From Lentinula raphanica (taxonomy: Eukaryota; Basidiomycota; Agaricomycetes; Agaricales; Omphalotaceae), in assembly GCA_027919835.1 (NCBI GenBank), contig JANVFP010000014.1, positions 62,001-126,000 on the forward strand: a stretch of 64,000 bases of DNA. The letters are read 5' to 3'. Shown here one piece after another: positions 1 through 64,000 of the stretch. The first letter of the stretch is position 1. Each line of letters starts with the position of its first letter. The notes under the pieces are model-generated. The model was given only the letters and a program-made list of their open reading frames with translations, made no database searches and was not told where the DNA came from. Both the position numbers and the translations under genes were made by a program.

Positions 1-515
1 GGATAACCAACCACCAGCAGATGATCCAGATAATATCACCCGAGAAGGATCTGCACGACCTTGAGTCGCCTTGCGGAAATCTTCGGTGTGCAAGAAATTG
101 ACTGCATCCGCGCAATCAGAGAGAATGATTGGAAGGCGGAATTGAGGTGCAAGTCGATAGTCCGCAGAGACAAGGGTCACCCTGTGATTTGTGGGGGCGC
201 GTAGGTGGTGAGGAGAAACACCTCCACCATGAGATGAAAAACGACGTTACTACAATACAGCGAATACTCCGAGGGTTCAGGGAGGTCCATACCTTTCCTC
301 GTACCCTACACGTTGGCACGTTCCAGTCAGGGCCTGAGAATGAATGCGTGTGCTGATACTATACTGACCTGAAGCAAACCTCCACCATGCCACCAAAAAA
401 GAATTGGAGCCGGATTCTCTTGAGAGGAGGAAGGAGACAGATAGACATCCATGTATATGTCGATACCGTCTGCATGCTTGTACAGAATTTCGATAGGTTC
501 AGACAAAGTAGCCAT
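1..515 (-). CDS. alpha/beta-hydrolase fold protein, 5' part only
   Basis: The gene begins with ATG at 515 and runs off the left edge. The first exon (369-515) encodes 49 residues ending in FWWHGGGLLQ, which contains the HGGG oxyanion-hole motif of the hormone-sensitive-lipase/arylacetamide-deacetylase type of alpha/beta hydrolase; it is followed by a GTCAGT donor. Further exons toward position 1 contain VSADYRLAPQF, the usual strand after the oxyanion loop, and VILSGSSAGGWL, which carries the GxSxG nucleophile elbow with the catalytic Ser. The Asp and His of the triad lie outside the window. Splice sites between 130 and 368 could not be fixed, so only the outer span is given. The substrate is unknown; a small-molecule esterase or lipase-like enzyme is the likely class. 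Confidence 0.75.
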
Positions 516-1584
516 GAAGGTTGAGGGGAAGCGAACGAGGGATTTCCACGCATATGGACGTTCAAAGGGAGGAAACCAGTCAGCAGGCCGGAATTTTTGT
601 TCCTCGCGAGAATTAGAAATATCTCTCGCATACCTATGGTTACACGCAAGGGCTTATCTCTGAAATATTATGAGGCATCCCATGTTTCGAGAAGTAAACT
701 TGGCAATTGATGTTGGAGGAATGATTCGTGGTTCAATTAGTAGATGTGGAGAACGGATTATGTTTAAATAAGGAGTAGCGCGAGGTTCGACATAGTGTTA
801 CAAGACTGAGATACATCGAGGATACATCTCACGATTCACAGGCTCGTTACATGAAAAAACGAGTGTCGTTCCAAATTTGCTGAGAGCATAGATTATAAAG
901 ATAGAGGTCATATGGTTTAGGGAAAAATACAAGCCTTGTCCGAAAAGTAAAGGATTCAGGCAACCAGATCTAAAAGAAACCGATAAGGTGGACAACGAAC
1001 GTAGGAAGTTGGTGGTATTTTAAACGTGAAGAGGAGACGAAGAAAACTTTTGGTTTGTTGTGCACGACGAGAGATGAGATGGCAGCGAGAGTGGGTGAAC
1101 AAGACTGATAGAGACAAATTATGCAACAAAACAGAAAAGCAACGACACAGAAGATGCAATAACTAGAGAAAATGTGTACGGTGTCAACTAAAGAGCGGGT
1201 TGAAGGGAAATGACACGGAGGTGAAAAATAGATATGTATACAGGATGAAGACAGAAACGTTCACTAAGGCTGGACCACAGGCAATATTCGACGAAGATCC
1301 ATTTGGTGGATGAACGTGAAGATAGGAGTCTTCACCCGTGCAGAGGCCCAAGATTCGCAAGCTTATAAAAGTGATACAACAGTTTCGCTCTCAATGAGCA
1401 ACCATCCCCACGCAAGACAAGCGATCTAGCAAGCATTCACTTTATCGTGTATTACGGCAAAAGAGATCCTTCGCTGACATACCTTATAAAAACTTTTCAT
1501 CCTGTCTCCATTGCCAATTCGTACCATCCGATAAATCCAATATGCCCCATCTACAGCCACCAGAAGTCATTCCATTGAGCGCTA
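516..1584. other. intergenic region without a supported gene
   Basis: This stretch lies between the start of the hydrolase gene and the 3' end of the Spg1 gene, both on the minus strand. It should hold the hydrolase promoter and the Spg1 3' UTR. Only short random open frames are present and none shows family motifs or credible splice partners. Confidence 0.6.
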
Positions 1585-2478
1585 CTAGACATCCACGTAG
1601 ATCAGCACTGGTTCTCCGACGCCTTCGATCTCAGGAATGACACATTTGAGGTCGAAGGCTTTGGCAAGCACAATCTTGAATATTTTCTGAACATTTATCG
1701 ATGCGGATGTTGAACAAAAGATCAACGAGGCGTGCATGGCTCGTGCAAATCGTTTGGCCTAATTTATTCGTCAGACACGGGGTGGAACGAAGGGCATTGA
1801 TCAACACACCTGTTTGGTAATTTCCTCCTGCTCATCTCGAGGAAAAGTAGCAAATTGGTCGAACTTTGTGCCTATTAGAAATGGTATCGCAGTCTGAAGT
1901 GGTGTAAGATTATTGCTCAGGTTATGAAGCAGATGTTTCACCTTGTTGAACCCCCGAGCTTGTCGATACCATTCCTTGACGGAATTGAGCGTTGATTTTC
2001 GTGAAAGATCAAACATAAAGAGAATGGCCACTGCATCATTACAGACTAGAGGAAGCATATTAACGAATTCTCTCTGTCCTCCTAGATCCCAGATTGAGAA
2101 CGTGATTGTCGTCCGCCGCACCGAGATGGTCTTCTCCATGAAGTTGACGCCTGGTAGAGGCATGAGCGACGAGTGCATTCGAAGGTGAAGGAGATGCATC
2201 AAAAGCTCACCCAGCGTCTGAATATAATCCTCATCGAAACTGCCTTCCACATATTTGACCATGAGACTTGTCTTCCCAATCTGCGAGTCTCCGACCATGC
2301 CAACCTTAATAACGACGCTGGACATAAGTTGAGTACAGCGTCAAACGCATAAAGGTGTACGAAAGGATGGTCACCTGTTCTTCTCGTCGTTATTTTCCAG
2401 ATGTGGATGTAGGTTTTGGTTGTTACCGCTTCCTGAAGCTGCGGGCGTTGATATTGACGATGAGGCTGAGTGTGACAT
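1585..2478 (-). CDS. spg1: Spg1/Tem1-type septum-promoting GTPase
   Basis: Exons joined by hand: 2375-2478, 2211-2317, 1942-2150, 1810-1893 and 1585-1758 (678 nt, 225 aa, all phases consistent). The product is a Ras-superfamily GTPase of the septation-initiation/mitotic-exit pathway, acting at the spindle pole body to trigger cytokinesis. Visible GTPase motifs are G1 [11 protein letters not shown]3 WDLGGQREF (Gly-Gly-Gln, typical of Spg1/Tem1), the signature YIQTLGVNFMEK, and G4 FLIGTKFD in place of the usual NKxD. The C-terminal exon gives [20 protein letters not shown] (G5 region) and ends [14 protein letters not shown] preferred the ATG at 2478 because it adds a Ser/Asn-rich 34-residue leader that splices in phase. 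An internal ATG at 2325 would give a shorter protein but lies partly in the predicted first intron. Confidence 0.93.
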
Positions 2479-2974
2479 GATGTTCGATAATCAATAGTAG
2501 TCAAAAACAGTGGGGTATATCCAGAGCGACTAATGCCAAAACTGACGACGAAGTAGTGAGGAGATGTCGAGCTGTACGATGACAGATAAGAGGGAAATTG
2601 AAGAAAGAGGAATGAATGGATGAACGACACGTCCCAAGATTCGCAACGAAGTGAAGGGTTTATCGCTCCCTACACCTTGAAGGGTGTCGAGGTATGAATA
2701 AACGATGCCGTCGCAACGCGAGCTGCAAAAGGCGACTGTTTTCAAATCAATTTCTTCACACGCAGGCCACCTGTTTTTCATCAATTCATTCGCACGGAGA
2801 GTTTCCCAGGCTTCCGTTATTCTGCGGCGTACATCGCCTACTTACTTATCGATATCTCCCATTGCCCAAAACATACATACTGATCATACAACACATATTG
2901 ATTTGAACGACGCTAATGTTACACTGTAAAAAGATACAACGTGGACTGATTTTACCAAGAAATATTTGTACATT
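2479..2974. other. spacer between Spg1 and catalase
   Basis: About 0.5 kb between the start of the Spg1 gene and the stop codon of the catalase gene, both on the minus strand. It must hold the Spg1 promoter and the catalase 3' UTR. No convincing coding frame is seen. Confidence 0.55.
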
Positions 2975-5056
2975 CTACAACTTCAGATTCGGAGCAATGC
3001 CGATGTTAGCCCGGAACTTGACTGACTCACTGGCAGGTTTGACTGCCAATGGCTTAACAGTGGGTGCACCAATAGCTTTAGCAATACGATCGGATAAACC
3101 TTGGTCAACGGCGGCCCATACGGACACTGAAACATACATTTGAGCAAAGGTAGTGAGATTCTAAAACTTTCGAACTCACATTGTCTTGCTCGAACTTCTG
3201 GGCTCTTAACATTTCCAAAGTGCGCCGCAACATTGTAAACATACGCCTCACGCTGCTGATCGTTCCAAACCTTCAACCACATCGCCCGAGGTTGTTCAAA
3301 GTCAACTGTTTCCAGCAAGTGAGTGACTGGTTAATCGATTTTAAATACTGTGAAGTTACTCACTCTCGTTTATAACGCTCAGGTCTCTGAAAGCAGCACC
3401 GATGAAGTTTTCATGTTTCAACTCGCGCTCAAAGTCGCGAGCACTGCCTTCGAGAGTGCCTTTGTGGCCTTTGTAAGAAAGAGGCTGGATAGAGCTCTGG
3501 TAGTTGGGACGGGAGCCTTGAGAAACGAATGTAGCCGGACCATCTCGTTGGAAGTTGGCAACTGGTACAACAGGGGCATTTACTGGAAGCTGCTGATAGT
3601 TTGCACCCAGACGATGTCTAGGGAAAGATGAGAATTAGATATCTCTATCGATATGATCCGGGCCTACCTGTGGGTATCCGGGTATGAGAACAGGCGCGAT
3701 TGAAGAACAGGATCAGCAGATGCCTCGATGTATGGCACAAGGTGAGAAGGCGAGAAAGCAGCCTAAGTTATTCGCGGATAGTTTAGCGAACGATGGAAGT
3801 CTTGATATCCAGATACAAACCTGTTCAATCTCGGCGAAGTAGTTTTGAGGATTCTCATCTAAGACGAATTTTCCGACCGGACGCAGAGGGAATTCGCCAT
3901 GAGGCCAGACCTTCGTCAAATCCAAGATATTGTATCGGAATTTTTCCGCCTGCTCAGGAGTCATGGTTTGCTAGAAAGCGATAAGTAAAGTATCAGAGCA
4001 TCAAATCATTCCGTACTTACAACGTAGACAGTCCAGCTGGGGAAGTTTCCGCTTTCTATGGCTTCAAACATAGTCTGAGTGCCGTAGTCAGGGTTCGAAC
4101 CTGCAAGTTCGCCCGCTTGGTCATTATTGAGAGTCTGCGATGCGAAGATTAGAAAATCGTGCAAATGATATACGTCAAAGGCATGCGGTGTATACCTTGA
4201 AACCACCATCAGCTCTGACATGGAGTTGGGTGTAAACGAAGGATCCATCGGCCTTGAACCACTTGAACGTGTGACCAGAATATCCATGCATGTTGTGGAA
4301 CCCATCAGGAGTTCCACGGTCAGAAAACAGAATCATCACTTGGTGTATAGATTCGGGGTTCTGACTGAGATAGTCCTGAAAACGAGGGGAGTTATGAGTT
4401 CATGAGAGAGATTGTTACGAAAGCGCATTAGACTTACCCAGAACATGTCGGCATCTTTCAAATGCGTCTGAGGATCTCTCTTCTGGGTGTGTATGAAATG
4501 CGGGAACTTGGCGGGATCTCTGATGAAGAAGACGGGAGTGTTGTTCATAACCCAGTCCCAGTTGCCTTCTTCAGTCCTCAGCTTGACGGCGAATCCACGA
4601 GGATCACGAGCTGTGTCCGCAGAACCGGACTCCCCTCCAACCGTCGAGAATCTGGCGGTGGTTCTGACCCTTTTCCCAACCGACTTGAGCAAAGGATTAT
4701 CCGTAAGGTCGCTCATGTCATGAGTAACCTCGAAATACCCATGTGCGCCTGCGCCTTTGGCGTGGACCTAATTCATGTTGAGAGATCTCTCAAGGATAGA
4801 GTGCGCTGAGGTCGATACTTACAACCCGTTCTGGAATACGCTCACGGTCGAAATGAGCGAGAAGATCGATATGGTGAAAGTCTAAATGAAGGGATCAGTC
4901 TCAGCACCATAGTTTCAGCGGAGCCTACTAACCTTGAATGAGAAGCGGGCCGTTGAGGCCAAGTCTTTGAGCTGCGTAAGGCTCCGAGACGGGGGCCCCA
5001 TTGGAAGTGGTGTATGTCGCACCGTCCTTAGATTCGAAAACTTGCTTGGATGGCAT
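2975..5056 (-). CDS. catalase, small-subunit (clade 3-like) heme enzyme
   Basis: Starts at ATG 5056 ([13 protein letters not shown]) and ends at the TAG at 2975-2977 after GIAPNLKL, with many short introns; about 500 aa, the usual size of small-subunit catalases. It decomposes hydrogen peroxide. The distal heme His lies in [20 protein letters not shown], the essential Asn in [11 protein letters not shown], and the proximal heme-ligand Tyr in [14 protein letters not shown]. The N-terminal arm contains [19 protein letters not shown]. There is no flavodoxin-like C-terminal domain and no signal peptide; whether it is peroxisomal or cytosolic cannot be decided, since the C-terminus NLKL is not a classical SKL. 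The last intron lies near 3137-3178. A long intergenic region upstream (5.06-6.79 kb) may hold stress-responsive control, but I could not identify specific sites. Confidence 0.95.
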
Positions 5057-6788
5057 GATCAGAGTGAGATGATCGTTAGGAAGGGAGAAGTGGATGAGGG
5101 AACCTTTTTATACTTTCTTTTCTTGTCCTAGATCTATGACAACATTGGCTTAGAGCGGCAGTGGAAGGAACGCATGTGATGTGGGGTAGGTGCTTAATAA
5201 CTCAGCTCCCATTGGCTGCGCACCGACGCGGTCGATCCAAAAAAACTAGGTCCGTATTTCCTAATCATCCAGCAATGAGCTTCTGAAGGGAGAAAATCAT
5301 CATCTGATGCTTGCACTGAATTTGCTATCAGGTCATCTGAAGGTTAACGATCTGGTCTAGTTTTTGGCAATTCACTTCAGCTGATGCTGTGAATCGGACG
5401 AGGTCGGGTATCCTAGACCTGCTTGAAGATTTCTTGGATCCCTATGTGCCGGTAAGAGTGTGTCCCCACGGTTTCTGGAGAATATCGGAGGTTTCCGTAC
5501 TCGTGCTGAGGACGTGATCGCACGCAGGTATCAAGTCTCGAAAACTCAAGGCCTCGAGGGTTTTTCCTGGAAGCTGAGAACGTATTTTGAGGGCGTATAG
5601 GTGGATATAAAAGAAGAAATGACACATTCGAGTGTTGATGCCCTCTCCAGTGTCCCCAGTTGGATAGATAGTTGATGTTATGTAGTAGATACTAGAGGCG
5701 AACGAGGAAGTGATTTTCAGTCTATTTTGTAGCGGGACGACAGTTGCTCCGACTCGAATTGGCGGCAGAACAGGACTTTCATAGTATCACCTGAACGATC
5801 TCGACTTATACAACTTGAAAAGTAGGCTCTATTAACAACCCTGGTCCTCGATACACCTGAAAGAGTATGCCTGCCATGGCTGTTACTCTACATTTACAAC
5901 ACAATCATATGTATGGCACGCACCTGTTATTGTGTATTCGAAGTGAGGATACTCATTGAATCCCAGCCAGTGCAAGGCATCCACTTCGCGCGATTTCGAC
6001 GTCGGAGTTACTGACAGTGACAATCATAATGTCAAGCTGATGTCAAGTCAGTCAAAGTTTTTGACGCCCGAGCACGCTGTGGGAATGTTAATGATCATGA
6101 GCGCCTAATTCAAAGTCTACCCTCTCTCTACGACCGTCGACATGATCATTCAAATCCAGGACTAATAACCGTCCGATTTTCAGCCATAACGCTTCAAACG
6201 AGGTCAACGCCGTGCTTTCTGGCGCTCACTGCCCCATGATGCACATACAAATGTCATACTATGATCGCTCTGAGTTCAAAGTCCTCCACGTTTCCTACCT
6301 CTTCATATATGGGTTAATCTGCATGATGCGATAAGACGTGGCTCTATCATGCGGCATGCCTCCGACATTCACGAAGAATCTTGGATAAGCTATGCAATCT
6401 CAATGCCAGGTCTGATCGGACGTTGCAGAATGCAAAGTCAGTCTATGGCCCCACCTGGCCTTATGGTTTACCGAAATTGGGTCCGGAATGGTGAAAACTT
6501 TCACTGTGGTAGGTTAACGTTCTCTTTTCTTCTTATTCGCTGCTACTGTACATGTTTCATTCGATGCCCTTACGAAGTTGTCTTTGAAGCTCGAATTTCC
6601 TCAGTGCAGACGAAAGACACGGTATACTCTGGGCATCTGAATGACGGCAAAAGCTGTAGAACCTCGAGGCTTGCTTTTACACTTCAGGTACTTGTATGAC
6701 TCAAGATTTCTCATCGAGGCGCTAGCCTTTGGTAGTATTCTTATATCAACTGACTCTTGATCACCAAGTCAATCCATTGCCCTTCCAA
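5057..6788. other. long intergenic region, no supported gene
   Basis: This region separates the catalase start (minus strand) from the BCS1-like gene (plus strand), so it carries two divergent promoters. Open frames at 5413-5627 and 6349-6699 have no recognisable motifs and no convincing splice partners, and are probably chance. Confidence 0.5.
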
Positions 6789-9079
6789 ATGACCTCCTAC
6801 GTGCATCACCTACTGACCACGATGGCCTCGAATGCGACCAGTGTCACAGAGCCTAATGTCGCTCCTACATCGACGCCTATCTCATCTGCAGACACAGTGC
6901 CACTGAACATTTCCAGCATAATTACCTTTCTGTTCTCCCTCTCAGCTCTGAGGGATTGGTTAAAGCTGATCTTGATTGGAGGTTTCTTTGAGACCTGCAG
7001 ACAGATCGTTTTTGGGCTCTACTACAAGATGGTTTCTGCTTTCTGGGTTAATGCGTACTTTGACGGACACGACGCTTGTTATGGTAAGTTCTCTAACGCT
7101 TTACCCAACGCCACAAAACTATACTCACCTCGATCTGGTAGATTGGCTGATGGTGTGGCTTTCAAAGCAGCCTTCTTGGAGTAAGTTCTACAGGAGATGA
7201 TTGTCGTTAGTTTCTGAACATTCGAAACATACAGAAAGGTCGCGCGACGTTCAGATCAGTACACAGACATATGGAGCCAAAAGTAGTGCAATCACATTGG
7301 ACGGGGAGGAGAACCATAGCAGCTCGTTGAAATCGTTCCGCAAACTCTCTTACCTCCCTTCGTTGTCCGTTACATACAGTCTTTGGTACAAAGGCTGCTA
7401 TATGACTATCACCCGAACTCAAGAACAAGTTCAGAACGGCTGGTTTGGTGAGAAAGAACAAACACTGAATATCAGGTTTGAGCCCTTTTCCATTCCTATC
7501 AGTATATTCGAAATAGTAATGATATCATCTAGCATCCTAACACGGAATCGGGATATTCTCGTACACCTCTTACAAGAAGCAAGAACGGAATATATCGCTG
7601 CTCAAGAGCATCATATGTGTATATTTGCTCACATGGACGGGTTTGTGATAATCATGCTATCAATCTTCACGGAGGAACCACTAACATCTTCTACCTAGTT
7701 GGAATAACGGCTGGACACATGTAGCCTCTAGGTCTAAGCGCAGCCTTAACTCCATCATCTTGGACCCTGGAATCAAGGAGATGCTGGTCGAAGACGCTCG
7801 TGGCTTTCTGGAAAGCAAGGCTTGGTATGCCGAACGTGGTATCCCCTTCCGTCGCGGTTATCTCCTAGTAAGCCCATCTAGCACATTCTCCAGTAACTTC
7901 CAGTTGAGAATAATGTCTGTATAGTGGGGTGCCCCAGGCTCTGGGAAATCATCTTTGATTCATGCGCTTGCTGGAGAGCTTGGCCTCGATATCTATGTGG
8001 TATCACTAGGGAAAGCAGGTCTGGACGATAGCTCATTGAATAGCCTGATCAACCAATTACCGGAGAGATGCATAGCACTCATGGAAGATATCGATGCTGC
8101 ATTCACCACTGAACTCACACGCGATAATGAAGCCGCGAATGACTCTAAAAATCCCCAGAATCCCGGTGGAAGTGCACCTTCACTAGCTAGCACTCAAACG
8201 AATAACCGGGTAACGTTAAGTGGGCTGCTGAACACGCTAGACGGTAAGCACCTGTTCATATTCCATATTGGATTTCGACTCAGACATTGGTATCGAAACC
8301 ATAGGTGTTTCTGCCCAAGAAGGTAAGAATCAGTACTAGCTTGGGCGACTTTCGCAAGCTACTATAACATAGCTGACTGGCATGCCCATCAACTAGGACG
8401 TATCTTATTTGCTACAACGAACAAATTTTCCTCCCTTGATCCAGCTTTGCGTAGACCCGGCCGCATGGACGTCCACATAGAGTTTAAGCTTGCTAGCAAG
8501 TACCAGGCAAGAGAATTGTTCTACCGATTCTTTCATCCTGGAGATGTCGTGACAGGGATTGATGACGACGAAAGTGATTCGGACGAGTCTGATGGAAGCT
8601 CCGACTCGGGTTACTCCTCTCGTGATAAACCTGAAAAGGTTCAACTCATAGAGATAGAGACTCCAACCGTTCACGACAAAGACAAACTCACGAATGGAAA
8701 ACTCAGGTCGTTGGCGAATGAGTTTGCGGACGCAATCCCTGAACACGAGTTTTCTATGGCAGCTTTGCAAGGGTATTTGATGATGCACAAAACCGCACCC
8801 CTGCAAGCAATAGAGCAGGTTGGTATATGGTCGCAAAAAGAAAAGGAGGACCGCGCAGCCAAGGACCAGCCTACACAACACGAACCTCGGAAAGAGGATG
8901 TCAAACTGCCGGAAGAGACGGAGAAGGAGAAGTTGGAGAAGGAGATCACACAGAGAGTTGAGAAAGAAGTACGAGAACGCTTAGAACGAGAGAGATTTGA
9001 GAAGGAACTCATGGAAAGAATAGAGAAAGAGATGACAGCAAAGATGGAAGAATTATTCAATGGGCAGCATATATGTTAA
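6789..9079 (+). CDS. BCS1-like mitochondrial AAA ATPase
   Basis: ATG at 6789 (MTSYVHHLLTT) and stop at 9077-9079, with several short introns. The N-terminal part has a hydrophobic segment (IITFLFSLSALRDW followed by LKLILIGGFFE) and a BCS1_N-type domain. The AAA domain shows Walker A WGAPGSGKSSL (about 7924-7960), Walker B IALMEDIDAAF (about 8070-8105), GLLNTLDG, and the sensor/arginine-finger region FATTNKFSSLDPALRRPGRM (about 8407-8470). Bcs1 translocates the Rieske iron-sulfur protein into complex III in the inner mitochondrial membrane. Agaricomycetes have many BCS1 paralogues, so this may be a diverged family member rather than the orthologue. Unusual are an acidic Asp/Ser stretch after the AAA core and a strongly charged Glu/Lys/Arg coiled-coil tail of about 70 residues. 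The gene is convergent with tfb5, with only 33 bp between stop codons. Confidence 0.88.
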
Positions 9080-9112
9080 CGGTTATTCCAAGCTATATGT
9101 ATTCTTTTCCAG

Positions 9113-9431
9113 CTAAAGCAGGAGTAATGAGAGCACTGCACAAGTTACGATGTTGCACAACTGTACCTCGGTTTCGAGCTGTCGTCTGACACGAAATTCT
9201 TCATCTGCTTTGATAACTAGATGGTTGTCATCTAAGTCTTCAATGATGAAACTTTGTTGTTCGTTCATTGTAAGCAAGATCTGCTTCACTGCAGCATCGC
9301 TGAAAGTCATCCATGGGTTAGAGTCCACTGCGCATATTGTCCAACACCGACCATGTAAAAAGGACCCCTGCAAACCGAATTAGCTGTCACCGCACTGGAA
9401 TTCAATTACCTTCACCTTTGATAGCCCTCAT
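9113..9431 (-). CDS. tfb5: TFIIH subunit Tfb5 (TTDA/GTF2H5 homologue), 72 aa
   Basis: Three exons reconstructed by phase: 9416-9431 (16 nt), 9352-9367 (16 nt) and 9113-9299, giving 72 codons plus stop, exactly the family length. The protein begins MRAIKGVLFTCDAAVKQIL, matching the N-terminus of yeast Tfb5/human TTDA (RAIKGVLI.CD...K), and continues with FIIEDLDDNHLVI, the best conserved family segment. Tfb5 is a small structural subunit of the TFIIH core that stabilises p52/Tfb2 and is needed for nucleotide-excision repair and transcription initiation. The second donor (ATG|GTCGGT) is weak but the only one that restores the conserved sequence. The start is divergent from the ribose-5-phosphate isomerase gene 356 bp away, so the two share a promoter region. 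Confidence 0.85.
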
Positions 9432-9787
9432 CTCTCGGCCGCGCTCGACTGTAGCTCAATACCCGAAAAAAACTTTCTCAGAAGAGTGGCAGTAACCGGT
9501 CAAGCTTTCAAGATCAGTCAGCGTGATGTTTGCCAGTGCCTGTCGACGTTTCAAATACGGCCAATTCCCTTCCCGTTGTCACTACAAATCCAGAGCTCAA
9601 ATCGACGATATCCGTCGCGCAAATTTGAGTACGAAAAGTGCTGGTATCAAGATGCCGCTCCCAGCGCAGGTGAAAAGAGTTGAGATGAAGTGAGCTTGAG
9701 CTTTGTTTGTTTTGGATACCCGGAAATCTGATCTGAGTCTTCCCATCGGTTATTCATTCTCCGTCCACGATTTAACTCTTCACTGCC

Positions 9788-11253
9788 ATGGAAAACGACG
9801 ACAAACGAACCCCTACCCTTCGTGAAATCAACAATATGTTGAACGAACGACTACATATGATCACTAGCGCAGTACCAATACCTCCTATGGCTCCACCTAC
9901 GACCGGCGCCCAAGGGCCTACTCCACATCCTAGTCTGTAATCGACATACTACACTCTTCTATGCTTTCTTATACTCCTTCATGGATTGTTTAGGTTCAAC
10001 TAAGCTGAAACCACTCAAATCACCAATACCACCAGGCGAACTCTCCGTCATTGAAAAATCCAAGCAGCTAGCAGCCTGGACTGCGGTAGACGAACATGTA
10101 CTTCCTGAATATAGGGTGAGTCCCTCATTTTCCACATATTCTCCTAGTCTTATGCATCGTCAAGGTCATCGGAATTGGATCAGGTTGGTATCGTGCATTC
10201 GAAATCCACGACCTTCCAGTTAATACTCCTAAGGCTCGACTGTGCCTTACGTTGTTGAACGTATTGTTAGTCAAGGGGCAGAAGCCAATAGAGATCGAGT
10301 TTTTATACCAACTGGTACGCTGATATGGCGCCTGGCTTTTCGGAGGATACTGACTGATAGCTTCCAGGTTTCCAATCCAAGGAATTAATCGTCTCCTCAG
10401 GCCTTAGTTTAGGGGACGTTGATCAGTATCCGACCATTGATGTGACTTTAGATGGCGCAGACGAGTCAGTCTTAGCTATTTTCAAACATCATGTTCCCTG
10501 CTCACTTTCTCATCAGAGTCGATACTCAACTAAACTGCATAAAAGGGGGAGGTGCCTGCCATCTCAGAGAGAAAGTGCTGGCCGAAGCTGCCACAACGCG
10601 AGTCCACTTGTGCAACTATCAAAACCGATTCTGAACCCGCCTAATGATCGTGCAGATTCATCCTGGTTGCTGACTATCGCAAGAATGTTGAATATCTGGG
10701 CACGAACGTACGTTCGAGTCTGACGAAAGCACCTTGTCTCACGCATACTGTTCAGTTCAAAGCAGGAGTACCTATCGAAGTGGTACCCTTTGCATATGCA
10801 AAGGTATTACAGAACTTACATCAAGTTTTGAAATCCCCCAACGCCACATTACGAATGGCCGTAGCAAAAGGTCAGTTGGAATATCTCGTCAATAACACTT
10901 ATGTCTACAATATCCCTCAGCTGGCCCGGTTGTAACTGATAATGGAAATTTTGTCATCGATGCACCCTTCGACATCGAGAGAATGAAAGAGCCTTACACA
11001 GTAATTTCAATTTCTCTTTCCTTACATCAAGCTTTAACAGACCAGTAGATCATGGCTCAAATCAAGATGCTCACTGGCGTCGTCGAAGTCGGGTTGTTCT
11101 GCCACATGGCTCGAGCTGCATACTTCGGTAATCAGGTCGGTTGTTGTACACCAGCACAGATACTATATCCGTTGACCTCTGTATTAGGATGGCAGTGTCA
11201 CTGTGAAGTGGAACGACGGGAAAATCCAAGAAATTCAAGCTACGCAATCCTAA
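9788..11253 (+). CDS. rki1: ribose-5-phosphate isomerase A
   Basis: Interconverts ribose-5-phosphate and ribulose-5-phosphate in the pentose-phosphate pathway. Spliced exons give the RpiA signature: VIGIGSGSTVPYV (phosphate loop, joined across the intron after about 10180), [27 protein letters not shown] (catalytic Asp region), [19 protein letters not shown] (catalytic Lys/Glu) and [10 protein letters not shown]; the end is [16 protein letters not shown] with TAA at 11251-11253. The 5' end is ambiguous. An ATG at 9788 in good context (CTGCCATGG) can be joined in phase by an intron at 9933-9993, giving a Pro/Thr-rich leader of about 48 residues. Alternatively translation starts at 9981 (MDCLGSTKL). 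Another donor 5 nt downstream would make the 9788 frame a separate 52-residue peptide. Confidence 0.93.
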
Positions 11254-11686
11254 CGGTTTACGGGAGCATCTTCAGTAGAATTAGAATGTACAATATGTAT
11301 AGAGCCGTCTTGTATACAAGGATGACCCTCATCCAACGTTCGTTGTTGTTGTCATTGTTGGTCGCATGTAGATGGTCGTAAAAGAAGAAACTCTTGCCAA
11401 GGTTAGAGGAGTCATCAGTACTAACATAGTACATAGCCTAGTTTGGTGGTCATCCAAGTTACACCCCCGCGTACGAGACCACTCGGCCGTGGATGTCAGT
11501 TCCGAGCATTGCCCAGTAGAGCTCAAAGCTGTTGCGTTGCTTGGGTTGAAACGTTGAAGCCTGAAGGGAGTAAAACGAGGTGAGATTGTTCCCACGTAAC
11601 TCAATCATGAATTTCTTCGAGTCACTTATAAAAATCTCTTTACCTTGGTTTAATTCCGGTCCACTACACCTCCTACGCTGTACAAG
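11254..11686. other. spacer between rki1 and the AROM gene
   Basis: Contains the rki1 3' UTR and the AROM promoter. The run just before 11687 is pyrimidine-rich and the AROM start sits in AAGATGG. No gene is supported. Confidence 0.6.
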
Positions 11687-16754
<5,068 letters not shown>

Positions 16755-17032
16755 AAGATTTTACGATGTCCTATATGTTTTATCTGTTATGCTTTATATA
16801 TTTAAGTAGCTGCCTTTCAAAACTATAAATTAGAACGAGTCTGAAGGCTTCGAACGCGACCCGAACGCGAGACCAGTATACAAAACGCGAACTTGTCGGT
16901 GACGCCATAACTCTCACGCTCGTTCAGCGCGGGCCTCCGAAATTTTTCTTCCGACTTCAACTCGCAGACTCCAGAGTACCACATACTCTGCCTTCAAAAG
17001 CTCGAGAGGACTTGAGAAATTCCTCATTCAAC

Positions 17033-19583
17033 ATGCAATTTACTTTGAGATCAGGTATGCCCACGGTCACTTTGCTCACACAACCTTATTCAAATCTTCG
17101 ACCAGCTGCATTTTCTAGATCACTCGCAACACGGTCCAGATTCTCAGCTTTGAGTTCTGCTGGGAAACATCGTTGTCTGTCAACGACTTCGACTGTGCGA
17201 GAAGCAATAGACCCTACGAAAGTCCGTATAGCTTCTACTATGTCTTTCCATTCGTCGCTCATACTTTCATTCAGGATGTACCCACTCCCCAACCACCTAA
17301 ACGATCCAAGTTCAGAACTGTCCTTCGAACGCTTGGGGGAGCAACTTTGCTTTCGTTGGCTGGTGGTATCGGTGTCTTTGTCTATGTTACCCAGAAGGAC
17401 CGGCATCCTGGGACGCAGCTTCCATACGATCCTGCTAAGAAAACCATTGTTATCCTCGGAAGTGGTTGGGGTGCTACCAGTCTGCTCAAGACCCTTGATA
17501 CATCTGAATATAATGTGGTAAGTGGACCGTCATGCTCTACCTCGCTCTACGCGACTTACTCGTGCTCAGGTCATAATCAGTCCCAAAAATTATTTCCTCT
17601 TTACACCCCTCTTGCCTAGTGTTGCTGTGGGCACGTTGAGTCCCAAAGCGATTCTGCAACCCACGCGTTATCTTGCTCGCCATAAGGCCCGGGCGGTCAC
17701 AGTCATTGAAGCTGAAGCCAAGGAGATTGATGTGCGTTGAACCAAGTCCATTCGAAGCTCATTACCCACTCAAACGTTGACCGTAGCCCTTTAACAAAAC
17801 TGTCACTTTCGAAGGTAAAGCACTATTAATGCAACCACGTCGAGGTTCGAAACCAACGGAATACTTCAGATGACACCGAAATCAAGGGCGAAGTCTCTCA
17901 CACCACTATTCCCTACGACTACCTTGTGCATGCAGTTGGTGCTGAAGTCCAGACATTTGGTATTCCTGGTGTACAGGAGAAGGCGTGCTTCATGAAGGAA
18001 CTTGCTGATGCAGAAATAGTACGTATTGTTTTTCTTTCTCGTTAGTCAAATCACTCATAATAATATCACACTGTAGATGCAGCGTCGATTCAAAGACTGT
18101 AAAAACGCCACTTTCCCGTCAATCCGTACCTTATACGATTTTTGATAGGCATAGAATCTGCTGCATTCCCGGGACAAGACGATACCGAAATCGATCGACT
18201 GCTTCACATAGTTATTGTAAGTCTTCATTCTACATTCTGCGTGGAGAAATTTCATCTCTCTTGTCTAGGTTGGTGGGGGCCCGACAGGTATTGAAGTCAG
18301 GTATGACTCATTCTCTCTTGGCTTGTTCGTGTTCTGAAAACACCTACATAGTGGAGAGATCCACGACTTTCTAGAGGTAAACCTCATGTCCGATCGTACA
18401 ACGTATGAACTGTACTGATATAACTTGTAGGATGATTTGAAAGCATGGTACCCCGAGCTTGCTGGTCGAATCCGTATTTCTCTCGTCGAAGCATTACCAT
18501 CAGTATTACCGATGTTCAGCAAACAACTGATTGAGTATACGGAGTCCACTTTCAAAGAAAGTAAGATCGATATCCTGACTAAAACCATGGTGAAGGAGGT
18601 GAGGGCTTCATTTGAGTTCCTTAAGATTTCAGGTCACTTAGCACGTCTTTCAGGTCAAGGACAAGTCGGTTGTTCTGCAAATGCCAGATAAGTCGATCAA
18701 AGAAGTGCCTTGTGGAATGGTTGTTTGGGCCGGCGTGCGTCTCGCTTTCATTCTTCGCAACTGTTCGCAGTGTTGACCATCATGCAGGGTAACAAGGGAC
18801 GAAAGATCACACAGGACTTGATGGCCAAGTACCCTAGCGTTCAAACAAACAGACGTGGATTGTCAGTCGACGGTATGCATGCTATCATATCCTGTTTTTG
18901 AATATTGTACGATACCTGTTCCAGATCACCTTCGTCTTGCTGGTGCAGACGGATCCATCTTCGCCATTGGTGACTGTACCTCAACCTCATACGCTCCTAC
19001 CGCGCAGGTGGCTTCCCAACAAGGTGCATACCTTGCACGAGTCTTTGCACAAATGGCGAAGAAGACAACGTTGGAGGAGAAGCTATATCAAATAGAAGGA
19101 TCAATACCCACCGTGACTGACGCAGAAGCCAAAGATCGCCTGAGCTCAGAGATTGAGGCAACGAAGAAATCGATTGCTAATATCAAGTTCAGGCCATTCC
19201 ACTACTCACACCAAGGGAGCCTTGCGTGCGTCTTATAGTTGTTCCGTCCTTTCACAAACGCTCAATCTTCATTTCATAGCTACATTGGCTCAGACAAAGC
19301 AATTGCAGATTTGCCTTTCGCCAATGGCAACGTAAGTATATCTTTTCCACACAAGTTATCCACCGCTCATCGTTATTAATTCACATAGATTGCCAGCGCT
19401 GGTGTCGCGACCTTCCTTTTCTGGCGCAGTGCCTACCTCAGTACCCTCTTTTCTCTCCGCAACCGAACCTTGGTCGCCAATGACTGGATCATAACCAAAA
19501 TCTTTGGCCGGTATGTGACAGTCAAGCATGGTCTTGTATTCTCCCTGAATTTTCTATTCTTCAGGGACTTGAGCCGGGATTAG
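17033..19583 (+). CDS. alternative (type II) mitochondrial NADH dehydrogenase, NDE-like
   Basis: Rotenone-insensitive single-polypeptide NADH:ubiquinone oxidoreductase of the inner mitochondrial membrane. ATG at 17033 ([11 protein letters not shown]) starts an Arg/Ser-rich presequence, followed by a membrane segment, [15 protein letters not shown]. Then comes the FAD-binding fold [19 protein letters not shown] and, across introns, [20 protein letters not shown]. The NADH-binding fold is [18 protein letters not shown] near 18270-18370. The third FAD motif is [21 protein letters not shown] (about 18960-19020). The protein ends [20 protein letters not shown], typical of the C-terminal amphipathic membrane anchor, with TAG at 19581-19583. 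About ten introns interrupt it. No EF-hand insertion is seen. External (Nde) versus internal (Ndi) orientation cannot be decided from sequence alone; the presequence plus membrane helix favours Nde. Confidence 0.92.
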
Positions 19584-21239
19584 GTGCCAGAATTCATCCG
19601 TCTGTCTCTCAAAATATAGATAATCATGTAGAACTTTCTTGGCTATAGACGATAACTTATCTTCCTGTGGTTTTCTGGGCTCCTTATAGATCAGCGATAT
19701 CTTACTTTCACGCGCCTTCCTCTAGACTTATTCGGTTAATATACCTTCCTTTTGCAATAACAGATAATATTCGACGTATCCCCACCTTTTACATGGCAGG
19801 AGTACGAGGCTAGGATGAATGAGAGGCTGAACGACAGGCTCAATCTGCGTTTTTGATTGTATTGTAGTAGATGTTGGGACATGTGTTGAACACCTAAGTA
19901 AGCTCAACGCACTCTTACCAAAGTCCTTGGTAGATATGTTACTGCAAAGTCTCAACAACGCGAGGTCTCGAGTTGGTTCTCTGAGGTTAGATCGTCCAGT
20001 CACTCTGTCATGAAGTCTCTCATAATGATAAGTATAGTAGACCCTCATAGACGTTCACACTACGGAGAATTCATGATTGTGACATCCTGAAAAGGCTGTG
20101 ACAACAGTGATTGAACATAAAAATTCAACATAATTCACTCTGCTGTGTTATTCTACAATAAGAAAATATAATCTCAATAAGAAATGAACCCGCAAAATCT
20201 GAACTCTTTTCATTTATTCCTTCCCTCTAGTCTGGGTTCATTGTTTGTATAGAAACTCCGAGAAATCATTAAAAATTCATCATATTCAATCAGTCCGAAA
20301 TTCCTATGTTGAGTTTAACAATTTTCAGAAAAACGCTAGCCCAAAATCAGTGAGTTTTTTCAAACAAGTCTCGCTCCGAAAATCTGTATCGACATCGCGA
20401 CGTCGTGATGTTGTGACATCGAGATATCCGGATATCACGACGCGTGACATTGCTGACATCAGGCAGCTCCAGGAGGTCGGAACGTGTGACTGCCAGTCGT
20501 ATCGTAACACATCTCGATGTTTCAAACGTCGATTCGCCTTTCAAAATTTCAACTCTTACCTCTGCTACATGTCCAGACTTGCCTACTGAGGGAACATGGC
20601 TATGATCAGTCCACACTGGGTGAGTGTCACATTGTTCATAGATTAATTCAATCCTCAAAAATACACAAGTCGAGAGAGCCATATCTTGAACCTAGCGATA
20701 AAGAATGCAAAATCATATTGCAGGGTGATAGCTAACTAATTGCTAGTGGTCATTACGTTCGATAAACTGTTGAGCTGTGCCCTTCAATCCTGCCTCTAAA
20801 CTGTCCTAAATTCCAGATTTCAGTGTTCATGATTGTGATTCAAACTGCAAAGACTTCGGCGCGCAATTTTCGTGCGTGCGCGCACCTGGCCGTCTCAACG
20901 ATCACAATATACAACCCACCCAACACAAAAGTCCTCAATAGATTCCAGAATGTAACGTCGAGCACTGTCAGTGTCAAGATCAGCTCAGGACCTGACCCTT
21001 CATATTTGTGCACTCTTGGGCCATAATGTATTCTCCTGGAGGAGTGTCATAAGAATGTAAGGGATATCTGGAAAGCTCGGCAACGTTGTTGAGTGTGACT
21101 CGTAAATGACTTATAAGCATCTATAGGCATAGTCGCTACCAACGGCGGGGTATTTTAACAGAGGGAGGCGTTGATTTCGTCAAATTTAGGTCTGTCGACA
21201 TCTCTTCTTCATCTTAGACAACACACCGTAATTCATCTA
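19584..21239. other. intergenic region without a supported gene
   Basis: AT-rich in part, with short random frames. A palindrome-rich patch at about 20390-20460 is listed as a separate repeat. No family motif or splice-consistent exon chain is visible. Confidence 0.5.
20385..20470. repeat. cluster of short GAC/GTC palindromes
   Basis: The stretch is dense in related short words (GACATC, GACGTC, GATATC) and contains the perfect 14-bp palindrome GATATCCGGATATC near 20424-20437. The words alternate orientation, so the segment can form imperfect hairpins. It lies in non-coding DNA. It could be a protein-binding cluster or a relic of a small inverted-repeat element; no function can be assigned. 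Confidence 0.4.
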
Positions 21240-23700
21240 CTCATTTTGTGTCCTCAAGGTCAATGATGATACTTCGCTATCTCCTGCCAACCACAAACTC
21301 CGTTCTTAATGTTGCCAGCTATCTAACGAAGCCAGACTGTACGTTGCAAACACGCAGTCTTAATACAGAGAGTTCTGACAAGTCGTCATCATTGATTAGC
21401 ATTGTCTTCTGTACCGGTTTCCTGAATCGGATTCAGGTGCAGAGTTTCTGCATATGACTCAAACACCAGAGCTCGATCCATTTGCACTCGCTAGGAGATC
21501 GCACAGCCCAGCCGTCCCGCCCTACAAACAACGGGTGAGTTTGCTAGAGAGTGTTTGGACAAAAAGACGGATATCCATTCATGGATAAGTTTGTAGTCTA
21601 GTACACCAACAACAACAATCATCTTTGTGTAACACGATAGCGCTTTCAATACCTCTCATGTCATTATGCGACCCCAACTCAAATCGTCCCATTTCAGACG
21701 ACATAGATTCCTTCGCTCAGAACATCATACAGAGGCTTGATCTGACTTGGAACATATCCGGCATTCCAGGAGAGAAACTCTTTCTCCGGGCAATGGGATT
21801 CTTTGAACGCTGATAACAGATTAGGTCCTGGTCACGAAGCCATCGTCCTGACCGGCCAAGACGAACATGGTTCCCCGGATGAAGGAGAGAGAATGGACAG
21901 GATGAAGGACGATGATCCCTTCAGATACCCGGGAACGTCTCAGGCAGTTTGAAGCTCATTGTGTCGATGCAGATCGAGAGAGGCTAGAGAGGGGAGAGAG
22001 AATCAGAGATCGGGCTCATTCTTATCTATTGCATGCTGCGGCCGCTCACATGCATCCCCTCGACCGTCTCGCCATCTTGGTCACGCTCCTCGTCCGTTCA
22101 GTCCCCACTTCACTTTGCGTCCCCTCTCAGTCCTCGTCAACGGCTTTTGCCCTATATGCTGTTGGATTATGATATTCCGCCGTACAGAAGCCGTACAGAA
22201 GGAGGGAATCTCTGTCGTCTTTGTCAGATGATCCTCATACTAAGCTAGGTTGACGGGTGGCCGCTCGTGAATCTACGCAACACAGTGCAAGGGATTCTTT
22301 TCACAGTTCCAATACCACATCTTCTCGAAGTAGTCACATTAGGCCTCCTACAATCATGGAACGGCAATATGAGTATGGCACTTGTGCTAGACCTCAACGC
22401 TCAGAACCCGTGCTTTTATGATACAACGATCTGTCCCTCGAACAACTCTGATCAGAGGTCGAAAGTCGCATCTCTCGCAGTCTGGATGACCACGGAGCTC
22501 CACCATCTCCGAGTGCGGAAGCGTCTATCCTCCGTGCCAATCTTGGCAGAGCAAGAGCCCTTCACTCCCGTCAAAGCTCATCAAACGTATAATCTAGCCT
22601 ACCCTCTGCTACATCCTCTCAAAATCGGCTGTCGTTGTTATCCAATTTCGGTGTGCAGAATTTCCCTACACCTTCTTCAACGCTGTCGAATCTTCTACCG
22701 TTGTTTGATCAAACCTCCTGGTCCTTTTTCTCTTGGTTCTATGCTCATGTAGCTGCTTTCGACCCTTACAATCCCAGAGATCGAGACGTGTACCAGGGCA
22801 ACAGGCAAATGCGACGATATGTGGAAAACAGCGTGATGATGATGCGTCGAAACGCGACAGATCAAAGTCACTACAATCTAAACTCAGGCTTTCCGAATCC
22901 TCGTCCGGAGGAAGTCACTCGACAGGCACCCATGGGAGTTCATCATCTGAACCAACTTGTGATCGAGTCTGGTGTGCTTTTGGAGTATCCTTGAGGTCGA
23001 CCTTGACATTAGGAGACGGACGATGTGTTGTATTACTCTGTTGACCCGGATGGGGTTCCCTCTGCTAAGAGATATGTTCCTTCTTCGTCTGCGGCTGCTG
23101 CTGCTGAGGAGGAGGATGTAGCAACGTAAACGTATGGTCCTTCAGATTACTTTGCGCTTGACCAACCTAACACCATTCCTGGATGCAGACTTCATTGCGA
23201 CTTTTCAGCCCCACTCAACTGGCCAATACTCTCAACTTGACATAACTCAATATCACTTTTCCTTCGGGCAAGACGGGTAGTTTGCGGCGGACGGGAAACA
23301 AACTAGATGCTTCATCCATATACAGGTATGCTTTCGCTATGTTGAGCACTGTGAAATCACAACCCTGACTGTGCTCCAGCTAGTTCCGGACGGCGAGTCT
23401 GTGGGCCATCCTATCGATAGCATAATTGCGCTTCGACCGAGCATGCCCTCTTGCATTGCTCTTCATGCTCTGGAGACTAGGACATCTGCAGAACTTCTAC
23501 TCCAGCTGCACCTAACGCCATCTTCCCTCTCACCGATGTTGTTGAAAATCTGCATCTGTGTACTTCTGACCGAACTTTGGGTCAAAAATCAGAAAACTGT
23601 GCTCGAGATTACATCTCTGAATTTGGCAAAGGTTTATTCTCTAAACAGGCGGGGTCCTTCTTGAGCAAGGAGGCGGTACTGTAACTACCTTGTCATAATT
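21240..23700 (+). pseudogene. possible decayed or unresolved hypothetical gene(s)
   Basis: Several plus-strand frames have biased, non-random composition but cannot be joined cleanly. These include a charged piece at 21912-22060 (DADRERLERGERIRDRAHSY), a Ser-rich piece around 22450-22590 (SRISRSLDDHGAPPSPSAEA) ending at an in-frame TAA, a piece at 22630-22745 (NFPTPSSTLSNLLPLFDQTS), and a Ser/Gly-rich piece at 22780-22990 (SKLRLSESSSGGSHSTGTHG). A frame at 23371-23664 reads through without family motifs. Stops between otherwise coherent segments suggest either several unrecognised introns or a decayed gene. I recognise no family. Confidence 0.25.
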
Positions 23701-23798
23701 TACACCTACATACTACAACTGTACAGTACAAAATTTCTGACAGAAAACATGATTTGTTTGCTATATATCTACATCAAGAGACTAGGAAGTATGCCAAC

Positions 23799-24553
23799 CT
23801 AAGCGATCTCTTCACTTTCCTGATTCTGGTTGTTGATTTGTGAAGCATAGTTATCGAAGAGATGCGGATGGTATGACTGAAAGACACACTGCTCAGCCAC
23901 TGAGATAGTATATGGTCTATTTCTCACCTTCGGAGTAGGTAACACATGAGTTACAAGCATATCCTTGATGGTAAGTTCTGTTCGCGCAAAGTGCGATACA
24001 ACCTGTGCTAAGGGTAACAATCGGCAGTGACCAAGTTGCCTGGAACATAACCAGCCACAACTCAATCTTCTATAGAGGTCGTGCTCGAATGGAATTGGGT
24101 TCATCTGGTGAACCTCTAGATAAGTTGCAGTTTCTGATATCCCGGTGGCGGGATGCAGATACGAATGAGAAATGATTCCTTTGATGATTCCCGCACCGTA
24201 GTTTCCTGCCTGGAGATCTTTGAATATCACAGAACTCTCACGAGTATTGCAGGAGAAAACAACGCCATTGCTAACAACACCAGCCAGTTTCTGTGCAGTA
24301 CGGACTAATCGACCCTTCCATGCACCAGGGGGTAAACTGTGTTTCACACACAACAGTTCGAGAATCTGGTCCAATGTGGAATTTTCCATGACATACTCCT
24401 GAGATTTGAAGGTACGATCAGAGGAGGACCAGGTAGAAAGATCGGTTCCGTCAAACATCCCTCGATGAGATTCACGTTTCATATCAAGTAAGGCACCTAG
24501 TGCCTCACTGATATCCTCCCGTAAATCTGTACTATGCTCTAGAATGATTTCAA
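23799..24553 (-). pseudogene. Plavaka/Tnp2-like transposase, C-terminal part (split by KDZ insertion)
   Basis: Continuous minus-strand frame ending at 23799 (QNQESEEIA), containing YLEVHQMNPIPFEHDLYRRL and LCVKHSLPPGAWKGRLV. It is the C-terminal piece of the transposase whose N-terminal and central parts lie at 39090-42923. At the upstream end the frame is cut at the KDZ terminus (24554). Deleting the KDZ element and one copy of the target duplication makes the frame continuous, reading GALEIILEHSTDLREDISEA across the junction. The pair is therefore one gene disrupted by a later insertion. The exact Plavaka element ends and inverted repeats were not found. Confidence 0.85.
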
Positions 24554-24847
24554 CACTTCAGGCACCCTTAAATCCTACCGACTTAGGGGGGATTACCCGC
24601 CAAATACCCGTACCTACTGGGGGGGATTACCGGTCAATTACCCAATGGGTATTACCCAAACTGGGTAATACCCTGCCTCTGGTGCCAGGGGTCCCTGTCT
24701 GGTATTACCCTCCTGGGTAATACCACCCCTCCTACAGCTTGCTCACCACCCCTCCTATAGCTTGCTCACTACCCCTCCTATAGCTTGCTCACTACCCCTC
24801 CTATAGCTTGCTCACCACCCCTCCTATAGCTTGCACACCAATCTTAC
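24554..24847 (+). repeat. left terminal inverted repeat of the KDZ element
   Basis: 294 bp, matching the reverse complement of 38866-39089 (224 bp) almost exactly. The 70-bp difference is fully explained by three extra copies of a 23-bp subrepeat (CCACCCCTCCTATAGCTTGCTCA; five copies here, two on the right) plus one extra G in a G run near 24620. Inside lie two GGGTAWTACCC palindromes spaced 16 bp apart and a second pair of GGTAWTACC cores 15 bp apart. Confidence 0.93.
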
Positions 24848-25386
24848 CACTATTATACTACTACTACTTAGTATCCTGACATCCATACTATATATTTAGA
24901 GTGCCTGTGCTCACATATGTTATGATATTGAGATAGACATATAATACATGTTGGTGGCACATGATACACTATATGTACATTACAAAACACAGATTTAAAT
25001 GTGCTGGACCTACTGAGGTGATTTTGCATTAGGTATATATTCATTACTTACATTATTCATATAATGTTTACTATCCTACCTCATAGATAATGAATTGTGG
25101 TGGTATGGTCATATCCTAACTATCTTTCTCATTCAACCAATCCAGGCCAAATCAAGCAAGGATCATGGTGATATTCTTACTCATATTACCAACATGGAAT
25201 AACACTGTACCCAATGACTTTCACTTGATATTTGGTCATTCTACCCTCAGTACCCTCAGTTGGTCTTACCCTTACCCGGGAATTCTTATGCTCGGTGTTA
25301 CCTTTACTTGGTACATGGTTATTTGCTAAGGGTATTACCATTACTGAGTTTATTGAGCCAAACTGATATGTTCACTGGCTCATATT

Positions 25387-25574
25387 ATTAGCATTACCCT
25401 CACTGGATTAGGTATTACCCCTTACAAGGCGTTACCCTCATTGGCCTCACTAGGTATTACCCATTCTGAGCATTACTCATATTAGCATTACCCTCACTGG
25501 ATTAGGTATTACCCCTTACAAGGCGTTACCCTCATTGGCCTCACTAGGTATTACCCATTCTGAGCATTACTCAT
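25387..25574. repeat. tandem direct repeat, two copies of 94 bp
   Basis: Two adjacent copies beginning ATTAGCATTACCCTCACTGG, at 25387 and 25481. They lie in the AT-rich, TTACCC-rich zone between the left TIR and the 16-bp array, and contain degenerate copies of the same palindrome. Probably a segmental duplication within the subterminal region. Confidence 0.85.
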
Positions 25575-25603
25575 TACCCTCCTTGGATATTACCTTGATT
25601 GGG

Positions 25604-25842
25604 TATTTACCCTAGATGGGTATTACCCTAGATGGGTATTACCCTAGGTGGGTATTACCCTAGATGGGTATTACCCTAGGTGGGTATTACCCTAGATGGG
25701 TATTACCCTAGGTGGGTATTACCCTAGGTGGGTATTACCCTAGGTGGGTATTACCCTAGGTGGGTATTACCCTAGGTGGGTATTACCCTAGGTGGGTATT
25801 ACCCTAGATGGGTATTACCCTAGGTGGGTATTACCTTCATTT
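25604..25842. repeat. array A: 16-bp tandem repeats with palindromic GGGTATTACCC core
   Basis: About 15 tandem units of GGGTATTACCC plus a 5-nt spacer TAGAT or TAGGT. The core is palindromic around a central A/T. The array ends about 45 bp from the stop codon of the KDZ transposase, so it lies in the 3' flank of that gene and about 1.05 kb from the left end of the element. Confidence 0.93.
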
Positions 25843-25885
25843 CATTCAACAAGAACCAAATACAAGCAAAAGGAAACTCATATTT

Positions 25886-28800
25886 CTAAGCTAAGTTGTC
25901 ATCTATGTCAATATATGTATCAGCCACTGTCAAAGCATCTATATGCTCTATTAAACCTATATCCAGATCATCTTCATCTAGCTCTGAGGAGTCATCATCA
26001 TCATCATCATCACAGACCTGGTCAACAAGCTCTGCTTGAATCTCATGCTCAACTTCCCTTAACTCTTCTGAAGTTGGTCCTACAAAGGATGGAATGAATT
26101 CTGATGGAAGTTCATTTAGTGCTTGAGTCCACAAAATAGATAGTCGTGTGAGATTGATGCGCCGATCCCAAAGTTGGTATTGAAGATCAATATCTGAAGA
26201 TTCTCTGTCAGAAATTGTAACAACTAGAAATATCAAGAGAATACCTTGTGTATTACTTATAGCAGTTACAACTACCCTCCATTCTTCTGCAAACCAATCT
26301 TCCATTACACGGATCTCATGCTTTAATCGAAGCAATTCTTCATCACAACGATCACGGAGTAGAATACCTTGGATTCCTACCCTGACCTGCTCATCTGACA
26401 ACCAAAGTGGAGGACCAGCTGAGTTGTCCTCGCCTTCGAGTCCGCAATCATCCCAGATTGCATCATCAATATCAAGTGAAAAAAGTTCCTTCATAGGAAT
26501 CGGGCGAGGCGCTATAGCATTTGCAGGAGCATTCTTCTTAGCAATACGTTCAGACATTCGCTCACAGAGCTTGTTGTAATTTCGAGCAAGGGACTGAATG
26601 CCTCCATCTCGCTGCTTGACAGTATCTTCAGTGTGCCTATGGAGTTTCCGTTGCGAAGCTAAGAGGTGTCATTGAAATCTGGAACAGAAAGGAACAATAT
26701 TTGCAAGTCTAAATGACTCACCATTCATCTGCCGTCGAAAGCTACGCTCAAGTCGGTCACGTTCAAATTTGCGAGCTTGTAGGCGCTGTCGCAAACGAAT
26801 TTTAAGTGCGCGGGCATTCATGCGATCAGTAATGAAAGGACTTGATGCTAAGTGTCGATATTGCCTTTCCCCATCAACCCCTAAATTGTTCTCCTTTGCT
26901 GACAAGGTTGACTGTGCTTTTTTAAACTTCTCTTTGAGCAAGGGAAGCTCTAATTCAGCCTCGGCAATTTCATAGGGCTCTGATGACGGGCTGGCAATGA
27001 TATCTTCAAGATCTTTGATACTTTGTCGTAGAGTGTCTCGAGATTTCCGCAGACGCAGTGCTTCCTCAATAGCTTGTTTACCAGCGGTACGGGATTGACC
27101 TGTGAAGACATATATGAGTACACAAATTTACTGAAATATTTATGGTAAAGAATGTTACAGGGTAATACCCAGACCAGGTATTACCCAGACCAGGTATTAC
27201 CCAGACCAGGTATTACCCAGACCAGGTATTACCCAGACCAGGTATTACCCAGACCAGGTAATACCCAGACCAGGTATTACCCAGACCAGGTAATACCCAG
27301 ACTAGGTAATACCCAGACCAGGTATTACCCAGACCAGGTAATACCCAGACCAGGTATTACCCAGACCAGGTAATACCCAGACCAGGTATTACCCAGACCA
27401 GGTAATACCCAGACCAGGTATTACCCCCTCATATTCAGGCAGACACTTACGAGGTGATGGCTTGACTGTATGGGACTTCTGCTCTTCCCACTGCTCATGT
27501 AGAAAGTCGGAGTCATGAGTAGACCACCGTACATTCTGTTCAGCCTCTTCACGCTTTGTTTGAACAAGCTTCCATTTCCGAGCAATCCAATGTCCGAACC
27601 CTATCAGACTTTCATTATCAGCATGCTGAATCTGGGAGTCCAGTGTATATAGTCGTATGTAGTGCTGGAGAAATACAGTCAGTACAAATTTGACCCAGAG
27701 TATGAACACTTACACCACACACCCGCAGGTAAGCAATTAGTTTACTTATTGAATGCCAGAAACGCTCGCATCCTTCACCGTCTGATAGTCCAAACCCAGT
27801 GCATTTACGAGGATGGTAAACACATTGGCAACCCCAGCCGTGACCGAATGCATGGAAGACAGAGATTGCAAACCGCATGCGAGGAAGATAATTCTTCATA
27901 AAACCCCATTTCACACAGCTACGTTCTAGCTGACAGGCAATGTCATAAAGAAGGCCGACGGTGGAAGTGGAGGGAATGTGATTGAACAACTGGTCCAAAA
28001 GGGCAAGGGCATAATGCTGCCTTTCTCCGGGTGTGGTCATATTGACAAGCCAGAGAACACGGTCATGTCGACATAAGAGACCCATGAGTGCCGTTGAGTC
28101 AAAGAACTGGGTACTGGCCTTCTCACGATAGCCATCTGCTGCGGTGAAGCTGTCATTGCAGGCATCCAGAACAGACTTTGGAACCTGCATGCCTTCTTCA
28201 ACCTCATCGTCAGCGGAACTCCTAGCTGGGTTTGTTGTGTGACGGGAAGGCCTTTGTTCTTCCACCACATTTTTCCAATGTTCGACGTGCTCCTCAGCCA
28301 AGAAAACACTTCGCGGGTGAACATGTTTCGGGTCACGAGTCTGCTTGTTATGTTTCTGATTGAAACAGGCATCAAGGCAAACAATGAAGCTGGTACTAAC
28401 GAGTAACATCAGCGAATGCCAAACCAATTTAACCCATCTGAAGTGAGTCACTTACCCATGAGCAAAATCAGACTTCCCGCCGAAACACAAAGGACATCGA
28501 CTGCGAAGATATTGAGACGGTCGTGAGCCAGCTATAGTGCATTCTTCCTCCTCATGCCGAGCACGCTTTGAAGGCCTGTCTCCACTGGATTCTGCTTCAG
28601 TCTCTGCAGTAGGTGTCGATGGAGGAGATGAAGGGGCAACAGCAGTCAACTGCTGGCGTTCTATTTCGAGGTATGAGTCAACAGACTGAGTCGTTGCCTG
28701 CTGTAGAGCATTGTACCACCGGAGCGCCATTGTGAAGCGACGACGAAGAGGATCCTTAACAAAGGTAAGCCATATTCAGGTGTATGATAAAGTGTCGTAC

Positions 28801-29585
28801 TTTTCCTTTCATCTGATAGCCTTGGCACTTCAGAAAATCCTCGATTGTGTTGCTTACTCCAGTGTGATTGGGCGAGATGCGAAGGAAAAGGCGAGTTACA
28901 AAGTCAAGCACTCGAACATCTACAGCTAGCGTCGGTTCCTTTGGTGCACTACCGAAAAGTCCACGTTCAATGAGCTGAACCGGAGCGGAACGACACTCGC
29001 ATATATTCAGAGTCAGCTTCTGCAGTCCTGTAATTGCAAATGTTAAAAGTTGGTTTCAAGATGTGTACATGGAATTTACTCACTGTTGAAGCGTAAGACA
29101 ACTATATCCAATGTCCTCTCTTTCCATCCTCGACACACACAGGCTGACTGCTGAAGAGAAATGTCTTGACTGAGGTTTCCGGATTCCCGCAGATACTTCA
29201 TATATGGAGCTATAAGTGCGGGGAGGACCTCAGTCTGCCACCGGAGCGTCTGCGCTAGAGACTTTTGTCGATGCGAGGACAATGGAAGAGAAGCCTCCAC
29301 TGTGGTGACACTTTCTACAGGAGCTTCAAGCGGTCGTTGAGCAACTGAATCGAGGTCAACGTTAGGTCGTTCCAAGAATCCGAATTGACCGACAGGTGCA
29401 GGTAGATTCCGCTGAGAGAGAACCACACCATGCGCACCATACAGAATAGGACGTGCATTCCTTTTAGAGGGAGACTTGGTCTGTGGATTGTGAGGGAAGG
29501 CATGGTAGGCAGTACGTCTTGGAGACGAAGGACTCGAAGGTACATCCTGAGTGAGCTCGCGGTTCGGTATGTTGAGCCGTGACAT
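25886..29585 (-). CDS. KDZ-family transposase with CxC zinc-chelating N-terminus
   Basis: ATG at 29585 (MSRLNIPNRELTQD), stop at 25886-25888, several introns, roughly 1,000 aa. The N-terminal part has Cys pairs (CVCRGW, NICEC) of the CxC type found in fungal KDZ proteins, then LLDFV-type helices (VRVLDFVTRLFLRISPN), FTMALRWYNALQQ and a second Cys pair, CPLCFGG. The RNase H-like catalytic region follows: IVCLDACFNQKHN, GLLYDIACQLERSC, RFAISVFHAFGHGWGCQ and GFGLSDGEGCERFWHSISKL; the Asp residues and the Glu of GEGxER are the expected acidic catalytic residues. Downstream are coiled-coil exons (LKEKFKKAQSTLSAKENNL) and an Asp-rich tail. All exons are open, so the enzyme may be active. The intron at about 27105-27446 is filled by a 16-bp palindrome array. 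Confidence 0.92.
27163..27426. repeat. array B: 16-bp tandem repeats inside a transposase intron
   Basis: About 16-17 units of GGTATTACC or GGTAATACC plus the spacer CAGACCA, again exactly 16 bp. The array lies wholly in one intron of the KDZ transposase, between the donor near 27446 (CTC|GTAAGT) and the acceptor near 27105 (CACAG|GTC), and stretches that intron to about 340 nt versus about 50-60 nt elsewhere. An open frame through it is only the repeat. Confidence 0.93.
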
Positions 29586-29777
29586 TGAGACTCAGAAAGT
29601 ATCTGGTCTAGTTTAACGTCATTTCGGACGCTCATTTGAAATGTTCTCATACTCACAACTCCAATTCTAAAACCAAGGCTACGGGTTACAACACGCATTA
29701 GCTACATTATATGTCTGTCCAACATTACAGATACAAGAATTTGACACGAATAGTACAAGAAGTAAGTGATACAGCGA

Positions 29778-32700
29778 TTATTGGCTTTGTGGTACACTTT
29801 TATGATCATACTCACGGCGTCTTTTTTCTATAGTAGCGTTGTTCCCTGCTCGTCTATCTTCCTCGGTCTCCCACACTGGTACTAGCCATGCACGATCTAC
29901 CGTTACAGGTGCTCGATCCAAGAGAACTTCCTGGTCATAACGTTCTGCTCGTCCCTTGCGTCTACTCGTATGGACGAACTGAATTATCCACTTCGAAGCA
30001 CCCGGGTCTTCTTTATTGTAGACTTGTCCAACACGCCGGCCCATTTGACCACTCAATTCCGGCGGATGGATTAGCACGAACAGCAAGTTGCATTTACCGG
30101 GTTTGGGAGGTACGAGTTTGGATTTGTCGTCTTCGAGTCGAGGCACAAGCAAGAAATCGTTGAGCAGCTGCTCGTGTGCAGCCTTAGAACCTCCTTGACC
30201 AACATCTCGGTAATATATCTGACGATTACGAAGACGGACGCGGTGCTCCTTCATAGAACCTGACCCATACTGCCCAATCTTCAGCGACATCTCACGATCA
30301 CCCAGTCCGCTTTCCAGGTTTGGATTCAGGATCCAGGGCCCGTCGTATTGGAGAGAAGGCGAGAACAAACGTTCTTCTTGAGGCATCGGTGTCGTTTGTC
30401 TTGAAGGAACAGGTGTTCCACCAGCGCGAGATGGCCATTGCTCTTCTTCGACCACAAGTTGAAGCCGACTGATACGCTCGTCTTCAGCAATTTGATGGGC
30501 ACGTTCCATTTCCCTAAAGAGCACAAGGGGCTGTTTACGAGCAGGTAAACGAAAAGCCACAATTTCCTGTGGATCGTAAGTCGGGAGATAGCCATCGCGG
30601 AATGTATAATAAGGAATCCAGGGCTGAGTCGTGACAGGGGTCTCCGACGGTACTTCACTCCCTGGACTCCGGTCGTGAAGGAATTTATACGTTCTGAGCT
30701 CGTTACATATCAGATACGTCGAGTATTCGAATGAAACACACTCACTCGAGTCTACGTATCAGGTCATAGTCCACCCATTCTGCAGGCACTGCTGCATTAA
30801 TAGTAGCGTATTGGATGTAGACTGCAAGCCCACTCTTCATCGACCTGTCCTCCTTAATATCCTTGACCCGACCATGATAGCCTTTACTGTGATGAGCCCC
30901 GGTCACCAAAATTTCAACGTTGATCCATGGGTGAAGATGACTGGTCTTCGGGCCTGTGTTGGTATTTATGGGACTGCTAGTGGCCTCACCAAATGAGAGC
31001 GATGAACGGTGCATCTCGGTGAGCGGGGCAGAGGACGATGGCGGCGTAGAATTCCAAGCAGATGAAGAACCCGAATTCCACCGTCGCAGGGAGTTCACAT
31101 GAATATCGATATCCTGCAATCAAAATATGTAGGTGAGATACATCACAACGAAGGTCGAATACTCACTGCATCAAATCGACCAAGGATCACTCGAGCTACA
31201 CCAGTCTTGCTATCTAATTCTGTTACGGACCCCACAAGCCCATACGCAGGCAAGCGTTCCCAAGACTTAGCTTGTCGAATGACTTTCCCGTGAGCGATGA
31301 TCTCTACTGTATCTCCCACTTGAAATAGTTTGCGTATGTAGATTTTGGGAACACGGAAGGTTTCTGATACGACTTGACCATCGTGTACGCGGGAGGTGAT
31401 AAGCTCACAGTGAAGAGCTTCAACAGATTGTATGATGGCTAGCGATTCCGGTGAAAGTCCATAATCGAAGAGTATTCGAGAATCGGGTTGGCCAATATGA
31501 GTATTGATGAGATGGACAGATTCGCCGGTGAAGAACACCCAATCGGAGGAAGGTGGCATACGCAAACGTACAAAGGGATACGAGATAACTGGGTGGCCGC
31601 TTTGTCGGAAAAGGGAATCTAGATTTGCTGGCAGCACGTCGGAAAGTGTTAATGAGGCCCAAGGAATCTTCACAGCCGCCAGAGAGCCAATGAAAACTTG
31701 CTTGAGGAACGTACATCGGTGAGAGAGAATTCCATGAGTGCAAGTCAGCGGTGAGGTACACTCTTCATGCAGACACCACCTGTAGTAAGGTTCGACGTCG
31801 TGATTGTGGACTAATTGATCAGCTAAGCTTAGGGAGAAAAGAGTGGGGGGAGGCCTTGACTGCCGCTTGTTCTTCTCTCCAACTTTGCGCGGAATGAGGA
31901 GCCGAGGGACCAATAATACCCAACAGAAAAGACGGTTGGGATCGGTTTCATCATCGGGATACTCAATCTTATAGACGAGGCCAACATCACCACTATATAG
32001 CCGGTTCTTTGCACTAACGCGCACCCAGCTTCCAGCTTCAACTATGTCTGGTCGAGCCTGATAGCGCAGCAGCAGGTGATTGTGATTTAGGGCTAAAGGA
32101 GTGTCGTGCCAAGGAATAAGGGTGTGGATAGGCAAAGACAAATGCGCAGAGTCCCAAAGGGGAGGGATCTCAGACAAGAACGCAGTAATTGAAGTGCCGT
32201 CGGGTTGAATAACAACACGCTCTTGTTTGTGAGAGGATGGATGTGAGATTCGCGGCCTATTGGGGTAGACAAAGCCTGGAACTCGTCGCAGATATGCTGC
32301 GAGATACGTGTTGAACCTGTTCATGTTATGAACATGCAAGTAAACGCAACCCGGGAACTGGGAGCGAAACGCATTCCACAACACGTCAGGGCTCACGCGT
32401 TCACAAGCTATGTCATCGCGAATGCGGGTGACAATGTCATTCTCTGAACCGTGCTGGCACTTGACCGCGTAGATGTCGAGAAGACTATATTCTGAAGCCT
32501 TGTGCATAAGCTCCTCCATGAGCCCTAGCAGTAACGGGTCTACCGGGACTTTGTAATCATCGACACCGGGCAAGTCTAAGATATTATCGTAGTCTAGAGC
32601 GGCGATCGAATCCATCATGGACTGATCAGCGGGAGGAAGGTGGTCTGACGAGGAGGGATCGGTATTAGAGGAAGCTGCAGCGGGAGGAAGGTGGTCTGAC

Positions 32701-32990
32701 GAGGAGGGATCGGTATTAGAGGAAGCTGAGTGTGAGACGGATGGTTCCGAGGAAGAGGATGACAGATCGTTTCCAGAGGGAGGAGAGACAGAAGAATGCA
32801 GGGAAGAGAGAGATGATTCGTAGCGTGAAACGATTGCGTCTAAACGCTCCTGGTAAGTGGAATGACCAAGATGTGGTTGCAGTGGCGTATCATTGGTCGT
32901 TTCATCTTCTCTGAAGACACCGGGTTCATCGTCGCTCTCAAATTCTTCATCGTCGTTCTCCTCCGCCTCTAGAAGTATGAATTGATTCAC
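29778..32990 (-). CDS. Spt5-like NGN/KOW protein carried by the KDZ element
   Basis: Three exons: from 32990 down to about 31167, about 31102-30748, and about 30682-29778 (VPQSQ stop). Splices rejoin as RFDA|DIDIHVNSLRRW and RRLE|TYKFLHDR, giving about 1,030 aa. The N-terminus is acidic (EENDDEEFESDDEPG), like Spt5. Residues about 172-245 match an NGN domain (LDIYAVKCQHGSENDIVTRI, FPGCVYLHVHNMNRF). KOW-type motifs follow: SWVRVSAKNRLYSGDVGLVY (about 320-340), LFQVGDTVEIIAHGKVI and PWINVEILVTGAHHSKGYHG. Spt5 with Spt4 is the conserved processivity factor of RNA polymerase II. The role here is unknown: perhaps a cargo paralogue that helps transcription of the element or modifies host elongation. 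The true start is uncertain; an ATG at 33121 with a donor at GCC|GTGTAA would add 11 residues in phase. Confidence 0.82.
32626..32730 (-). repeat. in-frame tandem duplication in the Spt5-like gene
   Basis: Two copies of about 51 bp encode SSNTDPSSSDHLPPA twice in a row within the disordered Ser/Pro/Asp linker between the acidic N-terminus and the NGN domain. The copies are almost identical at DNA level, so the duplication is recent. Confidence 0.85.
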
Positions 32991-33204
32991 GTTACGCTCC
33001 TGCGAAACCGATCGTCAGTCGATAAGTACTAGATACTCGCACAAGGTTCAGTTAACTCTTCTTTCGCTTGTTTTCTGTCATCTTACACGGCCTTACGCGT
33101 CCTTAGGACGTTCATCTTCATTCGATAGCTCTCTTATTCACTATTCTAACTACTCTACTCTGTACTGAACCAGACTTACCAGGGCTATAACTCGAAGATA
33201 CGAT

Positions 33205-33410
33205 GGTGGGAGTTCGAGAAAAAGAGAAAAATTTGATCACGTGGTAACGTGGTACCATATGACCTGCCGAAACTTCGGATTTCCGAGTTGAACGGATTGA
33301 AACTCTTTTGGCTCAAATCCGTTCAACTCGGAAATCCGAAGTTTCGGCAGGTCATATGGTACCACGTTACCACGTGACCAAATTTTTCTCTTTTTCTCGA
33401 ACTCCCACTA
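33205..33410. repeat. long near-perfect inverted repeat (hairpin) between divergent cargo genes
   Basis: Left arm 33205-33298 (GGTGGGAGTTCGAG...) and right arm about 33315-33410 (...CTCGAACTCCCACTA) are reverse complements over about 94 bp, with very few mismatches and a loop of about 16 nt. Arms contain the palindromes CACGTG and CATATG. It sits between the Spt5-like gene (minus) and the acidic/proline-rich gene (plus), in their shared promoter region. It could be a MITE nested in the KDZ element or a structural/regulatory element for both genes. Confidence 0.92.
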
Positions 33411-33936
33411 TGTCCTTCTGTCGCTGAGGCATCCTCATCATCTACAACACCTGGACCTTCATCAACGTTCACAATCCACAGTATACTCATCGCTCTCACC
33501 TCTACATCGGTGCTCCCGACCTCATCCGTACGTTTCGTTGCTGCATATGTTGTGAGGTGAAGAAGACTGATATATGGCTACATCCCAGTACTTATATCGA
33601 ACGACCGTGCGGCCAGTTCGTCTTCGCGTCACTCTCTGGAGGTAGGCAGTAACTTCATTGTACGTCTAACGGTCTATGGTGCGTATCGTCGTTGTATATT
33701 TTGTATGCCGTGAGGTTCAACGACAATGGTATCTATAGTCATATCTGCGTAGTAGGCTAAATTGAGAAAAACACTGGTAGTTCTGTCTAATCGTACACAT
33801 TTCACGGATACTGAGAAGATATAAGAGAACATAAGCGATACAATTGTGGGAATACACACTTGGTAGGTTTTCAAAATTCGAGGGAAAAAAGGCATACGCC
33901 GGTAATCTGAGTTCTAAAACACGTCGTCTAACCACC

Positions 33937-36900
33937 ATGCGCAGAACTCGCGCACAAATGAAACGAACGACCCGCTCTACGACCCGCTCTAATCCTGACG
34001 CCGTCCAGGTAACTCTTTCGTCTGTAGAAGCTGCGGCTCAGAAGCGGAAAACTCGAACTAAGGTACACTTTCTCTCAACATTACGACCTCTTTTTCTCAA
34101 TTTCTAGTAGGCTGGCAACAAACCACGCACCGGAACTGATAGCGAACAGGAAGCTCCCCCCAACAAGAAGGTCCGACAGGACCAGGATCAGGTAAGTTCC
34201 CTGACAACACTTCCAATTCACTGGTTTCTTGTCTGAATTTTCCAACTCTAGGATGCGTCGTCCATGGAAGATTCAGCTAGTCGGGTACCTGGGCTTTCGA
34301 ACGATAACGATTCTATCCCCACCAACGACCGCGTTGGTCCGCCACGGAAGAGTAAGAAGAAAGTCAAGAAAGCTCCTCCGACAAAAAAGGTCTGTTGTTA
34401 TTATCAGCCATGTCCATTTCATGCACTGATTGTACACAGGATACGGCCCCCGTTGTGACGACTACTACTGCAGACACCCCTTCAATCGCTCCTACGAATA
34501 CCTCACCACCATCAGCTACACCGGTAGTTGGTGCTACAGGCTCTCCCTCTCCGCCGCCTCCCTCTCCGCCACCTCCCTCTCCGCCGCCTCCCTCTCCGCC
34601 GCCTCCTGCTGGTGCGCTTGAAGAAGAAGACGAGAAATTACCTGCAGAACCCGTCTCGTCTCCAGACGACTGGGAAGAAGATGATGGTCTTACGTTGGCG
34701 ATAATTGAGCAGGATTATAACGTCTTGGCTGAGCTTCGGGAAAAGTATGTCGTGAAAGCCCGCGAGACTCATGGGACAACAGTTCGAACGATTTTGGATC
34801 GCTTCAGGTTCCATTTGATTGCCTTGGCAGTTGTTCCTGCAGATGATGCATACAACAATAGCCTTCCCTTAGACACAGATACTGCGACCACCCATCAGAT
34901 CGTTCAGTATGTCCAACAAATCGATCCTCGAGGCTTCTGGGGCGTTTATTCGTACCACATGTACCTGCTAAGGGAGCTGGCAATGAATATGATACCCGAA
35001 ACCTCCTATTGGTACCCCGCTCGTTTCAGTGACCCTCCCAAAGAATTGTCCAAAATTCGACTTCCAGCCACTGTCCCAGCCACTGTCCCAGCCACTGTCC
35101 CATCCACTGTCCCATCCACTGTCCCATCCACTGTCCAGCCTGTTGGAGATGTCCTCATGGAGGATATGTCAGAGGCTTCTGAAGAGCCAAAGCAACACCT
35201 GTCTTCCCCTGATCGTGCACCACCTTCTCCAGCACGCGAACGTTCTCCGGAACATGCACCACCTTCTCCGGCACGCGAACGTTCTGTACGCGAACGTTCT
35301 CCGGCACGCGAACGTTCTCCTGAACGCCCACCTTCCCCAGAGCAGGCTGTTCAACTCGTCAGCTATGCCAGCTCTCCTGAACCACCACGTTCGGAAGACG
35401 ACGAAGATGTTCTCGAGAGGGCGAAGCGTAACGCCAAGGGCAAAGTAAAAGAAGTGGAGGCCGACAAGGAACAGCACAAATCTCTCCCCAATACCCGCAG
35501 GTCCAACCGTTTGAGCAGATCGCGGGCTTTGACCTTTTCCGGATTGAGGGAAGAGGAAGACGGGGGTAGGAACTTGGCCAAGTCAAAGGCAAAAGGAGAG
35601 GACAACGAGGATGAGTCTGACAAGTACAACAGTGATGATGAGGAGGAGGAGGAGGAAGAGGAAGAGGAAGAGGAAGAGGAGGAGGAGGAGGAGGAGGAAG
35701 AGGAAGAGGAAGATTATGAGGATGAAGAACCCGAAATTCCTCAACGTCGCTCTCGTGGTTCAGGCAAATCAAAATCCTCCACCCTTTCCAAACAGGTTTT
35801 GCTTCTTCAACGGACTAAAGGTCGTCGTCAAACTTTGGCTCAGTCCAAACAGGCGCCTGCGAAACCGAGCAAGTCCAAGAAATCCAAAGCCAAACATACA
35901 GCACCTCTCCGATTTGAACCACCCTCCCGAGAAAATAGCCCACCGGTCGAAGGGGGTAAGGGTTCTCTTCCTCGAGCAGCAAAAGATCGATTGGATGCCA
36001 TCATTGCGGAAAAGAATGCCGAAATTGAAAAGATCGCCAAGGAGTTTGACAAGCCGGTAGAAATGTGTTTTAAGTATGTTAATGTCGAGGCGGGGCCTAC
36101 GCGCGCAATGACAACGTGGAATATTTGGCAGAAATGGTACAAGTACCATGGAGACCAGAAGCGACCCGCCGAAAGTACGTATCTGCTGTCTAATGTAATC
36201 TGGCTGCTCGCTCACCAAGTTGAACCTTCAGTGCCAATTGGTGAATATACAAAAATCGTCAGTAAGGCGATGGACGACTTTTTGCATGAACGATTGTCCG
36301 ACGAAGACTTCGAGAACCCTGATGCTCGGGAGGAAGCACTTCAACAGCAAATTGACTGGTATTGGACTCATTATGATAATTTTGTCCAGCAGTCGGTGGC
36401 GAAAGGAAAGACTGAGGGTGTGGTGCGTAAGGTCATACGTCCAATCATCAACATGGTATGTTTTTATTGACAGAATGCAATTTTCGTGTACTAACTGTCT
36501 GTCGCTTAAGGCGAACCGCGTATACCAAGAGACCGGATTTCATATTGGAGGATATATTGTTCACCCCGATGCTCAACCGTCCATCTGGGTATCAACTCAA
36601 GCCTTACAGGATGTCAAAGCAAGGAATGGAACTCAAATGCTGACGCAGGCAAAAGATATTGCGGCTCAGATCGCGTAAGTGGGGTAGAATGTCAGACTTT
36701 GGTTTTACTAACTGTACATTATAGTGTCACAAACATGGTTTCGCGCCAGGTTGATGCTGCCCTAGCTGCTTTGTATGGGCACTGCATAGTGACCTCAACT
36801 ATTCGGGCACGCGATAGACATATCCTACCAATTATAATTGCATATGACATCAGTAAGTGGTCTCTTAAACAGTTCTGATCATGGTTTGGGACTCATGCAA

Positions 36901-37567
36901 ATGATTAGAGCGCATTTTTGGAGATGAAGCGGATCGTCTCAAGATTCAGATGACGAACTTCGTCGAACAGGCTTGGAGAGCAAAAATCCGCATCATCAAT
37001 TGGCCTGTTGGATTACCGTACTTCAGGTGCGGTATCTCGACAACAAATGGGTATGAGCGCGGATACAAGAATGTCAACGATATCAAGAATGATGACCTTA
37101 AACGCATCGTTGATCCACGAAGAGAGCAAATTGAGCGAGACATGGCGAAGGCACAGGGAAAGGAGGTTGTGGCCCACGGGAGAACATATTTTGAGGTTGT
37201 TCAATGGAGTGAAGGTAAGTTATTGCTCAAGATCATGAAACTTGTTTCTAATGCATACATAGATGAACGGAAACTTCCTCTCAAGGATCTAGCTAAGGTT
37301 GGGACCATATTGGATGAGGATGGTCACATTGTTGCTGCTGTCTCTCACTCGCAGAGCTATCTTCGTGAGAGGAAGAGCCCACTGTCAGATACAGATGATG
37401 AACAGGAGAATGACAATCAACGTAAATCGAAAACACCATCGGACCTTTTTGCATCTCCATCACCTAGCCCATCTGCTCCTCCAGCATCTCTGTCACCTGG
37501 CCCATCTGCTCCTCGAGCAAAGAAGCATCCCCCTCCTCCTGTCAACCGAAAAACCAGGCCAACATAA
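33937..37567 (+). CDS. KDZ-element cargo protein, Lys/Pro/Glu-rich, unknown function
   Basis: Starts at ATG 33937 (MRRTRAQMKRTTRSTTRSNP) with four short basic N-terminal exons, then a large exon (about 34440-36460) and four smaller exons ending at 37567; about 1,080 aa. Visible parts: nuclear-localisation-like Arg/Lys clusters, a Pro/Ser repeat (SPPPPSPPPP), a Thr-Val-Pro repeat (ATVPATVPSTVPSTV), a Ser-Pro-Ala-Arg-Glu-Arg repeat, a run of more than 20 Glu, and basic patches (SKSKKSKAKHTA). The conserved-looking core is C-terminal: AMTTWNIWQKWYKYHGDQKR, FHIGGYIVHPDAQPSIWVST, FVEQAWRAKIRIINWPVG. I recognise no family; the Trp-rich segment could be a DNA-binding region. All exons are open. It is divergent from the Spt5-like gene. 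Confidence 0.72.
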
Positions 37568-37660
37568 GTATAGCTAGGTATCATTTTGTTTTGTGTTAGT
37601 GTAGAGTGCAGGTTAATGTTAGTTGGTAACTATACCAAGTGAATGTGCAGTGAGTACCTG

Positions 37661-38262
37661 GTGAGGGTATTACCAGTAAGGGTAATACCCAGTGAGGTAA
37701 GGTAAGGGTATTACCCTCACTGGGTAATACCCAGTAAGGGTAATACCCAGTAAGGGTAATACCCAGTGAGGTAAGGTAAGGGTAATACCCAGTGAGGGTA
37801 ATACCCAGTGAGGGTAATACCCAGTGAGGGTAATACCCAGTGAGGGTAATACCCAGTGAGGGTAATACCCAGTGAGGGTAATACCCAGTGAGGGTAATAC
37901 CCAGTGAGGGTAATACCCAGTGAGGGTAATACCCAGTGAGGGTAATACCCAGTAAGGGTAATACCCAGTGAGGGTAATACCCAGTAAGGGTAATACCCAG
38001 TGAGGGTAATACCCAGTGAGGTAAGGTAAGGGTAATACCCAGTGAGGGTAATACCCAGTGAGGGTAATACCCAGTAAGGGTAATACCCAGTGAGGGTAAT
38101 ACCCAGTAAGAGTAATTACCCACTGAGGGTAATACCCATTGAGGGTAATACCCAGTGAGCAGTAAGGGTAATACCCATTAAGTAAGGGTAATACCCATTA
38201 AGGGTAATACCCAGTGAGCAGTAAGGGTAATAGTATTACCCACTGAAGGTAATACTCACTGA
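37661..38262. repeat. array C: 16-bp tandem repeats with GGGTAATACCC core
   Basis: More than 30 units of GGGTAATACCC plus the spacer AGTGA or AGTAA, mostly at 16-bp pitch, interrupted by a few GTAAGGTAAGG variants and decaying toward 38262. It begins about 90 bp after the stop codon of the plus-strand cargo gene and lies about 0.8-1.4 kb from the right end, the mirror position of array A. Confidence 0.93.
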
Positions 38263-38865
38263 GGGTAATATCTTTACCCTTAATACCAACATGTGGTAAT
38301 ACCATTATAGGGTACTAAATGAGTGTAATACCCAAATAAAACACCAGCCTGAAGGTATTAACCAAATCAAGGCAATACCATGGAACGGTGATACAGGTAA
38401 GGGTGATACCAACTGAGGATGATACCAGGTGAGAATATTAGTAAGTAAAGGTAAAATTAGCCTGAGGATATTCCTAAATGAAGGTAATACTAGACAAGGG
38501 TGATACTACCATACCCATACTAGGTGAGGGTATTATCACTATGTCAAGTAGGGGGTAACATTAATCAATAAAGATCATTGGTACTACAATGCTGGTAATA
38601 TAAGTTACTACTAGCTTACTAGCATAATTTATGCAACATCAGAAAGGATGTGTGTTGTAATATACCTAACCATGTATAGTATACAGTATGAATCCCCAAT
38701 CAATATTAGACCGGTGAGTAGTATAAGTTACCAGCTCAAGTTTCCTGCATATACATGTTAGTCTTGTGTTACATCTCTATCAGAGTCTACTGCACAGACA
38801 GTCTAAGTATATAGTACGAATAATTTATTGGTGCCAGGACACTGTGTTGTAATAGTATAATAGCT

Positions 38866-39089
38866 GTAAGATTGGTGTGCAAGCTATAGGAGGGGTGGTG
38901 AGCAAGCTGTAGGAGGGGTGGTATTACCCAGGAGGGTAATACCAGACAGGGACCCCTGGCACCAGAGGCAGGGTATTACCCAGTTTGGGTAATACCCATT
39001 GGGTAATTGACCGGTAATCCCCCCAGTAGGTACGGGTATTTGGCGGGTAATCCCCCCTAAGTCGGTAGGATTTAAGGGTGCCTGAAGTG
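38866..39089 (-). repeat. right terminal inverted repeat of the KDZ element
   Basis: 224 bp, inverse of 24554-24847; contains two instead of five copies of the 23-bp subrepeat. The outermost bases on the minus strand read CACTTCAGGCACCC. Followed directly by the target duplication ATTTCAA. Confidence 0.93.
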
Positions 39090-42000
39090 ATTTCAAGAGC
39101 ACCTTGACGGCTATAATCACTTTGCATAGTAGCCTCTACCTCGCCTAGGATAATTAAAAAGTCAGCGACGCAACACTACTACACACAAAATGACTGATTG
39201 ACCTGAGTGATTGTTGGAATTAATTTCCTGCAAGATATGATTCGTGCGCTCGAAGATTGGTGTATTGCGGGCTTGCACCGGTCCCATACTCTCCAGGTCC
39301 TCAACGATGTGAATAGCATAATGGTGGTTGGGCTTCAGAGTAACATCGGGAAACAGAACCAGTACGGTGCGAAGATATTTGATGATAAGGGAACGATACT
39401 CATTTCGAGAAGCTTCCGAGGTTTCACGCAAGTTCAGAAGCCTAACTGCATGAACCAAGTCCAGGAAATTCTGGAGCATCTGGAAATGTCGAGCTTGGGG
39501 ATTGTTTTCATACTTATAGCCCCAGAGGCGTATCAAGGTGACGACCAAAGACACAGAACAGACCACCTTCCATTCATCTGCACTGAGCTTTCCATTGGCT
39601 TTTGTGCCCCAGTTTTCTGGAGGGGAGTCAATCCAGCTTGGCAGTATTGTGATCTTCATGTCTTTCCAGACCTCATCCAGAATGTCCTTGGCAATGACAT
39701 GCCTGGATGTAGCTCCTCTTCTTGGAGTAAGATCACTTTCCCGGTTTTCTCGACGCTACAAATTGATCAGATGATGTTTGTTAGTGAAGTAGATCTAAAT
39801 TTACCCAGAGGATTAGATTCTTTGCCATTTCAGCCTTCTTTGGTATCGGTGCAGATTGACTTGAGGTAAATGGAGGTATTTGGTACACCTGACACAGCCG
39901 GGCAAGATGAGCTTTATTATATTCACTGCCCATCAGAGTGGACATGGTTGGCTCTTTCTCTTCGAAACGTTCCTTCAATTTCAGGAAGTGCAGAGAATCT
40001 GTGTCAGGAATTGAAAGCTTGTCTTCATCCTCATCCTCAACTTGCTCGGTATGCTATGAAGATCAGGTTAACACATTCTATGGACAGGATCATGAATGAC
40101 ATACATAAATCTTGAGTCTGATAATAAGATCCTCCTTGCGATCTTCCTTGTCATTATAAAAAATCCCCAGACCACTACACAGTGCCTTGAGCATCTCTTT
40201 CTTCATTCGTGAAAGCCCAGGCATCTTCTGTGTCCCGTTTCGTAGCTGCTCGATCAGAGTCTGATATTGGGGATCAGTCTGCCAGCTACCAGGATCAGCC
40301 CCGGGAGAGGTGGAAGAGGTTGCAGGTGGAAGCTGATTCCTTGCTTCTTCAACACCAAATGTAACTGAAGAACGGGTAGTAGCTGTATCCACTGAGATAG
40401 CAGAGTCCTATGCACATTGCATTGTTTAATCACACACTATCTGGATTATGTAGAGAAGCACCTACTGTATCAGAATCAAGCGTCTCACTCAGACTCTCTG
40501 ATGTATCACCAACATCAGAGCTATAGGACAAGGGAGGGATAAGGGGAATAGCATCAAGATCTACGGTTTCTCGCTGGAATCAGCAATAAGTTGTGTGAAA
40601 TATCAAAATATTTGAATACTCGCACCCATTTGATGATGGCATTTACCAGTGTTTCCTTCTTTCCAGCTGAAGGAAGATCCAGACTGTAGCAGATATACCA
40701 CAAGACAGCAGGAGCTTGATCATTCAAAGTCTTCTTCAGAGAAGACTTATTTTCTCTGATGCTATTATACAATGCGCGCAAGAGAGAATTGGATGGTTTC
40801 TTGCGTTTCTTGTCGGAAGATGGCTGAGCATAGCCTTCGCCACTTTCAAGAGCCTCCGCGTCCATTTTCCAAATTTTGCGAACATGGGTAGCAAAAAGGC
40901 CCAGATAGCAGAGGTGCATGCTGTCAATGACTGTAAAGAGGATAGGGTTCCAATAAGGAAGTCTCAGCAGTTCTGACCACCGCATTCCATGGTTTTCATA
41001 GATTTGGTGACGAGCAGCCTCAGAAGGAGCATCTCGCCAGAGATTTGCTTGGAGTTTGTGTGTCTCGATATCGCGTATTGGCCATGTACTGGAATCAAGA
41101 TTGTGGATGTCTTGGATAGGTAGGATGCATCGTACACAAAAATACTTATGACTGTGAGAGGCAAAGCCCGAGATTGAGTGTGCGCCTTCAGTATCACATA
41201 CCGCTGGGGCCAAAGCTGCATACACCGTCCTACCCCTTGCGTACTTGGAGGTGCGAGTGAAGAAAACCCCATTCCAGAATAGTAGAAGCTGATCGACAAC
41301 TTTTTGTAGTGTGTGATTTATCTGAGCTTCGTTTGGGTGGCCGCGCATAACCGTAACAAGAAACATATACTCCTTACGGTAACGAAGGTGTTCGGGAAGG
41401 ACAAGGAGCACCATGTATAAAGCTGTAGAACTGGCAGAACCACCTGATCTTTTCATGTGGAAAGGATTGAAGGAATCGTAGCCAAGGCTCATCAAAAGCC
41501 GCAAATCGGGTGATCCAGAGATGTCCGATTGTTGTTTCATGAATGGCTTGCCATCGGGACCCACAAATTCATTGAAAATAGGGGAATCCCAGAAGTCCTG
41601 GATGGGACCCGAGGTATCTACGCGATCCAAACATTGTTCGAGGGAATCCTCGATCCCAGGGATGGCTAGAAGCTTTCCGATCCATTCTTTGAGGTTCTGA
41701 AAAACCTGCTTTCGAACGGGAGAATGAAGGGTGCGGGAACCAATGTTATGTGTTTTCCACAACATGTTACCACACTCTAGAGAGTTGGGATGAGATTTCG
41801 AGGTGCAGTAGGGAAGGGCGCCTTCATTTTCCACCAATGGCGATTCTGTAAATGGATATAGGGCGTGGCAGCTGGAGCATGAGATGAAGGTATCCCAAGG
41901 GGGATCAAGACCATAATGATCCACCACAGTGTGAATGTCCTTAGGTATCTGATCCGCAATATCCAGGCCAAGTGCTGTATGAATCTCTGGTTTGACTCTT

Positions 42001-42923
42001 CCTGTCAAACTCCGTATCATAGCCTGCTGAAGGGCTAGGATGACTTTCATCTGGCGGACTGAATTCCGGAACTTGATGTAGATGATTAGGGCAGTGATGA
42101 GGGCGATTCTGACACTAGGGTCCTGGGGTGCCCAGAGTCTGAAATATCGAGCTATTTGAAGAAATGTCGGTACACATTTGCTGTCGAAGAGTAAATTCCA
42201 CCTACAGTTATCAAATATGTATTGATTCAGATTGGGGAAGGCTTGATTCTCCCAGCTTCGTCTTTTAAGCCGCTGTAAACTTTCCAAAGCCTCGTATAGG
42301 AATTCCTCCAAGGAATCGTCAACATCATTTTCAGAGTCACGACGTCGAGGGCTTATTTGGAGCTCTCTCAGCAAAGTACAGAACCTTGCTTCTGTCTCAA
42401 GGAACCGACGATTATTTGGATGTGTCACCGTTAATGCGAAAGACCCAGAGTTGACTTGGAGGATGGACTCGGGATCCGGAAATATGAATGATTCATCGGG
42501 CGAATGTACTTGGACGAAATTCAAATCTAGATTGGCTTCTAGGAGATATCTTAGACGAACTTCGATCTCTTGTCGGATCTCCTCCGCCAAGGTTGAAGAT
42601 GTGTGTTGGGTGACAAAGCCTCCAGCTGAAGTGGTTCGCCAGGTTTGGGGAGACCCTTGATCAGTAGTGCCAGCAGTACTGGAAGACCTGGCGAGTTCAG
42701 AGCTCAATGGATTCATCAAGGCTGAAGAAGAGCTGGGAGAAGCTGAAGGACTATCCGAAGAGGTTTCGGTGCTCGGTAGAACAGTTCTGAACCGATCGTG
42801 TATCTGTTGTTTTTTGGCATGGGAACGCAGAACATCATATGGCTGGTCAAGACCCTGTGGATGTGTTGAACAGCAGTCGTTGCATTTGCAACGTCGAAGG
42901 CGGAAATCGCGTCGAGGACCCAT
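39090..42923 (-). pseudogene. Plavaka/Tnp2-like transposase, N-terminal and central part
   Basis: ATG at 42923 (MGPRRDFRLRRCKCNDCC) opens a long exon to about 40620 and several shorter exons. Cys-rich N-terminus (KCKCNDCCSTHP). Tnp2-type core: LMSLGYDSFNPFHMKRSGGS, LYMVLLVLPEHLRYRKEYMF, SISGFASHSHKYFCVRCILP, WSELLRLPYWNPILFTVIDS and MHLCYLGLFATHVRKIW. SAP-like DNA-binding motifs occur (MLKALCSGLGIFYNDKEDRK). The later exon 39162-39659 has LPSWIDSPPENWGTKANGKL and PNHHYAIHIV...FERTNHILQ. The frame is then cut at 39090 by the KDZ element; the C-terminal rest is at 23799-24553. The coding sequence on this side shows no other obvious break, so inactivation is due to the insertion. Confidence 0.88.
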
Positions 42924-45900
42924 TGGAATCAAAAGGAAATAGCAAAATAGCCCAAACAAATTGTTACGTACGGACCGTTGACCCCTATGTTCTGGTGGAC
43001 ATATGGTATAGGGTGAGCGGTAGAGATAAAGCAGGGAACAGAAATTCTATGATGGATAGTGTGAATCTATTGAGCGAGAGCAATTCAAGACATAAACATT
43101 ATGTTGAGGAGATAGGATTCCAGTAGAATACAGCAGCACTTGTATGATATGTGATGATATGATATTTTATTTCTCAATTCATAGAGTCACTATGCGTGGT
43201 TGTCTCAAGATAGACAACACAACCGAGACGCGGATCAATAGAGAAGGAGGCAGGTTAGGTTGAAGTATTTCGTATCTTGCCTTCATCGTGGCCATTGACT
43301 TGAGACTGTACTGTTCGGCGGACTGGTGTTGGTGGAGCTACTGGAAGCTCAGGCATCTGATGACGATATGAGCAATTCATGAAACTATAAAAGCAGTGAT
43401 ATATCAGCACAAACCTCCTCCTCATCCGACCCTGTTAATCTCCACTACCATCCCAAGAAACCATATCGACTCGCTGGTGCACTTGCCCTGTGTTCCTTCT
43501 TTTCTGCTTTCCTCGAACCTGTCTGGCACAGATCAGGATAACATCCATACTCTAAGCCTCATGTACATCGTATGGGTCACCGGGGCAGATTTTGTGTGTA
43601 AGGGCAAGACCGGACAGAGCCAAAGCGCAGGGGTATTGCTTCCCGTGGATGACAATGGCGATGCAATAAGGCCTGCGGGCAAAGGATAAAGGATAGGGTT
43701 GTGCTGGGCGAAGGATGAATCAGCGGAAACAGTGGAATGTGAATGCCATCAACGATAGACTTTGGGGTGGGGGATTTGACGGCGAGAAAGCATCCTGGGC
43801 AAATTCATTCTTCCGCAATGCTGACGTAAGTAGATGCTCTGAATGACTCATTGGTCATTGCTGTTGCGACGAAGGAAGCATGGTTGTTTGATGGAGAGAA
43901 GCAGGAGGCGAAAACTTGCAAAGGACATGGGAGAAGTAAGCTGAGCTCTTCGTGGTTCAGGAGCAGAGACATGTCCAGCAGACGCACTTTCGACACGAGG
44001 ATGAATCTCTGCAGACATGGACGGGGATGGTTTTGTATGTGGTGGAGGTGTGGGTGTCCGAAAAAAGGACTCTGATTGGTTAAGGGATAATTGTCGGAAT
44101 GAGCTGAGGTGATACACGACAGAGTTCGCGCTTTGACTTTAGGCGAAGGCGTGGGTGTCGACATATCCATAAGATTGAGCGATGAGTCGAGGATCTCAAC
44201 CGACGCTGGAGGAGGGATGTCCGTCGTTACTGAGCTGGAGAAAGAAGTGTAGGCCCTGGAAAACAGCAGTGTAGGAGGGGGTGAATACTCGCACTTCTTG
44301 GTATGATCCGAGTCTGGTTGAGCTGGACGTCCGACTGACGGCAAGGACCTGTGATAGCGAATAATGGTTGAGCGCGGCAAAGGCTCCACACAGCTAAGTG
44401 ATGTTTGTTCCAAAGAACAAGTGTTGATGAAGCACGGGGCAACCTGAAGGTGTTGAATGTTGGTATCAGGATGTCGTGACAAAGCAACGGAGCGAATGTG
44501 ATGCTTGGAGAACCTGGCGGTACCTAGAGAGATTTCACGTCAGCCCAGACAGCCAATATCACCAACTAACAATCGCACCTGTGACGACTTAGCCCAATAG
44601 CCTGAACAAGTAGAACCATTAAGACACAAACGGCACTCTATACCCTTCTCTGGATCATTCTCTTGGAAGCGCAAGCAACAGCTGTGACCTCATCATAGCT
44701 GCGCTATCACAATGATAATGAACCCAGCATCGTGCCACCTCAGCCCAAGAGTAGACAGTATCCAGTCGAGCGGACCATTGGCCGCAAGGAGTGTTGAATC
44801 GAATGAATCGAATTTGCCGCAACAGTGTTTTGCCCGAGAAGAGCTGCTTCCAATATTTTAGTATCACAATGTTGTACTGGGTTTGAAATATAGATCGCAC
44901 CTGTTCCACTATTGGAAGCTTACTGAGAAGAGAGAAAACCAGGAGGTGGCTGCCACAAGGCGAGGTGCAACTTCTTGCGAGCATTGGCGTTGAATGTGAA
45001 CGTTGAACGTTGACACTTCAGCAAGATTATGTGAGAAATGCACACAATTGCAATTACTTAAATTATCACATGTACATCATCAACCTGAACCATCATCCGA
45101 GTCGTTTGGAACTCAACGATTTTTCAATCATCATCCACACTGATCATGAATCTACCAACAATTTCATAACTCCAACTCACTATAGCGAGGCCTAATACCT
45201 TGTTGAGCAGGGTGAGACGCCTCAAGCACTCGAAACTCATTGGATAAGTTGATGTCAAAAATCTGATTATTCTGGCTTTAGCTTGTCGCTCATCCAGAGG
45301 TTAATAGGATCCTCAGAGTGTCAACTCCACATACTCAATGTTCATGACTCCTCAGTAGCACTTTTTTGAACACTCAGTACGTGATGGTCAATTTGCATGG
45401 TTCTCTGACTGTGGTTCCTGTGACATAGGATTCACTGGAGCAATTACGACGACATATAAGCATTCCAGAACAACGCTCGAAGTCCTGGACACACACGAAA
45501 AAGGTAAAGTTTGGGTCGTAGTGTGCCCCTCAGACCTCGGGATACGGAGGGGCACTGAAGGTTGAGTTAGGGTCATAGTCCACACGTCTGACTGCAGCCA
45601 GTAGCTTCCTCGTCAATGTCTGCAACAGGGAAAATCGAGTCCTGGTCCAAATTTGCACCTCAGACTTCTGACCCTTGCCCAACGTTCACAGGGGAGATCG
45701 AGCTCGGGTCAGTTTTCTGCACCTGTACTCCCTCGCGATTCACCAGAACTCTGGATGACTCTAGCAAGAATATCGTTTCTGCGGTCCTTGGGATCATGCG
45801 AGTAGTCCAGGACTGGATTCTGAGCTTGTTATCTGCAGCGCTTTATTCGTCAAGTGACGATGCAGGTATAGACGAGCTGGATCAGTGGATGGATTCAAGC

Positions 45901-46040
45901 GGCCACATCTCGATTCTCATCTGAGCCTGCCACTTAGAATCAAATCGATTTACATTCCAGGTAGTCACGGACAGCATTATTATGTAATGATTAGAATTGG
46001 ACATTGTTTCCCTAGCCCTTCGTTTTCCTTCAGCCCGTTC
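42924..46040. other. region with only weak coding signal
   Basis: The only frames of note are on the minus strand at 43805-44482 (Ser/Pro-rich; two overlapping frames, one reading SPSMSAEIHPRVESASAGHV, look biased) and 44655-44984 (SIFQTQYNIVILKYWKQLF), plus 45616-45924 on the plus strand with a hydrophobic patch (IVSAVLGIMRVVQDWILSLL). I could not join them into a gene and recognise no family. The 5' end of the Plavaka element must lie near the left side, but its inverted repeat was not identified. Confidence 0.35.
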
Positions 46041-46988
46041 ATGGAGCCAGAATTTGTTCAAGCCACTACTCAGGCATCCTCGACGCTCCCCTCTCACAAG
46101 CCTGCGGTTAGTACATTCAGGTCAAAGATAACCAGTAAGCGTTGATGAATAACCATAGTGGGCTTGGTTTCGGAACCAAAATTACGAGTTCTACAAATAT
46201 GCAAGAAATGAAAATACCGGGATGGTTCAAAAAATTCACGATAATCCCCATTTCAAGTGAGCGCATTTCTGTTTGTTCGTAATCGCCTCTACAAAATTGA
46301 CGATATTGATGCTCCAGGACTCATACCGATAGATCTATGTGAGAAGGCAATTTCTTCCACTGTATACCAAACGCTGAAAAATGTCCCCAGAGGCTCTGGC
46401 AACACGAAAAAGGGAATACTGAATCACGCTGCGGAAGCGTCTACTTATCATCGTACGTGTTATTGATATGGTGCTTGTGGTTCATGTTCTGACAAACAAA
46501 TAGCTTCCAGGAAAGCGACTCCTGTTAGCTTTGAGCCGCTCGAGAAACCACCCAAGTACTTTATGGAGGGCAACACTCTTCCTATTGTTGATAACGGTGT
46601 CTTTGGCCCCACAAAGCTGCAGTCGTCCAACTTCAATTCCAAAGACAGCCAGGGTATCACAGCCTGGCATTACAGCCAGTCTCCGACAGACCTTGATTCT
46701 CCATTGCCAGAAACACCCACACCATCAAAGCTAGGAACAGTGTACATCCATAGGAATACCAGAGACGGAGGATACCAGATTTGGGTGTGGTTAACGCATG
46801 GTGATCAAGAGAAGTGGCAGCCTGTAGATCTAAGCGGGCCTCTTATTCACCATCCCGATTTTCCCTCACGCGTGCTAACGATTCAAGCATCCACGGGCAA
46901 TCCAAGCTGGGTACTGCACAGTACTTTGATCACCACCCAAGGGCGACAACTAAGAAGACGGAGATCGCAATCACGCGGACGCTCCTAA
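46041..46988 (+). CDS. hypothetical protein, 243 aa, five exons
   Basis: Exons joined by phase: 46041-46106, 46159-46256, 46318-46338 (21 nt), 46391-46452 and 46504-46988 (732 nt). The product starts MEPEFVQATTQASSTLPSHK, continues with the aromatic segment WAWFRNQNYEFYKYARNENT, and ends in an Arg/Ser-rich tail (RRRRSQSRGRS). The C-terminal half contains GTVYIHRNTRDGGYQIWVWL, which could be a beta-rich domain. No signal peptide and no family recognised. The clean phase through four introns argues for a real gene, and the basic tail suggests a nuclear protein; both are inference. Confidence 0.6.
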
Positions 46989-47607
46989 CTATCTAAAACG
47001 ACCTAGGAGAGGTACTTCCCTGGTAGTGGTCTTTGCTCGCATCATGTTAGGATAGACAGAGTGTAGAATTGTGGCATAATCAAAGCTCCCGCAGCGTATA
47101 CCTACGACTTTGTGATATAGAACCACGCAACCTTGGTTCGTTTTAATTTCTGGCGTCTCGTGAGACAGCTGTTCACAGCTGCTCTTGGTAATTTTTGAGC
47201 TGCCCACAGTAAGACACGCAAAGGTGGATCGATCATCAGTTGGTAGGCTAGAAGTCGCGATTGTATTCTTAACCTTTCGACTGGAAGTTCGTTTCTGGAA
47301 TGTTCAGACCAGCCCTGGAGCTGTCAGCCGGGTCCGACACTACTTGCATTTGATGATCGCTTCAATGTTCATTCATGTATCCATTGATGACCGAGCAAGA
47401 TTTCACTACTACGGAAGGTACATACTGAGTATTCCGTGAAGAAGGAGTCTATCAGCATTCGAGTTAACCCTCTACTTGTTCGACATAGGCAAACATGGAC
47501 ACGACAGCACTGTCTATCACTTGAGCCATCACTGGACTCTCAAGAACTTCCCTCGAAGATTCCGATCGCAACTTGAAGATCATTGCTAGGATGCGCATCT
47601 GAATGAG
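46989..47607. other. spacer without supported gene
   Basis: Lies between the 3' end of the 243-aa gene (plus) and the 3' end of the 112-aa gene (minus). Frames here are short and unbiased. Confidence 0.5.
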
Positions 47608-47998
47608 CTAGCGTATCGTAAGATTTATGCGGCTAAGTCTTGGACAATGACTTGCCTCTTGTTTAATATCTGTCGTCTTCGTGTTCAGTTCTTGGATCTG
47701 GCTAAGGCAGAGCTTTGCACTGTCCCGACTGATGTCTACTACCTCGGACAAATTCCGCTGGCGATGGTCTTGGGGCAAAATCTGCCAAATTGAAAATTAG
47801 TGAATGATCGACAAAAGGCTGAAAGCTGCTCACTTCTCTTGCTCGATGGTATTCATAGCAGTCGTTGAGGACTCCAACCAACGCAGTAAGCTGTTGAACC
47901 AACTGGCCGAGCTCATGTTCGACCCTGTGTTGCTGGTTCAAAGCCCTCGCTGAATGGTTTGCAAGCTGTTCAGTGATAAAGGTGTTATTGGAACTCAT
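47608..47998 (-). CDS. small coiled-coil protein, 112 aa
   Basis: Two exons, 47834-47998 and 47608-47781, joined in phase across a 52-nt intron (113 codons with stop). The N-terminus MSSNNTFITEQLANHSARAL leads into helical heptad-rich sequence (HRVEHELGQLVQQLTALVGV, DISRDSAKLCLSQIQELNTK). Composition resembles small helical adaptor subunits of kinetochore, BLOC-1-like or Mediator complexes, but no family can be named with confidence. Confidence 0.55.
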
Positions 47999-48424
47999 GG
48001 CGAAGAAGTTGGGAAGTACGGTCAGATTGAAACTGATTTAAATGTAAAATCAACGCAGACTGATCTTAGTGGTCGTGGTATCGATGTCGCACAGAATGTA
48101 ATCGATGGGATGCTAAACCAATATCAAGGCAGGTAGGGACCAAGAGAACAAAATATTCACTATCGGATTTTCATGGCAACGTGTTGCAAATCAAAGTGGT
48201 TATTGTAAAATCATGACTAGCCCCACTGCGCATGCAGCTAGCAGCACTTGTGCTCGAAGAAAATTTCAGGATTTGGAAATACGCCTCATGTGAGACGCAT
48301 TTCCTAAATATACGATCGGATAGAACCCTACTCCTGTCACTTCATTCTTCATTGTTTCTGATAGTTTGCAAACTTCAAGAAGCTTCTAAAAACCACTCAC
48401 AACAGTTCACGTTCGGATGCCTCA

Positions 48425-48757
48425 ATGGTTAAATTCATTTCAGCCTCCGAACACACTCGTTACTCAGAGTACCAAGTACTAGTCTCGCCACATGTAGAAC
48501 AGATCATCACAAAGGGAAAACTGACGGAGGTGAAAATTTTCAATGAGGACCCCCTAGATAATCTCGACACGATAGCTATAACTTTGGGGTTGTCTTCATG
48601 CTGTGACAATGGCACTAAACGAATATTCACCGTGAGCGTACTCCCAGATTTCCTCTCGAAGTTCTCAAAAGTTGGGTGTCATCCTGGTGTCGTCGGTCCA
48701 GAGGTTGAGACTACAATCCAGGAACAGACTGTCCCTTTTTGGGACCCTGCGGCTTAG
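48425..48757 (+). CDS. possible small hypothetical protein, 110 aa
   Basis: Single open frame from ATG 48425 to the stop at 48757, reading MVKFISASEHTRYSEYQVLV and ending TVPFWDPAA. No motif, signal peptide or neighbour supports it beyond its length, so it may be chance. Confidence 0.25.
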   Translation: MVKFISASEHTRYSEYQVLVSPHVEQIITKGKLTEVKIFNEDPLDNLDTIAITLGLSSCCDNGTKRIFTVSVLPDFLSKFSKVGCHPGVVGPEVETTIQEQTVPFWDPAA

Positions 48758-49062
48758 TGGAGCCGCATGCAATTCATTCACGTGATTATTTGAACTGAGA
48801 TCTCCACATCAACATTCATAGATCGTCATCAAGAATGATGAAATGTATCAAGATCAATGTGGGTCCGTCCGTCTTTCCAAAGTGGGAATTCAATGGGATT
48901 GGCGCAAACCCTTTGGCCTATAGGCTACAGGCTACTCTTGTTGAGACCTTCCAGGAGCGTTGCTTGAAAGGGAGCATTGAAGAATTCCATCCGCAATGTT
49001 TTAGCAATAAAATGAATGATGTGCCTCCATGTTATAGGTGCAACGTGCATATGTCGGACTAA

Positions 49063-50151
49063 CAACCGGGACTCTCCATCGGTCCTGACTATAATAACGA
49101 AGAAAAGACGAGCATCTCAAAGGGGGTTAATTCTAGCTGGAGTCACTGGAAGGGAATGGGTATTTTACAGCTGTAAAACTATCTGCATTATCTAAAATTT
49201 CACCAAGAATTTTACTGTCAATCTGACCATAGTTATACAGTGTATAGAACCTCTGTAAGATGGCTTGGAAATAACTGCATTTTACCAATATCAATTCAGC
49301 TGTAAAATGACAGGTAAAGTGATCCCTATGTCCATTGTTGTATAGACAGTTCTTCGAGTGTTAAAGAAATGAACTTACCGGTCATATTGCCTTTGATATA
49401 CAATAAATTTTACTAGGCTTTTCACCCAAGTTAAATGTCAGATTTTACGGCTGCGAAAAGGAACGGGCGATGAGCGGGCGCTGAGTGGGTGCTCATTGGG
49501 TGCTCATTGGGTGACCATGGGGGTATCAATGGTCACTCAATACCTTGAGTGAGTTGAGGGGTCAAGCATCGGCCCCCCACAGACTTGGTTTGTATGTCAA
49601 CATATTCCCTCTAAGTGGCTTCCTAACCAAGTTCAAACAGTTCTTCATCTCAAGACCTGGAAAGGTGAACACAGTCACATCACCTGCTAGATCTGTTCGA
49701 GGAGTACTACGCTTGGACCAAAGTTGTCTACGACAACATTGTCTCAGGCCCAATCTGATCATGAGCAGCGCATCAGTAAATTGGCGGAAATCGTACGATA
49801 ATATGTAACACATTATACTGGATATACTTGTTGTAACAATGGGGCGACCTCCTCGGTGAGTAACGCCATGATCCTGTCCATTCTGTAGGTCACCATAGAG
49901 CAGCAATGATGTTTTCAGTAACATGTATGTCTGAGATATGCTCCCGGAAAAATCACACTGTGAGCGTAACAACACTAGCGGTTATAGTCACTTATGGTGT
50001 CTTGTAATCTTATACAACCAGAAGCAAGAAGAGAACGAAAAACACATTGAAATTCATTGTAGGGCCAGATATACACAAGATCGTCACTAATGGCTACCGG
50101 AAACAGAGAATCACAGCCAGGGCGTCGTGATTGCAGCGAGCGAAATGAGCA
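49063..50151. other. AT-rich non-coding stretch with short repeats
   Basis: No supported gene. 49140-49450 contains several TTTTAC-AGCTG-TAAAA words (TTTTACAGCTGTAAAA is a palindrome) at scattered positions, as in a small decayed inverted-repeat element. 49470-49520 has short direct repeats of GGGTGCTCATT. Confidence 0.4.
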
Positions 50152-51886
50152 TTAGACATTCTTGGACACTGCTTGTCGGCGAGAAATCATTTTCGTTCCA
50201 CGGCTGTTTGCAGCAGAGCCTGTTCCGGTGAAGATACGGCTACACAGGGTAACGATAAGTGAAGGAAGAGATGATGAGCCATTGTTAACGCACTCAGTCC
50301 ACCATTTCAACAACTCTTTGGCTTGCTTTTCCGCCTCCTCATCGACCGGGTCTTCAAAGAAGTCAACGACGAAGTTCCAGAGGTCTCGATGATTGTAGCC
50401 ATCATAGCAATCGGTCCAATGAGAGGCGTCGGTAAGTGCAAGGTGAAGCTTCGATAACAAAAGTCAGCATGTAGCAATTGAGTTCCACGACGATACTCAC
50501 ATGTACAGCCGCATAAGCGATAGATCTGGGAGTGACTTGCGCCAAATGAATGAGGTTAGCGACGTGAGCGCGATGGCTGTTAGTGGCCTTCTTCTTCGCA
50601 GGTGGCATATTCTCGGCATCTTCGGACTGATCTTTCGCTGAGGATGGAGATGTATAAATTGTGCGATAGACCTGAGACGAAAACATTAGAACAATATGAC
50701 CCAAAACACCAACAACATACTTGTAACAAGAGGTGACTTTGGAGGTAACCTTCGTCTGGTGAAACGGCATTGAATTTTTCGTCCTTATAGAAGCAGCGGG
50801 AGCGGGCGGAGCTGGTGAAATCGAATTCAGGATCCATTCGTTGTACAGCTGCGCATACACTATGTAGAAGGTGAAAATTCATGTCAAGTAAAGGCAAGAC
50901 AGGGAAGAACTTACTCGGTGTTGTCCCAGTCAATCTCAGCTGGACACAGTAGACCTCCAGTCATATCGTTCTGCAGTCCACGATTAGCACGAGAGCCTTC
51001 ATCGAACTCGTCGAGAAGAATGAGTGATCATGAGGGTACTGAAGAAGCTGGGTCATGTCAGCACGCGTCAGGTCACGTCTATGGAGGGCGTTGTTCTCAC
51101 GCTCAGTAGTCAACAAACGTCCTTCTTGAAACTCCTTCATTCTCTGCTCATTGATCTTGCGGATACGACGATTGAGTTCTATACCAATGATCTTGGTAGC
51201 GGACTGGGTGTCGTGAGTCTTCGCGCTCTCGGCTCCTTTCTCAAGCTCAAGGAGAGTCAAGAATTTGTCACAATCCGAACAGCAAAATCTTACCTCAATG
51301 ACCAATGCTCGACCACCCTCTTTACCAACCTCTTTGATGAAATCCTTCACAATGTGTTCCATCTCGCCGACTGCAGTGAAGCCACGCTCCAATCTATACT
51401 CATGGTGAGTGAAGCCATACATTATCAACAATGATGACTAGGGACTTACTCGCGTTTTTCAGCTCTCGCTTCTTCGGACTCTTGCTCAAGCTCATCGACT
51501 TCTTCTTCTTCATTGGTATCCTTATGATATCCTTTGGCACGATACGTGTCCCGCTGAAGTTGGATCGTTCCGAGGTCATCAAACAGGGTAACGCGACGGG
51601 GCCGCGACGCGGGGTGATTCAAAGTCTGCATTGAGTGAAGCCTCCAAGTGCAGATCTGGGCGGGAGTATCTATGAAGGAAGTCAAATTTCGGACAATAAT
51701 CGAGATGGGCCAGATTTGCGGACTTGTGGTCTCGACTTTGACATGTTGAATCTGCGGTTTCGGGTTTGACTTTGACTTTATAGCTGCCACCCACGACTTC
51801 GACTTTTCCGAGCAATGTTCGAAGGCAGGATTTACTTCAGACGATAACTGGGCTCGTAAACGCTGGCGCCTTAGTCGATCTCTCAT
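50152..51886 (-). CDS. DUF6698-like hypothetical protein
   Basis: ATG at 51886 (MRDRLRRQRLRAQLSSEVNP); the frame ends at 50152 after SKNV. Exons in between include FNAVSPDEGYLQSHLLLQVY, RTIYTSPSSA, TPRSIAYAAVH, LALTDASHWTDCYDGYNHRD and LWNFVVDFFEDPVDEEAEKQ with ELLKWWTECVN. This pattern (a first globular part, TSPSSA, AYAAVHL..AL....W, an aromatic acidic stretch, then WW near the end) resembles the multicopy Agaricomycete DUF6698 family as I remember it. Function is unknown; the family often sits in repeat-rich regions. A Glu-rich linker (NEEEEVDELEQESEEARAEK) and a Lys-rich patch (PPAKKKATN) are present. The N-terminal exon structure is not resolved. Confidence 0.5.
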
Positions 51887-52272
51887 CTGTGCATGTGAGT
51901 ACTTAAGCGTTCATTGAATTGTTCGTTGACTCTCCCGGTTGAAGAACATGACTTGCAAGACCGAATTCGAACCCTACCAGGAAAGACAGTTTGAGGACGA
52001 AAACAAATGGCTCAATTCATCGAATTCATCACGAGAATCAGTTGTCCTTCATATGGGTGGAATAACTAACTAGTACGGTCATGACAACGGCTCTCTTGCG
52101 CCCCTCCCAGAGCTGATCTCTTCACCACGCTCCCAATTCTGCATTGACAACAAGCTGACCCAAATCGAAACGACATCCAGAAATCATTCATCTGACTGGG
52201 ACCTTGCTACATACGACAATATCAATATACCTACCAACATCGAACACCAGACGATTTCTACATCCCACGACC

Positions 52273-52944
52273 ATGACTCGTCGCAAGCTCGCCCTTCCAC
52301 TTGAAGTCAGCTTGGTCCTCATCGCGATCACTACCGCTCCTGATGTCCTCGCTGCTCCGACTGCACTGATTGCTCTGACTTCTGTCGATACTAACGAGCT
52401 GGGACTACCGGGAAGTCAGGTTGTGACTCTTAGGGCTTCTGACAAAAGCCATCCTCCTCCTCCTCCTTCTCCTCCTCCTCCTTCTCCTCCTCCTCCTCCT
52501 CCTCCTCCTTCTCCTCCTCCTCCTCCTCCTCCTCCTCCTCCTCCTCCTCCTCCTCCTCCTCCTCCTCCTCCTTCTCCTCGTTCGGTTGCCGGTGCCGGTA
52601 CGAATGGCACTTGTGTCGATCTCCTCAGAGAACACCTCACGGGTACCGGCGGCACATCTGCTCCCTGTGCTCTGGTCAGTTCTTGTTCTACACAAATCTA
52701 AGAAAACGACGTTCGATTGAAGGTTTTTTGTCTTTGTTTCTAGATGGGCTCGCGCCTGTCTGTACCCACTGCCGGCGTTCTGGTTCTTTGCGTCGTCCAC
52801 TTGAAAGGTATCGCCCTTCGGGTCCCTGATTTCAAATGCATCGTGTCAATCGGTAGTCTCGTTCTCGCAATACGCGAACATCCAACAGGCGGACCAGTGG
52901 CCGAACACAGTAGAGAATGGAATGGATGGCAAGGAAGAGAATAA
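52273..52944 (+). CDS. secreted/membrane polyproline protein
   Basis: ATG at 52273 (MTRRKLALPLEVSLVLIAIT) starts a likely signal peptide ending near VLAAP. After a short Thr/Val/Leu segment comes a long Pro tract (about 45 residues, mostly PPPPPPPPS units, encoded by repeated CCT), then a Cys-containing part (GTNGTCVDLLREHLTG). An intron from CTG|GTCAGT to TTTCTAG|ATG (about 52675-52742) joins in phase to a hydrophobic segment (VPTAGVLVLCVVHLKGIAL) and ends WQGRE. It could be a cell-wall or surface protein with a C-terminal membrane anchor. The proline tract makes exact length unreliable. Confidence 0.6.
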
Positions 52945-53517
52945 GGGAAGGGATGGGAGGAGGGAGAGAGGGAGGAGGGAGAAGAGGGAGAGGAAGAGAG
53001 GAGGTTATTAGTCTTGTGTTAATGATATGGAGTTTGCATTGTGTCATGTAGATAGACTATAGTTGTTGATCGAGTATAACTTACTAGAGTGCTCAGATCA
53101 CGAGCTGAGCGAGATTGAGTATCATCAGTTGAGTCGTCTTTCGACTATCTGTTCAAGATACCCTACTCGTTGTGCACTGCGTCGTATCCTGAAATTACCT
53201 TTGTGCACCATCGTAGTTTGGTCCAACTTGCGACAGAAACTCTCACTACGGTTGATTCGATTCTTTCACTATCCTTGAAAGTTGATTCAGCGTATGTCCC
53301 TGATGGATGAGGAGAGATACACGGGCTTCATATGAAAAGTTAGGAGGTGGAAACACGATTTCTGTGGGTTCGGTTGTTGGAGGACTAGTACAACAAGTAT
53401 TCGACAACCAAGTTCATGGTACATAGTAGCGCTAGCCTCACAAGCATCTAGTATTCATGTAAAATGTACTTGAACTGTCATCCATGAAGAATCTATTCCT
53501 TGGGGTGAAGAATTTGG
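52945..53517. other. spacer with purine-rich tract
   Basis: Starts with a GA-rich run (GGAGGGAGAGAGGGAGGAG and similar, about 52940-53005), then sequence without coding signal up to the Plavaka-like gene. Confidence 0.45.
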
Positions 53518-56500
53518 TCAATCATTACGAAAGGTATCAGCTAGAAATTTGAATGTACCTACTTGCGATAAGTTCACCGCAATCGATGTCCCCCCTGTAA
53601 GGTCCCATCGTGCTGCATGTCCTAGCACGCATGGCCAATCCACGATTGTGAGATCCCCTGAAAAGGACTTCGAGATCATTTTTGCTTCAAAACCGCCAGA
53701 CCACCAGCTCTTGAACGGGTCTTGCCAAGATTTTCGTTCTGGACGATATTCTAGATTCTGCCGGATTGCACACTGGATCGGGCCATCTTCTCGTTGAAAA
53801 ATGTATTTGATTTGTCCGACTTTCCATTCCGTTTCCCTGTCCGAGCGAAAACACACATAACTATTACCTGGCCCGGGTACTCCCATAACCGTGAAAGATT
53901 GGGACTGAGTTTCTATGCGTGTGTAGCATTTGACACGCCGAAGATCATTTTTGTCTAGCTTCTGAACAAGGTCGCGAGGTAATTTTTGAATCTTTGAAAC
54001 TGGTGTGAGCTTCAGTGAGCCGTATTCGCTCCGAATAGAGAAGTGATACGCTTTGTTCAATATATTGTGGCATTGCGTCAACAGCGGCGAACAATCCGAG
54101 CGCATGAGCCACCGATGTGCTCCGACTCCCTTCCCGTAGGAATGAAGAAGAGTGATTTCGAATTGACCTGATTTTGGAATTAGCAAGAACTGTGTACATG
54201 GACCGAGCACCCACCTGGCTTATGGTTTGTCGAAATTTTCTGGAAACTTCCAATGAGACGCTCTCCAGAGAAGCACCAAAAATTTCGCACAGGACTGAAG
54301 AGGCGGATGAAATCGTAGACGTGAAATCCGACATGGTGTGATGGCACACCAAATCCCGGGAAGACCCTCTTCAAACCTTCAATATGAGCTTTATAATGGT
54401 GAAGGAATAACTCTCTTCGTTGCAGGGGCATTGTCTGTTTAGCCATCAGAATCGATGCACATGTCAAGTGCATGGCGGTGTTGAGAACGTCTTCCATTTC
54501 AGTGAAGTCATCGGCTCGGAGAGGTGAGTCTTTCGTCCACAAACTTAAGAGTGCAAGCGGCAGGTAAAGGCTGCTCAGCCAACGCCAGTTATCCGCCTTG
54601 AGCGTCCCTCCAGATTTCAGACAACAATCAAACGGAGGCTTCGAAATCCAAGAGGGAACGACCACGTCACGGATGCACATATGAACCTGGGCAAGTACAT
54701 CACCGCTGCGGATCGCTGGCCAAGTCAGAGGTGAGACAGGCTTGTCAAGACGCTGAGAAACTCCTATCAGTATCGGATGGTAGTGATTTAGTTTGAGCAC
54801 GCACCCAGTGGACGAGTTGCTCAATTAGCATTGCCTTTGTGGTGCTTCCGGATGCAGGCTTGAAGGGAATTCGGTTTATGTCTAAGCATACATATTTCAG
54901 GGCGTCTATTGTTGCGGTTTCCAGACTTTTCTCTAGTTTTTCTTGATCACCAAGAGGTTGGCGTAAGAAACGATGAACATGGCCAACACGAATGGCAGAC
55001 TGATAAGTCATCTCGCAAGCTAATTCCTTCATGGCGGCTTCACGGTCTTGAGCCGCAAGTTGGCTGTATTGAACGTATCCGCTGGATCCAAAAATCAAGG
55101 CAGGGGGTGCCCACGAAGCTATTGGATCGGAGCGCTCTTTCATAGAAAAGTGTGGCCAGACGAACCTCCCGGTGTTATCGACGTCATCGATGCGCTTGGG
55201 AGCCATTCAGGTCAGAGTTTCGGACAAAATACAGCAATTAACTCACCCAAGATAGTAGCGATTCAGCCATTGCTTTTCTAGTCACTGATTTACTGGATAT
55301 CTTCATGTCTTGACTGTTATCTCGGCTGGGCGCGATCCAGAGGTCATTGCAAATATAGAACAGCGAGTGCCAGCGAAGATCATTCAGCTGCTTGAGTAGC
55401 TTCGTAGTGTCCGAACTTCTTGAAGGTCGACTTTGAGAAAGAAGTTGATGCCCTTTGACAACATCTCCCAAAGCCCTGATATCGTTCTCCATAGTGGGTA
55501 TCAGCCAATCATATATACGAGACATCCTGAGTTGCTTTTCGGCAATCGTCAAATCATTCCACTCCAGGTGAGTAAGGAATTCCTGGGCAGTGCGTGATTG
55601 GGTCATTTCCTTCGGACTGGGACGTGGAGGAGGTGAAAATTCGTGATGAAAGGCAACGTCCGATGTATGAGGTGGTGATGTAGTAGGACTGAGGGTGGTT
55701 AAGCCCATTGCATTCCGGATGAAGAGATGGATAATGCGATGGTAGAAAGCGTGCATGGGGTCCGCAATAATCTGTATGGAGAACTTGAAGTATGGTAAAA
55801 TCTCCAGAGCGGTACACCTCGTGCCATAGTAGTGCTCTATGGTTTCTCGGTCTCTCGTTGTTCGAGCTGCTCTCCATTTCTGCATTCCTTCTCGCAAGAA
55901 GCCATCATCGACGCAGATCCAATTTTCGAAGTCTGTTCGTAAGATGCCTTCCTGGTGGAAGTTGTTGCAGGTGAAACAGTCATGGTGTGAATTTACATCC
56001 AACAGTCCAGCGTGCGGTCATGCCGCCTTCAAATCCGAGCACGAACCCGCAAGCATGCAACGAAAAGTAACCTGTTCTCCGGGTACACTTGGAGTGTCAG
56101 TTGAAGAGCTTCCAAAACATCTAATTCCACGCGTGTAAGCTTTCTCTAGATCTGAAATCAACGGCTCTAATAAATGAGCTAGTTGAGCGTCGGGCGATGA
56201 TGGCTCCTTGGGACCCCGCCAAAACCCAGGGATATATACGTTGCTTATATCGTCCCGGAGATGGAAGGGTAGATTGAGACATTTCAGCGAAGCAATTCCA
56301 GTGGATCTGTGTTTTCCTCTCCCTGTTGTTCCTTCTGAGCTGAAGAAATCCACGTGGAGCAGAAAGAAGAAACGACCTTCTTCACCCCCATCTACGAAAA
56401 GCTTTCCATCTGGACCGAGCAACATCTGATAGATGTCACCATCCCAGGTGGACGCCTTATCTACTGGGGGCGCAGATCTGTTGCGAACTTCATCGCAGAA

Positions 56501-57753
56501 GCTCTTGGCGTATTGTTGGACACCAGGTTGTGCAATGAACTGAGAAAACCACTGAGGAAATGGGTAATACTCGTACCCCTTTAGCGGTTTTCCCAGTTCA
56601 TTCAGGAGCGGCGAATTGCATAGAGAATCTAGGGGAGAACGGTTTGTGCAAATGTCTGGATAAATCGCAATTTCGGGTTTCGAAGAATGCTGCGGTTCAT
56701 AGAGAAAATTGCAAGTTGGGCAAACGGCATAGGTAGTGGTCTCGATTCCAAGATTGAATCGATTTTCCACCGTTTCGACGTGGGAGGGAATAGCCTCAAG
56801 AGCGCGCTCTTGTAGAAGAGTGGCTTGACCGCCGAGAGCAGCCACAGCCGAGCCATACAGACGCATAACTTGCAAAGTAGCATTAGCGCTGAGCTCACTC
56901 GCGCCAGCAAAAATTCGTTGCGATAGTACAAGACTATAAGCCATCAGAGTTGGTACAGGGTAGGTTTTACTTGGGTCGACGAATGCCGATGCTGAAAAAT
57001 GTAGCATCATTATCACACATTCTACAATTAAAACATTCTTGCTTACCATTATCAATTCGGATCGGAGAGTTATCGGGATAGCGAGAACGCCAATCCTTCA
57101 AAGAAGATTCGAGTTCTCGTACCATTGCCGCAGCATCTTCCAAGATCGCGCTTGCCTCTGATCGAGTAATACGTTGCGCCTCTTCTTTGTCTGCTAAGAC
57201 TCTTGCTTCAACTGAACACAACGTCGAATGTATTTGAAGGTGACTCTCCGATAGTGAAATGTTTTTTAGGAGCAGAATACACTCTTCGAGGTCTTTTTTA
57301 AGCTGGCTAGCTCTGAAACATGCTTGAAGGCCTTCGCGTTTCATGAATTTAGGGACAATGATTCTACTGGGACCCTCTTCATCGACATACTCAGACGATA
57401 CATGATCAACCTAATAATTGAAATGAGTGTCGTTTCATTTTCTCGAGACGGTGAGCTATAAGTACCATATCATCGATGACTTCCCGAGTGAACCAAGACC
57501 AATCTGTTCCTGCTGTAATCGGAGCCAAAGTATGGAGATCATCTCCATCCACAAGCATGTTGTCTATATTGGTGGGCGAGGAAGGTAAACTGGACATAGT
57601 AGGCACAGTGGTGCGAGTAGAAACCATTGATTTTGGTGGAAATATTTCGGCCTCGACTACAGAGGTTTGAGCGGATGGTTCGGAGGACAGGTATTGATAT
57701 TCCTGCTGAAGGAGTTCCAGATGCGTTCTCTTGCGTTTTCCCGTGGAATACAT
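53518..57753 (-). CDS. second Plavaka/Tnp2-like transposase, apparently unbroken
   Basis: ATG at 57753 (MYSTGKRKRTHLELLQQEYQ). The N-terminal part has a coiled coil (LKKDLEECILLLKNISL), then a Cys pair (YAVCPTCNFLYEPQ) and LLGPDGKLFVDGGEEGRFFF. The core has NVYIPGFWRGPKEPSSPDAQ, DCFTCNNFHQEG, IIADPMHAFYHRIIHLFIRN (equivalent to the conserved DSMH/DPMH motif) and IYDWLIPTMENDIRALGD. Later exons carry GGTLKADNWRWLSSLYLPLA and FGVPSHHVGFHVYDFIRLFS..FSGERLIGSFQ, aligning with the end of the transposase at 39.1-39.7 kb. SAP-like TKAMLIEQLVHW is present. All exons are open across introns, so it is either a recent copy or a domesticated gene. The last exon boundary near 53518 is uncertain. Similarity to the first copy is only family-level. 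Confidence 0.78.
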
Positions 57754-58039
57754 TGTTCAAGTTCAAGCTCAAGCCTCGAATTCAAAGCCTTAGGCCTTAA
57801 GGCGCGCTGCTAGCCGCTCTACTGACCGGCAACCGGCAAAATTTTGACGGATGTCCGGACGGCGTCCAAATATCATGAATTTTCCTCGATGAGAGATCAC
57901 ATTCAAAGTTGAACAAAAGGGAGAAAGAGTCGGAAAAGACTACATATACAGTAACATAACGTCCATTCATTGGTGATTGTAATAATACTTTGTTGAGAAT
58001 TGATGGTACACTTCCAACATCTCGTTCTACAAGCTAGAA

Positions 58040-60076
58040 CTACATCTTCTTTCGCTTGTACGTGAGCAAACCAAGAAGCATCTTCGACATATCTTCCATG
58101 AGTTCCAACCAATCGTGATCTCTGCCGTTACGCTCAAGGTCTTTCTCCTGCGCGAGACTCTCACCCCACCATTTGAGGCCTGCCAACAGACTCAGCCAGC
58201 CGTTGATACCATGAATGTCCAAGGTCATCCAATCGTCTCCAAAATGCTCAACTGGTACAGGTCGCAGATCTTTCCCGAGTTTTCGCCATTCGGGCTGAAG
58301 ATGCACCCACCACGACCACATTCTTTCTGCAAATGCGTCGATCTGGGAAGGAGGAATGACAATCTTGATCCTAGCATATCGCCCGTATCGAATCCATTTA
58401 GTGACTTCTTGAGGGCGATTGACATTCGAAAGCGCATGCTTGCTTGTTTTCCATCCATTGAGGCTCTCGAGATCACACCAGCGATCGACCAACATAGCGA
58501 AAGAATTTCCCAGGTCTATGTTCAAGAAATCAAAGGCTTCCTTGAACCACTTGACATCCGCAGCGTCTGGAGGATATCGAAGAGGGTAGACGGAAGGAGG
58601 AGAGACGTGAGGATAACTCTGGGCGTCTAATCAGTGCAACATCAATTCGACGGTTTATTGCTACGAACCTCATTCACGAGTGTCATAGAGAGCGAGTTTC
58701 TGCTTTCTCCTATCTCGGGCTGCCGATAGAGATGAAATGACTGATCGAAATCAATGAATATAAGAGATAAACGTACTGCGTCCGTCTTGGCTTCCTTCTT
58801 GGCTTCCTTCGCAGGGAACTGCAAAAGAGAGGTGGTACTTCCAAATGTTGATACCTACAATGAGAGTGAGCTTAACTGATATCTATAGAAATCCGCCTAA
58901 ACAACAGAAGTACATCTTCATTATCGCGGCCAGAATCATTCTCCTGCATGCATAAGCCATGGAAGAGATCACAGAAAGAGACCAGAAGACTTACCAAGTC
59001 AACAGAAGAAGATCCGAAACCTCTTCCGTTCTCGTCGTATTCACATTCCTATTAGTTCTAGTGAGCAATCGGTTGGATAGACAACATTCTCCTCACCGAG
59101 CCTGACTCGAGTTGAACGCGCTCGTCCTCTGAATTCGCAAGTCCGCTTTCTAGGAAAGCCACTCGTTCCTTGAGTTTGGCAACATCTTGTTCGTAGGCTT
59201 CCTGGATGCTACATAAGCCACGAATACGATCACAGAAAACTGAAGACCTACCAGGTCAATAGAGGACGATCTGTGACCACTTTCCTTTTTGTCGTATTCT
59301 CCTCCCTTGCTGATTTTAGTGAACAATCTGTTGGCCAAAAGACTATCTCCTTACCGATCCTGATACAAGTTGGGCGCGCCCGTTTTCTAAATCCGCAAGC
59401 CCGCCTTCTAAGAAAGCCACTCGTTCGTTGAGTTCGGCGACGACTCGTTCGTGAGCTTCCTGGATGCAAAAAATTCACATTTGCAGAAGGGTTCGTGGAA
59501 CGGGAACTCACCTTAGAGACCAATAGTTCCTGAAGCAACATAGCACTGACATTACCAACTTTGGCGTTGATCTTGTTTGGAGAACATCCGTCAAGTTCAT
59601 GATTTACAAAACTCAAGGACGCTGGAATCTTCAATTGGCGTTGGCAACGCATGAGTTGGAAGCTCATTTGACGCAGCAGGCGGTACGTGTGATCATGCTT
59701 CGCTTGAACATCAGCGACAGCCTTGGGAACCCAGTTCTAGGAAAAGATGAGAAGCGGCAAGATACGAGAGAAGAACGAAGCATACCAAGACTTGTTCAAT
59801 ATCCTTATCCAGTTCCTGCTGCTTCTTCGTCGATACATCTCGTGCCTTTTGCAAAACTACATCTCGACGCTCTACTTCTTTCTGAAGTGCAGCAATATCC
59901 TGTTCGAGGTCTGAAATCATTGACTGGACGGTTGACGAGTCTTGATTATGTGCCACTACCCTCAATTTCTAACATTCAACTGGCGTGAACAGATGCTCAA
60001 ATACATTTACAATAATAGAACTTACCGTGTGTCTTTCTGTGGGATGGGCTTTGACAGGAGAGCGACTTCGTTTCAT
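58040..60076 (-). CDS. coiled-coil protein with duplicated exon unit, unknown function
   Basis: ATG at 60076 (MKRSRSPVKAHPTERHT, donor GTAAGT) followed by coiled-coil exons (VQSMISDLEQDIAALQKEVE, DVSTKKQQELDKDIEQVL), a helical domain (YRLLRQMSFQLMRCQRQLK, VGNVSAMLLQELLVSK), then two homologous coiled-coil units (ELNERVAFLEGGLADLENGR and KLKERVAFLESGLANSEDER). The C-terminal exon (58040-58525) is Trp-rich: RPQEVTKWIRYGRYARIK, FAERMWSWWVHLQPEWRKLG and GINGWLSLLAGLKWW, a pattern of an Agaricomycete-specific protein family I have seen annotated only as hypothetical. It may bind partners through the coiled coil. No catalytic motif. Exon joins in 58640-59500 are approximate. Confidence 0.65.
58960..59475. 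repeat. tandem duplication, 258-bp exon/intron unit
   Basis: Two adjacent diverged copies, offset 258 bp: GAAAGCCACTCGTTCC at 59154 matches GAAAGCCACTCGTTCG at 59412, and GTGAGCAATCGGTTGG at 59061 matches GTGAACAATCTGTTGG at about 59319. Each unit carries a coiled-coil exon plus flanking intron sequence. A further partial similarity near 58930-58980 hints at a third, older copy. Confidence 0.85.
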
Positions 60077-60809
60077 GGTGACTGTTCGGGTGAAAGAGCG
60101 TAAGAGGCAAGAGCTCTAGTGTGCCCTTTATATGATTTGCGGCCTGTGGTCAATGCTCATTATGGAAAGGCCACGGATATGCTTGGACCAAGCTTGGGCC
60201 GTCGCCCATTCATCTCCAGTGACAATGAAATACAATCATAGCTCCGGGAACAGTCATCGTGTAAAAAGACAGCACTTATCTACATCAATGATACCTTGCT
60301 GGCCGTCTGCACTTCGTGTTGACCGGCCGCGCACAAAGAAGGTAAAGTCGTTTGGCAGTCGTTGTAGTACCGAGATAGAACCACTGCCGAAATCTGCACA
60401 GCTGTGCAATATATTAGTGATGACAAAGCTCAATCCTATGGGAAAAGAGGGTGAATAGGGGTGAGTGGTCTGCCTCTCCCTGGTCCCCGATTCTTGCGGC
60501 TGACTCCCACAGCTCACTTCGTCACGTCGCCGTCATTTGTCGATTTTCTTGAGGGGATCACAACTTCCATACCGTCCTCGCACGTCTCTACCAATCACTA
60601 CGCGACTCACCTGATGTTTCAGGCCTTCGTCGATTTTTTAAGGGCCCATCACAGTGGCGCGTCTATCCTCGACCATGTCTTCATGAAAGAACTGAGTTAG
60701 ACGCGAATATCGAATAGCAGGTGATCGTCATTTGTTCACTTGCAGAACTTTTGTTGATCAGAAGCTCTGCCTCGAATCAGCTCATGACCTAGCTCCGACC
60801 ATAACTTCC
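60077..60809. other. divergent promoter region, no supported gene
   Basis: Lies between the start of the coiled-coil gene (minus) and the Ser-rich frame (plus). Short frames at 60132-60458 and 60461-60700 have no recognisable features. Confidence 0.45.
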
Positions 60810-61675
60810 ATGTACCCGACTTCCTCTTCATCTACCTTCCATAATACAAGGAACTCGCAAGCTGCTCACAATGCCAGCAGACATGACGACCTGAATACAC
60901 GACGATATACCAGTTCTCAGGTATTCCATCCCGAGAAAATATCTAGGCATTCGTATTCCTCGTCGCCCATGTCATCACCTGCTACATACCCGCATTCGCG
61001 CCCTGTATCTTCTTCTCAATACACATACGAATGGTCATCTCCAGCTCTTTATTCTCATTCTTATTCCACGTATTCCCCGACGGAAGTTGGGTATCCGCGT
61101 AGCCCATCATATACACGTCGCTTTTCGTTCCCTTCGACATCTTTCGACATCTTCTTCGTCGCCTCCTCCTGTCACGTCACCTCTAATATTTAACACGTTC
61201 CCCCATCGAGATCAGCACCATTCTTACGCGTCTCGAGTAAGGTTGTCGGTCGAGATACCAGCAAATCGTACATGTATAATGCACAGTACTATAATAATCT
61301 GCGAAATCTCCCTTCAAACGACGAGATTGATTCGAGGCCAAAGCTCCCGAGCTTCCAATCTCTCTTCGGAAAGGGCGAGACTAGCGAATCTTCTCCAGTG
61401 CCGAATTCTAGAGAGGATGACCCGACCTCGCACTTATTCTCTTCGCCAATGTCGTCGCCTGCACTTAAACCAAAGCAAAGTATCACCTTGTCCCCGTCGT
61501 CCCTATTTCCTGGAGTCGTCCGAGCGTGAACCTCATAGTCCAGAACCTGCTAAAGAATGTGTACTGCATCTGGTCGCAGAAATTCCGGGGATGCCAGATA
61601 CTTATTGGAGCAGTCAAACAGGGTATGCTCGCGCATTCTCCGAAACAGGCGGAGGGGAACTTACCCATTGACTCT
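60810..61675 (+). pseudogene. Ser/Pro/Tyr-rich hypothetical gene, probably frameshifted
   Basis: ATG at 60810 (MYPTSSSSTFHNTRNSQAAH) opens a low-complexity frame (HSYSSSPMSSPATYPHSRPV) up to about 61140. The natural continuation (STSSSSPPPVTSPLIFNTFP) is in another frame, reached by one indel inside the direct repeat CGACATCTTTCGACATCTT. An intron (CGA|GTAAGG..CACAG|TAC, about 61242-61286) then joins in phase to YYNNLRNLPSNDEIDSRPKL..PMSSPALKPKQSITLSPS, where a second frame change would be needed to reach EIPGMPDTYWSSQTGYARAF. Two needed shifts suggest a pseudogene, sequence errors, or unrecognised introns. No family recognised. Confidence 0.4.
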
Positions 61676-61990
61676 GCTACCTTCGGTATACCTATTATCG
61701 TTACCTCCTTCATCACCGCAGACCTCGGATGCTCAACTTGCTCCCTTGGTGCATGGGAAAGATCTTTCTGTACACACCACAGTTTCTCCTTTTTTGTGGA
61801 GTGTATGTTTTCAGGACCGATGACAAGGTCATCTTCCATTTAACCGCTGAGAGCGCAAGGCCAGCCAAGTTTCTCCCGACAGTTGTCGCGGACCTCACCA
61901 TGGAGTTTCCTGGTTGATACAGGCCAGTCATATCTTCGGTGGCGCGTCACATTGCGGCGGCATTACCGATATCTTAGAGATGAATAAATT

Positions 61991-62138
61991 GAAGTTATAT
62001 CGATCATTTTTGTTCCACTGAACATCCCTATCGAGGTCCAGGTCCAGGGTACTGTCCAGGGTTGGAAGTTATATCGATCATTTTCGTTCCACTGAACATC
62101 CCTATCGAGGTCCAGGTCCAGGGTACTGTCCAGGGTTG
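61991..62138. repeat. two tandem copies of a 74-bp repeat
   Basis: Copies begin GAAGTTATATCGATCATTTT at 61991 and 62065 and differ at one or so positions. They contain AGGTCCAGGTCCAGGG. Non-coding. Confidence 0.9.
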
Positions 62139-62748
62139 TTGGTAACTGATTTTTAGAACTTCGATTCGAAGCTGAAGCCTGCATCTTGGAGCATCATGCA
62201 TCAGGGAGCATCTTGGCCTCTCTGGGCTTAGAAACATGTCATGTAGAATGAACACATGTTTTTGACAAAAATGCCATGATCCTGGTTAATTAAAGGTAGC
62301 AAGCCCTGAGCAGTGAGCATCATCGGATATACTAGTAGTGGACCCCGGTTCAAACGTTCAGCTCTGATTTCCTCCCTTCTCTCATCCCCTTCCCCTTCCT
62401 GTCAAGGTTCCCTCCCCTCGACCTGTAACTCATCGCATATGTACACTGGATGTTTGAAGATCATGAAAAATAATGTAGTGACAGCAGGTACATAACAGCT
62501 CACTCGTAAGTATGTATTATGGAAACCTGCGGATACCCGTACTAAGCGAGATTATCTGGATCATGTCAAGCAACATGAGCATGAGGTCTCATATCACTCT
62601 ACCAGAAAGCATGCTTGGATAATTCCGGATCCTCTATCTATCGCCTTTTGCTCGCACATGCACAAGACACATGTCCCGCCGTTATATCATCATCATTCTT
62701 GAAAACCTGCTATATGTACACAAATCGAGTACTCGAACTTCCGAACCC
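62139..62748. other. non-coding spacer
   Basis: No coding frame with support. It should contain the promoter of the small membrane-protein gene that starts at 62749. Confidence 0.45.
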
Positions 62749-63317
62749 ATGTCGACGAATTCGAAGTTACAACTATTGATTTCAGGTATGAATTCTCTCT
62801 CCCGCGCTCCTGCATCTGCAGTTGACCGGTTGACCTTCGATCTTCAGATGATCTGTCCAAAGAATTATACACCATCAAAGGAGCAATAATCTTCGCTATC
62901 TTCTTCGTGTGCTTTGCTGGTGCCTTCATTGGAACCCTTGAGGTTATTGCACGCATAGTGAGTAACCGTCAAATCTCAGAAGAACATCTTCATTGAGTAC
63001 GATTGCAGGCAATCTTCGCCTGGAACCAACTCTGTAGATACGCCACTAGATTGCGTGCTAAATTGCGGTCGAAGGCCGAAGAACTCAGGTTGAGGGAGGA
63101 ACAGATCAGGTTGAGGGAGGAACAGATCAGATTGAGGGAGAGGGAACTGGCTCAACGTAGTATGCTTCAGATCGATGCCGACATCCAGCTCTGCGAGCGT
63201 CTTGCCCAATTTTTTGAACGCTCTGCATTTGCCATCAGAACCAGAGCACATGAGTTGGAGATCGAGAGGGAGCTGTTTGCAGACACGGCAGCGCAAGACG
63301 AATTTGGAGGGGATTGA
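62749..63317 (+). CDS. small membrane-anchored coiled-coil protein, 151 aa
   Basis: Three exons joined by phase: 62749-62785, 62848-62957 and 63009-63317 (456 nt). The product MSTNSKLQLLISDDLSKELY is followed by one transmembrane segment, GAIIFAIFFVCFAGAFIGTL, and a charged helical tail containing three near-identical heptads (ELRLREEQIRLREEQIRLRE). The DNA for the heptads is a 21-bp tandem repeat (about 63085-63145). Ends DEFGGD. No family recognised; the structure suggests a membrane-tethered coiled-coil protein. Further 5' exons cannot be excluded. Confidence 0.55.
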
Positions 63318-64000
63318 CAACATTTATAGTCTATGTAATATGTTGACCGAGTGTATACCGTGACGATATAGTACTTGCGGATATTGATGTGTCTATTCCT
63401 GGTCTATTCTCCTAGCAAATTTGAATGTCGTTGATGATAACGCTACCATTGAATTTATCGATACTCTGGTTGACAACAGGTCTCTTCACGTCACTAGTAC
63501 TGAACCCGATCTGAGGAAACCCGACAAGAAGCAGGAGAAGGTAGGAGCAATCGTGGTGGAAAGGGATCAGCGTACTAACAGACAAGTGAGGAGACGGCCG
63601 GAGTAGGTATTCAGTGACCCGCTCTGAGGGAAGTCAAGGATGATCGCCAACGATGTTTGGAGCTTCTTGTATCACTAGGGAGAGATTTTGTTTGGTTAGT
63701 CGCGTATATATTCCATGCGGAAAGATCTATCATTTAATTTGAATGTAGCAGCAGTGATATTATTCCACACTCGTGCTGTTTTTCGCGCATTGCGATGGAT
63801 TGTGGTTTTGGTTTGGATTCGATGGTTATCTGGGCGGCGTGGAGCGGTAGTCGGGTACGTACTACGAACCACCTGTTTGAGTTTCGAATGGAGAGCGAGA
63901 GCATGAGAGCAAGTTGTTCGTCTAATCGACTGCTGCCAGTCCTGTTCATTCCAAAAGTAAGTAAGTAAATAATCATTCCAACAAGTATGTGTATGTCGAG
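63318..64000. other. window end, weak coding signal only
   Basis: A frame at 63424-63606 (NVVDDNATIEFIDTLVDNRS ... RRRPE stop), preceded by an acceptor-like TTCTCCTAG at about 63407-63415, could be a terminal exon of an unrecognised gene. The rest shows no support. Confidence 0.3.

Follow-up and report, generated by a model that had tools for sequence, protein, structure and literature searches.

A complete KDZ transposon in Lentinula raphanica carries, next to its transposase gene, a gene whose product, judged from sequence profiles and a predicted structure, is a diverged Spt5 relative; Spt5 itself aids RNA polymerase II (Pol II) in transcribing through genes. The ends of the element are defined, the gene has moved with it, homology of the protein to host Spt5 extends from NGN to KOW3, substitution ratios point to purifying selection, and Spt5-like loci lie beside two kinds of transposase. 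The best explanation that we can offer for these results is that the Spt5-like product acts as an elongation aid promoting transcription of the element's own genes, a reading by analogy that we believe and doubt in about equal measure.

The KDZ element and its copies

The window (the whole 64-kb stretch analysed, G000:C14:62001-126000, from the 49-Mb L. raphanica assembly of 75 contigs, to which C-numbers refer) contained a KDZ transposon of about 14.5 kb at 24554-39089, with both ends and the target-site duplication intact (Table 1). Its 216-bp inverted repeats, with CA..TG termini, are 99% identical, differing by one mismatch and one gap, and a perfect 7-bp direct duplication, ATTTCAA, lies on both sides. 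When the flanks were joined, they aligned unbroken to three paralogous empty sites (1-599, 1-599 and 1-586 of 600 positions; 77, 76 and 72% identity). The element landed in a tnp2-like transposase gene and divided it in two; this gene matches PF02992 in Pfam at an E-value of 1.3e-5, below the cut-off of that family. Among the element ORFs, the Pfam KDZ family PF18758 was matched at 27621-28451 (E 1.3e-56), and the five ORFs run against Pfam contained no TET/JBP dioxygenase domain.

Table 1 Features of the element and its surroundings (window positions)
Feature	Position	Strand	Details
Left target-site duplication	24547..24553		7 bp, ATTTCAA
Left terminal inverted repeat	24554..24769	+	216 bp, starts CACTTCAGGC
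KDZ transposase gene	25886..29585	-	Several exons; limits and exon joins inferred; 29076-29585 taken as N-terminal exon
KDZ transposase domain	27714..28391	-	G000:C14:89714-90391, E 2.1e-55
Spt5-like gene	29778..33121	-	4 exons, 1,049-aa spliced model
KOW2-KOW3	31081..31535	-	P0001 residues 491-624, spans an intron
KOW1-linker region	31608..32042	-	P0001 residues 322-466
C-x4-C-x5-C-x-H motif	31734..31775	-	Between KOW1 and KOW2
NGN domain	32061..32483	-	P0001 residues 175-315, mapped by offset
Near-perfect palindrome	33203..33411		Arms of 96 nt, 98%; separates gene 3 from the divergent Spt5-like gene
Gene 3 (accessory ORFs)	34356..37567	+	ORFs read from sequence; exon structure provisional
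Right terminal inverted repeat	38875..39089	-	Terminates in GCCTGAAGTG
Right target-site duplication	39090..39096		7 bp, ATTTCAA
Flanking tnp2-like transposase gene	39097..43046	-	Other part 23799-24553; outside the element

Homologues of gene 3 were present in the element copies on C7 and C1 and in the L. guzmanii protein model P0013, whilst its three weak matches in the PDB were read as probably reflecting acidic low-complexity sequence. The palindrome, perhaps a bidirectional promoter or a mobile hairpin, was almost complete in copies C25, C25b and C2, partial in C7 and C16, and not found in the examined piece (L024) of the copy on C1 that lacks the Spt5-like gene. A palindromic decamer, GGTA[A/T]TACCC, occurred 70 times inside the element (span 24648-38988; arrays at approximately 25411-25821, 27161-27426 and 37681-38212, plus both inverted repeats) and nowhere else in the window, and is a candidate transposase-binding site. 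Close to the transposon cluster, plus-strand ORFs at 12393-16754 form an ordinary host gene, presumably, from reading by eye, the pentafunctional AROM gene of the shikimate pathway.

Searching the genome with the inverted repeat returned 41 matches and revealed three more elements that carry an Spt5-like gene and are complete at both ends (C7, C25 and C16), their repeats being 87-88% identical to those of the window. All three are bordered by perfect 7-bp duplications, each different (AGGGTGG, AAGCACA and GTTCTTT, respectively). Given these separate duplications, the Spt5-like gene therefore moves with the element, and the proposal of an earlier note on this DNA, that a gene akin to a host elongation factor is part of the element's cargo, was upheld by the intact element and by the duplications at the window and at all three further copies. 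Only one end was found at four of the eight loci of the window gene's family, here called family A (C2, C20, C25b and C14b). Seven other repeat pairs had no family-A Spt5-like match; four of them showed a 7-bp duplication (C1, C42, C1b and C22), one a 4-bp duplication (C44) and two none (C7b and C27), with pairs on C17, C19 and C31 left out of this edge check. The bases flanking the short inverted-repeat pair at C27:38329-41990 are reverse complements of each other rather than a direct duplication. The KDZ copy at C1:167679-176354 lacks the Spt5 segment although a clean 7-bp duplication flanks it, and its KDZ core exon shows dN and dS of 0 against that of C25. Either the gene is not strictly needed in cis, its product perhaps being supplied in trans, or the C1 copy dropped it once inserted. 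At C2:401832-419053, a family-A copy that is 96-97% identical to the window copy was found together with a family-D gene (C2:409542), which suggests that two Spt5-bearing elements are nested there.

Relationship of the encoded protein to Spt5

The earlier note had described a protein with the Spt5 order of acidic N-terminus, NGN and KOW domains inside the KDZ element, and profile collinearity and a predicted structure bore this out for the spliced 1,049-residue model. The NGN and KOW similarity that it expected of profile and structure comparisons was found in part: Pfam-A detected neither domain in the window protein, whilst the profile of its own family and the structural comparison both matched Spt5. 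The sole Pfam match of the window protein, to GET2, was judged to be due to chance. NCBIfam likewise gave no match for P0001, a near-identical GenBank protein of 1,040 aa from another L. raphanica strain, or for a family-E ORF. In hhalign, the window-family profile aligned collinearly with the host Spt5 of the same genome across 313 columns (E 5.2e-13; a second alignment reached E 2.9e-19), spanning NGN, the KOW1 linker and KOW2-3, at an identity of 19-25% between element copies and host Spt5. The AlphaFold2 structure predicted for P0001 matches the NGN, KOW1-linker and KOW2-KOW3 parts of Spt5, although fold and homology are not entirely separate lines of evidence, one of the 24 rows of the input alignment (A2) being the host Spt5 exon. 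In Foldseek searches with this structure, ranks 1-28 went to W, Z or j chains from Pol II complexes, taken here to be Spt5/DSIF.

The element protein possesses the NGN domain of Spt5, its KOW1 with the linker insertion and its KOW2-KOW3, and, on this combination of sequence and modelling, the gene at 29778-33121 is a divergent Spt5 relative, situated inside a transposon and among approximately 74 Spt5-like loci rather than in single copy at an ordinary locus. A generic SH3/KOW-barrel protein was rejected as an identity and seems to us close to inconceivable, on account of the NGN domain, the hhalign collinearity with host Spt5 through NGN, the KOW1 linker and KOW2-3, and a KOW1-linker fold and domain order that are those of Spt5.

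In host Spt5 (C42:205944-206981) and in the element copy alike, an acidic N-terminus is followed by NGN, KOW1-linker, KOW2 and KOW3, but only the host protein passes the Pfam NGN model (E 7.5e-23), and the element copies differ from it in an added C/H motif (families A, B and E) and in missing CTR repeats. This motif, C-x4-C-x5-C-x-H, was seen in alignment rows of families A, B and E and was absent from the family C and D rows and from the host Spt5 exon. At one NGN position, the acidic residue that host Spt5 shares with families C and D is replaced in families A, B and E. Beyond KOW3, where Spt5 has KOW4, KOW5 and the C-terminal KOWs, structure comparison gave one further barrel at residues 680-736, paired with position 646 or 754 of the human protein, and the C-terminal 304 aa, folded alone, reached a pLDDT of 43. 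The absence of CTR repeats claimed in the earlier note applies to the tandem repeats, with no TPAW, TPNPY or SRTP motif in P0001, but remnants survive, as TPVPSRQTTP in the window family and as PAWD or SRTP motifs in families B and E. SPT5L/KTF1 of plants bears C-terminal GW/WG repeats, a feature that the element proteins do not share (no GW/WG motif in P0001 and 0-1 in the six other proteins counted).

Spt5-like loci, transposase neighbours and selection

Searches of the genome recovered one ordinary Spt5 and at least some 74 Spt5-like loci, distributed over families A (n = 8), B (n = 28), C (n = 7), D (n = 12), D2 (n = 10) and E (n = 9); these loci were grouped by eye after merging adjacent exon matches, so that some gene fragments were possibly counted twice, and the 61-residue match C25:408386 was left out. 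A KDZ match, from a list without a few weak matches, lay within 10 kb of 28 of the 46 non-B loci (A 6, C 2, D 9, D2 6, E 5; background 4.25% of the genome), where the two family-C loci, C20:192297 and C20:203715, are probably one broken gene. None of the 28 family-B loci had a KDZ match within this distance. Half of them (14 of 28) instead lay within 10 kb of an integrase-core (rva_4) match, as did 1 of the 46 others (background 2.0%), and at 15 kb the count for family B rose to 21 of 28. The contig of host Spt5 had neither a KDZ nor an rva_4 match. Plavaka, a third abundant transposase used as a control, occurred within 10 kb of only 2 of the 74 loci, both of family E (background 3.1%), so the KDZ and rva_4 links are specific and do not only reflect repeat-rich regions. 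The binomial values for these associations are indicative only, since near-identical copies are not independent, and 18 of the 46 non-B loci and 14 of the 28 family-B loci had no KDZ or rva_4 match, respectively, within 10 kb.

The earlier note had proposed that KDZ elements explain the spread of Spt5-like genes. In this genome, transposons do account for much of that spread, with KDZ near 28 of the 46 non-B loci, but KDZ alone is insufficient, as family B lacks it within 10 kb and is tied to the integrase-core transposase, and two family-E loci adjoin Plavaka. These two loci are G000:C20:318583 and G000:C11:1379156, and Plavaka is perhaps a third transposon type with Spt5-like cargo. At L071, L072 and L068 (on G000:C8, C30 and C14), the family-B gene is followed by a same-strand integrase-core (PF24764) transposase or its start. 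Inverted-repeat alignment on C30 yielded only 12- and 13-bp pairs as family-B ends, and family B is accordingly taken as an adjacency rather than a bounded element.

Ratios of dN/dS were taken from open reading frames only. Between the window copy and the other subfamily, exon 2 gave 0.15-0.19 at dS 0.81-0.89 (C25, C7, C25b, C14b, C16 and C20) and exon 4 gave 0.07-0.14 (five copies; dS up to 1.8), alongside 0.04-0.10 for the KDZ transposase and 0.38-0.44 for gene 3. Close copies had higher or undefined ratios (0.86 for the window and C2; 0.37-1.08 for exon 2 within the other subfamily), as expected from the few changes that separate them. Values for other families were 0.18-0.47 (B), 0.12-0.16 (C) and 0.18 (D, one unsaturated pair). 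L053, which contains a stop, was excluded from alignment A4. Judged from these ratios, the Spt5-like gene is under purifying selection. Comparison of C25:453598-457334 with C25:122343-125507 (copies C25 and C25b) gave an uneven dS of 0.08 for exon 2, 0.57 for exon 4 and 0.89 for KDZ, which suggests exchange or recombination among element lineages.

Rows of alignments A2 and A3 and of the trees were picked by hand (family E by 5 of 22 proteins plus L075), whilst alignment A1 held 11 of 13 related proteins, leaving out P0003 and P0013. Families A, B, D and E each formed one group, A, B and E fell together, as did C and D, and B stood beside E in both trees that held the two (support 96/94 and 92/91), on long branches for which the program warns of false joining. 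The phylogeny with host Spt5 envisaged in the earlier note thus grouped the families, but with a single, long-branched host sequence the trees are unrooted and do not decide between one capture and two. As 5 of the 9 family-E loci are near KDZ against none of family B, its neighbour in the trees, passage between transposon types is likely. Relatives were also found among predicted proteins of L. guzmanii, L. detonsa, L. aff. detonsa and Collybiopsis confluens, in a search that scored only those candidates with the most words in common. The L. guzmanii prediction P0013 combines both genes, an Spt5-like stretch leading into a relative of gene 3 (24% identity, 165 columns, E 1e-17), so the Spt5-like/gene-3 neighbourhood is probably older than the L. 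raphanica genome. A similar run-on into gene 3 was considered for L. aff. detonsa P0007, where the comparison found nothing.

Possible roles and related systems

In the elongation-aid reading, an ancestral element would have captured a copy of host Spt5, and the captured copies would then have diverged and crossed between transposon types. The product would engage transcribing Pol II by means of NGN and KOW and, working for the element as RfaH-type paralogues of the general factor work for their own genes, would carry the polymerase through element genes otherwise silenced by the host. Retention under selection of NGN-KOW3, the portion that faces the polymerase, near loss of the CTR and the linkage to transposases fit a factor acting on transcription for the element. 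Against this count the C1 copy without the gene, the changed NGN acidic residue, the unlinked loci, the Pfam and NCBIfam misses and the one-ended family-A loci. According to excerpts of PMC7819879, the bacterial NusG paralogues RfaH, LoaP, UpxY and ActX serve selected, often horizontally acquired genes, ActX being plasmid-encoded and without assigned function, and the CTR of Spt5 is a recruitment hub. The element protein resembles RfaH and ActX as a second NusG/Spt5-family protein, and a likeness to their gene-selective service would be one of analogy only; the bacterial paralogues have one NGN and one KOW, whereas here a multi-KOW eukaryotic Spt5 is carried by a cut-and-paste transposon. More tentatively, and with belief falling somewhat short of doubt, we propose that at least two unrelated fungal DNA transposon superfamilies carry a remodelled Spt5, captured and passed between elements, that would set Pol II in an element-serving, silencing-resistant mode, as a eukaryotic counterpart of ActX/RfaH.

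Divergent extra Spt5 copies linked to mobile DNA are also known from Arabidopsis (SPT5L/KTF1) and Paramecium (Spt5m), where, in the excerpts available, they are host-encoded and serve silencing, genome scanning or DNA elimination (PMC3111484, PMC8934623), whereas the copies described here are transposon-encoded. With such paralogues in mind, the element protein might be a decoy that displaces host Spt5, or titrates Spt5-linked silencing partners, on element chromatin. Near loss of the CTR hub from a core that stays is expected of a non-productive competitor, and the C/H motif would be an added surface; but a decoy need not keep all domains from NGN to KOW3 and the C-terminal exon under selection, and the scarcity of GW/WG motifs in the seven proteins counted also speaks against this role, which we regard as rather unlikely. 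Tethering of the transposition machinery to transcribed chromatin, by a protein riding Pol II, would suit the KDZ matches near 28 of the 46 non-B loci and the position of the window copy inside another transposase gene, but is improbable in our estimation, as the Spt5-less C1 copy also has its own duplication. That same recent copy, lacking the gene and still bordered by 7 bp, is what favours passive cargo, or a host-useful duplicate merely moved by the element; neutral cargo would, however, decay, and the purifying selection indicated by open frames in several families, together with the tie to specific transposase types, makes this explanation more doubtful still.

The closest known system is that of the TET+ DNA transposons of fungi, including Kyakuja, for which a captured regulatory gene in several superfamilies and a proposed anti-silencing role are described in the available part of Kojima 2025 (PMC12730594). 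Like TET+ Kyakuja, the present KDZ element combines CA..TG ends and 7-bp duplications with an apparently captured regulatory gene, and like the TET+ transposons generally, one cargo type recurs in several unrelated transposon types, although the cargo is an Spt5-like elongation factor here and a dioxygenase there. Both the 7-bp duplication and the 5'-CA..TG-3' termini agree with the description of Kyakuja (PMC12730594 section 3.2.1), but the TET+ Kyakuja of Laccaria bicolor is described in that part as having no inverted repeats, against 216 bp here, and we file the window element as KDZ only, by its transposase domain and defined ends with duplication. KDZ1-KDZ3 of Cryptococcus neoformans (9-11 kb), as presented in excerpts of PMC12810828, are similar in KDZ domain, long inverted repeats (139-241 bp) and recent mobility, with duplications of 4-8 bp compared to 7 bp here. 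Neither the main text of PMC12730594 (Spt5, KOW, NGN, elongation) nor that of PMC12810828 (Spt5, KOW, elongation) contains the terms given. Among the papers listed in literature searches on KDZ and mushroom transposons, none was seen to report an Spt5 encoded by a transposon, the founding KDZ paper (Iyer et al. 2014) lying outside that search; the available text of PMC13289920, on elongation-factor evolution, has no occurrence of 'transpos' or 'Basidiomyc', and that of PMC12062965 and PMC8290104 none of Spt5 or KOW.

With a transposon that encodes, mobilises and selectively maintains an Spt5-like factor, transcript elongation by Pol II would become a step on which mobile elements act, and carriage by transposons could explain why the L. 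raphanica genome has dozens of Spt5-like genes. Together with TET/JBP, this suggests a general strategy in which fungal transposons gather host tools against silencing.
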